In this document: positions 1-44,046 of the stretch, piece by piece
How the letters are laid out: every line of letters begins with the position of its first letter
Position numbering within the stretch: position 1 is the first letter of the stretch
Virus record (IMG/VR): IMGVR_UViG_3300021091_000142
Location: 1 to 44,046 of that record
Strand: one strand, 5' to 3'
DNA length: 44,046 bases
DNA from: a virus
Notes under the pieces: generated by a model
Seen by the model: only the letters and a program-made list of their open reading frames with translations
Databases searched by the model: none
Told to the model about the DNA's origin: nothing
Program-made: the position numbers and the translations under genes

Positions 1-126
1 TGGATAATCATCGACAATAATCTTTCGAACCTCATGATTTCCATAGTCTAAATTAGACAATGAGTTAAGTGTCGGAAACAGATATCGAATCCTGTTGCAA
101 GAAAAGATTACATGAAGAATCTTCAT
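1..126 (-). CDS. Glycosyltransferase-like protein, N-terminal fragment (runs off left edge)
   Basis: The first 42 codons of a minus-strand gene are visible; the rest lies outside the window. The start ATG at 126 overlaps the stop of the next gene (TAATG), the usual spacing in this phage. The peptide begins MKILHVIFSCNR and continues with a Leu-rich stretch and a D-Y-G-N-H-E-V motif leading to IIVDDYP. From memory this pattern (beta-strand, N-R, then strand plus DD) is typical of the nucleotide-sugar-binding start of GT-A-type glycosyltransferase-like proteins in T4-like phages. It sits with other glycosyltransferase-like genes, which supports the call. The catalytic part cannot be seen, so the function is inferred. 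Confidence 0.55.
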   Translation of the reverse strand, partial: MKILHVIFSCNRIRYLFPTLNSLSNLDYGNHEVRKIIVDDYP

Positions 127-683
127 TAGTATTCTGTATTAAAAAAGAATGTTTGAAATAGTCTTCCGTTTTGAAGATTATTTCCGAAATAATCTACTGA
201 AGCATGATACATGTTTCCGCGATATAATACTAATCGATTATATTTGTTCGAGACATAATCTGTCATATCCCATTTGGTGTAATCATATCCATCATACTGC
301 GGCTCATCGTTATTAGATCGCTCATACTTCTTGTTCTCTTTCCATCGATATAGTGCAGTGCCAGCAGATATTGGTGCATCAGGGTTCAGATAACAAACAC
401 CAGCCCAAGTATTAAAACTATCTGCATGTATCCATGTACGATCTTTCGCCATGCAAATTTGAAAAGCGCCTGTGTATCCAGAACTTTCAAACCAATCTGT
501 TATTTTTCCACTCGAGTGTTGAACAATTCCTTGAATTGCACTTTTCAAATCGTCTGGTAAATACGCTTTGGTTCGAAGTCCAGGATAATTACCTGAAATT
601 TCGAAAGGTTGTGAGAGCGCATATTCCCTAACTGAATCTGGGTTTGTATAGAAATCATCTATAATAATAAGTTTAACTTTCAT
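126..683 (-). CDS. DUF6445-like protein, probable 2OG/Fe(II) oxygenase fold
   Basis: A 185-aa protein. An upstream in-frame ATG at 737 exists, but the ATG at 683 is preferred: it begins MKVKLIIIDDFYTNPD, a typical start for this family, and removes a 47-nt overlap with the upstream gene. The middle carries WIHADSFNTWAGVCYLNPDAP, with an H-x-D pair, and a later YHASVDYFGN supplies a second His, followed by an Arg in NGRLFQTFFF. That H-x-D...H...R order is the iron and 2-oxoglutarate pattern of the dioxygenase superfamily. Members are common in aquatic phages and their substrate is unknown. It lies between glycosyltransferase-like genes, so a role in modifying a sugar or small metabolite is possible but not shown. 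Confidence 0.65.
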   Translation of the reverse strand: MKVKLIIIDDFYTNPDSVREYALSQPFEISGNYPGLRTKAYLPDDLKSAIQGIVQHSSGKITDWFESSGYTGAFQICMAKDRTWIHADSFNTWAGVCYLNPDAPISAGTALYRWKENKKYERSNNDEPQYDGYDYTKWDMTDYVSNKYNRLVLYRGNMYHASVDYFGNNLQNGRLFQTFFFNTEY

Positions 684-690
684 TTTATAT

Positions 691-1443
691 CTAGTAATGC
701 ATAAATCGACCGTCGACACCATTCCATCCCACCACATTCCAATTAGTTTCTATTATTCGACTCTCATTTGGTCGTGTAAGATAGTACATAAGAGTTTCAA
801 TATCGTAGTTTATCATTTCTTTACTGTCGATGAAATGCATTGCAGCTTCATTTATCTCTATTATTGAATTTAAATTAGATGAACCAAATGCATACATAAC
901 GGTGCAATATTGTCTCAACATATCATCATTTTGTATCGCTCTACGATCGACCATCCAATAATTCCAATTGTCATTCCATTTAAACTGTAGGGGTTTCTTA
1001 AAGAAGAATTTATCTTTATTTTCTTCTGTGAATAAACCATTATTAAAATTATTATGAAAATATCTTCCTGTGGCTTTTATGACAAAATCATAACCTTGTA
1101 ATTCCTTCTTAAAGTGCGTATAAAACGAGTTTAGTAGTAAACATTCACAATAACTTTTATTTGTATGTGTGTTTACTTTTTCAAATGCTGTATATGAAAT
1201 TTCTTTGAGTGGCACGAAATCAACATTTTCAAACACATTAAACATTCTTTCATATTCGACATAGTCATCTGATGAATCGATTATCTTTATTTTTGCATCG
1301 GGTAAAATATTTTTAATCGAATTGATGGTAAAGATTGTTTGTCTAAATCGTTCATCTTTATTAAAAATAGAACGTGTTTCACTATATGTAAATTTACCTT
1401 CTCTTGGTTGAATTGATGAACCTACTACTACAATTTTATTCAT
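691..1443 (-). CDS. Putative glycosyltransferase-like protein
   Basis: A 250-aa protein starting MNKIVVVGSSIQPREG. It has an N-terminal strand, then a segment reading NILPDAKIKIIDSSDD, like the donor-binding half of a GT-A fold, and a central YDFVIKATGRYF block (about residues 130-141). The K-x-T/A-G-R-Y-W/F motif recurs in phage and bacterial glycosyltransferase-like proteins that handle nucleotide sugars. No classical DxD was identified with certainty. Its ATG lies inside the 3' end of the upstream GT4 gene (8-nt overlap), so the two are translationally coupled. No signal peptide or membrane segment is visible. Function rests on fold-like resemblance and context only. Confidence 0.45.
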   Translation of the reverse strand: MNKIVVVGSSIQPREGKFTYSETRSIFNKDERFRQTIFTINSIKNILPDAKIKIIDSSDDYVEYERMFNVFENVDFVPLKEISYTAFEKVNTHTNKSYCECLLLNSFYTHFKKELQGYDFVIKATGRYFHNNFNNGLFTEENKDKFFFKKPLQFKWNDNWNYWMVDRRAIQNDDMLRQYCTVMYAFGSSNLNSIIEINEAAMHFIDSKEMINYDIETLMYYLTRPNESRIIETNWNVVGWNGVDGRFMHY

Positions 1444-2434
1444 AGAATTTATTTTTAATAACTTTCTGTAAATATTGATGGTGTTTTTTATGCACCTCTT
1501 CGTCAGAAAAATTTAGTCCCCACTTTCTACAATCATATGGTGATATTTTATCAATGTTTTCAATTGCAGTTAGTAATGATTTAAAATCGCGAATACGATA
1601 ACCCGTATCGCCTTCTAATACAATCTCTGGGAATGCGCCCCAGTCTGTTGTAATTACTGGAGTGCCGCAGAGATTCGCCTCAATAATCATGTTACCAAAT
1701 GGCTCAACGTAGTATGTTAAACCAAATAGTGCTTTGGCGTTCTTCATTAGTTTCATGCGTTGTTCCGCATCATTTACATATCCAATTACCTCAACATGAT
1801 CAGGCACGTTAGAATAACCAAGATCATGCAATGATCCAGGTCCAGCTATTTTAAGTTTTTTGCCAAGTTTTTCTGTGGCTTGAATTGCTAAATGAATGCC
1901 CTTCTCTTCACAAACTCTTCCAAAGTGTAAAAAATAATCCTCTTTTGTTTCAGAGTATTCGAATTCTTCAATCGTAAATGGATTACCAATTACTGCATCA
2001 AACCACGAAGGATTCATGAGCATCCCTCGTTCGCCATAAAAAAAGTGCATCTGAGCGTAAGAGGTAAACACTCTATAGTCACTAAAAATTCCACTTGTTC
2101 TATAGCCAATAGAAGGCTCTACGGCAATACATTCTGGATTCATTTTGCACGCAAGTTGATTATCAATACCAAAAAAACATACAATAATATCACCCTTATC
2201 TGAACGTTTGCGTATTTGCGCGCCTGCACGTTCATTAAATAATCTTATCTCCACAGGCGTGGTATTAATATCGACATGCTCGCAATCCACTTGTGCACCA
2301 GGAATACCATAATGAACCATCTCATAATGTTTAGATAGATGCTTGATGTATTTGTATGCATGAACCGCAAAGGGATCTATACGATTCATCAACCCAGTCG
2401 GATTTCTGGGATTTGCTAAAACATGTATTTTCAT
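1436..2434 (-). CDS. Glycosyltransferase, GT4 (group 1) family
   Basis: A 332-aa retaining-type glycosyltransferase of the GT-B fold. The C-terminal domain is diagnostic: YFLHFGRVCEEKGIHLAIQA opens the nucleotide-sugar domain, LKIAGPGSL follows, and a segment EPFGNMIIEANLCGTPVITT (about residues 243-262) holds the family's E-x7-E signature with the Pro-x-Gly-x4-Glu core. It would move a sugar from an activated donor to an acceptor in the cytoplasm; the acceptor (host surface glycan, phage protein or DNA) is not evident. N-terminal VLANPRNPTG is a plausible Rossmann start. It overlaps the downstream gene by 8 nt and follows the sulfotransferase by 9 nt, suggesting one transcript for glycan-modifying enzymes. 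Confidence 0.85.
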   Translation of the reverse strand: MKIHVLANPRNPTGLMNRIDPFAVHAYKYIKHLSKHYEMVHYGIPGAQVDCEHVDINTTPVEIRLFNERAGAQIRKRSDKGDIIVCFFGIDNQLACKMNPECIAVEPSIGYRTSGIFSDYRVFTSYAQMHFFYGERGMLMNPSWFDAVIGNPFTIEEFEYSETKEDYFLHFGRVCEEKGIHLAIQATEKLGKKLKIAGPGSLHDLGYSNVPDHVEVIGYVNDAEQRMKLMKNAKALFGLTYYVEPFGNMIIEANLCGTPVITTDWGAFPEIVLEGDTGYRIRDFKSLLTAIENIDKISPYDCRKWGLNFSDEEVHKKHHQYLQKVIKNKFYE

Positions 2435-2443
2435 AAAAAAATA

Positions 2444-3157
2444 TTAGAATGTAATTCCTTTAGAAGCAAAGAAATCGTAATCAATTTGATACTTTTGCAT
2501 AATTAAATTGCGCTCTTCTGTCGTAAACGGAACATCAGTATCTAAATTAATGTTCTCATTTTTGCGCGGTACTTCTTCTATAGTAACATCAAAGAACGAA
2601 AGAAGTCGACGTAGTTCATTATCATAATCAGCAAAATTTAAATATGTGATATCAATATCATGATCTAACCATCGTTTTTGATATGCTAATCCAGTTTCTA
2701 TGGTAGCAGGAATAGTGTCAATCGAAGGAACTAAATCTAATATTTGATCTAATGTGATCGACTCTAAAATTGCTCTGGTTTCTTCCGACAACCATAAATA
2801 ACTCTCAGGATAATGTCTATTAGGAAACAAAAAGTCATCATATATTTTTTTGCGAACTTGCAATAAAGCCTTTCTCGATTCTTCTAGCGTTGAAAATTTA
2901 TTAAGAGCACCCATGTATGTGTGTCGTTTATAATATTTAAACGCCGAAGTAAATCTACTCACAGGATCTCTGTAAAAGCAAAAGAATTTATATTTGTCGA
3001 AATCAGGCAACTCAAATGCTTGTGATGCTAAAGTATAATTTAAATGATTTTGTTTTTTAAAAGTTACTGGAATATTTTTAAATGCCACCATAATTGAAGT
3101 TGATCCAACTTTAGGATTTAAAAACACACCAATTTTTTTTTCTGTACAATATATCAT
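2444..3157 (-). CDS. Sulfotransferase (P-loop, carbohydrate sulfotransferase-like)
   Basis: A 237-aa protein with both PAPS-binding elements of the sulfotransferase superfamily. The 5'-phosphosulfate loop is at residues 13-21 (LNPKVGSTS), with Lys16 as the likely catalytic lysine. The 3'-phosphate loop is CFYRDPVSRFTSAF around residues 60-73, with Arg63 and Ser67. The length and the F-x-R-D-P-x-x-R-F form fit the Golgi-type/bacterial carbohydrate sulfotransferase group (Sulfotransfer_2-like). It would transfer sulfate from host PAPS to a glycan or other hydroxyl; no PAPS synthesis gene is visible here. Its ATG directly abuts the stop of the 57-aa Cys4 gene. Substrate unknown. Confidence 0.8.
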   Translation of the reverse strand: MIYCTEKKIGVFLNPKVGSTSIMVAFKNIPVTFKKQNHLNYTLASQAFELPDFDKYKFFCFYRDPVSRFTSAFKYYKRHTYMGALNKFSTLEESRKALLQVRKKIYDDFLFPNRHYPESYLWLSEETRAILESITLDQILDLVPSIDTIPATIETGLAYQKRWLDHDIDITYLNFADYDNELRRLLSFFDVTIEEVPRKNENINLDTDVPFTTEERNLIMQKYQIDYDFFASKGITF

Positions 3158-3331
3158 TTACCATTTACCTACAGGACAATTAATTAAATCTTGATTTACA
3201 AGATGTTTAACCTTTTGTTCACAAATTCCGCATTTGATTTCTTTTTCTATGTAAAATGCGCATAATTTACAGATATTAAACCGCTTGAGCGCGAGTGAGT
3301 CTATCGGATACTCTCTTTTCTCTACTTGCAT
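3158..3331 (-). CDS. Small Cys4 zinc-ribbon-like protein (57 aa)
   Basis: A short minus-strand gene with no spare bases around it: its TAA touches the ATG of the sulfotransferase gene, and its ATG lies 6 nt after the stop of the oxygenase gene. It begins MQVEKREYP and carries two CxxC pairs (NICKLC around residues 19-24 and KCGIC around 33-37), then a lone Cys in NCPVGKW at the C-terminus. From memory, small T4-like phage proteins share exactly this plan (ICKxC...CxxC...SCPxGKW) and probably bind zinc. It could be a nucleic-acid or protein-binding knuckle; no enzymatic residues are evident. The tight packing and family-like C-terminus make it a confident gene of unknown role. Confidence 0.8.
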   Translation of the reverse strand: MQVEKREYPIDSLALKRFNICKLCAFYIEKEIKCGICEQKVKHLVNQDLINCPVGKW

Positions 3332-3337
3332 ATTTAG

Positions 3338-3934
3338 TTATTTAAATTTAGGACCAGAAACCCAAATAACAAGAGATCTACGAATGCCAGATGTGACAGG
3401 TGTTACTCGATGTAACATCCAAGATGGAAATGCATATAGCAATCCCTTTTGTTTTTTGGCTTTTATTGGTTCAGCTGATACAAAAAACTCTAAATCCCCA
3501 CCCTCATACTCATTTGGATCTGATAACTGCAATACTAATGAAAGTTTACGTGGTGTTTCGCGTGATCCTCTATCAATATGCCAAGTATAGTGATCCCCTG
3601 CGCCATCGTATACTGTATATTGAAAATCTTCAACAAACCCATCTAAACTAAAATCGTAGAATTGTCCATTGAGATGTCTGCAAATATATGCTAATGAATC
3701 ATATAACCAAGTCGTCTCATTGTTAAGTTGTATCCAAGAAGTTTTAGATTTTCTAATTTCAGATATAACTTTTCTTTCATTTTCTGTACCAACAATTGCT
3801 TCCTTTGGTCGCAAACTCTCACCAATGCGAACAATATCATTAATTTGAGAGTCGGTGAATCCATTTTCCCAAAATGTAAATGTTTGTTCTCTTGTCGATA
3901 AATCAGGCGATGGCGCAAAAAAGTATGTGCTCAT
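3338..3934 (-). CDS. 2OG-Fe(II) oxygenase, PKHD-type hydroxylase
   Basis: A 198-aa non-heme iron, 2-oxoglutarate-dependent hydroxylase. The iron triad is visible as His119-x-Asp121 in YTWHIDRGS and His175 in SWMLHRVTPV, and Arg185/Arg186 in GIRRSLVIWVSGP would bind the 2OG carboxylate. The EYEGGDLEFF block before the second His is typical of the PKHD/prolyl-4-hydroxylase group. Phage members are very common in T4-like marine viruses; proposed substrates include proteins and nucleobases, none shown here. The phage encodes several collagen-like proteins with many X-Pro or Pro-rich repeats, so prolyl hydroxylation of these is an inviting but untested idea. The stop is 6 nt before the Cys4 gene; the ATG overlaps the upstream stop (TAATG). 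Confidence 0.85.
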   Translation of the reverse strand: MSTYFFAPSPDLSTREQTFTFWENGFTDSQINDIVRIGESLRPKEAIVGTENERKVISEIRKSKTSWIQLNNETTWLYDSLAYICRHLNGQFYDFSLDGFVEDFQYTVYDGAGDHYTWHIDRGSRETPRKLSLVLQLSDPNEYEGGDLEFFVSAEPIKAKKQKGLLYAFPSWMLHRVTPVTSGIRRSLVIWVSGPKFK

Positions 3935-4659
3935 TACTTTCTACTCCAAATAAAATCTCTATAAATGCTTTCGTGCGCTTTTCTTCTCGCTCTTGTTGTG
4001 TTCAAATCTTTATGATCTTTTTTATTAAATGGTCTAATTCTTGATTTTGTAATTAATCCATCTCGTTTAATTGGTATTGCTTGCACCATTGGAGTTCCAG
4101 CCTCAATCATGCCAGTATAGTTTGGTAAATGAAAAAAGAATGGAAAGTTAATGTATTCAAAGTAACCATCACAATCAACAAATCCTGACATACAAGTAAA
4201 TTTTGGATCTTGACGATTTAATGGTGGCACAAATAAAACTGAATATCCTTTCGGAACTTTGATTGCCCACCAATTCAAAAATTTCATTGGTGGTTTCGGC
4301 ATCATTGGATGCGGTGTTCGTTTGGTACTTATTTGATCAGCATTGTGATTTTCTACAAGAGTCCTTGTGAAAGTCCACTTGTAATTTACACCGCTCGCAT
4401 CTGTATTTGTGATGAACTCCACATCACCGCAAAGTGGAATAATCCAACCAACAGACATTGCATCAAGAACAGGCGCACAACGCTTGATTGTGCTGTTCTC
4501 AATTTTATTTTCGCGATTAATTTTTGGTGGTAATTCTTTGTACCACTCTGGCATCATTTTGCGCGCGGGATATGGCTCAGGCATTGTGCCATATAATTCT
4601 TCTTCACACAAGAATTCAATTTCTGGAGTTTTAATTACAGACTTTAATTTCGAAAACAT
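3934..4659 (-). CDS. Conserved phage protein of unknown function (DUF6065-like?)
   Basis: A 241-aa protein. A GTG two codons upstream (4665) is possible, but the ATG at 4659 has a well-placed GAGGTG 3-4 nt upstream, so it is preferred. Features: an aromatic, Pro-rich N-terminal block (PARKMMPEWYKELPP), a central W-T-F-T-R segment, and a run of Phe/Pro-rich motifs (FFFHLPNYTGMIEAGTPMVQ). There are no membrane segments or nucleotide-binding loops. Proteins with MPEWYK near the start and a late G-T-P-(M/L)-x-Q-x-(I/V)-P motif recur in marine phages and some bacteria, often as DUF6065, an assignment made here from memory. It is linked with the oxygenase by a TAATG overlap, so the two may act on the same substrate. 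Confidence 0.6.
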   Translation of the reverse strand: MFSKLKSVIKTPEIEFLCEEELYGTMPEPYPARKMMPEWYKELPPKINRENKIENSTIKRCAPVLDAMSVGWIIPLCGDVEFITNTDASGVNYKWTFTRTLVENHNADQISTKRTPHPMMPKPPMKFLNWWAIKVPKGYSVLFVPPLNRQDPKFTCMSGFVDCDGYFEYINFPFFFHLPNYTGMIEAGTPMVQAIPIKRDGLITKSRIRPFNKKDHKDLNTTRARRKAHESIYRDFIWSRK

Positions 4660-4671
4660 GTTCACCTCACC

Positions 4672-4693
4672 AATCCATAATTATATATGGATT
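4672..4693. repeat. Short AT-rich inverted repeat in 5' leader of the 3934-4659 gene
   Basis: An 8-bp perfect inverted repeat (AATCCATA, 6-nt loop, TATGGATT) lies between the stop of the Gly-rich adhesin and the SD of the next gene. It lacks a U-run on either strand, so it is not a convincing intrinsic terminator. It may be a leader hairpin or an operator. Confidence 0.35.
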
Positions 4694-4709
4694 ATTTACA
4701 TAAAGCAAA

Positions 4710-7700
4710 TTATTGATTTGGCCAAGAGATCGTAATCGATCCTGTTCCAGCACCAGTTCCTACTGAAATTGTACTTGTTGCGCCTTGTGATACTGATTTT
4801 TGCATTGTAGAAGAAGAATTGGTTGTGCTAGCTGCGCTTCCAGAACCTCCTGGTTGACCAGAAGTTGCTCCAGTTCCTGCAGAGCCAGCATTACCTGCTG
4901 ATCCATTTGAGCCAGCTGCACCATTACCGCCAGCGTTTCCTGGTTGCCCTGCTGCTCCTGGTTGACCAGAGGTTGCTCCAGTTCCTGCAGCGCCAGTATT
5001 TCCAGCAGCACCATTTGCTCCTGCTGATCCTGGTTGTCCAGCTGCTCCTGAAGTTGCTCCAGATCCTGCAGCACCAGTATTTCCAGCAGTTCCGTTAGCA
5101 CCAGCTGCTCCTGGTTGTCCAGCTGCTCCTGAAGTTGCTCCAGATCCTGCGCCTCCGATAGTGCCTGGTGCACCATTGGCACCTGCTGATCCAGGTTGTC
5201 CTGCAGCACCATTTGTTGCTCCGCTGCCACCTGCGCCTGTATTGCCTGCGACACCATTGGCACCCGCACTACCTGGTTGTCCTGCTGATCCTGATGTTGC
5301 ACCAGAACCGCCTGCACCAGTATTACCTGCTGTGCCATTGGCACCTGCTGATCCAGGTTGTCCTGCAGCACCATTATTTGCTCCAGATCCAGCATTTCCT
5401 GGTTGCCCTGCTGCTCCAGCATTTCCATTGGCTCCAGCATTTCCTGGTTGTCCAGCATTACCACCAGCACCGTTTGTGGCACCACTTCCACCACCACCAG
5501 TATTTCCTCCAGCTCCTGCTGATCCTGGTTGACCAGCAGATCCATTAGAACCAGCAGCTGCGAGATCGGTGCTGGCTGGTCCTCCTCCACCGCCAGCACC
5601 GGATCCTGGATTTCCTCCAGCACCTCCTGCCGAACCTGGTTGTCCGTCCGCAGTATGAGTTATTGGGATCCAAGGACTATAAGTCTCTGACATTCCAGCA
5701 CCACCACCGCCGCCACCGCCGCCGCCACCGCCACCACCTGGTGTTCCTGCATTTCCTGGTGATCCTGGATTACCTGCCGAACCACCACTACCACCATTAC
5801 CAGCTGCGCCACCATTGCCATTATTACCTGTATTTCCTGGCTGACCTGTTGCACCAACATTACCTGGATTTCCAGCATTACCTTGCGCACCACCAGCTCC
5901 ACCAGCACCATTAGTGCCTGGATTGCCTGAATTGCCTTGAGCACCTGGATTGCCAGCAGAACCACCAGCTCCACCTGCACCGCCAGCTCCATTATTTCCT
6001 GGTTGCCCTGCATTACCTAGTGCACCTGGATTACCTGCCGAGCCACCAGCTCCACCAGCACCTCCAGCACCATTGTTTCCTGGTTGACCAGTATTTCCTT
6101 GAGCACCTGGATTGCCAGCAGAACCTCCTGCGCCTCCAGCTCCACCAGCACCATTAGTGCCTGGATTGCCTGAATTGCCTTGAGCACCTGGATTGCCAGC
6201 AGAACCACCAGCTCCACCTGCACCTCCCGCTCCGTTGTTTCCTGGTTGTCCAGTATTTCCTTGTGCGCCTGAATTTCCTGCTGCACCACCCGCACCACCT
6301 GCACCGCCAGATCCACCATTTCCAGCATCACCATTTGTTCCTGGTTGACCTGCTGTTCCAGCGTTTCCTGGTTGACCAATATTACCTGCTGCTCCAGCAG
6401 CACCAGCGTTACCGCCAGAACCGCCTGGAAGAGAAACTGTTGTAAATGTAACAGATGAACCTGCTACAAAAGTTGTTGCATTTCCTGCATTACCTGCGGA
6501 GCCAGCAGATCCTGCTGCTCCAGGATTTCCGGCATTGCCTGGTTGACCTGATGTGCCAGGATTTGCTCCAGTACCAGCATTACCTGCTGCGCCTGTTGAT
6601 CCTGGTGTTCCAGAGTTGCCATTTGCCCCCGCAGCTCCAGGTTGTCCTGCAGATCCTGGTGTTGCTCCTGTTCCTGCCGCTCCTGTATTGCCAGCAGCAC
6701 CTGCTGAACCTGCATTTCCTGGTTGTCCTGCTGAACCAGATGTAGCGCCTGATCCTGCAGCACCAGTATTACCTGCTGTGCCATTGGCACCTGCTGATCC
6801 TGGTTGACCCGCAGCCCCCGAAGTTGCTCCAGATCCCGCAGCGCCAGTATTTCCTGCCGCGCCATTTGCACCTGCAGCTCCAGGTTGTCCCGCTTGACCA
6901 ATATTAGCGCCAGAACCAGCAGCACCAGTATTACCTGCTGCTCCAGCAGATCCTGCATTTCCTGGTTGTCCGCTCGCGCCAGGATTTGCTCCAGAACCAC
7001 CACCGCCAGTATTTCCAGCATTTCCGTTTGCACCAGCATTTCCTGGCTGGCCAGCAGATCCTGGTTGTCCACCAGTTGCACCTGAGCCTCCGCTTCCAGG
7101 ATTACCTGCTGCACCTGTGTTTCCTGCTGCACCTGCATTACCACCAGAACCAGGATTTCCTGATCCACCTGATCCAGCATTTCCACCGTTACCAGCATTA
7201 CCGCCATAATTAAGTAAAGTTCCTGGATATCCTGGTGATGCAGGATTACCGCCACCTTGACCATAAGTCCCACTTGCACCATAATTTGGATATCCGATAT
7301 TTCCTGTAGGATTGCCATTTGTTCCTGTGTTTCCATTATTTCCTGGTGTGGTTGAACTTGGTTGTGTAAATACTGACCAGCCACCTTGTCCACCACCACC
7401 TGCATTGCCGCCGTTTGCACCAGCACCACCTGCACCACCATTTCCGTTGCTACCAGCATTACCAGTCGCACCAGCATTTCCTGCGTTTCCTGGATTGCCA
7501 GCATTTCCTCTAGCACCGCCTGGACCTCCAGCACCACCGTTTCCGTTAGTTCCAGGATTTCCTGAGTTTCCTGTAGCACCTGAATTGCCAGCAGAGCCTC
7601 CTGCGCCACCAGCACCACCGTTTCCATTTGAACCAGGTTGTCCAGTGTTGCCTTGTGCTCCAGGGTTGCCAGCATTTCCTCTGGCGCCACCAGCACCGCC

Positions 7701-8222
7701 AGCTCCGTTGTTTCCTGGCTGTCCTGTGTTGCCCTGCGCGCCTGGATTACCTGCTGAACCTCCAGCACCACCTGCTCCGCCAGCACCATTTGAGCCAGGT
7801 TGACCTGTGTTACCTTGAGCACCTGAATTGCCAGCAGAGCCTCCTGCGCCACCAGCACCACCGTTTCCATTTGAACCAGGTTGTCCAGTGTTTCCTATTG
7901 CTCCGGAATTGCCAGCAGAACCCCCTGCACCACCAGCACCACCCGCACCATTATTACCTGCATTTCCTGGCTGACCTGTTGAACCTTGTGCTCCTGGATT
8001 ACCAGCATTACCAGCAGTACCACCTGTACCAGCAGAACCACCATTACCTCCGACGCCATTATTTCCAGGATTACCTGCAGTACCAGCATTACCTGTACCA
8101 CCTGTACCAGAAATTGTAATTCGTCGAACGCCAAATGGAATGTACCATGTTCCGTTCGTTGAAAATGTAACGGAACCTGCTTTTACTCTCGTTTTTCGAA
8201 GAGTCGTCGCTGCTAATGGCAT
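4710..8222 (-). CDS. Giant glycine-rich (Gly-X-Y / PGII-like) fibre-tip adhesin
   Basis: A 1170-aa protein, almost entirely Gly-X-Y triplets. An N-terminal domain (about residues 1-38, with FSTNGTWYIPFGVRRITISG) resembles the entry motif of phage Gly-rich domain proteins (F-x-x-x-G-x-W-x-x-P-x-G-V). Then come four blocks of about 230-260 aa. Blocks A and A' use a 24-aa unit like GAGGAGGSAGNPGAQGNTGQ plus PGNN. Blocks B and B' use units like GNTGAAGSGATSGAAGQPG. They are separated by non-repetitive islands: an aromatic island with WSVFTQPSSTT and YPNYGASGTYGQ, a short beta-like ATTFVAGSSVTFTTVSLPGG, and a poly-Gly run followed by MSETYSPWIPITHTADG. The C-terminus (QGATSTISVGTGAGTGSITISWPNQ region) is beta-like. 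A receptor-binding role is inferred by analogy with polyglycine-helix adhesins such as phage S16 gp38. SD AAAAGG lies 9 nt upstream. Confidence 0.75.
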   Translation of the reverse strand: MPLAATTLRKTRVKAGSVTFSTNGTWYIPFGVRRITISGTGGTGNAGTAGNPGNNGVGGNGGSAGTGGTAGNAGNPGAQGSTGQPGNAGNNGAGGAGGAGGSAGNSGAIGNTGQPGSNGNGGAGGAGGSAGNSGAQGNTGQPGSNGAGGAGGAGGSAGNPGAQGNTGQPGNNGAGGAGGARGNAGNPGAQGNTGQPGSNGNGGAGGAGGSAGNSGATGNSGNPGTNGNGGAGGPGGARGNAGNPGNAGNAGATGNAGSNGNGGAGGAGANGGNAGGGGQGGWSVFTQPSSTTPGNNGNTGTNGNPTGNIGYPNYGASGTYGQGGGNPASPGYPGTLLNYGGNAGNGGNAGSGGSGNPGSGGNAGAAGNTGAAGNPGSGGSGATGGQPGSAGQPGNAGANGNAGNTGGGGSGANPGASGQPGNAGSAGAAGNTGAAGSGANIGQAGQPGAAGANGAAGNTGAAGSGATSGAAGQPGSAGANGTAGNTGAAGSGATSGSAGQPGNAGSAGAAGNTGAAGTGATPGSAGQPGAAGANGNSGTPGSTGAAGNAGTGANPGTSGQPGNAGNPGAAGSAGSAGNAGNATTFVAGSSVTFTTVSLPGGSGGNAGAAGAAGNIGQPGNAGTAGQPGTNGDAGNGGSGGAGGAGGAAGNSGAQGNTGQPGNNGAGGAGGAGGSAGNPGAQGNSGNPGTNGAGGAGGAGGSAGNPGAQGNTGQPGNNGAGGAGGAGGSAGNPGALGNAGQPGNNGAGGAGGAGGSAGNPGAQGNSGNPGTNGAGGAGGAQGNAGNPGNVGATGQPGNTGNNGNGGAAGNGGSGGSAGNPGSPGNAGTPGGGGGGGGGGGGGAGMSETYSPWIPITHTADGQPGSAGGAGGNPGSGAGGGGGPASTDLAAAGSNGSAGQPGSAGAGGNTGGGGSGATNGAGGNAGQPGNAGANGNAGAAGQPGNAGSGANNGAAGQPGSAGANGTAGNTGAGGSGATSGSAGQPGSAGANGVAGNTGAGGSGATNGAAGQPGSAGANGAPGTIGGAGSGATSGAAGQPGAAGANGTAGNTGAAGSGATSGAAGQPGSAGANGAAGNTGAAGTGATSGQPGAAGQPGNAGGNGAAGSNGSAGNAGSAGTGATSGQPGGSGSAASTTNSSSTMQKSVSQGATSTISVGTGAGTGSITISWPNQ
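4841..8109 (-). repeat. Gly-X-Y coding repeat array of the adhesin (A-B-A'-B')
   Basis: Imperfect 72-nt units (24 aa) and 81-nt-like units (27 aa) alternate in four blocks at about 7390-8109, 6490-7205, 5740-6424 and 4860-5640. Island positions are about 7205-7390, 6424-6490 and 5640-5740. The array is locally GC-rich against the AT-rich genome because of Gly, Ala and Pro codons. Confidence 0.85.
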
Positions 8223-8239
8223 TTAAATCAACCTTTTAA

Positions 8240-8587
8240 TTAAGCAGGTTGAACAATCTTATCAAGATTTGCCATCAATTGAGAACTTTGAAGTTCTGTT
8301 AAACCTTCTACAGCATTTGTGGCTACATCGTCAGTGTCATACACACCTTCCCAATGAACGATTGGGAGTTTTGTGAATGTCTTATGCGACATTGTTTCGC
8401 CATCATAATAGTTCCAAGTGCCTAGAGCTGAATACAAACCTTCGAGAGTTGAATCATCGCTCCAGTTTAAATGTTGAAATGGAACATTGTTATCTTTGAG
8501 AAGTTTAACAGCATTCCAGCACTCACCAGCATCTGCAGTCATTGCAGTATAAACAGTGATCTTCTTAATTTTAACTAAATTAGCCAT
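8240..8587 (-). CDS. Thioredoxin/glutaredoxin-fold protein without CxxC
   Basis: A 115-aa protein patterned like a glutaredoxin. It has a first strand KKITVYTAM, then AGECWNAVKLLKDNNVPF where glutaredoxins have C-P-x-C-x-x-A-K-x-L-L, then a second strand FQHLNW. LPIVHWEG stands where the cis-Pro loop T-V-P-x-V-F is expected, followed by a final helix with GLTELQSSQLMANL. Only one Cys (in GECW) is present, so dithiol chemistry is unlikely. It lies between the giant adhesin and a fibre-tip domain gene, so a structural or chaperone role in fibre assembly is more likely than redox work. An AGGAGG SD sits 10 nt before the ATG, the strongest in this module, suggesting high expression. Confidence 0.6.
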   Translation of the reverse strand: MANLVKIKKITVYTAMTADAGECWNAVKLLKDNNVPFQHLNWSDDSTLEGLYSALGTWNYYDGETMSHKTFTKLPIVHWEGVYDTDDVATNAVEGLTELQSSQLMANLDKIVQPA

Positions 8588-8601
8588 TGTACAATAACCT
8601 C

Positions 8602-9006
8602 CTAACGTCCAAGATTGGCTAGGGCATGCGAAGCGTAATACGTTTCGCCGCCATCAAATGTCATCAATGTAATTACATCAGCAAAATCTGGTTTTGATGA
8701 GAGTATTGCAACTTCACCAAAAGACCAGAAAACGTTTTCAGGAAATACAACCTTACGATTTCCCATGTTATCTTGCTTTAATATTAATGTGCAAGAATAA
8801 CTTTTATCTGCTTCTGGCAAATTATCGAACGAAATATTTATAATATTTTTTCTCAGTGTAATATGAAAAACATTTGATTCTCGTAGATCAAGAATCTCAA
8901 TATTATTTACCGCATTTATTTTAGTAATCTTCTCGCGATACGCTTTTAATACGCCTTCAAATGTATCGAGACGATTTTTGCGAAGTGAAACTACATTTCC
9001 GTCCAT
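8602..9006 (-). CDS. Stand-alone fibre C-terminal (tip) domain protein
   Basis: A 134-aa protein without collagen repeats. Its C-terminal 70-80 residues match, position by position, the C-terminus of the collagen-like fibre encoded just upstream. Here: VVFPENVFWSFGEVAILSS, DVITLMTFDGGETYYASHAL. There: [40 protein letters not shown]. Both also share a T-L-I-L-(K/R)-Q element. The N-terminal 50 residues (VSLRKNRLDTFEGVLKAYR) are unrelated. It is probably a paralogous virion protein, either an alternative tip or a capping subunit. SD AGAGGA lies about 8 nt upstream. Confidence 0.7.
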   Translation of the reverse strand: MDGNVVSLRKNRLDTFEGVLKAYREKITKINAVNNIEILDLRESNVFHITLRKNIINISFDNLPEADKSYSCTLILKQDNMGNRKVVFPENVFWSFGEVAILSSKPDFADVITLMTFDGGETYYASHALANLGR

Positions 9007-9021
9007 TTTATTTTCCTCTTA

Positions 9022-11349
9022 TCAGTAAGATACGTTAGCCATAGCATGTGCGCCAAAGTATGTAGCACCATTATTAACAGTAAACAAAGTAATCACATCA
9101 AGTTTGCTGGCGATTCCAGAAGACAATGTAGGAACTTCGGCATTCGACCAGTATACAGTATTTGCAAATGTAACAACATTTGCTGCAGTTCCAGGCTGTC
9201 TTAGGATTAGCGTTAATGGGCTAGACTTACCTGAAGCAGCAACGCTTGTAAATGTAATTGCTACAGTTGATGCTTGAAGTGTGAGATCAAAAATATTATT
9301 TCCAGAAGCATCAGCTGTAAATGTCGAACCAGTAATTGTTGCACTGTTTGTGCGTTCAATATATCCATACAATTCAACACCACCAGAAGCCATTGGTCCT
9401 TGTGGACCTTGAGGACCTTGTGGTCCAGTCACACCCTGTGGTCCTTGCGGTCCCTGTGGTCCTTGTGGTCCAGTCACACCCTGTGGTCCTTGTGGTCCCT
9501 GTGGACCTTGTGGACCAGTTACACCTTGCGGTCCTTGTGGTCCCTGAGGACCAGTGACGCCTTGTGGTCCTTGTGGACCTTGTGGACCAGTAACACCTTG
9601 CGGTCCTTGTGGTCCCTGAGGACCAGTGTCGCCTTGTGGTCCTTGTGGTCCAGGAACGTTCGAAACACCAGCTGGTCCTTGTGGACCTTGAGGTCCAGTA
9701 TCACCTTGTGAACCTTGTGGACCTTGAGGTCCAGTCACACCTTGTGGACCTTGCGGACCTTGTGGACCAGTCACACCTTGTGGACCTTGTGGACCAGTCA
9801 CACCTTGTGGACCTTGTGGACCTTGCGGACCCTGTGGACCTGTTGGTCCTGGGACGTTAGACACACCGCTTGGTCCCTGTGGACCTTGAGGTCCAGTATC
9901 ACCTTGTGGACCTTGTGGTCCTTGCGGACCAGTCACACCTTGTGGACCCTGTGGTCCTTGCGGACCTTGTGGTCCCTGTGGTCCTTGAGGACCTGCATCA
10001 CCCTTGTCACCAGTTCTTGCAAATGTAATAATAACATTTGTTGAATCTGGGAATGTTGTTACGCCAGTTGTGTGCGCAACAGGAACATAGAAGTAACTTG
10101 AAGTGTGATCATGCAATCCATTAATACTAAAGAATGCAAACTCATTAATGTTTGCACTATTTGCTAACTTAAATGTTCCTTTGATTGTTGAAGTAGAGTC
10201 GTCAATTGTTTGTAGATAATTAAATACATTTGCTGAATTTTGATCAATGAAATCAATATACAATGTTGTTGCTGTCGAGAAAGATGCGCTATTGAATTTT
10301 AAATTTGATGATCCAGGATCTGAGTTTGCTGTGTTTGTTAGATACACAAACTCAAATGTTGCGCCACCGAATTCGCCAGTGTCACCCTTTGCTCCTTGAG
10401 GACCTTGCGGTCCTTGTGGACCCTGTGGTCCTTGTGGACCTTGTGGACCCTGTGGACCAGTAACACCAATCACACCTTGTGGACCTTGCGGACCTTGTGG
10501 TCCTTGCGGTCCAGTTAAACCAATTGGACCTTGTGGTCCTGTTGGTCCAGGAACATTTGAGACACCAGATGGTCCTTGAGGACCTTGTGGACCTTCAACT
10601 CCTTGTGGTCCTTGTGGACCAATAACACCTTGTGGTCCTTGTGGTCCTTGTGGACCCTGTGGACCTTGTGGACCAGGAACATTCGAAACACCACTTGGTC
10701 CTTGTGGACCTTCTGGACCCTGTGGACCTGTTGGTCCTGGAACATTCGAAACACCACTTGGTCCTTGTGGACCTTGCGGTCCTTGTGGTCCTGTTGGTCC
10801 AGGAACATTTGAAACGCCAGCTGGTCCTTGTGGACCCTCAACTCCTTGTGGTCCCTGAGGACCTTGTGGACCCTGTGGACCAGTCACACCTTGCGGACCT
10901 TGTGGTCCTTGAGGTCCTGTTACTCCTTGTGGACCCTGCGGTCCTTGTGGTCCTTGAGGACCAGTGTCGCCAATGACACCTTGTGAACCCTGCGGACCTT
11001 GTGGACCTTGTGGTCCAGTTACACCTTGAGGACCTTGTGGACCAGTGATACCCTGTGGTCCTTGTGGACCAATGTCGCCAGTCACACCTTGTGGTCCTTG
11101 TGGACCAGTTACACCTTGCGGACCTTGTGCACCAGTTACACCCTGCGGTCCTTGTGGACCTTGTGGACCAGTTGCACCTTGTGATCCTTGAGAACCAGTC
11201 ACACCTTGCGGACCTTGAGGTCCTTGTGGACCAACACCCTGTGGACCTTGTGGACCCTGCGGTCCTTGTGGACCTTGCGGACCTTGTGGACCGCGTGCAA
11301 TTTGCAAAACATTTACAGATTGGCTTTGCTGTTTAACTGTAACTGCCAT
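9022..11349 (-). CDS. Collagen-like tail fibre protein with interrupting beta domain
   Basis: A 775-aa protein. After a short N-terminus ([13 protein letters not shown]) come about 300 residues of Gly-Pro-Gln/Gly-Val-Thr triplets. A non-repetitive beta-rich domain of about 125 residues follows ([19 protein letters not shown] to [14 protein letters not shown]). A second stretch of about 205 residues of triplets comes next. The final domain of about 110 residues begins [20 protein letters not shown] and ends [10 protein letters not shown]. Occasional [10 protein letters not shown] units break the strict GPQ pattern. GPQ-rich collagen-like stalks form trimeric triple helices in other phages. It overlaps the upstream gene by TAATG and shares its tip domain with the 134-aa gene downstream. 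The role is a trimeric fibre or appendage; attachment site on the virion unknown. Confidence 0.85.
9394..10008 (-). repeat. Collagen-like GPQ coding repeats, distal stalk
   Basis: Tandem 9-nt Gly-X-Y units with frequent 27-nt higher-order units GPQGPQGVT. Third-base usage varies from unit to unit, so these repeats look older or more diverged than those at 14697-15439. Confidence 0.9.
10387..11293 (-). repeat. Collagen-like GPQ coding repeats, proximal stalk
   Basis: Tandem 9-nt Gly-X-Y units, mostly GPQ and GVT, with several [15 protein letters not shown] interruptions. The array is separated from the distal array by the beta domain encoded at about 10009-10386. Confidence 0.9.
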
Positions 11350-11681
11350 TATTTTGTAACCTGTGGATACACCGTGATAATACCCTCAATAAGGCGAGTT
11401 ACATTGTTGCTATTGACTTCTTTAATATCGTAGAGATATCTTCCAGGGCGAATATTTGCAGTCACAGCTGAATTTGCATTTGCATAAATGAAACCATTAG
11501 CAGCATCAGCGGCTGTAATTGATAGATTTGCAGTAACAGAAGAAGAATAATAGGACTTGCGAATTGATGATGTGAATGTAGAGTTCGCAACGTTTCTTGT
11601 AGAACCGTCTTCGTTAATTACAGTAATATCCACGCCAAAGGAAGTTCCTTGGTCCATTGATAATTCTACATACTGCGCCAT
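11349..11681 (-). CDS. Small Ig-like/BppU-type virion protein
   Basis: A 110-aa protein beginning [20 protein letters not shown], followed by a dGS-type turn, an [10 protein letters not shown] strand, and [11 protein letters not shown] near the end with [15 protein letters not shown]. This pattern (Q-G-x-x-x, then I-R-K-S-Y, then G-x-Y-x-Y-D and E-G-x-x-x-V-x-P-x-V-T) is common to small beta-sandwich phage proteins next to fibres in T4-like marine phages, and resembles N-terminal domains of baseplate upper proteins. It is probably a fibre adaptor or collar. It is the first gene after a late-promoter-like box and has an AGGA SD 8 nt before its ATG. Function is inferred from family pattern and position. 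Confidence 0.65.
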
Positions 11682-11702
11682 CTATCATATCCTATTTTTT
11701 TA

Positions 11703-11710
11703 TATTTATT
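11703..11710 (-). promoter_or_regulatory. Late-promoter-like box (AATAAATA)
   Basis: On the minus strand this reads AATAAATA, matching the NATAAATA form of the T4-type gp55 late promoter. A start site 6-7 nt further on would leave a leader of about 16 nt before the ATG at 11681, with the AGGA SD inside. It lies in the 33-nt gap before the fibre genes and could drive the whole run 11681 to 4710. Confidence 0.6.
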
Positions 11711-11714
11711 GAGT

Positions 11715-12413
11715 TTAATTCGCTTTTCTTTCTAGCATATAGTCGAAAAGTTTTGATTTCATTCTTAAACGTTTTCTAACTTCATCTGGCTCTTCATACT
11801 TCATATTTAATTTGTTTAAGGCTTTTTTACGTCTATTAAGTTTAGCCTCTAGTTTGCTTGTATCTATGCATCGAATCCACTTATATCCTTTCCAAGAGTC
11901 TTCGTTATCATTATCGGCAAACTTACTGAAAACTTCTGAATATTCTACCTTCTCGCTATCTGCTAAACATTTATCATATGGTGCGCATTTTTCGCAAACA
12001 TCATCACATCCTTTAATGTGAATCTGCCAATTTGTCTTTCTAAAGCCATGATAAAACAAAGTCCATGAACCAGGAATACATGATTTTAATTGATGAACAT
12101 CGTCCTTTGTTCTAAAAACAAACTCACCTTTTTTGCGATTATAATCTTTGCCATTGAATGTTTCTAGATATCCACCCTTTAAAATGTAGGTTACTGTTGC
12201 CCAAGGATGATTATGATCGTATCCACCGTCAGTATATTTTTCTACAGGAAAGTAATGTAACCATACATTAGGTAACCATCTCATTCCCTTCTTTTTGTCT
12301 TCATCCTCTTCAAAATAAAACAAATAGTATCTATGCGCTAAAATGTTACCGTAAAAATCAACAAATACTTTTTTTCTTCCAATCTTCTCAAGAAATCGCA
12401 AAAACAAATTCAT
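11715..12413 (-). CDS. Cupin-like metal-binding protein
   Basis: A 232-aa protein with a cupin core: DHNHPWATVTYILKGGYLE provides the H-x-H and later Glu of cupin motif 1 (about residues 66-85), and DVHQLKS plus PGSWTLFYHGF provide motif 2. Downstream lies a Cys cluster (CDDVCEKCAPYDKC, about residues 135-148) that could bind a second metal. The C-terminal 50 residues are strongly charged and helical (EAKLNRRKKALNKLNMKYEE). Phage cupins of this kind are seen near tail genes; the reaction is unknown and it could be an isomerase, a dioxygenase or a structural protein. It has a 4-nt ATGA overlap with the upstream gene, so the pair is translationally coupled. Confidence 0.65.
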   Translation of the reverse strand: MNLFLRFLEKIGRKKVFVDFYGNILAHRYYLFYFEEDEDKKKGMRWLPNVWLHYFPVEKYTDGGYDHNHPWATVTYILKGGYLETFNGKDYNRKKGEFVFRTKDDVHQLKSCIPGSWTLFYHGFRKTNWQIHIKGCDDVCEKCAPYDKCLADSEKVEYSEVFSKFADNDNEDSWKGYKWIRCIDTSKLEAKLNRRKKALNKLNMKYEEPDEVRKRLRMKSKLFDYMLERKAN

Positions 12414-13105
12414 TTTGTAAACCTCACAATTTTTACTCGTCGCGCATTATTATTTGTAACATTTAATGTTGCATTCACAAACTTATACATACGCTTACTT
12501 CTTAAAATCTTTTCTCCACTATTGAGTGAATCAGAAAACAATAAAAAGCAAGATTCAACTTCTGGTCTTGATAATGTGATTGTTTCTCCAGATTCTATGG
12601 TTCTATTCATAAAAGTATATCTTGAATATGATCCATTTAATCTTGTAACACATAACATTTCTGCATCTTCGGAATTGAGAATAACTTTTGCTTTTGGTGA
12701 AGCAATTTGCCATCTGATGTGATTATCCACCCACTCACTAGACTGCCAATCAGTTGTGATGTCAGCATACAACTTATTATTCGCCATATCCTTTGTAAAG
12801 GTATAATTTGTAAGTGCTGGTGAAATCGTTGTTAGATAATTGTCTACTTCACTTTCAGATATCTGCCCTGATTTCCATTCCCACTCAGCTCTAATGTTTC
12901 CACTTAAAAATAATTGCCCATTAAAACAACTAACGACATTTGCCAGTGTTGAGTGTGGATTTAATGCGCCAGCAGAATGATGTGCGCTGGCGATGCTGTC
13001 GCGCATAATATATTTGCCAATGTTTCCTGGTTCAAAATGAGAGACTAAAAGTTCATCATCGTACAGACCAAGAATTTTAGGAGTTATATTGGATTCAAAA
13101 GCCAT
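12410..13105 (-). CDS. Hypothetical virion-associated protein
   Basis: A 231-aa protein not recognised as a named family. It starts MAFESNITPKILGLYDDELL and appears mostly beta-rich, with alternating Thr/Asn/Val segments (TLNVTNNNARRVKIVRF) near the end, as in small tail decoration or adaptor proteins. A middle segment, KLYADITTDWQSSEWVDNHI, could be a carbohydrate-binding-like strand pair, but no motif is certain. It is coupled on both sides: the ATG overlaps the stop of a 46-aa gene (TAATG) and the stop overlaps the cupin gene (ATGA). It lies between the Hint-bearing virion protein and the cupin gene, which suggests expression with the fibre module. Confidence 0.5.
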   Translation of the reverse strand: MAFESNITPKILGLYDDELLVSHFEPGNIGKYIMRDSIASAHHSAGALNPHSTLANVVSCFNGQLFLSGNIRAEWEWKSGQISESEVDNYLTTISPALTNYTFTKDMANNKLYADITTDWQSSEWVDNHIRWQIASPKAKVILNSEDAEMLCVTRLNGSYSRYTFMNRTIESGETITLSRPEVESCFLLFSDSLNSGEKILRSKRMYKFVNATLNVTNNNARRVKIVRFTK

Positions 13106-13245
13106 TATAATTCCTCTGCTTCAGTTTCTGGATCAGTGAAAGGGGCTTTGATATAACTCTTCAATGGAAGATTAATTGTTGTCTCGTCGCCGTTGTCCCA
13201 TTGCAGTGTGGTATTTGCGCTATTATTTTCTGTATTTGCTGACAT
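13105..13245 (-). CDS. Small acidic protein (46 aa)
   Basis: A short gene whose ATG (13243-13245) overlaps the stop of the Hint-domain gene and whose TAA (13105-13107) overlaps the ATG of the next gene. That exact double TAATG coupling is the main evidence that it is real. The product is Asn/Thr-rich at the start (MSANTENNSANTT), holds LQWDNGDETTINLPLKSYI, and ends in an acidic run (ETEAEEL). No homologue recognised; it could be a small adaptor or chaperone for a neighbour. Confidence 0.6.
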   Translation of the reverse strand: MSANTENNSANTTLQWDNGDETTINLPLKSYIKAPFTDPETEAEEL

Positions 13246-14264
13246 TAGTATACCAACACTCCATCAGCATAAAAGTTTGGACTTGTTTTAAATTTATTAT
13301 TAAAGGTGTAGACTGTATCAAAATGATCAATTCGTACAATTTCATCTACCTGGATTGAATTATTGTCTTTATCCACAAAGTTGTCGCCAACTTCCACCAT
13401 CTGAACATTAGTTAAACTCTTGTACCCATTCATTGTGAGTGCAGGATTCATCGAACAATATCCTTTACCAACTACAAAAAATGGATGATCATGTGAAGCA
13501 CGTATTTCTTTTCCATTTGCTAGAGTATACTTGTACATCATTCTATTCACGCGTGTAATTAATTCCTCAACTTCATTAGTTTCATGCTGCTGAGTTTCTG
13601 GATTATATGATAGAATTTGATCACCAACCTGAATTTGATTAATATTTTTTTTTGATAAATCAGCCATTGTAACTTCAGTATCATGTGTAAAACAACAACC
13701 GCCGCCGCCTCCGCCGCCGCCGCCACCGACGCCGTCAGGTATCGCGCCACCATCATTAAATCGTAATCCAATTGTAAATGTTCCGCTGGCTGGTAGATTA
13801 AACGGTTGATTCCAATAAATCTCAGCACCACCTGTACCATATCCATTCACTGTGCTTGTAATTGTTCTTTGAATATCTTGTGTTGCTAAAATATTAATGT
13901 TACCGGCAGGATAATTTTCAAATGCAACCCACATAAACATCACTTCTGTACCATCACCATAATTAAATGATATAACAGAAGCCACATTTTGAGTAATACT
14001 AGTATTGGCTATTACAATTTGATCATCAATGCTTCCATGCAAATATTCAGTAAACCCAGTTTGATTTCCAAATTTTTGATCATAAGAAGCAGAAGTAACG
14101 GTTGCTCCATATGATCTATAAAGATCACTCATTCTAACATCATTATTAAAACCGAGTCCAAGTCTATTTGCAGCATCACTGCGCAATGCAACCTGACCTG
14201 AAAATGATTGCAGGATCTCCAATCTGAGTGAACTCATGCTGATTTGTCCAGAGGTTGGTGTCAT
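13245..14264 (-). CDS. Virion protein with C-terminal Hint (hedgehog/intein-like) domain
   Basis: A 339-aa protein. The N-terminus (MTPTSGQISMSSLRLEIL, then MSDLYRSYGA) is a pattern seen in many tail-associated phage proteins, and residues about 55-175 look like a beta-sandwich. A run of Gly at about 180-189 leads into Cys190-Cys191 and a Hint domain. Block A is CCFTHDTEVTMAD with IQVGDQILSYNPETQ. Block B is RASHDHPFFVVGKG with the conserved His. Block F is VDEIVRIDHFDTVYTFNN, and the end is SPNFYADGVLVY. The terminal His-Asn and a C-extein are absent, so this is not a splicing intein; it resembles bacterial intein-like or Hog-type domains that do N-S shift chemistry at Cys. Likely outcome: self-cleavage or covalent attachment of the N-terminal part. 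The ATG has a TAATG-type link with the small gene downstream. Confidence 0.75.
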   Translation of the reverse strand: MTPTSGQISMSSLRLEILQSFSGQVALRSDAANRLGLGFNNDVRMSDLYRSYGATVTSASYDQKFGNQTGFTEYLHGSIDDQIVIANTSITQNVASVISFNYGDGTEVMFMWVAFENYPAGNINILATQDIQRTITSTVNGYGTGGAEIYWNQPFNLPASGTFTIGLRFNDGGAIPDGVGGGGGGGGGGCCFTHDTEVTMADLSKKNINQIQVGDQILSYNPETQQHETNEVEELITRVNRMMYKYTLANGKEIRASHDHPFFVVGKGYCSMNPALTMNGYKSLTNVQMVEVGDNFVDKDNNSIQVDEIVRIDHFDTVYTFNNKFKTSPNFYADGVLVY

Positions 14265-14267
14265 CGA

Positions 14268-16484
14268 TCAGCCCTTTTGAATCAAATCCATTAATGCATC
14301 TTGTTTCTTGTCAATATCTTTAATGGCTTCAATAAGTAGTGCAACGATCTTATCGTACTTAACAGCAAGAATTCCATCTGGTCTTTCAGCTACAACTTCT
14401 GGTAGCACTTGTTGAATGTCCTGAGCGATAACACCAATATCTTGCTTACGAACAAAATATCCATCTTCACCGCCGCGTCTTTGAACTTCTTCTTCATTCC
14501 AATCATAACGAACACCATTAATCTTCTTCAGAAGTTCAAGAGCATTTTCGATGTTGCGAATATTTTCTTTGAGTCGACGATCAGAGGAATAATATGCAAT
14601 CACATCACCAGAAGAACGAATTTCATTCGATGCAATAGATGTAGATGATGTACTAACGATCAATCCACCAAAATAAACATGATTGGTTGTGTTTGCAGCT
14701 CCAGCTGGACCTTGTGGACCTTGCGGACCAGTCACACCTTGTGGACCTTGTGGACCAGTCACACCTTGTGGACCTTGTGGACCAGTCACACCTTGTGGAC
14801 CTTGTGGACCAGTCACACCTTGTGGACCTTGTGGACCAGCAGGACCTTGTGGACCTTGTGGACCAGTCACACCTTGTGGACCTTGTGGACCAGCAGGACC
14901 TTGTGGACCTTGTGGACCAGTCACACCTTGTGGACCTTGTGGACCAGCAGGACCTTGTGGACCTTGTGGACCAGTCACACCTTGTGGACCTTGTGGACCA
15001 GTCACACCTTGTGGACCTTGTGGACCAACACCCTGTGGACCTTGTGGACCTTGTGGACCAGTCACACCTTGTGGACCTTGTGGACCAACACCCTGTGGAC
15101 CTTGTGGACCTTGTGGACCAGTCACACCTTGTGGTCCTTGAGGTCCTTGTGGACCAACACCCTGTGGACCTTGTGGTCCTTGTGGACCAGTCACACCTTG
15201 TGGTCCTTGTGGACCAACACCCTGTGGACCTTGTGGACCTTGTGGACCAGTCACACCTTGTGGTCCTTGAGGTCCTTGTGGACCAGTCACACCTTGTGGT
15301 CCTTGAGGTCCTTGTGGACCAATCACACCTTGTGGTCCTTGAGGTCCTTGTGGACCAGCAGGACCTTGTGGACCTTGTGGACCAGTCACACCTTGTGGAC
15401 CTTGTGGACCAGCAGGACCCTGTGGACCTTGTGGTCCACCAGATGAAATAAATGACACATTAGCATTCGTACCATTTTGAGAAACTGCAACACTAACTGT
15501 AGAGGTATTATTGAAAACTAGGTTCTGAACCGAAATAGATGTTCCTGAATTGGCAGAAACTTTCACAGCTGCATTATTTGCTTGATCGAAAGCAGCATTG
15601 GCTTGACCGTATGCATTATTTGCTTGATTATAAGCATCGCCAGCTGCAGCACCACTCACAGCAAATTCAACATTAGCATTTGTTCCATCAGAGTGAGGAG
15701 ATACAGTAACAAGAACACTAGCAGTATTAATAAAGTTCAGTTGTTTTGCTGACAGTGTCGAAGAACTGTTTTGTGATACACGAACAGTATTGGCAGCAGA
15801 GTTCGCTGTATCATGAGCATTAGTAATTGCGGTATTTTGAGATCCTGCAGAGGTATTAAGCGTTGCGAATGTAGTGTTAACTGTTGCAAATGTAGTATTG
15901 ACATCAGAACGTGCTGTATTGGCTTGCACATAGGCAGCATTGGCTTGTCCATATGCGTTATTTGCTTGAGCGTATGCATCGAGCCCACTCACAAAGTTAT
16001 ACATTGTTGAGCCGTCGTCACTCCATCCCCAACGATCACTAGTTTCGTTCCATCTTAAGAATGTATTAGTTGAACTGCCACGATCAACTGTAATACTTGA
16101 ATTATTGACAGGAGCACCAGTCGTGTTTGAATTCAAAACAATGTCGAAATCTTCTACTTCTAAAGTATGGACATTAAGTGTTACTGAGTTACCTTCAACA
16201 AATAAATTTCCAAATACAGTAAGATCTTTATTTACGATCATCGTATTTGCATTAATCGTCGTAGCATTTAAAACATTAGAAACAAAGACATTACCATTCC
16301 CTGTGCTACCAATTGTTAGATATGGAGAAGTATTAACAGTGTTTAGAATTGTAAGTGTGCCATTATCCTTCACATAATTAGAGTTGCGAAGAATATTACG
16401 ATCTTCAATCAGATCGTTCGTGCCAGCACGCCATTCGTTGAACGTATTGACTAACTGAATATGTGCTATATTTGCATTTGCCAT
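14268..16484 (-). CDS. Collagen-like tail fibre with S74 intramolecular chaperone
   Basis: A 738-aa fibre protein. Residues 1-160 are a head-like region with a beta-strand repeat ([19 protein letters not shown]), as in many marine phage fibres. About 165-330 holds alpha-helical AYxQAN heptad-like repeats ([17 protein letters not shown]), a predicted trimeric coiled coil. About 350-600 is a long collagen-like GPQGPQGVT stalk. The last 110 residues are the endosialidase-type chaperone (peptidase S74): [15 protein letters not shown], then [16 protein letters not shown] and [17 protein letters not shown]. In S74 proteins the Ser before D-x-R-x-K and the Lys mediate autocleavage, which frees the chaperone after trimerisation; the same Ser-Asp-Arg-x-x-Lys is intact here. 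It is a trimeric tail fibre for host recognition. Confidence 0.9.
14697..15439 (-). repeat. Collagen-like GPQ coding array, highly homogeneous
   Basis: About 740 nt of near-identical 27-nt units reading GPQGPQGVT or GPQGPQGPA, broken only by a few GPQGVGPQ units. Codons are almost identical across units, unlike the diverged arrays at 9394-11293. This points to recent expansion or gene conversion. Confidence 0.9.
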
Positions 16485-16705
16485 TAATTACCCCTAGAAA
16501 GCATCTCTAATATTTTTGAAATGTCGCCTTTTAATGATGACACCTCTTCGCGTAAACTATTTATTGACGACTCGATCTCTTTTTGTTTTCGCATTTTTTC
16601 TTTATACACACGATCTAACGACAACAGATCTTTATTTACAGTTAAGATTGCCTTCGAATTTGTGTCTCTAACCAGATCATTACTATCTTTAATTTTTACA
16701 TGCAT
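16484..16705 (-). CDS. Small coiled-coil protein (73 aa)
   Basis: The open frame extends up to a GTG at 16750, but the ATG at 16705 follows the stop of the upstream gene by 4 nt and gives [20 protein letters not shown], a more sensible start. The product has [20 protein letters not shown] and then [20 protein letters not shown], a clear heptad-patterned coiled coil. It is linked to the following fibre gene by a TAATG overlap. Its position between a baseplate virion protein and the S74 fibre suggests a fibre-attachment or assembly factor, an inference only; no family was recognised. Confidence 0.6.
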
Positions 16706-16709
16706 AATA

Positions 16710-19493
16710 TTATCCCGAAGGTGTTGCAATAGCTCTATAGTTTGATACACATGGAATAACAGACTTGTTCGAAGTTACGAGTACAATTTTAATTGCATAA
16801 TATTTAAATTTGCCACCGATTGGATATGATACACCATCTTCAGTATATGCAGCTTGATTTACATCCAAACTTGGGCGATATTCGAGTTCAATCATTTGTA
16901 AGTTATCTTTCGAAAAGTTATTATTTACTTTAGTCATCAATTGCCATCGTTTTTCTTCAAATGATTGCGAGTCTTCACCAGATTTAATTTTATAGTAAAC
17001 AACCACATCTGTTCCCACTGGACGATTACAATCTAAAAATACTCTTAAGTCGCCAGCGTCGAATCCATCTGCCAATGTTACCATTTTTGAAATATAACGC
17101 GCAAGGCAATTACCACCTGAAGATCCATTTTCACCTGCTACGACAGCAGTTGCATTTACTGCTGCAGCTGCTTCACTAAATGTAACAGTTGGTGCTCTAT
17201 AATATCCAGAGCCTGGATTATCGATTACCACTAGTGATACGTTTCCTGTAAATCCAGTTACAGCAGAGAGTGCTGCAACATATGCATTAGCTGTCGTACC
17301 GTCTGCTCTATCAGGAGCTGAGAATGTCACTGTAATGTTTGCAGCATTTGCATGTTGACCAAGGTTTGTAAGTGAAAAATCTTTATTTTCAATTCCAGCA
17401 TCATTAATCATGTATTCTTTAGCAATAATAGCAATTGATTCGGTATCAAGTGCTGGTGCTGAATATGAATCTGAAGTATTAAATTCTGCTTTGATTAAAA
17501 ATGAATTATTATTTCCAGCAATGAGCCTTCTTCGACGAGAGGAATCCTTCACTGAAGTTGATAAATCTGAACTAAATTCATAGAAATTATCTTTACGAAT
17601 ACTTATCCAATCTGCATCTTGAACACCGTTAATATTTGTAGATTTGAAATAATAATCTACTGATGTAGGTTTAAAATTATAATCAATCGAATGCACTAAT
17701 ATTGAATCAACATTAACATTAGATAATATATCACCTGTATTGAAAATGATATTATTTGATGTTGTAGACCAATTAGAATAATGAACTCTAAACATCAAAT
17801 CTTCATTTGGAATTGCATTCCAGTTTGATGCATTTTGCGCTTTAAAAAATTCACCAATATACGGCTGCTCTGAAACGCGACGGGCAGGTGTTGTGCCAAG
17901 AATTGCACCGCCAATTTCTGCGACAAACAATGCATAATCTGGAGAGGATGTCGTTACTGTAATTGCATATTCTCGCGATGGTTTCACAATTACAGGTGGA
18001 AAGAATTTGACAGCTGTGATTGTTGAACTTGATGTCACATCAGGGATTGTTGATGTATTTACATCCATTGCATTTATAATTGTTTGTCCTAAAACTTTAG
18101 TAGTAGGTAATCCATTCTCAACTTCATTGATAGTAACTTTTACGGGTAATTGCAAATCTTCATTTGTTGGTTTTTGCGCAAAAAACAAATCAACACGTGA
18201 AAGTTGTAATGAACTTAATTCGGTAGAAACTCCACTAGCGTGAACATTTGCTGTTCCTGGTGTAAAAAATGTTTGAGCGAGTGGAAAGAACTTTCTATTA
18301 TTTTTATAAATGTCTTCTCTGTTTATCGCAACATCACGTGATGGAGAGATTGAATCATATGCCAGTCTTGCATAATCGTTATAACTGAATTGATTTCCTG
18401 TTACAGAGTAATAATTATATGCGCGCATAATATAATCATTAGTGTCGCTCGAAGCAGCGTCAGTAATTGTAAGTAATCGTTTACCTACAGCAAAGTTAAC
18501 ATCAGCTGTCTCTGGGATGTGAAATAATCCACACAGAGTACCAAAGTCGTCAACGACATGTGAACCATAAGAATATTTTGAATTCGAAGACACAGCAATT
18601 GCTGAGTTTAAAGTTACCAATAATCCATTTGCTGAAACTGCACTGATTACACGAGTTTGACCAAGTGAGACACCAGAGGATATTGTAATCGTATTACCAA
18701 CCGAATTAATTAAATTATCAGTTACATGTATTTGAGTGGTGCTAATTGTTGGTGCAAACTGAATTGCTCCTGAAAAATGATCGTGTGCACTAACAACTGC
18801 GGTTTTGCTGAGATCTGTTTTACTGTATACGTTTGAGGCAGGTGGAAAATTATTTGCTGTTGTTTGAGTTGGCGAAATATTTAAACGAAGAGTTGAATCG
18901 TTTCTTAAAAAAATAAGAGAGTTTGCAGTAAATTTTCTGAATGATCCAGTAATTGGTCTAATTGCAAGATATGCATGCGTACTATTCGAATTTTCATATC
19001 TTTCTACGGCGCCAACAAATGAAATTTTTCCATGAATTTTATCAGTTTCAGTTTGATAAATGATTGCTTGCTCTGAAAGAGTGGTTGAACTAAGTACGTT
19101 TCCTGCATAGGGAGCAATATTTACATTAATAAAATTTTGATTGAGGTAAATGACATTGTTAGAGGATGTAACAACTTTTGCATATGCGTTTGTTGTTGTG
19201 TTAATGATGGCTTCATCTTGAAGAAACGTTCCAGTGGACGTTAAGGTAAGTTTATTTGATTTTTGTGTGAAATTATTTACATTTGTTTTATCAAAAAATA
19301 CATTTGCACTTTTATCAGGGCATAATCCCTTAGAAATAAATGTTATTTCATTTCCTCGCATAAATCGAGTAAATTGCTCTTTGCGCGTTGAATCATCTTC
19401 GATAGAAATTAAAATAGGATGCCCAAGCGCATCTTTATCTAAACGAAAGTCGCGACTTGATCCGTTTTCTATATCCCTTGTGTAAAGACTCAT
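16710..19493 (-). CDS. Baseplate/tail virion protein, DUF4815-partner type
   Basis: A 927-aa beta-rich virion protein. About residues 400-575 carry a block well known from large T4-like marine virion proteins: FPLAQTFFTPGTA, LSRVDLFFAQKP, LPVKVTINEVENGLP, REYAITVTTSSPDYALFV and SEQPYIGEFFKAQNASNWN. That block usually follows DUF4815 in one long protein; here DUF4815 is in the gene upstream. About residues 735-775 hold a GSGYYRAPTVTF repeat shared with gp6, gp7 and gp8 of this phage. It would correspond by position to T4 gp9/gp10-type wedge-tip or pin proteins joining fibres to the baseplate, but no clear T4 homologue is claimed. SD AGAGGA precedes the ATG. Confidence 0.65.
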   Translation of the reverse strand: MSLYTRDIENGSSRDFRLDKDALGHPILISIEDDSTRKEQFTRFMRGNEITFISKGLCPDKSANVFFDKTNVNNFTQKSNKLTLTSTGTFLQDEAIINTTTNAYAKVVTSSNNVIYLNQNFINVNIAPYAGNVLSSTTLSEQAIIYQTETDKIHGKISFVGAVERYENSNSTHAYLAIRPITGSFRKFTANSLIFLRNDSTLRLNISPTQTTANNFPPASNVYSKTDLSKTAVVSAHDHFSGAIQFAPTISTTQIHVTDNLINSVGNTITISSGVSLGQTRVISAVSANGLLVTLNSAIAVSSNSKYSYGSHVVDDFGTLCGLFHIPETADVNFAVGKRLLTITDAASSDTNDYIMRAYNYYSVTGNQFSYNDYARLAYDSISPSRDVAINREDIYKNNRKFFPLAQTFFTPGTANVHASGVSTELSSLQLSRVDLFFAQKPTNEDLQLPVKVTINEVENGLPTTKVLGQTIINAMDVNTSTIPDVTSSSTITAVKFFPPVIVKPSREYAITVTTSSPDYALFVAEIGGAILGTTPARRVSEQPYIGEFFKAQNASNWNAIPNEDLMFRVHYSNWSTTSNNIIFNTGDILSNVNVDSILVHSIDYNFKPTSVDYYFKSTNINGVQDADWISIRKDNFYEFSSDLSTSVKDSSRRRRLIAGNNNSFLIKAEFNTSDSYSAPALDTESIAIIAKEYMINDAGIENKDFSLTNLGQHANAANITVTFSAPDRADGTTANAYVAALSAVTGFTGNVSLVVIDNPGSGYYRAPTVTFSEAAAAVNATAVVAGENGSSGGNCLARYISKMVTLADGFDAGDLRVFLDCNRPVGTDVVVYYKIKSGEDSQSFEEKRWQLMTKVNNNFSKDNLQMIELEYRPSLDVNQAAYTEDGVSYPIGGKFKYYAIKIVLVTSNKSVIPCVSNYRAIATPSG

Positions 19494-19514
19494 TTATATT
19501 TCCTCTAATTTATA

Positions 19515-22500
19515 TCATTTAAGATCAAAGCCTGCTTCTGCAAATATTTCTGCAGTGCCGCCTACTGCACCACCATACCAAGTTTTTAATACGCCAACTT
19601 CTGGTGCTGCGCCTGTGACATCCAATACCTCCATAGTTAAAACTGGCGCCGAGATGTCGACCAAATCCACAGGTCCAACGACAGGGAAAGTAATCGCTGG
19701 AGGTGTGGCTGGCGGTGATACTGGTAATGGCGGTGGCTGAACTACAACAATACTTCCAACAGTTTCTGGATTTGGAAAAGGTTCTGGTAATGGCACGGCT
19801 ATTGGAAAAAAAGGTACTGGAGGTATTACTACAGGCACATAAGGTGGAGGTGGTGGCGGTGCAACAAATGGAGGAGGTGCAATAACAACTGGAGGAGGTG
19901 GCGTTGGTTCTATAATTGGTGTAATAATTGGTTGGACTGGTGGATAATATACTGGTGGTATAGGTTCTGGTAATGGCAAGGCTATTGGAACAATCGGTGT
20001 TGAAGGCGGTAGTGGTTGAGGGAGAATTGTAACTGGACTGACAAAAACTGGTGGAATTAACACGGAGAAATATGTATCAGTTGACGGAAACAAATTCACA
20101 TCACCATCAAATTTAGCAGCGAGCACAGGAATAATAACGGCAGTATTTTTGGTTGCTGCAGGTTGATTATTTATGATAATATCATTTGATGGCATGGTAT
20201 AAACTGTACGAATTGGACTTGTAGGATCAGCTGGTCTTCGAAGCGCAGGGTCCACAGTCTTCATTCGAACATTTACAGTTTTTGAATATGGTTTAAATTT
20301 TCCATTTTCGATTGAAGCGACAAAATCTTTGCTTGATGTATCTCCAACTGCAAATCCTGTGAAATTATCTGTCAAAAAGCCATATTTTTCTTTCTCTGTA
20401 GCATTGTCTTCATAAAAAATCGCAGAGTCTTTTGCTTTTGTTTCAACCAAACTGAGTGCTGAATAATACTCCACATTTTTTATTCTTTGTTCTAATTTAC
20501 CAATATCTCGCATTGTATAACGACGATTATCAATTGACTTAACGATTACATCTAATGGTGAACTCGTATAGGCTGGAATATCCAGTGTAAACAATGTCAT
20601 TGAGTCAGCCTGATCAGCAGGATATTGCGGATTTTTATCAGGAATTCCATTGATAATCTTAAGTTCTTTCGAAGAAGTGACTACCAATTTATCTCGTCTA
20701 GGCAAATAATAACTATAAGTCATTTCCATTGTTTCGTATGGAAGCGGAATTCGAGATCCAACATAAGAATTTGATGTTGATCCAAATGTTCTTGTTGGAC
20801 GAAAATCTATTGAGTCAGCTAGCGAATATGATTTTCCATCACTCGAAACAAATACAGGTATTGCACCATTCGCATACTGCTCCGCAGGATATGAATCAAC
20901 ATTAAAATATCCACTAGTTGAATTGTGTTCATAATATTCTAAGAATACAACAATTTGTCCACGTGGAGGATTTTTACCTGCTTTTAATACAAGTTTCGAA
21001 TGATCATAAAATTCCAATGTTTGCCCACTATCTAAAACGTAACTTGAAGTTACGTCAATCGCATTGCTCGTATTTGGTGCATACCCAACATTTCCTGAAT
21101 CATAAACTTTGATAAGTTTATATGCATCAGGAATGAATAACGAATTATTTCCACCTGGTGTTTTATTGATTAAAGATGCATCTGTAAACCATACATGTGC
21201 GTTTGTTGAATCGATATACACACTGGTGCATCCCGTAACAGCAACTCCATTTGTATAAGAACTTGTGGCAACGAGCGCAGTGTTTGCTGTATTACCTTTT
21301 TTAGTTTTACTTCTTCGATTATTGTCTTCAGAGTCATTTAATTTCACGCGAACATATACGTCTGCAGTAAATGATCCATTAATCCCTGATGTAATTGTTA
21401 GCCCTGTCGCAGATGTTCGTAAAACAGATGTTGGAGAAAATATGTCTCCAACAGCAACTGAAGTGGCATTTGCACTATATGCAGTTGCGGTGCTTAAACT
21501 ACGAATAACAAAAATTAAGTTTTTTTCTACTGATGTAGAGGATAGATTACTTCCATTTGTTCCATAATCTAAATTTTCGTTACCACCTAAAGTTATCGAA
21601 CCCACACCGCTCGCATTAAATGATAGTGAAGGTATGAATTTATTTGAAACATAATCAGCGTCATCAATACTTGCATTGGCAATTTGTCGTTCAGGCAATG
21701 TAAATATTAATGTTCTTCTATTTGAATCATATACTATGGTTTTTCCAGCAGTATCTTTACTATTGTTAGATACATTCATAGACACATTAAATGCAGCTTT
21801 TGTAGAAACTACATCTACAAGAGAATTAATATCAGTCGTACTATACAGCAATGAAAATGTTTGACCAGTGCCAATTAGTGATGTAAACGGCAGATCAACT
21901 GTAGCGATTCTTGTAGATTGATTATAGGTGACAATTTTTCTAATATCTCCAGATGAAGCACCTGAAGTGATTCGAACTTTTACATTTGCGTATGCATTAG
22001 TTAAATTGGAGTAGTTGACTGGAAAATTAAGTGCCAAGGTATTTGCACCAGTTGATGCTGCAGTTACAGTGTTTGATTGTAATGAGATATCACTTAGATA
22101 TATGATATATTCTACACCAGAATTTCTGGTGATATGTTTAAGTTTTGCACTACCCATAAACGTAGTGTTATAGGTTATTGAGTTTGTTGTATTAATGCTG
22201 GATTTTGGAACACAATGGAGTTCGAGTGTTGTTAAACTTGCAGAATTTGCCATTCCATTAGCAGATGCAACAACAGAATTCGCATACAGATAGTTTCCAT
22301 ATTCCAATGAAAGATCATATTGATTTGATTCTTGCGTAGTTCTTGCACGCGAATTATTAATTCTTTGTGAACCAATTGATTCGTATTCAAACCCTCGAAC
22401 ATATGCCTTACCTGGTTCAACGACAGCTATAAAATTATTTGCATCGGTTGTATTTGCTTGAAGAGAAACTTTAAATGGTGATACTGTATAGTTACCCGAT

Positions 22501-23363
22501 TCATCATATGTTCTACGTGCGAGTGTTTTCTCAAGTTCAGAATAAATTGCATATTTTACTTGTTTTGTAATAACACCATTCTCGACTCTCAGAAGTTCAA
22601 AAAACTTAGAGTCGTCTGCAGAGGTAAGAATTCGTTTTGTGAGTTCAAGATTGAATTGGTATCGATGTGCACCAGGAGCTTGATAATTAAATGACAATTG
22701 TGCTGGGTCTAAAAGATTTGCATCTGCACTTTCATCAACTACCTTTTCGACAATTTGTAAACCGACTTTAAAGGATGGAGTATTTCCATATGGATCAAGA
22801 ACAATCGATTGCTCTGGTACATTTACAAAAAATCCATCAACATAAAAGATACCTGGTTGAATTGTAGCAACAGAACCAATACCTGTAGCGCCTGATGCTA
22901 AAAGTTTCGCTTCATCACCACCTGATTCAGCGTTCGAAATAACTTCGTTATTTGCGAAATTACTTCCTCTCAAATATTTGACCATAAGAGTAGGATTAGT
23001 CTGCGTGTCGTCGGTAGCAATTACTTTAGCGCGAACTTTTGATGAACCTGCAACGTTACGAATAACAGCATTCTCATAATCCTCCAAGTCCACGTCCGCA
23101 CCATTATATGCAGTTTGCAATTTTATAAATGGAACTTTTAAATCATATGTGATGTGACCACCGAAAACTGGTGAGCCATTTTGAAAGATGTGATCACCGA
23201 ACTGTTTTATCTGATTTTGCAAAATACTCTGAATTTGTGTAAGTTCGCGAGCCTGAACTGCAAATCCAGGTCGAAATAAAACACGCATGTAATTGTTTTC
23301 CTTTGCACCATTCGAGGCAAGGAAATCATCAAAAAATGGTTCTACATTAAAGTCTATTGCCAT
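19515..23363 (-). CDS. DUF4815-type virion structural protein with long Pro-rich tail
   Basis: A 1282-aa protein. The N-terminus (MAIDFNVEPFFDDFLASNGA, then RVLFRPGFAVQARELTQIQS and LQNQIKQFGDHIFQNGSPV) is the classic opening of DUF4815 virion proteins of T4-like marine phages. Beta-rich modules follow to about residue 900, then RRYTMRDIGKLEQRIKNVEY and YSALSLVETKAKD, a helical segment common to the family. From about residue 1100 to 1224 there is an unusual proline-rich stretch (P-L-P-E-P-I-P, PPPPVVIAPPPF, FVAPPPPPPYVPVV), then a short end domain (VLKTWYGGAVGGTAEIFAEA). It sits directly after gp8 in transcription order, where T4 has gp9/gp10, so a baseplate periphery role is likely. Confidence 0.75.
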   Translation of the reverse strand: MAIDFNVEPFFDDFLASNGAKENNYMRVLFRPGFAVQARELTQIQSILQNQIKQFGDHIFQNGSPVFGGHITYDLKVPFIKLQTAYNGADVDLEDYENAVIRNVAGSSKVRAKVIATDDTQTNPTLMVKYLRGSNFANNEVISNAESGGDEAKLLASGATGIGSVATIQPGIFYVDGFFVNVPEQSIVLDPYGNTPSFKVGLQIVEKVVDESADANLLDPAQLSFNYQAPGAHRYQFNLELTKRILTSADDSKFFELLRVENGVITKQVKYAIYSELEKTLARRTYDESGNYTVSPFKVSLQANTTDANNFIAVVEPGKAYVRGFEYESIGSQRINNSRARTTQESNQYDLSLEYGNYLYANSVVASANGMANSASLTTLELHCVPKSSINTTNSITYNTTFMGSAKLKHITRNSGVEYIIYLSDISLQSNTVTAASTGANTLALNFPVNYSNLTNAYANVKVRITSGASSGDIRKIVTYNQSTRIATVDLPFTSLIGTGQTFSLLYSTTDINSLVDVVSTKAAFNVSMNVSNNSKDTAGKTIVYDSNRRTLIFTLPERQIANASIDDADYVSNKFIPSLSFNASGVGSITLGGNENLDYGTNGSNLSSTSVEKNLIFVIRSLSTATAYSANATSVAVGDIFSPTSVLRTSATGLTITSGINGSFTADVYVRVKLNDSEDNNRRSKTKKGNTANTALVATSSYTNGVAVTGCTSVYIDSTNAHVWFTDASLINKTPGGNNSLFIPDAYKLIKVYDSGNVGYAPNTSNAIDVTSSYVLDSGQTLEFYDHSKLVLKAGKNPPRGQIVVFLEYYEHNSTSGYFNVDSYPAEQYANGAIPVFVSSDGKSYSLADSIDFRPTRTFGSTSNSYVGSRIPLPYETMEMTYSYYLPRRDKLVVTSSKELKIINGIPDKNPQYPADQADSMTLFTLDIPAYTSSPLDVIVKSIDNRRYTMRDIGKLEQRIKNVEYYSALSLVETKAKDSAIFYEDNATEKEKYGFLTDNFTGFAVGDTSSKDFVASIENGKFKPYSKTVNVRMKTVDPALRRPADPTSPIRTVYTMPSNDIIINNQPAATKNTAVIIPVLAAKFDGDVNLFPSTDTYFSVLIPPVFVSPVTILPQPLPPSTPIVPIALPLPEPIPPVYYPPVQPIITPIIEPTPPPPVVIAPPPFVAPPPPPPYVPVVIPPVPFFPIAVPLPEPFPNPETVGSIVVVQPPPLPVSPPATPPAITFPVVGPVDLVDISAPVLTMEVLDVTGAAPEVGVLKTWYGGAVGGTAEIFAEAGFDLK

Positions 23364-23373
23364 GTGTTAGTTC

Positions 23374-24765
23374 CTAAAAGCGAAGTACGATTTTAAATTG
23401 CTGATGTTCATCTGGATCGCGATTGATTGCTGCTGAATTTTGCATATAAAGAAGTTTACCACTATAAGATTTTAATCCAGATTCGTCTTGAGCAATAACT
23501 GTCGCCGTAGCACCAGAGGTATTACCTGTGATTGCAAAAGAAGAATTTGAAACATTAACAGTACCGTCATTACTCACGTTATTCACATAGATCTCTCCAT
23601 TCGCTGTATCATAAAAATCCACAATCGCTGATAGATTAGAGAGGGCTAAACTTGCCCCTGAAAATACAATTTCTCTATGAGCGAATGTTCCAGTAGGAGA
23701 TACTAGGAAATATTTAGTCGTAGATCTATGGACGCTTGCAGATGCGACAATATTTGTGGATAATTTAGGATCTTGTAAGAGAGTGATTTGTCTATATTGG
23801 CTTCCACCAGAGTTTTGTGTCGGTATCAGACCATTTTCATTCCCCTCGATAGACACACTAATCATAAGCGAGGATGCGCCCAATTCGCTCGATACATTCG
23901 ATCCATGACCTCCAGGAGGTCCTATAATAGCCACTAAGTTTGCATTTGCTGTATTTGGCGTTTTGTTTGCATCGATTATCGATATGGTCGCACGAGTGTA
24001 GTTATTACCACCAGAAATAATTGAAGTTCCTACGATATTGCCGCCATTCGCTGCGCTAGAATGAACATTTACTCGAATATTAGCGTCAGTACCGTCTCCA
24101 CCCACAGTAATGATGTTTAAAAAGTTATTGTTGACATTAGCATTAAATCCTGCACCTGTGTTCGCAAGTTTTATAATATCAATACGACCGTTTCTAGCTG
24201 CAGCGGTAACATTATCCTCAACCACGACTGGCATATATTGATTCGTGAAGAACTTTTCTTTCAGCCCAGTAGGAATATTATACATATACTTCCATCGATA
24301 TCCATCACCAGTCTCAATAAACGGACTCTCTGGGAGCTGGCCACCAATATCTATCTCTGGCATAATTGTTGAGTTCGCGTTAGCATTATTGAATAAGCAT
24401 TTAAAGACTTGGTCTTTTGTATTGCGTGCATAAAATTTATTGTCATAAGTAATATTCGCTGTGTTTGCTTTAGCAAATAAATCTAAATCTTGAGTATACT
24501 CAGCGTAGATTGTTCCATTTGACCAATCGACTCTTGGAATAACGAGATTCATATCTGCTGCAGTGACACGTTTCATAGCCAACATATCATTCCAAACTGC
24601 ATAAAATGCATTCGAGGATTCAGTTGCAGCTGGAACTGCATCACTATTTGGCCAAGAGTATTGACGACCAATCGTTACATATAAACTCGCCAAACTGGCA
24701 GAGACATAATACTCGAACGCTCGAGCATTGAAGGTTCCAAAATTTCTAGTAAATAATGATGACAT
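23374..24765 (-). CDS. gp8: Baseplate wedge protein gp8-like
   Basis: A 463-aa homologue of T4 gp8. Matches to the T4 protein are visible: ASLYVTIGRQYSWPNSDAVP near the start, LVIPRVDWSNGTIYAEYTQ (T4 has VIPRRDWG), ETGDGYRWKYMYNIPTGLKE (T4 PGDGYVWEYLFEIP), YRQITLLQDPKLS (T4 FRQISIITNP), and the end GKLLYMQNSAAINRDPDEHQ then FKIVLRF (T4 GEMIYMENRPP...ILFTF). It is longer than the T4 protein (334 aa) because of an inserted beta region at about 200-290. gp8 dimers join gp7 and gp6 in the wedge. Its order after gp7-like and gp6 is as in T4. A GAGGAT SD lies 5 nt before the ATG. Confidence 0.9.
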   Translation of the reverse strand: MSSLFTRNFGTFNARAFEYYVSASLASLYVTIGRQYSWPNSDAVPAATESSNAFYAVWNDMLAMKRVTAADMNLVIPRVDWSNGTIYAEYTQDLDLFAKANTANITYDNKFYARNTKDQVFKCLFNNANANSTIMPEIDIGGQLPESPFIETGDGYRWKYMYNIPTGLKEKFFTNQYMPVVVEDNVTAAARNGRIDIIKLANTGAGFNANVNNNFLNIITVGGDGTDANIRVNVHSSAANGGNIVGTSIISGGNNYTRATISIIDANKTPNTANANLVAIIGPPGGHGSNVSSELGASSLMISVSIEGNENGLIPTQNSGGSQYRQITLLQDPKLSTNIVASASVHRSTTKYFLVSPTGTFAHREIVFSGASLALSNLSAIVDFYDTANGEIYVNNVSNDGTVNVSNSSFAITGNTSGATATVIAQDESGLKSYSGKLLYMQNSAAINRDPDEHQQFKIVLRF

Positions 24766-24774
24766 TTATTATCC

Positions 24775-27700
24775 TCAAGTTCTTATAATCTTATATTCAA
24801 CGTTATTAAATTGCGGAATAACCTCGTATACAAGAGAAGGTACAGTTGGTTTTCCAAAATTTTGAGCATTTGTAGTATCAATCGTTAAATTAGTTGTGTT
24901 CGTTATCCCAGTGCTCGAGTTTACAGTAATCAAATTTCCAGTTATATCATTGATTGTTTTAAGAAGCGTCGTTCCATCAACCTTTAATCTAATTTTATCG
25001 TTGGTTGTGATAAATTTTGCAACAACATTTGTATTACCGACGACTTTTATTATTGCATTACCGCTTTGAATATGCGCACGACCCTCTCCTATCAAAATAC
25101 AAGGACTTTCAATATTTAGTGAGTTATTATTAGCAATTACAGTAATTGTTTTAGCAAATGATCTTGTTGCATTTGAAGAGTTTACTATAATTATGTCGTT
25201 TACATTTGCGATTACATCAAAGCTCTCTGCACCACCTATTACATTATTTGCCTCGTATGTAATTGAACAATTACCTATAAATGTGTTAGAAGGTACTACA
25301 ATCGCATGGCTATTTGTATTTACGATTGGACCAGCAGTGTGAATAACTGGTACAACATGTATTGGAAGTAATTTTGTGCCTGTCGGGTGCGAAACATCGA
25401 AAATCGTTTTCTTGTATGTATCAAAGCTCTCTTCAGAAACTAACGAATACGAGAAATTATGGTATCGATCGCTGTCTTGCAATCGTTTTTCTGAACTTAC
25501 ATGTCCATCTGTATTTAAATAAAACCCATTAAAACGAATCAAACCATTCAAAAATTCAGCATTAGCCTTTGCTTTAGCATTTCCGTAAGATACTGGATAA
25601 GTTTTTCCATATGCATTGGCATTAGCAGTCGCGATTCCAGTATTATGGATGTTAGAGAATATACCAATTTGATTGGCACGTGTTACCACAATATCACCTG
25701 CTGTTGGCGTTCCTGAATAATTGAATACACGAAGAACTGTATTTGATTCATATAATCCATCAACAATACCAGTAAACGTTCTAGCATTGTTTGGTCCTTG
25801 AAAAATTACATCATTTTCTTTTATACTAGAGATATTTGTTGTGTTACCAGAGATGAATAAATCAAAAATCTTTAATGAAACATTTGGTCTCAAGATGTAA
25901 TCTGAACCACGATCTATAAGAGTAAAATCAATGATTTCGCCTAAAAGACCCGCAGTAGCATTTATCTGCTCTCCATCACCAAGTAAATATGCTCGTAAAA
26001 CAGCACCACTTCCAGCTCCACCTACTGTAACTGTTGGAGCAACTGGATACCCTTCACCTCTATTCGATATCGCGATTGCAGTGATTGCGCCACCAGCCCC
26101 AACAGAGGAAACAGTTGCAGCAGCACCAAATCCTGTACCGCCGAATATTAATGGAGTGCTGACAGTGTATCCAGATCCACCGTTCTCAATCTCAATTTGT
26201 GCAATAACTCCCATACTTGAAATAACAGGTCGATTGTCTATTCTCAATGTCTTATTTAAAATGTTTAATTCATTAATATTAGTTTCAAATGGTCTGTCTA
26301 AAAATACAGTGCGTGTTGCGCCGTCATAATCTATAATTGTTCTAAATTGATGCTCTAGTTTTATTCTTCTTCTAGAATAAAAATCATTAATTGAAGAAAA
26401 TTCTGATGAAAGTCTGAATGATGCATTAGATTTGTTATAACTGAAAAATTTACCAGGAGTGAGTGACACAAACCCAGAAATAGATAAATCACTTTCATAT
26501 AACGATGCAACGTTTAATAATGCAGGGGGATCGCTATCGAAATCTGCTCCTCCCGAAATAATTGTTGTAGTTTGAATTGGATATAAAGTCAATGTTTCAT
26601 AATAAAATGCACCACCAACTCTAGAGTCAATCGATGTAGTTAGCATTAAGCTGCTTGTTGCATCTGGTGCTGTGGTAAGAGTAGAATTTGCGTTTAATTT
26701 TTTATCTGTCGCTGCAGCGCTGAAGGCAACGGTAACAGTTAAATGTTTAGAATTCGTTACAGAGGCAATAGTTCTTAATTCGCCATTAATCTCAATATCT
26801 TTGCCAGCTGTCAAATATGTGTAGAATCCAGGAACGCCAGCCGTAAAATCAGCAAAATTTTGATACGAAGTGTTTGCTTCAACATTTATACCAGAAATAT
26901 TAACAGTTCCAATCAATGAGGTGTTTGAATTACATATTGCCATGTTATTCGCACCAATATAATCAGCTATAACGACCGCATTAATTTTTGCTCCAGTACC
27001 ATCTGCTCCAGTGCCACTTACGATTCGTATCACATAATTATTATAAAAATCATTAGAGGAACTAATTGTAGGATTTGCAGCAATATTAATCGTTGTTTGT
27101 GTTGACCCTGCAGAAGTAGCAGTAAATAGTGTGGTTGGTGATGTATTGTCAAAATCAAAATGATTTTCGTATAGATAATTATTTGATTTAAATGTTATCG
27201 CGTCTGTATTAAAGGGAATAGATATAATGTTTCCAGCAGCTGCAGTTGTATCAATGGCAGTTACAATTATATTTCCACCAGAGCCATTGCCCAAACCATC
27301 AAATGTTCCAGTTACTGGATTTGGTGTTATAATATCAACATATGTATTCGGGTATGTACTAAATCCATAGCCTTTTCTAATTATTGTTGTAGAATCTAAT
27401 GAGGCTGTTGTCACATTACCGACAAGTGCAACTGCTTTTCTTTTTGTCAAAGAATTTAAATTTTGACCACCATTTATAACTACTGGGTCACCAGTTTGAT
27501 ATCGTTTACCTCTTCGACGAGGATTAATTTTAAGGTTAGAAAGGCTTCCAATAATTTTTTCTCTAAAAAATTGTGCGTCTCCATTTTGATCGATATATGG
27601 AATTTCAAGAACCTCATTATTAAAAAATGCTCTTGTAACACTTGACACATAAATCTCATATATTTCTTTACTTGAAGAGACATCTATTGTCTTATAGGCT

Positions 27701-28215
27701 CGTTCTACAATACATGATGCGCGCGATACCAAACCTGTTGCGCGTTGGTTTTTTAATTGTGTCAGAATTACACTAGAGTTTTCAGGCGATGATGTTAAAC
27801 GAAATGCTTGTGGGAGAATCCATTTTCCGTCTGAAGCACGTAGGATTTGTAATTTTGGGAAAAAAATATCTAAATCTTTATTGTATAAAACACGAAAAAG
27901 GAATTTGAACGAATCAGGTGTTCCCTTCTTTGTATAAAAATCTCTTGCAGCTTTTATAATTCTTTCTGTTGACAGTTCAGATTCTTCAGGGAAAGATGGT
28001 AGTATTTTGGTACGAAAATACTTTAAAAGATCACTACGGGTAAAATCCACATTGTAGTTATCTTCAAACGTTTTAAGTTCATAGATTGGCTTTCCTGGCT
28101 GCTCTAAAAACTCATAATATTTTTCTATAAATTCAGCGAATACAGGATAATCTGAGCGAATAAACTCAGGAAGTTGTGAATTGATTAGTGTTGAAACTCT
28201 GTCTAAACTTGACAT
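24775..28215 (-). CDS. Baseplate wedge protein, gp7 position
   Basis: A 1146-aa protein between gp6 and gp8, the place of T4 gp7 (1032 aa), and of similar size. The N-terminus (MSSLDRVSTLINSQLPEFIR, then FAEFIEKYYEFLEQPGKP) and KGTPDSFKFLFRVLYNKDLD are the recurring opening of this wedge protein in marine T4-like phages. The middle is beta-rich with three GSGY-type repeats (GGSGYTVSTPLIFGGTG, GEGYPVAPTVTVGG, GSDYILRPNVSL at about residues 675-790). No catalytic motif is seen. gp7 initiates wedge assembly with gp10 and gp8 in T4; assignment is by position and N-terminal pattern rather than direct alignment to T4 gp7. Confidence 0.75.
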   Translation of the reverse strand: MSSLDRVSTLINSQLPEFIRSDYPVFAEFIEKYYEFLEQPGKPIYELKTFEDNYNVDFTRSDLLKYFRTKILPSFPEESELSTERIIKAARDFYTKKGTPDSFKFLFRVLYNKDLDIFFPKLQILRASDGKWILPQAFRLTSSPENSSVILTQLKNQRATGLVSRASCIVERAYKTIDVSSSKEIYEIYVSSVTRAFFNNEVLEIPYIDQNGDAQFFREKIIGSLSNLKINPRRRGKRYQTGDPVVINGGQNLNSLTKRKAVALVGNVTTASLDSTTIIRKGYGFSTYPNTYVDIITPNPVTGTFDGLGNGSGGNIIVTAIDTTAAAGNIISIPFNTDAITFKSNNYLYENHFDFDNTSPTTLFTATSAGSTQTTINIAANPTISSSNDFYNNYVIRIVSGTGADGTGAKINAVVIADYIGANNMAICNSNTSLIGTVNISGINVEANTSYQNFADFTAGVPGFYTYLTAGKDIEINGELRTIASVTNSKHLTVTVAFSAAATDKKLNANSTLTTAPDATSSLMLTTSIDSRVGGAFYYETLTLYPIQTTTIISGGADFDSDPPALLNVASLYESDLSISGFVSLTPGKFFSYNKSNASFRLSSEFSSINDFYSRRRIKLEHQFRTIIDYDGATRTVFLDRPFETNINELNILNKTLRIDNRPVISSMGVIAQIEIENGGSGYTVSTPLIFGGTGFGAAATVSSVGAGGAITAIAISNRGEGYPVAPTVTVGGAGSGAVLRAYLLGDGEQINATAGLLGEIIDFTLIDRGSDYILRPNVSLKIFDLFISGNTTNISSIKENDVIFQGPNNARTFTGIVDGLYESNTVLRVFNYSGTPTAGDIVVTRANQIGIFSNIHNTGIATANANAYGKTYPVSYGNAKAKANAEFLNGLIRFNGFYLNTDGHVSSEKRLQDSDRYHNFSYSLVSEESFDTYKKTIFDVSHPTGTKLLPIHVVPVIHTAGPIVNTNSHAIVVPSNTFIGNCSITYEANNVIGGAESFDVIANVNDIIIVNSSNATRSFAKTITVIANNNSLNIESPCILIGEGRAHIQSGNAIIKVVGNTNVVAKFITTNDKIRLKVDGTTLLKTINDITGNLITVNSSTGITNTTNLTIDTTNAQNFGKPTVPSLVYEVIPQFNNVEYKIIRT

Positions 28216-28216
28216 G

Positions 28217-30292
28217 TTATGTCGCTTTTATAACTTCAATTGAAACTTGTGATTGATTTTCTATATCAAGTGTAATGATTGTGTTACGTTCTGAACTAAA
28301 CAATGTATTTTTTGGTTTTGCAAAAAACTTTAAAGTTTTGAATGTGTCTTTGATATCAATCGGTTTAAATTGCGATAAAGTTATTACACCATTTATATAA
28401 TCTATTGTTCCTGCATTATTTGAATAAACAATTTTTATATTATTATTGTCAAAATAAAATGATCGTAAAGTTCCTGTCGTATTTTGAATTAATGGTTTTA
28501 ATATTATATTTGGTAAAAGATTATTGTCTTGGTCATATGCTTTAATTACAGCAGTTGTATAGTCAGAACCTGGCTTTAAAATGTTCACAGCTGTAATTTT
28601 CTGGTTGGTGATAGTAGCAGTTATAGATGCACCAACGCCATCTCCGATTACATCTAATCTTGGAGTTTGAATCAATCCAGAGCCACCGAGAACTACCTGT
28701 ACAGTAGAAATACCTGTTGATGATAGTGGAACTTCTTCAAAATAAAACTCGCGAAGTATTCCGTCATTGTCATAAGCTGTATATGCAGGACTCGAGCTTA
28801 TTCTATCTGCACCTGTTGAGCGTTTCAGCTCTGTATAAAATTTGATAGTATAATTTCTAGAAACATCTAAAACAGGGGTTAAACGTTTTTCAATTTTTAC
28901 TTCAATGTCATTACTCATGATAGATGGATGAGCCATATCAACCTCATGCATTAATCTAGAAACTTTGAAATATGAATTAAATTGATCAAGATTAGTATTT
29001 GCATAATTATTAATGCGAGTTCGAATAAGAGTTGAGAGTTCTCCAGGTGTTAATGTTGTTGCTGTTGGATCATATGTTGCTCGTACATCTAAATTTAAAA
29101 AATTAAAATCTGGATCAATAAATTCTGGTGTAACTGTGAGAATGCTAATTGGATTAATTATTTCATTTAAAATAAAATCTTTTTCAGATCTAGAGATTTC
29201 ATACCCTGCTGCAGGTTTTGCAGAAATGAAAACTTTTCCATATACTGGTGGTAAATTTTCTTCACCGCCCCACACATTTACAGCTTCAAATGATGGATAT
29301 CTTTGTTGAATTAGAGCAATATAATCATTTTTTGTAACAGCGCGACCGTTTGATGCAAATGTTTTTGGTGCTAAATTTTTAATACTCTCTATTGTTTCGA
29401 TTTCAGCACCACCAACAGCAACTTGATCTACAACAATTGTTGCATTAGTTAAACCACCAACAGGACTTAATAATTTAAATGATGATGCTTTGTTTGCCTT
29501 TATTCCATTGCTAATTAAATATGTTACAATAACTAAATTACCATCATCAAGTTTTTTACCAATTATATCGTCTCCGAAATAAATTTTATAATTACCATTA
29601 GATATTTCGTTTAGAAAAAATACTTTGCTATTTGCAGTAAGAGAGGAGGTGTTGGAAGCGAATGTAAATGTTCGCTGAGAAAGGTCGCCTGCAGATGTTT
29701 GCACAATAACCTCGAGTGTAGAGGTATCAATCTTTGAATCATTCAATGTAAATTCTTGTAGCGGATTAATTAGTTGGCTGTATACAAAAACTTGTGTAGA
29801 TGGAGTTCCCTCAAAAATATTCAGGTCTGAGAATAAAAATTGATTATTCGCTTTCGAAACTGTAATTTCATCTAGATTTGTAAATGTATAGTTTACACCA
29901 TCAAGAGCAGATGAAACAAATTGCGTAAATTTAGGCAATGTCAATGATGTGATGCTTCCAATACTTGGATTATTTGCTAATGTAAAACTTAAATCTATTC
30001 TTGCTCTAGAACTACGAGTTGAAGATGGCGTATAACCAAGCATTTTTGCATGAGAGATAACAGAGTCGCGAAGTGATGCCGTATCTAAAAATGATTCATT
30101 AGAAACCATATTCATATAAAATGACAGGTAATGTGTATTATATGACAATAGATCAATTAATTGAGATAATGCAGATCCCTCAAAGTCGTAATCTGAGAAT
30201 GTATTTTGGGATCGTAAAAAATTCTTCAAACTTTCTTTAATTGTAAAGAAATCTGGATCAGAAATTATAAGTTTGCTTTCAACATTTGCCAT
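28217..30292 (-). CDS. gp6: Baseplate wedge protein gp6 (J-like)
   Basis: A 691-aa T4 gp6 homologue (T4: 660 aa). Its start, ESLKNFLRSQNTFSDYDFEG, SALSQLIDLLSYNTHYLSFY and MNMVSNESFLDTASLRDSVI, is the family signature shared with gpJ of P2-type baseplates. A LGYTPSSTRSSRA segment and SRSEKDFILNEIINPISILT complete the J-like core. At about residues 510-590 it carries two GSG/GSDY-type repeats (VLGGSGLIQTPRLDV, LKPGSDYTTAVIKAYD) not typical of the T4 protein. gp6 forms the wedge ring that clamps the hub. It is followed after 1 nt by gp7-like and preceded after 1 nt by gp25, matching T4 order. Confidence 0.92.
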   Translation of the reverse strand: MANVESKLIISDPDFFTIKESLKNFLRSQNTFSDYDFEGSALSQLIDLLSYNTHYLSFYMNMVSNESFLDTASLRDSVISHAKMLGYTPSSTRSSRARIDLSFTLANNPSIGSITSLTLPKFTQFVSSALDGVNYTFTNLDEITVSKANNQFLFSDLNIFEGTPSTQVFVYSQLINPLQEFTLNDSKIDTSTLEVIVQTSAGDLSQRTFTFASNTSSLTANSKVFFLNEISNGNYKIYFGDDIIGKKLDDGNLVIVTYLISNGIKANKASSFKLLSPVGGLTNATIVVDQVAVGGAEIETIESIKNLAPKTFASNGRAVTKNDYIALIQQRYPSFEAVNVWGGEENLPPVYGKVFISAKPAAGYEISRSEKDFILNEIINPISILTVTPEFIDPDFNFLNLDVRATYDPTATTLTPGELSTLIRTRINNYANTNLDQFNSYFKVSRLMHEVDMAHPSIMSNDIEVKIEKRLTPVLDVSRNYTIKFYTELKRSTGADRISSSPAYTAYDNDGILREFYFEEVPLSSTGISTVQVVLGGSGLIQTPRLDVIGDGVGASITATITNQKITAVNILKPGSDYTTAVIKAYDQDNNLLPNIILKPLIQNTTGTLRSFYFDNNNIKIVYSNNAGTIDYINGVITLSQFKPIDIKDTFKTLKFFAKPKNTLFSSERNTIITLDIENQSQVSIEVIKAT

Positions 30293-30293
30293 T

Positions 30294-30686
30294 TTATCTT
30301 AACCTTTGCAAGAATAAGCCTATACTGAACGGAGTTGCTATGTTTAGTAAAAAAAATCGAATAGTAACATCGAATCCATTATTTTGAAAATTTGGTTCGA
30401 CATTGATTAAATCGATTTGTATTCTACGTTCAAAATTTTGAAGAGCATTAAGTATCTCATCTTTAATGTTAGAAGCTGTCATATCATCTAATGGTTCGAA
30501 TAATAACGAATATACTCCGCTACCAAATTTAGGGATAAAGCGGCGTTCTCCAAAATTAGTTAAAATTATATTTCTAACTGAACTACTAATCGCATGCTCG
30601 TTTAATTTTAGCGTAACATCTTTTTTTACTGGATGTTTACTAAAATTTAGATCTAAATCCGAAAAAATTCGAGTCTCTCGCTGCAT
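30294..30686 (-). CDS. gp25: Baseplate wedge protein gp25
   Basis: A 130-aa gp25 homologue (T4: 132 aa), the smallest wedge subunit, with a lysozyme-like fold widespread in contractile systems. Recognisable elements: FSDLDLNFSKHPVKKDVTLK at the start, SVRNIILTNFGERRFIPKFG in the middle, and the E-P-L-D-D after SGVYSLLF, ending with NGFDVTIRFFLLN. It forms the core wedge with gp6 and gp53. A GAGGA SD lies 7 nt before the ATG. In transcription order it follows the gp5 hub gene, with a 21-nt gap. Confidence 0.92.
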   Translation of the reverse strand: MQRETRIFSDLDLNFSKHPVKKDVTLKLNEHAISSSVRNIILTNFGERRFIPKFGSGVYSLLFEPLDDMTASNIKDEILNALQNFERRIQIDLINVEPNFQNNGFDVTIRFFLLNIATPFSIGLFLQRLR

Positions 30687-30707
30687 TTTTATTCCTCTAT
30701 CCGTTAT

Positions 30708-33137
30708 TTAGGTCTTAGATGGACGAACAATTGTAACGATTGGACAACCTGCTGCAGTCACTATCGATACGTCTCCAATACGACCATCACCCAGATTTAA
30801 TTGTGGATCAGGTGGTTGCACTGCTCCCACAAATCTTAATGCAGAGGCTATATTATCATACACAAAATTTACATGATCATTAGCCCATAAAACAACATCT
30901 CCAGCTCTTGCATCTTGTGGGTTCACACGAACAAATCGATAGTCGTCAATACGAAGTTCAACATCTCTCGAATATGGAGTTTGAACATATCGATATCCAT
31001 TTTGTTTTAATCCAAAATTAACGAATGCCATCGCCCAGTTAGTTTGATCGCTTAAAGTCCAATATTCTCGTGTGAACCCTAAATTTCTCCATAAATCGAT
31101 TATATTATGATTTGATGGTTGTATCACCTTTGATGTTTCAACTCCAGTTTCTCTCCAATAACCCTTTGATGCTAAATCAAGCTGCTTGTCCAGCCATTTT
31201 TTTATATCTGCTGTTTCGTTTAATACAATTATGCTCTTTCCAACAATATTTTTAAGTATACGATCGGAACCTGATTTCGGGGCTGGAGCAATGAATTGCT
31301 TAACATTTTTAAAGGCTGCTGGAAATTTATATGGGTCAGCTTGATACTTTTTCAAAATATTAGTATTTTCTTTATTAATTTCAGCTGAAAATCTTACAAC
31401 TCGATCTGCCTCTAAAAACTTCTGAGATAAAGTAGGTGAACCACGTTTTACAATTGATGTTTGTGCTATTGATGTTCCTGTGTTGCTATGTGTTGCAGCC
31501 ATAATTGTAGAGGTCTGTGCTATATCAAATTTAAGAGTGTTAGCCTTTATATTAAACGAATCAGCAACAGAAAAATTAACATTTCCGCTAATTTTTGCAT
31601 TTAAATCGTTTTCTATTTGTAGATTACAGTTACCAACAATTCTAACGTTAGTGTTTGATTCTAATACGATATTGACCATACCTGCGACATATAAATGATC
31701 ATCACTCATAATAAGTTTATAATTATTTTTAACAATCTTCTCAACCTTTGTTCCGCTCGGATACCATTCAACAAAACTTCCTGCTCTATGTGCAATGTGT
31801 ACACGCTCCATAAGAGGTGTATCATCCATTTCAATAACATGCCCTGATTCAGTTTCTGTTACCTTATTAAATGGATATTCTGTAGAATTAATTGGATTGG
31901 GTTCAGCCCAAGATTCATCATTGGCGCCTAATGCATTTATCAAAGAACGTTCTCTAAATTTTTGAATAATTGTTTTATCGGTATTTGTTATCAAATCACT
32001 TAAAGTTGATTTCCCTAGATCATCAACATTTGGATAATTTAATGACTTAGCGTCACTATCCTCTGATAAATTTGATTCAAAAACCTGTACCCCAACACCA
32101 GAGCCTGCGACAGTCATTGGTGTTATATTTGTTAGAGTGTTTGCTCGAGCCGCGATTACTTCGCTTCTGGGGATCGATTTGAATAAATTTGCGGCAGCAT
32201 GCGCTAAACCATCTTCACTTCTGATATATTTTCCTGTTGATGATCTAAGCATGTCAGCACTTAGGAGTTGAGATGCACCAACAATATTGTTTGAAATAAT
32301 AGCTGATTGAACACCCGACTTTCTGAAGTCTGTTTTGGTGCCCATATGATATGCATTAAGAGTCAGACCAGCTTTTTGTGTGGCATTAAGTGTATTCCAA
32401 ACATTGCTCTCAATAGAAAACTCAGCGCGTTGTAATGATGAAATCACATCTAAATTTAATAGTGCTCGAGCCTGAACTTCAGTAATAGTTGTATTTGCGC
32501 CATTTAAACCACGAATAATAATCGTATCATTATTAGGAATATCGATAAATCCTGTATTAATCTCGCTCTGAGTAAATTTATGACTATAACCAACAATGTT
32601 TTGCTGATCATCAGTAAGTGATGGTTTTGCACTAAGAGAAAGTGGAAGATGTATGATAATATTATTGATTACTAATTCTATAATGCCAACGCCATCATTA
32701 ACAATATTTCCACTTACATTTGTATAATATCCAGTTTTGGACTCAGGATAATCGATTGAAGATGGTTTTTGTGGTGAGTTACGAATTTGTTCAGCGTTTC
32801 TTAAATCATTAAACCCAATATCTTCTATTTTAGGAAACTGATTAATTCCAGGTAAAACACCTAATATTGCTGGAGATTGACTATATGAACCATCAAGGTA
32901 AAATCCAATTACATATTCACCTTCTTTGGGAGTTGAGAACGTTCCACTATTATTAATCGAATACACAGGAATAGCCCAAGGTAAATCCTCTGATGGAATG
33001 AGATTTAAATCTGAAGTGTGTATTCCAAATATGCGAACACGACATCTCCCGAGTTTCTCAGGGTCATTTCTGTCTTCAACAACTCCAATCCACCATTGGA
33101 ATCCATCTTGACCAATAAAATTTTTACGAATTTTCAT
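30708..33137 (-). CDS. gp5: Baseplate hub/spike protein gp5-like, degenerate lysozyme and cysteine-less peptidase-like domain
   Basis: An 809-aa gp5-like spike. Residues 1-100 are the OB-fold (FQWWIGVVEDRNDPEKLGRC, EGEYVIGFYLDGSYSQSPAI). Residues about 176-325 align with the C-lobe of GH24 lysozymes: TITEVQARALLNLDV, WNTLNATQKAGLTLNAYHMG and GKYIRSEDGLAHAAANLFKS. The N-lobe with the catalytic E-x8-D/T and G-x-G-H is not recognisable; only VGYSHKFTQSE remains. Residues about 440-545 are the beta-helix region (IVGNCNLQIENDLNAKISGN). About 690-770 resembles NlpC/P60-CHAP-type peptidases (NWAMAFVNFGLKQNG, ARAGDVVLWANDHVNFVYD), but where these have Trp-Cys there is Trp701-Ala702; His755 is kept. 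It overlaps gp27-like by ATGA, so hub subunits are made together. Confidence 0.8.
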   Translation of the reverse strand: MKIRKNFIGQDGFQWWIGVVEDRNDPEKLGRCRVRIFGIHTSDLNLIPSEDLPWAIPVYSINNSGTFSTPKEGEYVIGFYLDGSYSQSPAILGVLPGINQFPKIEDIGFNDLRNAEQIRNSPQKPSSIDYPESKTGYYTNVSGNIVNDGVGIIELVINNIIIHLPLSLSAKPSLTDDQQNIVGYSHKFTQSEINTGFIDIPNNDTIIIRGLNGANTTITEVQARALLNLDVISSLQRAEFSIESNVWNTLNATQKAGLTLNAYHMGTKTDFRKSGVQSAIISNNIVGASQLLSADMLRSSTGKYIRSEDGLAHAAANLFKSIPRSEVIAARANTLTNITPMTVAGSGVGVQVFESNLSEDSDAKSLNYPNVDDLGKSTLSDLITNTDKTIIQKFRERSLINALGANDESWAEPNPINSTEYPFNKVTETESGHVIEMDDTPLMERVHIAHRAGSFVEWYPSGTKVEKIVKNNYKLIMSDDHLYVAGMVNIVLESNTNVRIVGNCNLQIENDLNAKISGNVNFSVADSFNIKANTLKFDIAQTSTIMAATHSNTGTSIAQTSIVKRGSPTLSQKFLEADRVVRFSAEINKENTNILKKYQADPYKFPAAFKNVKQFIAPAPKSGSDRILKNIVGKSIIVLNETADIKKWLDKQLDLASKGYWRETGVETSKVIQPSNHNIIDLWRNLGFTREYWTLSDQTNWAMAFVNFGLKQNGYRYVQTPYSRDVELRIDDYRFVRVNPQDARAGDVVLWANDHVNFVYDNIASALRFVGAVQPPDPQLNLGDGRIGDVSIVTAAGCPIVTIVRPSKT

Positions 33138-34459
33138 GAGTTAATCGCTGTGCTCCAATTTGTATTAGTAATTGGATTTATACTGAAATCTATACTAGAT
33201 GAATCTTTACACAACTGCGCATAACAACAATATTTTGTATTTAATAATTGATGCCTTAATCCTGTTATTAGATATTTACCAGACAAATATTTGTCTTCAT
33301 TTAAATTTTTAACCTCTGTACTGGCATCATTTGTTGGGATACTAATATAGACAATGTCTCCGACAGACAATGCACTATTACCAGGAATATCGATGTGCAA
33401 TCGTGTATTGTTTAATAATGCGAGCCTAGAAGCTCTCATTAGCAGCCATCTATTCATAAGATCCTCTTGAAAAGCTGGAAACATTCGAATGTATCCAGAT
33501 GCTTGGTCAATAGATGTTCCCATTCGATTTTTAGCCAAATTATACGGCAAAAAATTGTTTAAGGTTTTATATCGACTCTGAGATATCGACATTGCTTCAC
33601 CCTCAACATTTCTATTCAATAAATCAAGTTTTATTAATTGGGAAAAAAATGCACCGTTACTAATGCTATCTAAAGCGTCAAACACTTGCCTAAATTCCAT
33701 TTCATCTAATTTATTTTGTTGTGATTGAATATTCTCAAAAGATTGCATATTTTTCGCAGAATAATATAATTTTGTTTTAGGTTGTTGTGAGTATATTGTG
33801 CTTAATGATATAAAATTATATCCATTAACACTCTCATAAAAGAAAAATCCTGGTGATAAGCCAGAGGTATCTAATGCAAAAGATGATATCCAATTTATTG
33901 CTTCCAACGGTCTTAAATTTGGAACTATAAGTGGATTTTTTTCAGGAGCAAGCAATAATGTCGATGCTTCTATATTTTTTGCTTGAAATTTTTTATTTGG
34001 AATTTTTAAGTAATCATTTGCGATATTAATTACAATATCAGATAATCTTGCTTCTTTGTAAGACCTTGATACAAAAACTTGCTGGCTTAACAAAAATTCT
34101 TCTGAGCAAAAATGAATTTTATATGTGGCGCTTGAAGTACCACGTAAACCATACTCACTTATTTTATATATTCGAAAAACTTTTTGAAATTTTATGTTAC
34201 CTGGAGTTTTGAATACAATTGAAATAAACTCATTACCATACATATTTAATCGAGTAATAATTTCACTCGAATCAGTTATATATATATCACCATTCATAAC
34301 ATTATTAAAAAGGTCTTCATATATATTAAGTTCAGTAAAAATATAATCAATACCAATAGTGATTCCTGCAGAGTTAATAATTTTTAACTCATCGAGTATA
34401 AAATCGTATGGTGAAAGCGCACCATCTACAGAGGATTCTCCACTTCCATTTATTACCAT
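33134..34459 (-). CDS. gp27: Baseplate hub protein gp27-like
   Basis: A 441-aa hub protein in the T4 gp27/VgrG-N fold pattern. NIYEDLFNNVMNGDIYITDS, then RLNMYGNEFISIVFKTPGN, and a following FRIYKISEYGLRGTSSATYKIHFCS match the T4 protein's layout (G-x-L-x-x-x-D-S, G-N-E-x-I-x-I). A later DTSGLSPGFFFYESVNGYNF segment and SGKYLITGLRHQLLNTKYCC near the C-terminus also fit gp27 (V-D-E-V-I-H-E-L). It precedes gp5 with a 4-nt ATGA overlap, as expected for a gp27-gp5 hub pair. T4 gp27 forms the trimeric adaptor between tube and spike. Confidence 0.75.
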   Translation of the reverse strand: MVINGSGESSVDGALSPYDFILDELKIINSAGITIGIDYIFTELNIYEDLFNNVMNGDIYITDSSEIITRLNMYGNEFISIVFKTPGNIKFQKVFRIYKISEYGLRGTSSATYKIHFCSEEFLLSQQVFVSRSYKEARLSDIVINIANDYLKIPNKKFQAKNIEASTLLLAPEKNPLIVPNLRPLEAINWISSFALDTSGLSPGFFFYESVNGYNFISLSTIYSQQPKTKLYYSAKNMQSFENIQSQQNKLDEMEFRQVFDALDSISNGAFFSQLIKLDLLNRNVEGEAMSISQSRYKTLNNFLPYNLAKNRMGTSIDQASGYIRMFPAFQEDLMNRWLLMRASRLALLNNTRLHIDIPGNSALSVGDIVYISIPTNDASTEVKNLNEDKYLSGKYLITGLRHQLLNTKYCCYAQLCKDSSSIDFSINPITNTNWSTAINS

Positions 34460-34460
34460 T

Positions 34461-35366
34461 TTATATTGCCGTCATTAATGATGAAAATTGATTCTCTATG
34501 GTGTTTATAATGGAAGAATTTGGAATAATAATTTTACGTCTATTTTCATTTAATTCTAACTCATAATCATAAATTGACACTGGAGCGATTGTTGTGGACA
34601 CAGTTAGAGTTGTATTACTTCCATCTATTGAACTTATCACATTAAAGGTATTAGAGTATGATGTATTTGTATTAATTGCAACAACATTTTTTGTTGCATA
34701 ATTATATGAGTTTGCAGTCACTCTAAATTTTCTTGTCTCACTAAAACTTGGATTATCAGCTGTTCGACGCACCTCTGTTGCTTGGAAATGACTGGTTGTA
34801 TTTGAAGCCCATTGATATCCATCTAAATTATTTGTAATACCAATAATTGAATGCGTTTGCGCCGAGGAAACTCCTGAAATATTTCTACTGTTTGCTAGCA
34901 CTTGTGTAGGGAATTTAATTTGCAAAACTTTAGTACCAGAATTATATGCAACAACTTTTGCCTCCATTGTCGATTCGACATATGTAGATCCTTGAAATAC
35001 GACTTCATCAACAGTATAATTTGAGGGATATGACTCAGTTGTGTTCAGACTAACAGTTAAAGATGCATATTTTTGTTTAATGTATTTTTCAAAATCAAAG
35101 GGACCCATTGCCCAATCAAATTGCGGATCAATAAGTTTATTGGCCAGTAAAATAATCCATTGTTTTTCTGGATCACCATACACTCGATGCGCTATTTGTT
35201 CTGGAGTTTCGCCGCCTTTTATCTCATACTTAAAGTATAAACTAGACTGTGTAATTACAGATTCTAAAAATTTTATACTTGTAGTAATATCAGGCACGAT
35301 TTTTGCATCGTTACCTTCTTTATTAATCGAGTAAAATACTCGCGGAAATTTAGCAAAATATGACAT
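34461..35366 (-). CDS. gp53: Baseplate wedge protein gp53
   Basis: A 301-aa gp53 homologue (T4: 196 aa). Its N-terminal part is diagnostic: YFAKFPRVFYSINKEG, then SSLYFKYEIKGGETPEQIAH, RVYGDPEKQWIILLANKL and DPQFDWAMGPFDFEKYIKQK. T4 gp53 has the same LysM-like R-P-E-E-V-A-x-x-I-Y-G-(N/D)-P-x-x-Y-W-V-L-L pattern. The C-terminal 190 residues are an added beta-rich region (SSIDGSNTTLTVSTTIAPVS). It builds the wedge core with gp6 and gp25. The stop touches gp27-like and the ATG overlaps the gp48 stop (TAATG). Confidence 0.9.
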   Translation of the reverse strand: MSYFAKFPRVFYSINKEGNDAKIVPDITTSIKFLESVITQSSLYFKYEIKGGETPEQIAHRVYGDPEKQWIILLANKLIDPQFDWAMGPFDFEKYIKQKYASLTVSLNTTESYPSNYTVDEVVFQGSTYVESTMEAKVVAYNSGTKVLQIKFPTQVLANSRNISGVSSAQTHSIIGITNNLDGYQWASNTTSHFQATEVRRTADNPSFSETRKFRVTANSYNYATKNVVAINTNTSYSNTFNVISSIDGSNTTLTVSTTIAPVSIYDYELELNENRRKIIIPNSSIINTIENQFSSLMTAI

Positions 35367-36496
35367 TAGTATCCATTTTGAATATCCAATTTAGAAAGAA
35401 TTATTGATTCCATAAACTCCATTGATAATCTAATCGAAACAGGTTGACCATCTCTAAATGTAGCGAAAGTTGGAGTATCAGCGGAATATTCAACTTGTAC
35501 CGATGTTAACATGCATGGTGCAATTCTAGGTAAGGCTGAATTTTCTTGAAACTTTCCAGTTACCTTTCTTCTTAAAAATTCTATTTCAAAAAGATTTGGT
35601 GGAACAAGATATCTTGTTCCAGTTCCACCTGCCACTGGGTCGGAATCAACAGATTGACCTCTATCAGCACTCTCAGAATGCGAATGAAATCGAAAGGTTT
35701 TAATGATATTTAAAAGTTCGTCAGATTCTTTTTGATTTCTTGGGACAAATGTGAATACAAACTGAAATCTTCTATTCTGACTTCCTCCATAAATCTGCTC
35801 GAGCATTGGATTTAATGCATACCCAAGACCAGCTAAAAATGCTTCAGTAGGTCGTGTTCCAAATATACCAGCTCTACCAGCGAGCTCTGCAACTATTTCC
35901 GCCTCGGCTAAGTTTGGAACGTTAAGTGAAGGTGCTAAAGGATTCGCAGCTGTGAATAAACCCGCTCGTCCTGCTGCTTGATTTATTGAAATTGGTTGAT
36001 AATCATGTCTATCTATATTAGTAACGAGTTCAGGCATGTATAGCAATATTGTGTTTTTTAAGTCTTTTGTTCTTTTTCCGTAACTAGCATCTTCAAGAGA
36101 TGCACCAGGTGTTCCTCCACCTATAAAAGATAAACCAAATCTACCTAAAACAGCTAAATTTTCGATTGTCTCTGCACTGGTTCCTGGAGGAAGTCTAAGA
36201 AAAGCGAGCGCAGGGGGAGATGCAGCGATGCTACGAGATGCACCGAAGGTTGCAAAAGCAGCTGCATTCACAGGAAAATTTCTTCCATTCGAATTCAGAT
36301 ATTGCGATGGTGGTTGTTTTACTATTGGTGTTTCACTTACGACATTTAATTTTGCTTTATTCTGCGCATATACTTTAAATCGCACCGCATTTTTATACAT
36401 CCCTGATTGGTCGCCTAACTCTTGAGGGAAATATAGATGTTTTCTATTGTTAATTTCACCATAGTCTCTTTCTAATCTTTGAGCATCTGTTGACAT
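35366..36496 (-). CDS. gp48: Baseplate-tube initiator gp48-like
   Basis: A 376-aa protein close in length to T4 gp48 (364 aa). The C-terminal half is tube-like: RRFQFVFTFVPRNQKESDEL, LLNIIKTFRFHSHSES, PPNLFEIEFLRRKVTG, and CMLTSVQVEYSADTPTFATF followed by DGQPVSIRLSMEFME. This strand order with F-x-F-x-P-R and V-x-Y-x-x-x-x-x-F is the gp19/gp48/gp54 tube fold. The N-terminus (RDYGEINNRKHLYFPQELGD) is family-like. The middle (about 75-215) is Ala/Gly-rich. It sits on the hub dome and starts tube polymerisation. It is the first gene of the minus-strand baseplate run; its SD AGGAA lies 6 nt upstream, in the divergent gap. Confidence 0.85.
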   Translation of the reverse strand: MSTDAQRLERDYGEINNRKHLYFPQELGDQSGMYKNAVRFKVYAQNKAKLNVVSETPIVKQPPSQYLNSNGRNFPVNAAAFATFGASRSIAASPPALAFLRLPPGTSAETIENLAVLGRFGLSFIGGGTPGASLEDASYGKRTKDLKNTILLYMPELVTNIDRHDYQPISINQAAGRAGLFTAANPLAPSLNVPNLAEAEIVAELAGRAGIFGTRPTEAFLAGLGYALNPMLEQIYGGSQNRRFQFVFTFVPRNQKESDELLNIIKTFRFHSHSESADRGQSVDSDPVAGGTGTRYLVPPNLFEIEFLRRKVTGKFQENSALPRIAPCMLTSVQVEYSADTPTFATFRDGQPVSIRLSMEFMESIILSKLDIQNGY

Positions 36497-36506
36497 TGAA
36501 TATTCC

Positions 36507-36514
36507 TATAAATA
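36507..36514 (+). promoter_or_regulatory. TATAAATA late-promoter consensus in divergent gap
   Basis: The 22-nt gap between gp48 (minus) and gp4 (plus) holds a perfect TATAAATA on the plus strand, the T4 gp55 late consensus. A start about 6 nt on would be near 36520, at or inside the gp4 start codons (36516 and 36519). If active it would make a leaderless or truncated message, so it either serves downstream genes or is coincidental. Confidence 0.45.
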
Positions 36515-36518
36515 AATG

Positions 36519-36953
36519 ATGGCTTACAGTGGTAAATTTAGTCCAAAAAACACTAAGAAATATTTAGGTGATCCCACGAATATCTGGTATAGGTCGTTAT
36601 GGGAACGCCGAGTAATGGTGCATTTAGATGAAAACACTAGTGTAATTGGTTGGTCTAATGAAGAGATCGTTATTCCTTATTTATCGCCAGTCGACAATCG
36701 TTGGCATCGTTATTTTCCTGACTTTTATGTCAAAGTTCAGAACAAACAAGGGATGATAGAAAACTTAATATTAGAGGTTAAACCAAAAAGTCAAGCAATT
36801 CCGCCAAAGATTAAAAACAAAGTTACAACACAGTATATTAAAGAGGTCGCCACGTGGGGTGTTAACGAAGCAAAGTGGAAGGCTGCACAAGAGTATTGTA
36901 AGGATAGAAACTGGAGATTCGATCTAATTACTGAAGATCAATTAAGGATATAA
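36519..36953 (+). CDS. gp4: Head completion protein gp4 (TnsA-like nuclease fold)
   Basis: A 144-aa gp4 homologue (T4: 150 aa), needed to finish DNA-filled heads before tail joining. An ATG lies one codon upstream; MAYSGKFSPKN is chosen because gp4 proteins begin this way. Motifs: PTNIWYRSLWERRVMVHLDE, then EIVIPYLSPVDNRWHRYFPD and LILEVKPKSQ, ending TWGVNEAKWKAAQEYCKDRN. The Glu of SLWE, the Asp of YFPDF and the E-x-K of LEVKP give the PD-(D/E)xK order of the TnsA/gp4 family. No clear SD is visible. It is the first gene of the plus-strand block and is coupled to the next by TAATG. Confidence 0.92.
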   Translation: MAYSGKFSPKNTKKYLGDPTNIWYRSLWERRVMVHLDENTSVIGWSNEEIVIPYLSPVDNRWHRYFPDFYVKVQNKQGMIENLILEVKPKSQAIPPKIKNKVTTQYIKEVATWGVNEAKWKAAQEYCKDRNWRFDLITEDQLRI

Positions 36954-37501
36954 TGGCAGCGCTTTTAGAAAAAATCACACGTGAGATGTCTAAAAAAGGC
37001 ATCAAACCTCGAACTGAAGAAGCAAAATTATTTGCTCAACAAATGATTTCGAAGGCTTCGATTCCAATGAATCGATCAAATGTGCTAAACGATGCAAAAC
37101 GTATTACGGCATTCGCAGCAGTTGGTCGTATGTTTATGTTTAGATACGATCCACTCACTAAAGAAAAACTTCCACAATGGGATGAGTTTCCTTTGGTGAT
37201 TCCTACAACAGTAACGGGCGATGGATTTACAGGTATAAATCTACACTTTTTAGATGTTGATAATCGTATATCTATCTTAGATGGGCTATCAATCTTTTTA
37301 AATAATGATAAATATGATAATTCTACGAGATTTTTACTTTCATATGATTTACTTAAAACTATGAGTCGATTTTCTTCAATACGCGATTGCATTAGAAGGT
37401 ATCTATACGATCAAATGGTCTCTCCGTTGCTTTATGTCGAACCTAATAATTGGCAAACAGCAATATTTTTACCTGTAGCAAATATGAGGAGCTATGGTTG
37501 A
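36953..37501 (+). CDS. Conserved T4-like phage protein, unrecognised function
   Basis: A 182-aa protein starting MAALLEKITREMSKKGIKPR. The core (GRMFMFRYDPLTKEKLPQWD, EFPLVIPTTV, FTGINLHFLDVDNRISILDG and, near the end, LLYVEPNNWQTAIFLPVANM) looks like a conserved phage family with F-x-Y-x-P and F-P-L-V-x-P motifs, which I recall next to head-completion genes in marine myoviruses. It may correspond to the DNA end protector gp2 slot, since T4 has gp2 beside gp4, but direct similarity to T4 gp2 is not shown. It overlaps gp4 (TAATG) and the tube-initiator-like gene (TGATG), so all three are coupled. Confidence 0.6.
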   Translation: MAALLEKITREMSKKGIKPRTEEAKLFAQQMISKASIPMNRSNVLNDAKRITAFAAVGRMFMFRYDPLTKEKLPQWDEFPLVIPTTVTGDGFTGINLHFLDVDNRISILDGLSIFLNNDKYDNSTRFLLSYDLLKTMSRFSSIRDCIRRYLYDQMVSPLLYVEPNNWQTAIFLPVANMRSYG

Positions 37502-38292
37502 TGTCTCTAAACCCGAAAAAACTATTAAACATTAATAATTTTTTATCCGAGGTGCGAAAAAATGGATTCACTCGAGATAATAGAACTGTAGTTGCCATTC
37601 TCCCACCTGCAGAGTTACGAGACATATTTAAGTTCAAACTCCCATCATTATTTCGTAACGATTTTCTCACCTTTTATGCACAGTCTGCGGCTTTTCCTGG
37701 AGTCAAGTTAGGCACTCTTGCAACAAATTATGGTGGACCACTTATTGAATATGCGAGAAGCACAGATTATGACAATACACAAATTATGTTTATGCTTGAC
37801 GACGAAATGAGACAAAAAACGTTTTTTGATGCATGGATGAATTTAGTAAACCCAAAAGAAAATAAATTTGATTTTCGTTATAGAGATGAATATATAGGTG
37901 AAATGTTAATTTCTCAAGTATCCGAAACTGGAAAATATTATTCATATGCTGTAAAACTTTTTGAAGTTTTTCCAGTTGCTATGAATGAGATTCGTTCAGA
38001 CTGGATTAATGCTGGTGATGCATCTAGACTTGAAGTGAATTTTTCCTATCGATATTGGAAAAATTTAAGATCAGATAAATTCGAGAGAGATGATGCAGAT
38101 GCTGATGAGATATTAGAAAGAATCGATGTAATTGGAGAAAGAAAACCTGTAGAGGTTCTTGAAGGTATCGATGTGATCGGAAGAAGAAATGAATCTGAGA
38201 TACTTGAAAGTATCGATGTGATCGGAAGAAGAAATCAATCTGAGATACTTGAAGGTATCAATGTGATTGGAAGAAGAAAAAAACGTACATAA
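37501..38292 (+). CDS. Tail tube initiator gp54-like with C-terminal IDVIGRR repeats
   Basis: A 263-aa protein; the open frame extends upstream but ATG 37501 overlaps the preceding TGA (TGATG) and gives MSLNPKKLLNINNFLSEVRK. Residues 20-200 follow the gp19/gp54 tube fold: LTFYAQSAAFPGVKLGTL, DYDNTQIMFMLDDEM, FDAWMNLVNPKENKFDFRYR, and LEVNFSYRYWKNL closing the sheet (T4 gp54: ITTFDVTFAYRVM). It is therefore a tube-end or initiator protein, most like gp54. From residue 203 the chain is replaced by four 15-aa repeats (EILERIDVIGER, EVLEGIDVIGRR, EILESIDVIGRR, EILEGINVIGRR), ending in KKRT. This tail is extra to the fold and the same motif is found in the 456-aa protein downstream. The final assignment (gp54 versus gp19-like) is uncertain. 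Confidence 0.65.
   Translation: MSLNPKKLLNINNFLSEVRKNGFTRDNRTVVAILPPAELRDIFKFKLPSLFRNDFLTFYAQSAAFPGVKLGTLATNYGGPLIEYARSTDYDNTQIMFMLDDEMRQKTFFDAWMNLVNPKENKFDFRYRDEYIGEMLISQVSETGKYYSYAVKLFEVFPVAMNEIRSDWINAGDASRLEVNFSYRYWKNLRSDKFERDDADADEILERIDVIGERKPVEVLEGIDVIGRRNESEILESIDVIGRRNQSEILEGINVIGRRKKRT
38107..38286 (+). repeat. Four 45-nt (15-aa) IDVIGRR coding repeats
   Basis: Four tandem copies of a 15-codon unit, consensus EILE-x-IDVIGRRN-x-S, start at 38107, 38152, 38197 and 38242. The third and fourth units are nearly identical in DNA, so the array probably grew by recent duplication. The last copy degenerates into KKRT before the stop. Confidence 0.9.
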
Positions 38293-38321
38293 TAGATTAT
38301 ATTCATAATATGGAGTAAATT

Positions 38322-39044
38322 ATGCCATTACCAAAAATTGAATTGCCAACTTATAAATTAAGACTAAATTCATTAGAAAAAGAGATAACATTTAGACCCT
38401 TTGTCGTGAAAGAAGAAAAAATTCTTTTAATGGCATTGGAGTCTAATGATTATGAAAACAGTTTGGATGCGATCAAACAAATCATTCACAATTGTGTTTT
38501 AGATGAATTGAATGTCGATTTATTACCATTATATGAGATTGAATACTTGTTCTTAAATTTAAGAGCAAGATCTATTGGTGAAGTGGTTTCACTTCAATTT
38601 ATTTGTGAGCATGTTAATGAAAATAATAAAACGTGTAAAGGGAAAATGGAACTAGATGTTGATTTATTAAAAGTTGCAATGGAACATAAACCATTCAGTA
38701 ATAATATAAAATTAACTGATAGTGTTGGCATAAAATTGCGTTATCCGACATTTAATATTTCAAAAATTTTGATTGAAAAATCTGACACAAAAGATATGCC
38801 GATCGAAATTCTTAAGGAGTGCACTGAATATCTCTATGATGAAGAACAAGTTTATAAATTGAATGAAATGTTAGAGAATGAATTTGAAAATTTTATTAAT
38901 AATTTGACCACTGATCAGTATAAAAAAATTAAAAATTTCTTTACAGAAATGCCCATGCTTCGTCACGAATCAACATTAGTTTGTAAAAAGTGTGGTAAAG
39001 AACACTTTATCAAACTGGAGGGTCTCCTCGATTTTTTCGTATAA
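38322..39044 (+). CDS. gp26: Baseplate hub assembly protein gp26-like (0-frame product)
   Basis: A 240-aa T4_baseplate/gp26 family protein (T4: 208 aa). The start PKIELPTYKLRLNSLEKEIT then FRPFVVKEEKILLMALESND and DAIKQIIHNCVLDELN is the family hallmark. The middle has a Cys pair in FICEHVNENNKTCKGK and the end a CxxC in LVCKKCGKEHFIKLEG, together a probable zinc ribbon. It ends LLDFFV. In T4 gp26 is a minor hub component needed for hub assembly. The last codons contain T-TTT-TTC and lead in the -1 frame into a 65-aa extension (separate entry), so a fused 304-aa form is likely too. SD TGGAG lies 7 nt before the ATG. Confidence 0.85.
   Translation: MPLPKIELPTYKLRLNSLEKEITFRPFVVKEEKILLMALESNDYENSLDAIKQIIHNCVLDELNVDLLPLYEIEYLFLNLRARSIGEVVSLQFICEHVNENNKTCKGKMELDVDLLKVAMEHKPFSNNIKLTDSVGIKLRYPTFNISKILIEKSDTKDMPIEILKECTEYLYDEEQVYKLNEMLENEFENFINNLTTDQYKKIKNFFTEMPMLRHESTLVCKKCGKEHFIKLEGLLDFFV
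39017..39038 (+). promoter_or_regulatory. Putative -1 ribosomal frameshift signal (SD-like + T TTT TTC)
   Basis: In gp26 frame the end reads GAT TTT TTC GTA TAA. Positions 39032-39038 form the slippery heptamer T-TTT-TTC. A GGAGGG lies at 39017-39022, 9 nt upstream, which matches the SD-like stimulator spacing known from dnaX. No strong downstream hairpin was seen. Slipping by -1 continues as CGT ATA AGC into the 65-aa extension. Confidence 0.6.
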
Positions 39045-39235
39045 GCCTTCGTAATGAAAAATTGAAATCTTATTATATGACTAATTTTGCGTTGATGCAG
39101 TTTCATAATTATTCTCTTACGGAACTTGAGCAAATGCTTCCGTGGGAAAGAGCAATGTATGTTTCTTTGATTGCAAATCAAGTGAAAGAAGAAAACGACA
39201 GAATACGAGAACGACAATTAAAGAGAAAAAAATAA
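39038..39235 (+). CDS. -1 frame extension of gp26 (gp51-like), 65 codons
   Basis: In the -1 frame from the slippery site the reading is RISLRNEKLKSYYMTNFALM, then QFHNYSLTELEQMLPWERAM and YVSLIANQVKEENDRIRERQ, ending at TAA 39235. YSLTE(L)-x-x-M-(L/I)-P-W-E-R-x-x-Y-V is a pattern I recall from the C-terminal part of hub chaperone proteins of marine T4-like phages, directly after a DFF motif as in gp26 here. An internal ATG at 39077 could start a 52-aa protein but has no SD, and the conserved-looking part begins before it; this favours frameshifting over independent start. The helical, charged tail fits a chaperone role like the G/GT and E/E' pairs of other tailed phages. The next gene starts 0 nt after the stop. 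Confidence 0.6.
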   Translation, partial: RISLRNEKLKSYYMTNFALMQFHNYSLTELEQMLPWERAMYVSLIANQVKEENDRIRERQLKRKK

Positions 39236-40606
39236 ATGGCATATACTCCAAGTATCGATACTCTACGTGGTAATTTTTCTAGTTTTGCTGCTAGAGGAGC
39301 AGAACCATCCTTTCGATTCTCACAACGATTTGGTGGTTTTCAGGGATCACTAGATGTGGCGCGACAATTTGGAGGTGAGCCAGATGATGCGATACGGAGA
39401 GCAGTTCCAGATTTTAGATCATTTGCCAATAAATTAAATAGAAGAGATGATGAGCCTATCGAACCTACTACAAATCCTACATTCACATCAAATAGTTTTG
39501 CTGAACTAGAAACAAAATCTGAACCAACGACATCAACTGTTCCACAAGATTTTTTGGACAACTTAACTGCATCTAAAAGTTATATAGAAAGAACTGAAAG
39601 TGATGATGGCTTATTAAATGCTGCTGCAACATTAAGAAGCACTGAAGATACAGCAGCAACCTTAGCACAAAATCCGTCATTTAGTCCAGCTCAAATCCAA
39701 GCAATTTTAGACAGAGCTCGTAATGCTTCTGGCTTTACAAGAATTACTTCAGGATTACGACAACCAAATCTAGATCGATCACTTATCGCTCCATTTCTGG
39801 GACAAGAAATTATCGAAAGAATCGATGATGGTGAACGATCAATAATAACAGAACCTCAGCCTACATTATTACCTGAACCTGTTCCTGCACCCGAACCTGC
39901 ATTATTACCTGAACCTGTTCCTGCACCCGAACCTGTCGCTCTCCCACAACCATTCATTCCATTTGTGCCACCAGCTCCAGCTGTTAGACCTGAGCCAACA
40001 TTCACCAGAGCCTCTCGGAGAAGTTCCATGGATGATGAAGAAGAAATTGAATCAATAGATGTAATCGGTAGGCGTAATGCGGGTGGTGACGAGGAAATTG
40101 AATCAATAGATATAATAGGCAAAGGTAGACGTGGTGTGGGTGGTGACGGGCAAATAGAATCAATAGATGTACAAGGATCTAGACTCTATGATCGTCCAGA
40201 CAATCCATATGAGAGATTTAAAGCACTATACGCTGATTTTTATACTGGTGGGCGAGGCGCAGAAACATTAAAAGAATTTAATCGTTTAGAGGATAGTGGC
40301 GAAATAGATAAAATCGCATTAAATTCTAAACGACTTCGTCCAGTTTCTGATGAAAATTTAATGCGTAGTGACACTAATGCAATTATTAATGCCAAAAATG
40401 AAAAAGACTCTCTTATTAATGAAACACCATTTTATGAACGTAATAGTGATATGGGCAGAGGCACAACTGTGATTAATAATAACAGCACACAAATGCTTGC
40501 ACCAAATTCCTCTGATGGTTCTAAAACTTCTAGAGTGTTTAGTGATGACAGCACATTCAATCGTCATGCCGCTGCTGATTTATTTCATCCAAATTACGGA
40601 CCATAA
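39236..40606 (+). CDS. Pro-rich tail protein with IDVIGRR motifs (possible short tape-measure/hub protein)
   Basis: A 456-aa protein of unknown family. Parts in order: Phe/Arg/Gly-rich N-terminus (FSSFAARGAEPSFRFSQRFG); an acidic, Thr-rich linker; a helical block with ILDRARNASGFTRITSGLRQ; a Pro/Glu linker with a perfect duplicated PEPVPAPEPALL unit; three IES-ID-V/I-x-G motifs at about residues 270-313 (IESIDVIGRRN, IESIDIIGKG, IESIDVQGSR); then EEFNRL-type helices and a Thr/Asn C-terminus (TTVINNNSTQMLAPNSSDGS). The ID-V-IG motif is shared with the gp54-like gene. Position directly after a G/GT-like chaperone is where tape-measure genes usually lie, and TTVINNNSTQ resembles tape-measure C-termini, but it lacks the long helical body. 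Stop TAA is 6 nt before the gp32 terminator hairpin. Confidence 0.5.
   Translation: MAYTPSIDTLRGNFSSFAARGAEPSFRFSQRFGGFQGSLDVARQFGGEPDDAIRRAVPDFRSFANKLNRRDDEPIEPTTNPTFTSNSFAELETKSEPTTSTVPQDFLDNLTASKSYIERTESDDGLLNAAATLRSTEDTAATLAQNPSFSPAQIQAILDRARNASGFTRITSGLRQPNLDRSLIAPFLGQEIIERIDDGERSIITEPQPTLLPEPVPAPEPALLPEPVPAPEPVALPQPFIPFVPPAPAVRPEPTFTRASRRSSMDDEEEIESIDVIGRRNAGGDEEIESIDIIGKGRRGVGGDGQIESIDVQGSRLYDRPDNPYERFKALYADFYTGGRGAETLKEFNRLEDSGEIDKIALNSKRLRPVSDENLMRSDTNAIINAKNEKDSLINETPFYERNSDMGRGTTVINNNSTQMLAPNSSDGSKTSRVFSDDSTFNRHAAADLFHPNYGP
39864..39935 (+). repeat. Perfect 36-nt tandem duplication (Pro/Glu linker)
   Basis: Two adjacent identical 36-nt copies (39864-39899, 39900-39935) encode LLPEPVPAPEPA twice. 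Codon-perfect identity indicates a recent duplication within the Pro-rich hinge. Confidence 0.9.
40045..40170 (+). repeat. Three IESIDVIG-type motifs
   Basis: Three copies of an I-E-S-I-D-(V/I)-(I/Q)-G motif, with irregular Gly/Asp-rich spacers, in the 456-aa protein. DNA is similar (attgaatcaatagatgtaat-like) among copies but differs in codons from the related repeats at 38107-38286. Confidence 0.8.
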
Positions 40607-40629
40607 AAAAAGGCGCACCGAAGTGCGCC
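40605..40629 (-). terminator. Intrinsic terminator of the gp32 transcript
   Basis: On the minus strand: GGCGCAC, UUCG tetraloop, GTGCGCC (7-bp perfect stem), then seven U. It lies 30 nt after the gp32 stop. On the plus strand there is no U-run, so it stops gp32 transcription only, and prevents readthrough into the convergent gene. Confidence 0.9.
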
Positions 40630-40658
40630 CGAAAACATCTATAGTTTTCTGAATTGTA

Positions 40659-41558
40659 TTACTCTGCGGCAAGTTTCTCAAAAAATGCCATGTCATCGTC
40701 TTCAACAGTGACATCTTCAGCAGTAACCTTCTTTGCTGGAGCTGAACGAACGACAGGAGCATCTGCTTCTTCATCATCGATCTTCTTAGCAACAACTGCA
40801 GCAGATCCACCAGCACCAAGCACACGCTCTAATTTTGCCTTTAATTCATCATATGACTTAAAATTATCAGGCTTTAAGAAGTCTTTGAGTGAATGTGTGG
40901 ACTTCCAGACCTTCTCAATTTGAGCATCATCACCAGCAAATAATGCAGCAGGAGAATCAAACTCCGACTTATCATAGTTGCGATAGCCTTCGACATTGCG
41001 AATCTTGACCTTGAAGTTTGCACCCTTCCAGAAATCAAAAGGATTTAATGGAGTCTCATCAGCAAATTGTGGCTCTAGTTTCTCTTTGACCTTATCAAAG
41101 ATTTTCTTACCAAATTTGTAAAGGAAAACTTTTCCTTCATTCTGAGGACGCTTTGGATCAGAAACGACAAGAATATTGCTAATGTAAGTCAGCTTGCGCT
41201 TTTGCTTTCGCGCGATTTCTTTATTGGCTTCAATGCCAGAGTTCCAGAGAACTGTATTGTATTCAGAAACAGGATCATTCTTTCCAAGAGTTGTGAGAGA
41301 GTTCTCAATGTACCAACCACCTGGACCTTGAAATCCATGCGACCAAACTTGTACCCATGGTAATCCATCTTCACCATCAACTGCTGGCGTATCAAGAAAT
41401 CGAATCACTGCGTAACCATTTCCTGCAGCATCCACTTCAGGTTGCCAGAAACGATCATCAATATTTGATTTATTTGAGTTGCCAGAAGAAGAGGCTTCGA
41501 CTGCTTTCTTTAATTTATCAAGAGATGAACCCTTGTTTTTTAGATTTGATAGACTCAT
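40659..41558 (-). CDS. gp32: Single-stranded DNA-binding protein gp32, zinc ligands lost
   Basis: A 299-aa T4 gp32 homologue (T4: 301 aa), the replication and recombination SSB. The N-terminal basic region (LKNKGSSLDKLKKAVE) corresponds to the cooperativity domain. The OB core has FLYKFGKKIFDKVKEKLEPQ and ANFKVKIRNVEGYRNYDKSE (T4: FKYRFGKKIWDKI, SGFSNYDESK), and the C-terminus is acidic (VTVEDDDMAFFEKLAAE), as needed for protein partners. In T4 the core zinc uses H-x12-C-x9-C-x2-C. Here SHGFQGPGGWYIENSLTTLG then KNDPVSEYN retains the His but has Ser, Asp and Ser in place of the three Cys, so the zinc site is gone. SD GGAG lies 8 nt upstream within AATAC repeats; it ends at a strong terminator. 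Confidence 0.95.
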   Translation of the reverse strand: MSLSNLKNKGSSLDKLKKAVEASSSGNSNKSNIDDRFWQPEVDAAGNGYAVIRFLDTPAVDGEDGLPWVQVWSHGFQGPGGWYIENSLTTLGKNDPVSEYNTVLWNSGIEANKEIARKQKRKLTYISNILVVSDPKRPQNEGKVFLYKFGKKIFDKVKEKLEPQFADETPLNPFDFWKGANFKVKIRNVEGYRNYDKSEFDSPAALFAGDDAQIEKVWKSTHSLKDFLKPDNFKSYDELKAKLERVLGAGGSAAVVAKKIDDEEADAPVVRSAPAKKVTAEDVTVEDDDMAFFEKLAAE

Positions 41559-41560
41559 AT

Positions 41561-41594
41561 GTATTACTCCGTATTGCGTTGTATTAAATGTATT
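41561..41594 (-). promoter_or_regulatory. Four AATAC repeats in the gp32 leader
   Basis: Reading towards the gp32 ATG, the minus strand has AATAC at 41594-41590, 41585-41581, 41575-41571 and 41565-41561, spaced 9, 10 and 10 nt. They span the SD (GGAGT, 41570-41566). The leader is AT-rich with little secondary structure. T4 gp32 represses its own mRNA by cooperative binding to an unstructured leader, so this is a good operator candidate. Confidence 0.55.
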
Positions 41595-41625
41595 TCGTCT
41601 TGTCCACTTTTTTCATTACCATATC

Positions 41626-41654
41626 ATTATATAGTATTTTCGTTACCAAGTAAA
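41626..41654 (-). promoter_or_regulatory. Sigma70-like promoter for gp32
   Basis: Minus strand TTTACT (41654-41649), 17-nt spacer, TATAAT (41631-41626) inside the 3' end of gp59. Predicted start near 41619 gives a leader of about 60 nt containing the AATAC repeats. The -10 is perfect and the -35 matches 4 of 6. Confidence 0.45.
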
Positions 41655-42232
41655 GTTTTCTTTGTCAAAGATTTGTACTTGTCAACGTTTACATTCAAGA
41701 ATGCTCCGTACTTACGAATCTTTCTTGATACTTTGGGATAGATGATATCATCAGAGATCTTCTTGTCCCAAATTCTTATAAAGTCAAAGATGTTATTTAA
41801 AATTACCATCGTTTCAATTGTTATTTCTTTTTGCATAAATGCAATGAGTAATTTCGGAAACTGTCCATCATCAACTTTAAATAAATCATTGAAACTTTCT
41901 TTTGTTGCAATTTTTTGCAAGTCCTCGACATAGACTTTGCTCATCGAATCTGTTCTTCGTCTCCAATCTCGATATGCTTGCTCAGCCTCCTCTTCAAGGA
42001 GTGACTTGGTCCAATTATCGTCGCGGTCAACAAAATTAGCCACCAGAAATGGAACCATTTCCTCGTCGCGATACTTGCGCGCAAGGCGGTGGAATAGAAA
42101 TTTATCACGACGTTTTTGAAACGCATCTACGGATATTCTCGTTTTACCATCATATTGAAAGAAGTTATATTGTTCTGAACTGAAATGCAATTTGATGGCT
42201 TGATATAATCCGTAAAGATCATATCCATTCAT
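41627..42232 (-). CDS. gp59: Helicase loader gp59
   Basis: A 201-aa T4 gp59 homologue (T4: 217 aa). Shared elements: LYGLYQAIKLHFSSEQYNFF (T4 VYKLYLMIKQHMNGKYDVI), ISVDAFQKRRDKFLFHRLAR (T4 VSDAAYQKRRDKYFFQKLSE), DDNWTKSLLEEEAEQAYRDW (T4 QDAWIGDISDADA) and ITIETMVILNNIFDFIRIWD (T4 ISFETFILLDSFLNII). It loads the gp41 helicase onto gp32-coated DNA at forks and D-loops. Gene order gp32-gp59-gp33 is as in T4. It overlaps gp33 by 4 nt (ATGA). A gp41 gene is not in the window. Confidence 0.92.
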   Translation of the reverse strand: MNGYDLYGLYQAIKLHFSSEQYNFFQYDGKTRISVDAFQKRRDKFLFHRLARKYRDEEMVPFLVANFVDRDDNWTKSLLEEEAEQAYRDWRRRTDSMSKVYVEDLQKIATKESFNDLFKVDDGQFPKLLIAFMQKEITIETMVILNNIFDFIRIWDKKISDDIIYPKVSRKIRKYGAFLNVNVDKYKSLTKKTLLGNENTI

Positions 42233-42450
42233 AACGGAAGTTTGCCACCTCTCGGAAGAAATCGCATTTCCATTGCCTCACCTTGTATAATACTTTTCAA
42301 TGAGTCATTGATTAATGATGCAGCGACTTCAATTTCAAGATTATTTCGTTCACAGTAAGTTGTGATTGCATCCATGTGATCAATTCGTTTTTCGATTGCC
42401 ATCTCCATGATCATCATTGAGAAATTATTTTTTTCTTCTCGACTTGCCAT
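42229..42450 (-). CDS. gp33: Late transcription coactivator gp33-like
   Basis: A 73-aa protein from ATG 42450 (MASREEKNNFSMM); the frame could extend to 42468, but the ATG at 42450 lies just after the stop of guaC and gives a typical start. It aligns with the core of T4 gp33 (112 aa): IEKRIDHMDAITTYCERNNL versus T4 FGMSYLEATTAFLEENSIPE, then KSIIQGEAMEMRFLPRG versus T4 IEKIQSEAIDENLLRP. gp33 binds the RNA polymerase beta flap and couples it to the gp45 clamp for late transcription with gp55. It confirms a T4-type late programme, in line with NATAAATA boxes seen here. Position between gp59 and the next gene matches T4. Confidence 0.85.
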   Translation of the reverse strand: MASREEKNNFSMMIMEMAIEKRIDHMDAITTYCERNNLEIEVAASLINDSLKSIIQGEAMEMRFLPRGGKLPL

Positions 42451-42451
42451 T

Positions 42452-43477
42452 TCAGATCTCATACGCACTCAAGGAATTGTTCAACTGCTGAGTTACACGC
42501 ACGAACGTTGTACGCTTACTCAAATGCTTCAATTCACTTGCTCCCACATAAGTACATGCCGAACGCAGACCACCAAGTATTTCTTGTAATGTTCTGCTTA
42601 CCTCTCCACGATATGGAATCTCAACAGTCTTGCCTTCGCTGGCTCGATAGTTAGCAACACCACCATTGTGTAAGTCCATTGCTGTATCTGAACTCATGCC
42701 GTAAAATCTATTTGTTCCAAACACAGATGCGCCACCCTCTTTGTGACCCGCCAACATACCACCAAGCATCACAAAATCGGCTCCCGCAGCGAATGCCTTC
42801 ACAACGTCTCCAGGAACGGTACACCCTCCATCCGCTATGATATGACCCTGAAGACCATGTGCTGCATCCGCGCACTCAATAACCGCACTCAACTGCGGAT
42901 AGCCGATTCCTGTCATCTTGCGTGTTGTACACACTGATCCAGGACCAATACCAACTTTCACAATGTCAACACCAGATAGAATTAATTCCTCTGTCATTTC
43001 TGGTGTGACAACATTACCTGCGATGAGAGTTACTGATGGATATTTGTCACGAAATTTCTTTACAAAATCTACAAACGCTTGTGTATAGCCATTCGCAACA
43101 TCAATACAAACTCTCATATGTATATGAAACATATCAGAGTGATAAACATTCTCAAACTTCTTTAGATCTGTGTCTGAAATACCCAAAGAGTAAACACTAC
43201 TGTTCAATCTCAATGCAAAATGATTTAACAGATCTTGTTCAGAATAATGTTTGGTTACAGCAACTAAACACTTATGCTTGTTTAGTTCCTCTGCCATCTC
43301 GAGAGTGCCAACACCATCCATGTTTGCAGCAATAATTGGAACGCCAGACCACTCACCGCCATGTTTGAATTTAAATTTTCTATCGAGTTTCACTTCGCTT
43401 CGAGAAGCAAGAGTTGATCGCTTGGGTGTGATGAGTACATCTTTGTAGTCAAGTTTCACATCATCAAGTATTCTCAT
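42452..43477 (-). CDS. guaC: GMP reductase (phage-borne guaC)
   Basis: A 341-aa GMP reductase of the IMPDH/GMPR barrel family (E. coli GuaC: 347 aa). It converts GMP to IMP and ammonia with NADPH. The catalytic Cys183 is in [20 protein letters not shown]. Also seen: the barrel start [83 protein letters not shown] and [19 protein letters not shown]. There is no CBS domain insertion, as in GMPR and unlike most IMPDHs. It sits between gp33 and a wall hydrolase, where T4 has dsbA and rnh, so it appears to be a host-derived metabolic gene that steers guanine nucleotides towards adenine nucleotides. SD GAGGT lies 5 nt upstream. Confidence 0.92.
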
Positions 43478-43483
43478 ATAACC

Positions 43484-44046
43484 TCAAAGATAAAAAATAT
43501 GATTGCCAATCTGTTTTACTAAAACCTTCTGACTCGACCATGCAGGCTGAACATAGTCTGCATGAAAGTACATTGCATTCCCAATTATACCATATTTTTT
43601 CTTAGAAATCAAAATGTTTTCGGCAATCTGCAAGGACTCACGCCACATACCACGACTGCGAATACCTTTCTTATCCTCACAGACCCAAGAGAATTGACAA
43701 GTGCCTTTTGTCTTTTGATAGACAACACCGCATACAGTTCTCGGAAACTGTCGACTCTTTACACGATTCATGGTGACTTCAGCAACGGCAATTTTGCCAG
43801 TGCGCGGTTCAGAACCTGCTTCGAAATAAATGTTCTTGGCAAGACATTCAACGTCTCGCATGACCTTTTGTTTTTGTTCGTAGGATAGTTCAAGAAATTC
43901 CATACGATTAGTCATGTCATTCATTTGAGCAATCAGAAGCGTATTGGCTTCTTGTTGTTTTTCTAGTTGCGCCATTGTTCGAGCATGCATATCAAACGGA
44001 ACAAAGATTCCGAAAAATATGGCAGCTAATAAACCACCCCACAGCA
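43484..44046 (-). CDS. SleB-type cell wall hydrolase with N-terminal membrane segment (runs off right edge)
   Basis: The frame is open to the window edge, so the start is not seen; an internal ATG at 43990 would give 168 aa, but upstream codons in frame read LWGGLLAAIFFGIFVPFD, a hydrophobic segment, so the gene very probably begins further upstream. A coiled-coil linker follows (MAQLEKQQEANTLLIAQMND). The C-terminal 120 residues are the SleB/CwlJ (Hydrolase_2) domain: NIYFEAGSEPRTGKIAVAEV with the likely catalytic Glu, TMNRVKSRQFPRTVCGVVYQ, GTCQFSWVCED, and NAMYFHADYVQPAWS. It would cut peptidoglycan, and the N-terminal segment makes it a candidate signal-anchor endolysin or an infection-stage enzyme. 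It lies 6 nt from guaC. Confidence 0.85.
   Translation of the reverse strand, partial: LWGGLLAAIFFGIFVPFDMHARTMAQLEKQQEANTLLIAQMNDMTNRMEFLELSYEQKQKVMRDVECLAKNIYFEAGSEPRTGKIAVAEVTMNRVKSRQFPRTVCGVVYQKTKGTCQFSWVCEDKKGIRSRGMWRESLQIAENILISKKKYGIIGNAMYFHADYVQPAWSSQKVLVKQIGNHIFYL

Follow-up and report, generated by a model that had tools for sequence, protein, structure and literature searches.

The locus described here lies on a 44-kb virus record, IMGVR_UViG_3300021091_000142, all 44,046 nucleotides of which make up the window that was analyzed. By PHROGs, its genes are those of a T4-like myovirus (baseplate wedge and hub proteins, a tail tube cap, and a single-strand binding protein were matched). 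The closest annotated baseplate wedge proteins belong to Methylophilales phage Melnitz and the Pelagibacter phages Mosig and HTVC008M, at 38–40% identity; a comparison with annotated phages returned no DNA similarity to the window. A collagen-like tail fiber gene that ends in an S74 domain is followed directly on its 3' side, after a gap of 3 bp between the open reading frames, by the gene for a protein, P0001, with a C-terminal Hint domain (Table 1). The position and strand given for this second gene in a sequence-only reading of the window proved correct when the DNA was re-read.

Table 1. Features of the Hint protein gene and its neighbors (window coordinates)
Feature	Position	Strand	Basis
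Hint protein gene, 339 aa (P0001)	13245..14264	(-)	ORF ending TAA; full-length homologue L214
N-terminal motif SGQISMSSL...VRMSDLYR, residues 1-51	14112..14264	(-)	motif HMM
Variable middle region, residues 52-178	13731..14111	(-)	BLASTP; low AlphaFold confidence
Gly run, residues 180-189, then Cys190 at -1	13698..13727	(-)	sequence
Hint domain Cys191-Tyr339, blocks A, B, F; without block G His-Asn or C-extein	13248..13694	(-)	Pfam, NCBIfam, PDB profile, AlphaFold, Foldseek, conservation
Collagen-like tail fiber with C-terminal S74 intramolecular chaperone	14268..16484	(-)	Pfam Collagen 4e-32, Peptidase_S74 6.4e-18
46-codon ORF, ATG overlapping Hint stop codon (TAATG)	13105..13245	(-)	no counterpart at this place in L214, L129
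Small MAQ(Y/F) gene	11349..11681	(-)	PHROG 1084 (1.4e-18); PHROG 3304 'L-shaped tail fiber protein assembly' (3.4e-11)

From its N-terminus onward, P0001 comprises a conserved motif, a middle region with no recognizable domain, ten glycines, two cysteines, and a Hint domain that extends to the last residue. The motif is probably an attachment module. The N-part as a whole found no match by sequence in annotated phages, and its AlphaFold model lacked confidence and was too poor for fold comparison. Residues 179–191 read VGGGGGGGGGGCC and lead into block A (CFTHDTEV, 191–198), block B (SHDHPFF, 257–263), and block F (VYTFNN...NFYADGVLVY, 318–339). Block B contains Ser257-His-Asp-His260, position B:7 being Ser throughout the clade to which the window's domain belongs (hereafter, the window clade). 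The sequence-only reading had placed the active site at Cys190-Cys191; both cysteines do follow the glycine run, but only Cys191 is the catalytic Cys1, and Cys190, the −1 residue, was ruled out for that role by Pfam and by the relatives, which place Cys191 at Cys1. Calculated masses are 20.0 kDa for residues 1–190, in agreement with the roughly 20 kDa expected earlier for the N-part, and 17.1 kDa for residues 191–339, where 16 kDa had been expected.

The assignment of a C-terminal Hint domain with blocks A, B, and F, also made from the sequence at the outset, is upheld by four methods. Pfam Hint (E 1.5e-7) and AXH (2.3e-9) both score above their curated cut-offs, and NCBIfam intein_Nterm reaches 32.2 bits against a cut-off of 24.5. 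A profile built from 42 relatives retrieved the Tetrahymena BIL2 chains at about 6e-23, the BIL of C. thermocellum at 7e-16, and the gp41-1 intein at 2e-10. AlphaFold modeled residues 190–339 with pLDDT mostly >85 (block means 78–98), and the top Foldseek match of this model was BIL2 of the Tetrahymena BUBL1 locus (E 2e-12, target TM 0.83–0.88, rmsd 1.5–2.1 Å), ahead of inteins and the C. thermocellum BIL; Hedgehog (1at0) matched at 9.6e-6, and the Foldseek probability was 1.00 for BILs, inteins, and Hedgehog. At the level of sequence and predicted structure, residues 190–339 are confirmed as a complete Hint fold and as a member of the Hint superfamily.

Inteins carry a His-Asn pair at the position where P0001 stops (Tyr339). 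Here the chain ends ...FYADGVLVY, the last Hint strand being followed immediately by the stop codon, and in having no C-terminal His-Asn, +1 nucleophile, or C-extein the protein falls outside the splicing inteins. The absence of the His-Asn and the C-extein had been pointed out before, and it is now found in relatives as well, which also stop at Tyr. L214 is related over its full length (64% identity in the N-part and 73% in the Hint domain), while the Hint domains of L129 and of L222–L224 are 69% and 66–67% identical to that of P0001; L214 and L129 end in GVLVY, L222–L224 end in GVLTY, and CCF and DHPF occur in all of them. Pairwise dN/dS values lie between 0.04 and 0.17 where dS is not infinite, several pairs being saturated in dS. 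On these comparisons, the Hint module is under purifying selection and the loss of His-Asn is not decay, because the two cysteines and the terminal Tyr are kept at 66–73% identity under that selection. A frameshift or sequencing error behind the missing His-Asn was ruled out, given that L214, L129, and L222–L224 end at the same Tyr in their own genomes, and an ordinary selfish intein was ruled out by the purifying selection together with the absent His-Asn.

The same module is found on different carriers. In BLASTP, the N-part of P0001 matches that of L214 at E 1e-75, whereas that of L129 (E 0.27) is unrelated; the Hint genes of L129 and the window nevertheless both follow an S74/collagen fiber and both precede the MAQ(Y/F) gene, with two genes intervening in the window. 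In L222–L224, the module ends a Gly-rich fiber of 758–776 aa whose upstream gene has no S74 domain and whose N-terminus resembles that of the window protein 4710–8222, itself without a Hint domain. In P0001, L129, and L222–L224 alike, the module begins right after a glycine run. A search with a C-terminal pattern independent of Cys1 returned only the lineages of P0001, L214, L129, and L222–L224, and when prokaryotic genomes were searched with the clade profile, none of the 61 pattern matches proved to be a relative.

To place these domains more broadly, viral contigs were scanned with two peptide patterns, neither of which contains Cys1 or the terminal His-Asn. The scan yielded 69 distinct Hint domains, 36 of them without the terminal Asn (21 clusters at 90% identity, 13 at 70%, and 7 at 50%). 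Cys1 is present in 36/36 of the Asn-less domains and the block B His likewise in 36/36, so that the loss of these residues, which the sequence-only reading had proposed to look for in relatives, did not appear. At the position of the non-catalytic Cys270 of P0001, L222 and L223 have Ala, which ruled out a functional disulfide involving Cys270, and the other large Asn-less clade likewise lacks Cys there. Asn-less Hints average 4.5 glycines over the 12 residues ahead of Cys1, against 1.2 expected. The CC pair is invariant in the distinct members of the window clade (5/5), and CC or CPxCC recurs in other Hints; in the Asn-less Hints L141, L244, and L158, for example, CPxCC forms a Cys cluster that runs up to and includes Cys1. 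The Asn-less HS clade mostly has Leu or Phe directly before Cys1 and has lost the block A Thr; an N-part of this HS type was modeled by AlphaFold as a beta-sandwich whose matches to sialidase and adhesin domains were only weak and are given no weight here.

In the tree, the window clade (100% SH-aLRT support) lies among Asn-bearing domains, and the Asn trait changes at least five times, at least two of these changes being forced by well-supported branches; by this reconstruction, the Asn-less state arose more than once. Because Cys1 is invariant in Asn-less Hints and Asn was lost more than once, Asn appears dispensable and Cys1 does not, a pattern that fits retention of the first Hint step (the N–S acyl shift) without Asn cyclization. 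Sequence conservation of this kind indicates that Asn-less, Cys1-keeping Hints are retained by selection with their catalytic residues.

The fiber upstream of P0001 carries an S74 self-cleavage motif, YYS^SDRRLKEN, around residue 633/634, and its site S^SDRRLK matches the site S^SDRRIKK of phage S16 (PMC7917993). With an HMM built from six S74 domains, an S74 gene was found directly upstream of 21/33 Asn-less Hint genes as opposed to 0/49 Asn-bearing ones (p 2e-11), or, with Hints grouped at 50% identity, 5/9 as opposed to 0/32 (p 2e-4); this association comes from essentially two Asn-less clades, and the p values overstate independence. The N-terminal motif points to the same slot: with its HMM, 25 of the 29 distinct non-edge motif proteins lie directly 3' of an S74 gene, a figure that is a description and not a rate, as most loci were fetched via their Hint and gp065 of HTVC008M was in the motif seed. 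Among the motif proteins behind S74, four have no Hint domain, including a protein of Marine virus AG-345-L05 and HTVC008M gp065, which occupies the S74-fiber slot and joins the same N-terminal motif to a body matched by Pfam Gly_rich_2 (6.7e-18). Gene position and N-terminal motif together suggest that P0001 is located in the virion, and the tail-appendage setting proposed in the sequence-only reading holds, as the gene stands directly after an S74-tipped fiber in the way that gp38 of T2 and S16 stands after gp37. A different arrangement is seen in L162 and L164, where an S74 fiber itself contains an Asn-bearing Hint, placed after the fiber body and ahead of the S74 domain, and two self-processing domains share one chain.

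Downstream of P0001, synteny places the counterpart of the small MAQ(Y/F) gene directly 3' of the Hint gene in L214 and L129, and the window has two extra genes in between. One is the 46-codon ORF, and the other, behind it, is a 231-aa gene (12410–13105) for which a family search gave no match; neither is directly 3' of the Hint gene in L214 or L129. The window also combines long collagen-like GPQ fibers (9022–11349 and 4710–8222) with a 2OG-Fe(II) oxygenase (3338–3934) and a group 1 glycosyltransferase (1436–2434), making hydroxylation or glycosylation of its viral collagen possible. At 14679–15451, the plus strand opposite the GPQ repeats has long ORFs in three frames, probably artefacts of the repetitive sequence.

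Hint domains occur on other proteins in several forms. Proteins of about 910 aa starting MKGT(L/V)FSADF (L134, L231, L233, and L234, also L136) have three tandem C-terminal Hints with almost no linker between them (junctions such as VHNRACF and THNKACF), and others have two; no function was found for these proteins. Tail-tip proteins of about 1250–1300 aa, gpJ-like by eye (L009, L011, L012, and many of L008–L127), carry a Hint 15–60 residues from the N-terminus, with Gly-rich IxGxGGGG-like stretches on both sides and VHN followed by Ala; here, a Gly-run insertion site is reused. L080, L188, and L205, which resemble other T4-like baseplate or tail proteins (gp10-like and gp5-like by eye), also end in Gly-run or plain Hints. 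Databases already list Hint domains on phage proteins; the novelty lies in a form that lacks Asn, keeps Cys1 under selection, and is tied to the slot behind S74 fibers. A search of four representative Hints against 50,697 phage records matched no T4-like fiber-slot protein; the weak matches were to hypothetical proteins of gut phages and to inteins located in terminases and polymerases. Nor did the open papers searched report Hint domains on phage fiber-tip proteins. Such fiber-slot Hints have probably gone unnoticed because most examples come from uncultivated phages.

The model in which we place about half of our confidence takes P0001 to be a gp38-like distal tip protein of an S74-matured fiber, with a Hint domain capable of N-side cleavage only; the label "gp38-like" is an analogy drawn from gene order and architecture. 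The S74 domain of the fiber would cut itself off after trimerization and expose a docking surface, to which the SGQIS...SDLY motif of the Hint protein would bind, the variable middle region serving as the putative recognition part. The Hint domain would then form a thioester between Cys191 and the preceding residue, and its resolution by water or a thiol would release the Hint and leave the 20-kDa N-part with a glycine tail. Self-cleavage of P0001 is plausible, and the N-part is probably the part of the phage that touches the host. N-side cleavage would be the sole remaining Hint chemistry because there is no terminal Asn and nothing lies downstream, and an N-side-only cleaving tip protein is the most economical model because the gene pair has the S16/T2 gp37–gp38 layout. 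Several observations count against parts of this model. Position F:4, often Asp in active inteins (PMC4031507), is Thr320 in P0001, which weighs against an active Hint, and the occurrence of the L222–L224 module on a fiber without an upstream S74 weighs against the tip slot. The sequence searches matched no gp38 of known structure, and the S74 association goes back to essentially two clades.

An unreactive Hint fold may instead have been reused as a binding or capping domain at the fiber tip, which we regard as possible but unlikely. The lost His-Asn end, the F:4 residue other than Asp, and the loss of the block A Thr in the Asn-less HS clade would all suit such a reuse, yet a dead fold need not keep Cys1, and it is Cys1 and the block B His that are invariant in all Asn-less sequences while Cys270 varies. 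If the domain is reactive, the Cys191 thioester could also be attacked by an amine on the fiber, on another virion protein, or on the host surface, so that the N-part would become fixed through its glycine tail in a ubiquitin-like manner. This covalent transfer would draw on the Gly-rich acyl side before Cys1, which recalls the Gly-Gly of the Tetrahymena BIL2 construct, on BIL2 being the nearest solved fold, on the enrichment of upstream Gly in Asn-less Hints, and on the absence of a terminal Asn, without which splicing cannot compete. We nonetheless consider it rather unlikely: no acceptor is identifiable, the −1 residue in the window clade is Cys and not Gly, glycine runs are common linkers in phage fibers, and hydrolysis of the thioester takes fewer assumptions. 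The fuller version, a fiber tip with its own ubiquitin-like conjugation in which a Gly-tailed tip is handed to a fiber or host-surface amine, is a shade more doubtful still.

The invariance of CC in the 5/5 window-clade members, and the recurrence of CC or CPxCC in other Hints, would accord with a redox latch, in which a Cys190–Cys191 disulfide, vicinal or intermolecular, stabilizes or blocks the domain extracellularly until reduction starts the reaction; disulfides of the active-site Cys control some inteins (PMC4031507). We deem such a latch improbable, because vicinal disulfides are rare and most members of the large Asn-less HS clade carry Leu or Phe at −1, and it would in any case be a possible control on the other mechanisms and not a full function. 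That the module is a mobile-intein remnant, its splicing lost and heading for deletion, we hold to be hardly credible. Asn-bearing Hints do surround the window clade on the tree, and phages often carry inteins and Hint modules, but the purifying selection (dN/dS 0.04–0.17), the invariant catalytic residues, the constant end point at Tyr, and the intact module on unrelated N-parts all run counter to decay.

Two unrelated self-processing modules—S74 on the fiber and Hint on the next gene product—appear to be coupled in the operon for host recognition in marine T4-like phages. Were the Hint active, fiber-tip maturation would involve a thioester, a new means of completing or anchoring a receptor-binding tip, and if transfer is true, the outcome would be a covalently anchored tip or covalent adhesion. 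Hints that lack Asn but keep Cys1 offer a natural set for the study of Hint chemistry confined to the N-side.

Among known systems, the C-terminal domain of Hedgehog (1at0) shares with P0001 a C-terminal Hint with Cys1 and T/SxxH, the absence of Asn, and the same fold. P0001 differs in having no sterol-recognition region and in ending with the Hint fold, and its fold match to Hedgehog is far weaker than to BILs. In a hand alignment to a Hedgehog sequence, the putative equivalent of the cholesterol-activating Asp/His of Hedgehog is Thr237. BIL2 of the Tetrahymena thermophila BUBL1 locus (PDB 6tmm, 6y75) is the nearest solved fold both to the P0001 Hint and to a distant Asn-less clade; it shares with P0001 the block A layout CF...T.(I/V)TMAD, and Gly directly precedes Cys1 in the BIL2 construct. 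Unlike P0001, BIL2 retains its terminal Asn (Asn143, which is mutated in the solved structure) and lies in a ciliate locus and not on a phage fiber; the two are 22% identical.

For the fiber tip, the closest parallels are the gp37–gp38 pairs. The gp37 of S16 removes its own last 113 residues by cleavage at S^SDRRIKK and so exposes the dock for gp38; S16 gp38 attaches through a conserved N-terminal domain and has variable loops flanked by polyglycine motifs (PMC7917993). The gp38 of T2-type phages sits at the fiber tip and is the receptor-binding protein (PMC12892980). P0001 resembles T2 and S16 gp38 in the position of its gene directly after an S74/IMC-tipped fiber, and in its conserved N-terminus, variable body, and Gly-rich segments; a sequence search of the PDB gave no gp38 match for P0001 or HTVC008M gp065, and the cited gp38 literature describes no Hint domain on gp38, a point of difference from P0001. 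HTVC008M gp065, from a Pelagibacter phage, shares the slot and the N-terminal motif with P0001 and departs from it in its Gly_rich_2 body and lack of a Hint. In its predicted chemistry, P0001 comes closest to the B-type BILs, which have the intein motifs except the C-terminal one, cleave on the N-side, and occur in variable proteins (PMC7765530). P0001 likewise has the intein motifs minus the C-terminal motif, and its carrier is variable, its N-part being unrelated to that of L129 although the Hints are 69% identical. B-type BILs have been described on bacterial proteins, and P0001 is likened to them by motifs and carrier; these suggest that the P0001 Hint works like a B-type BIL, and N-side autocleavage is predicted.
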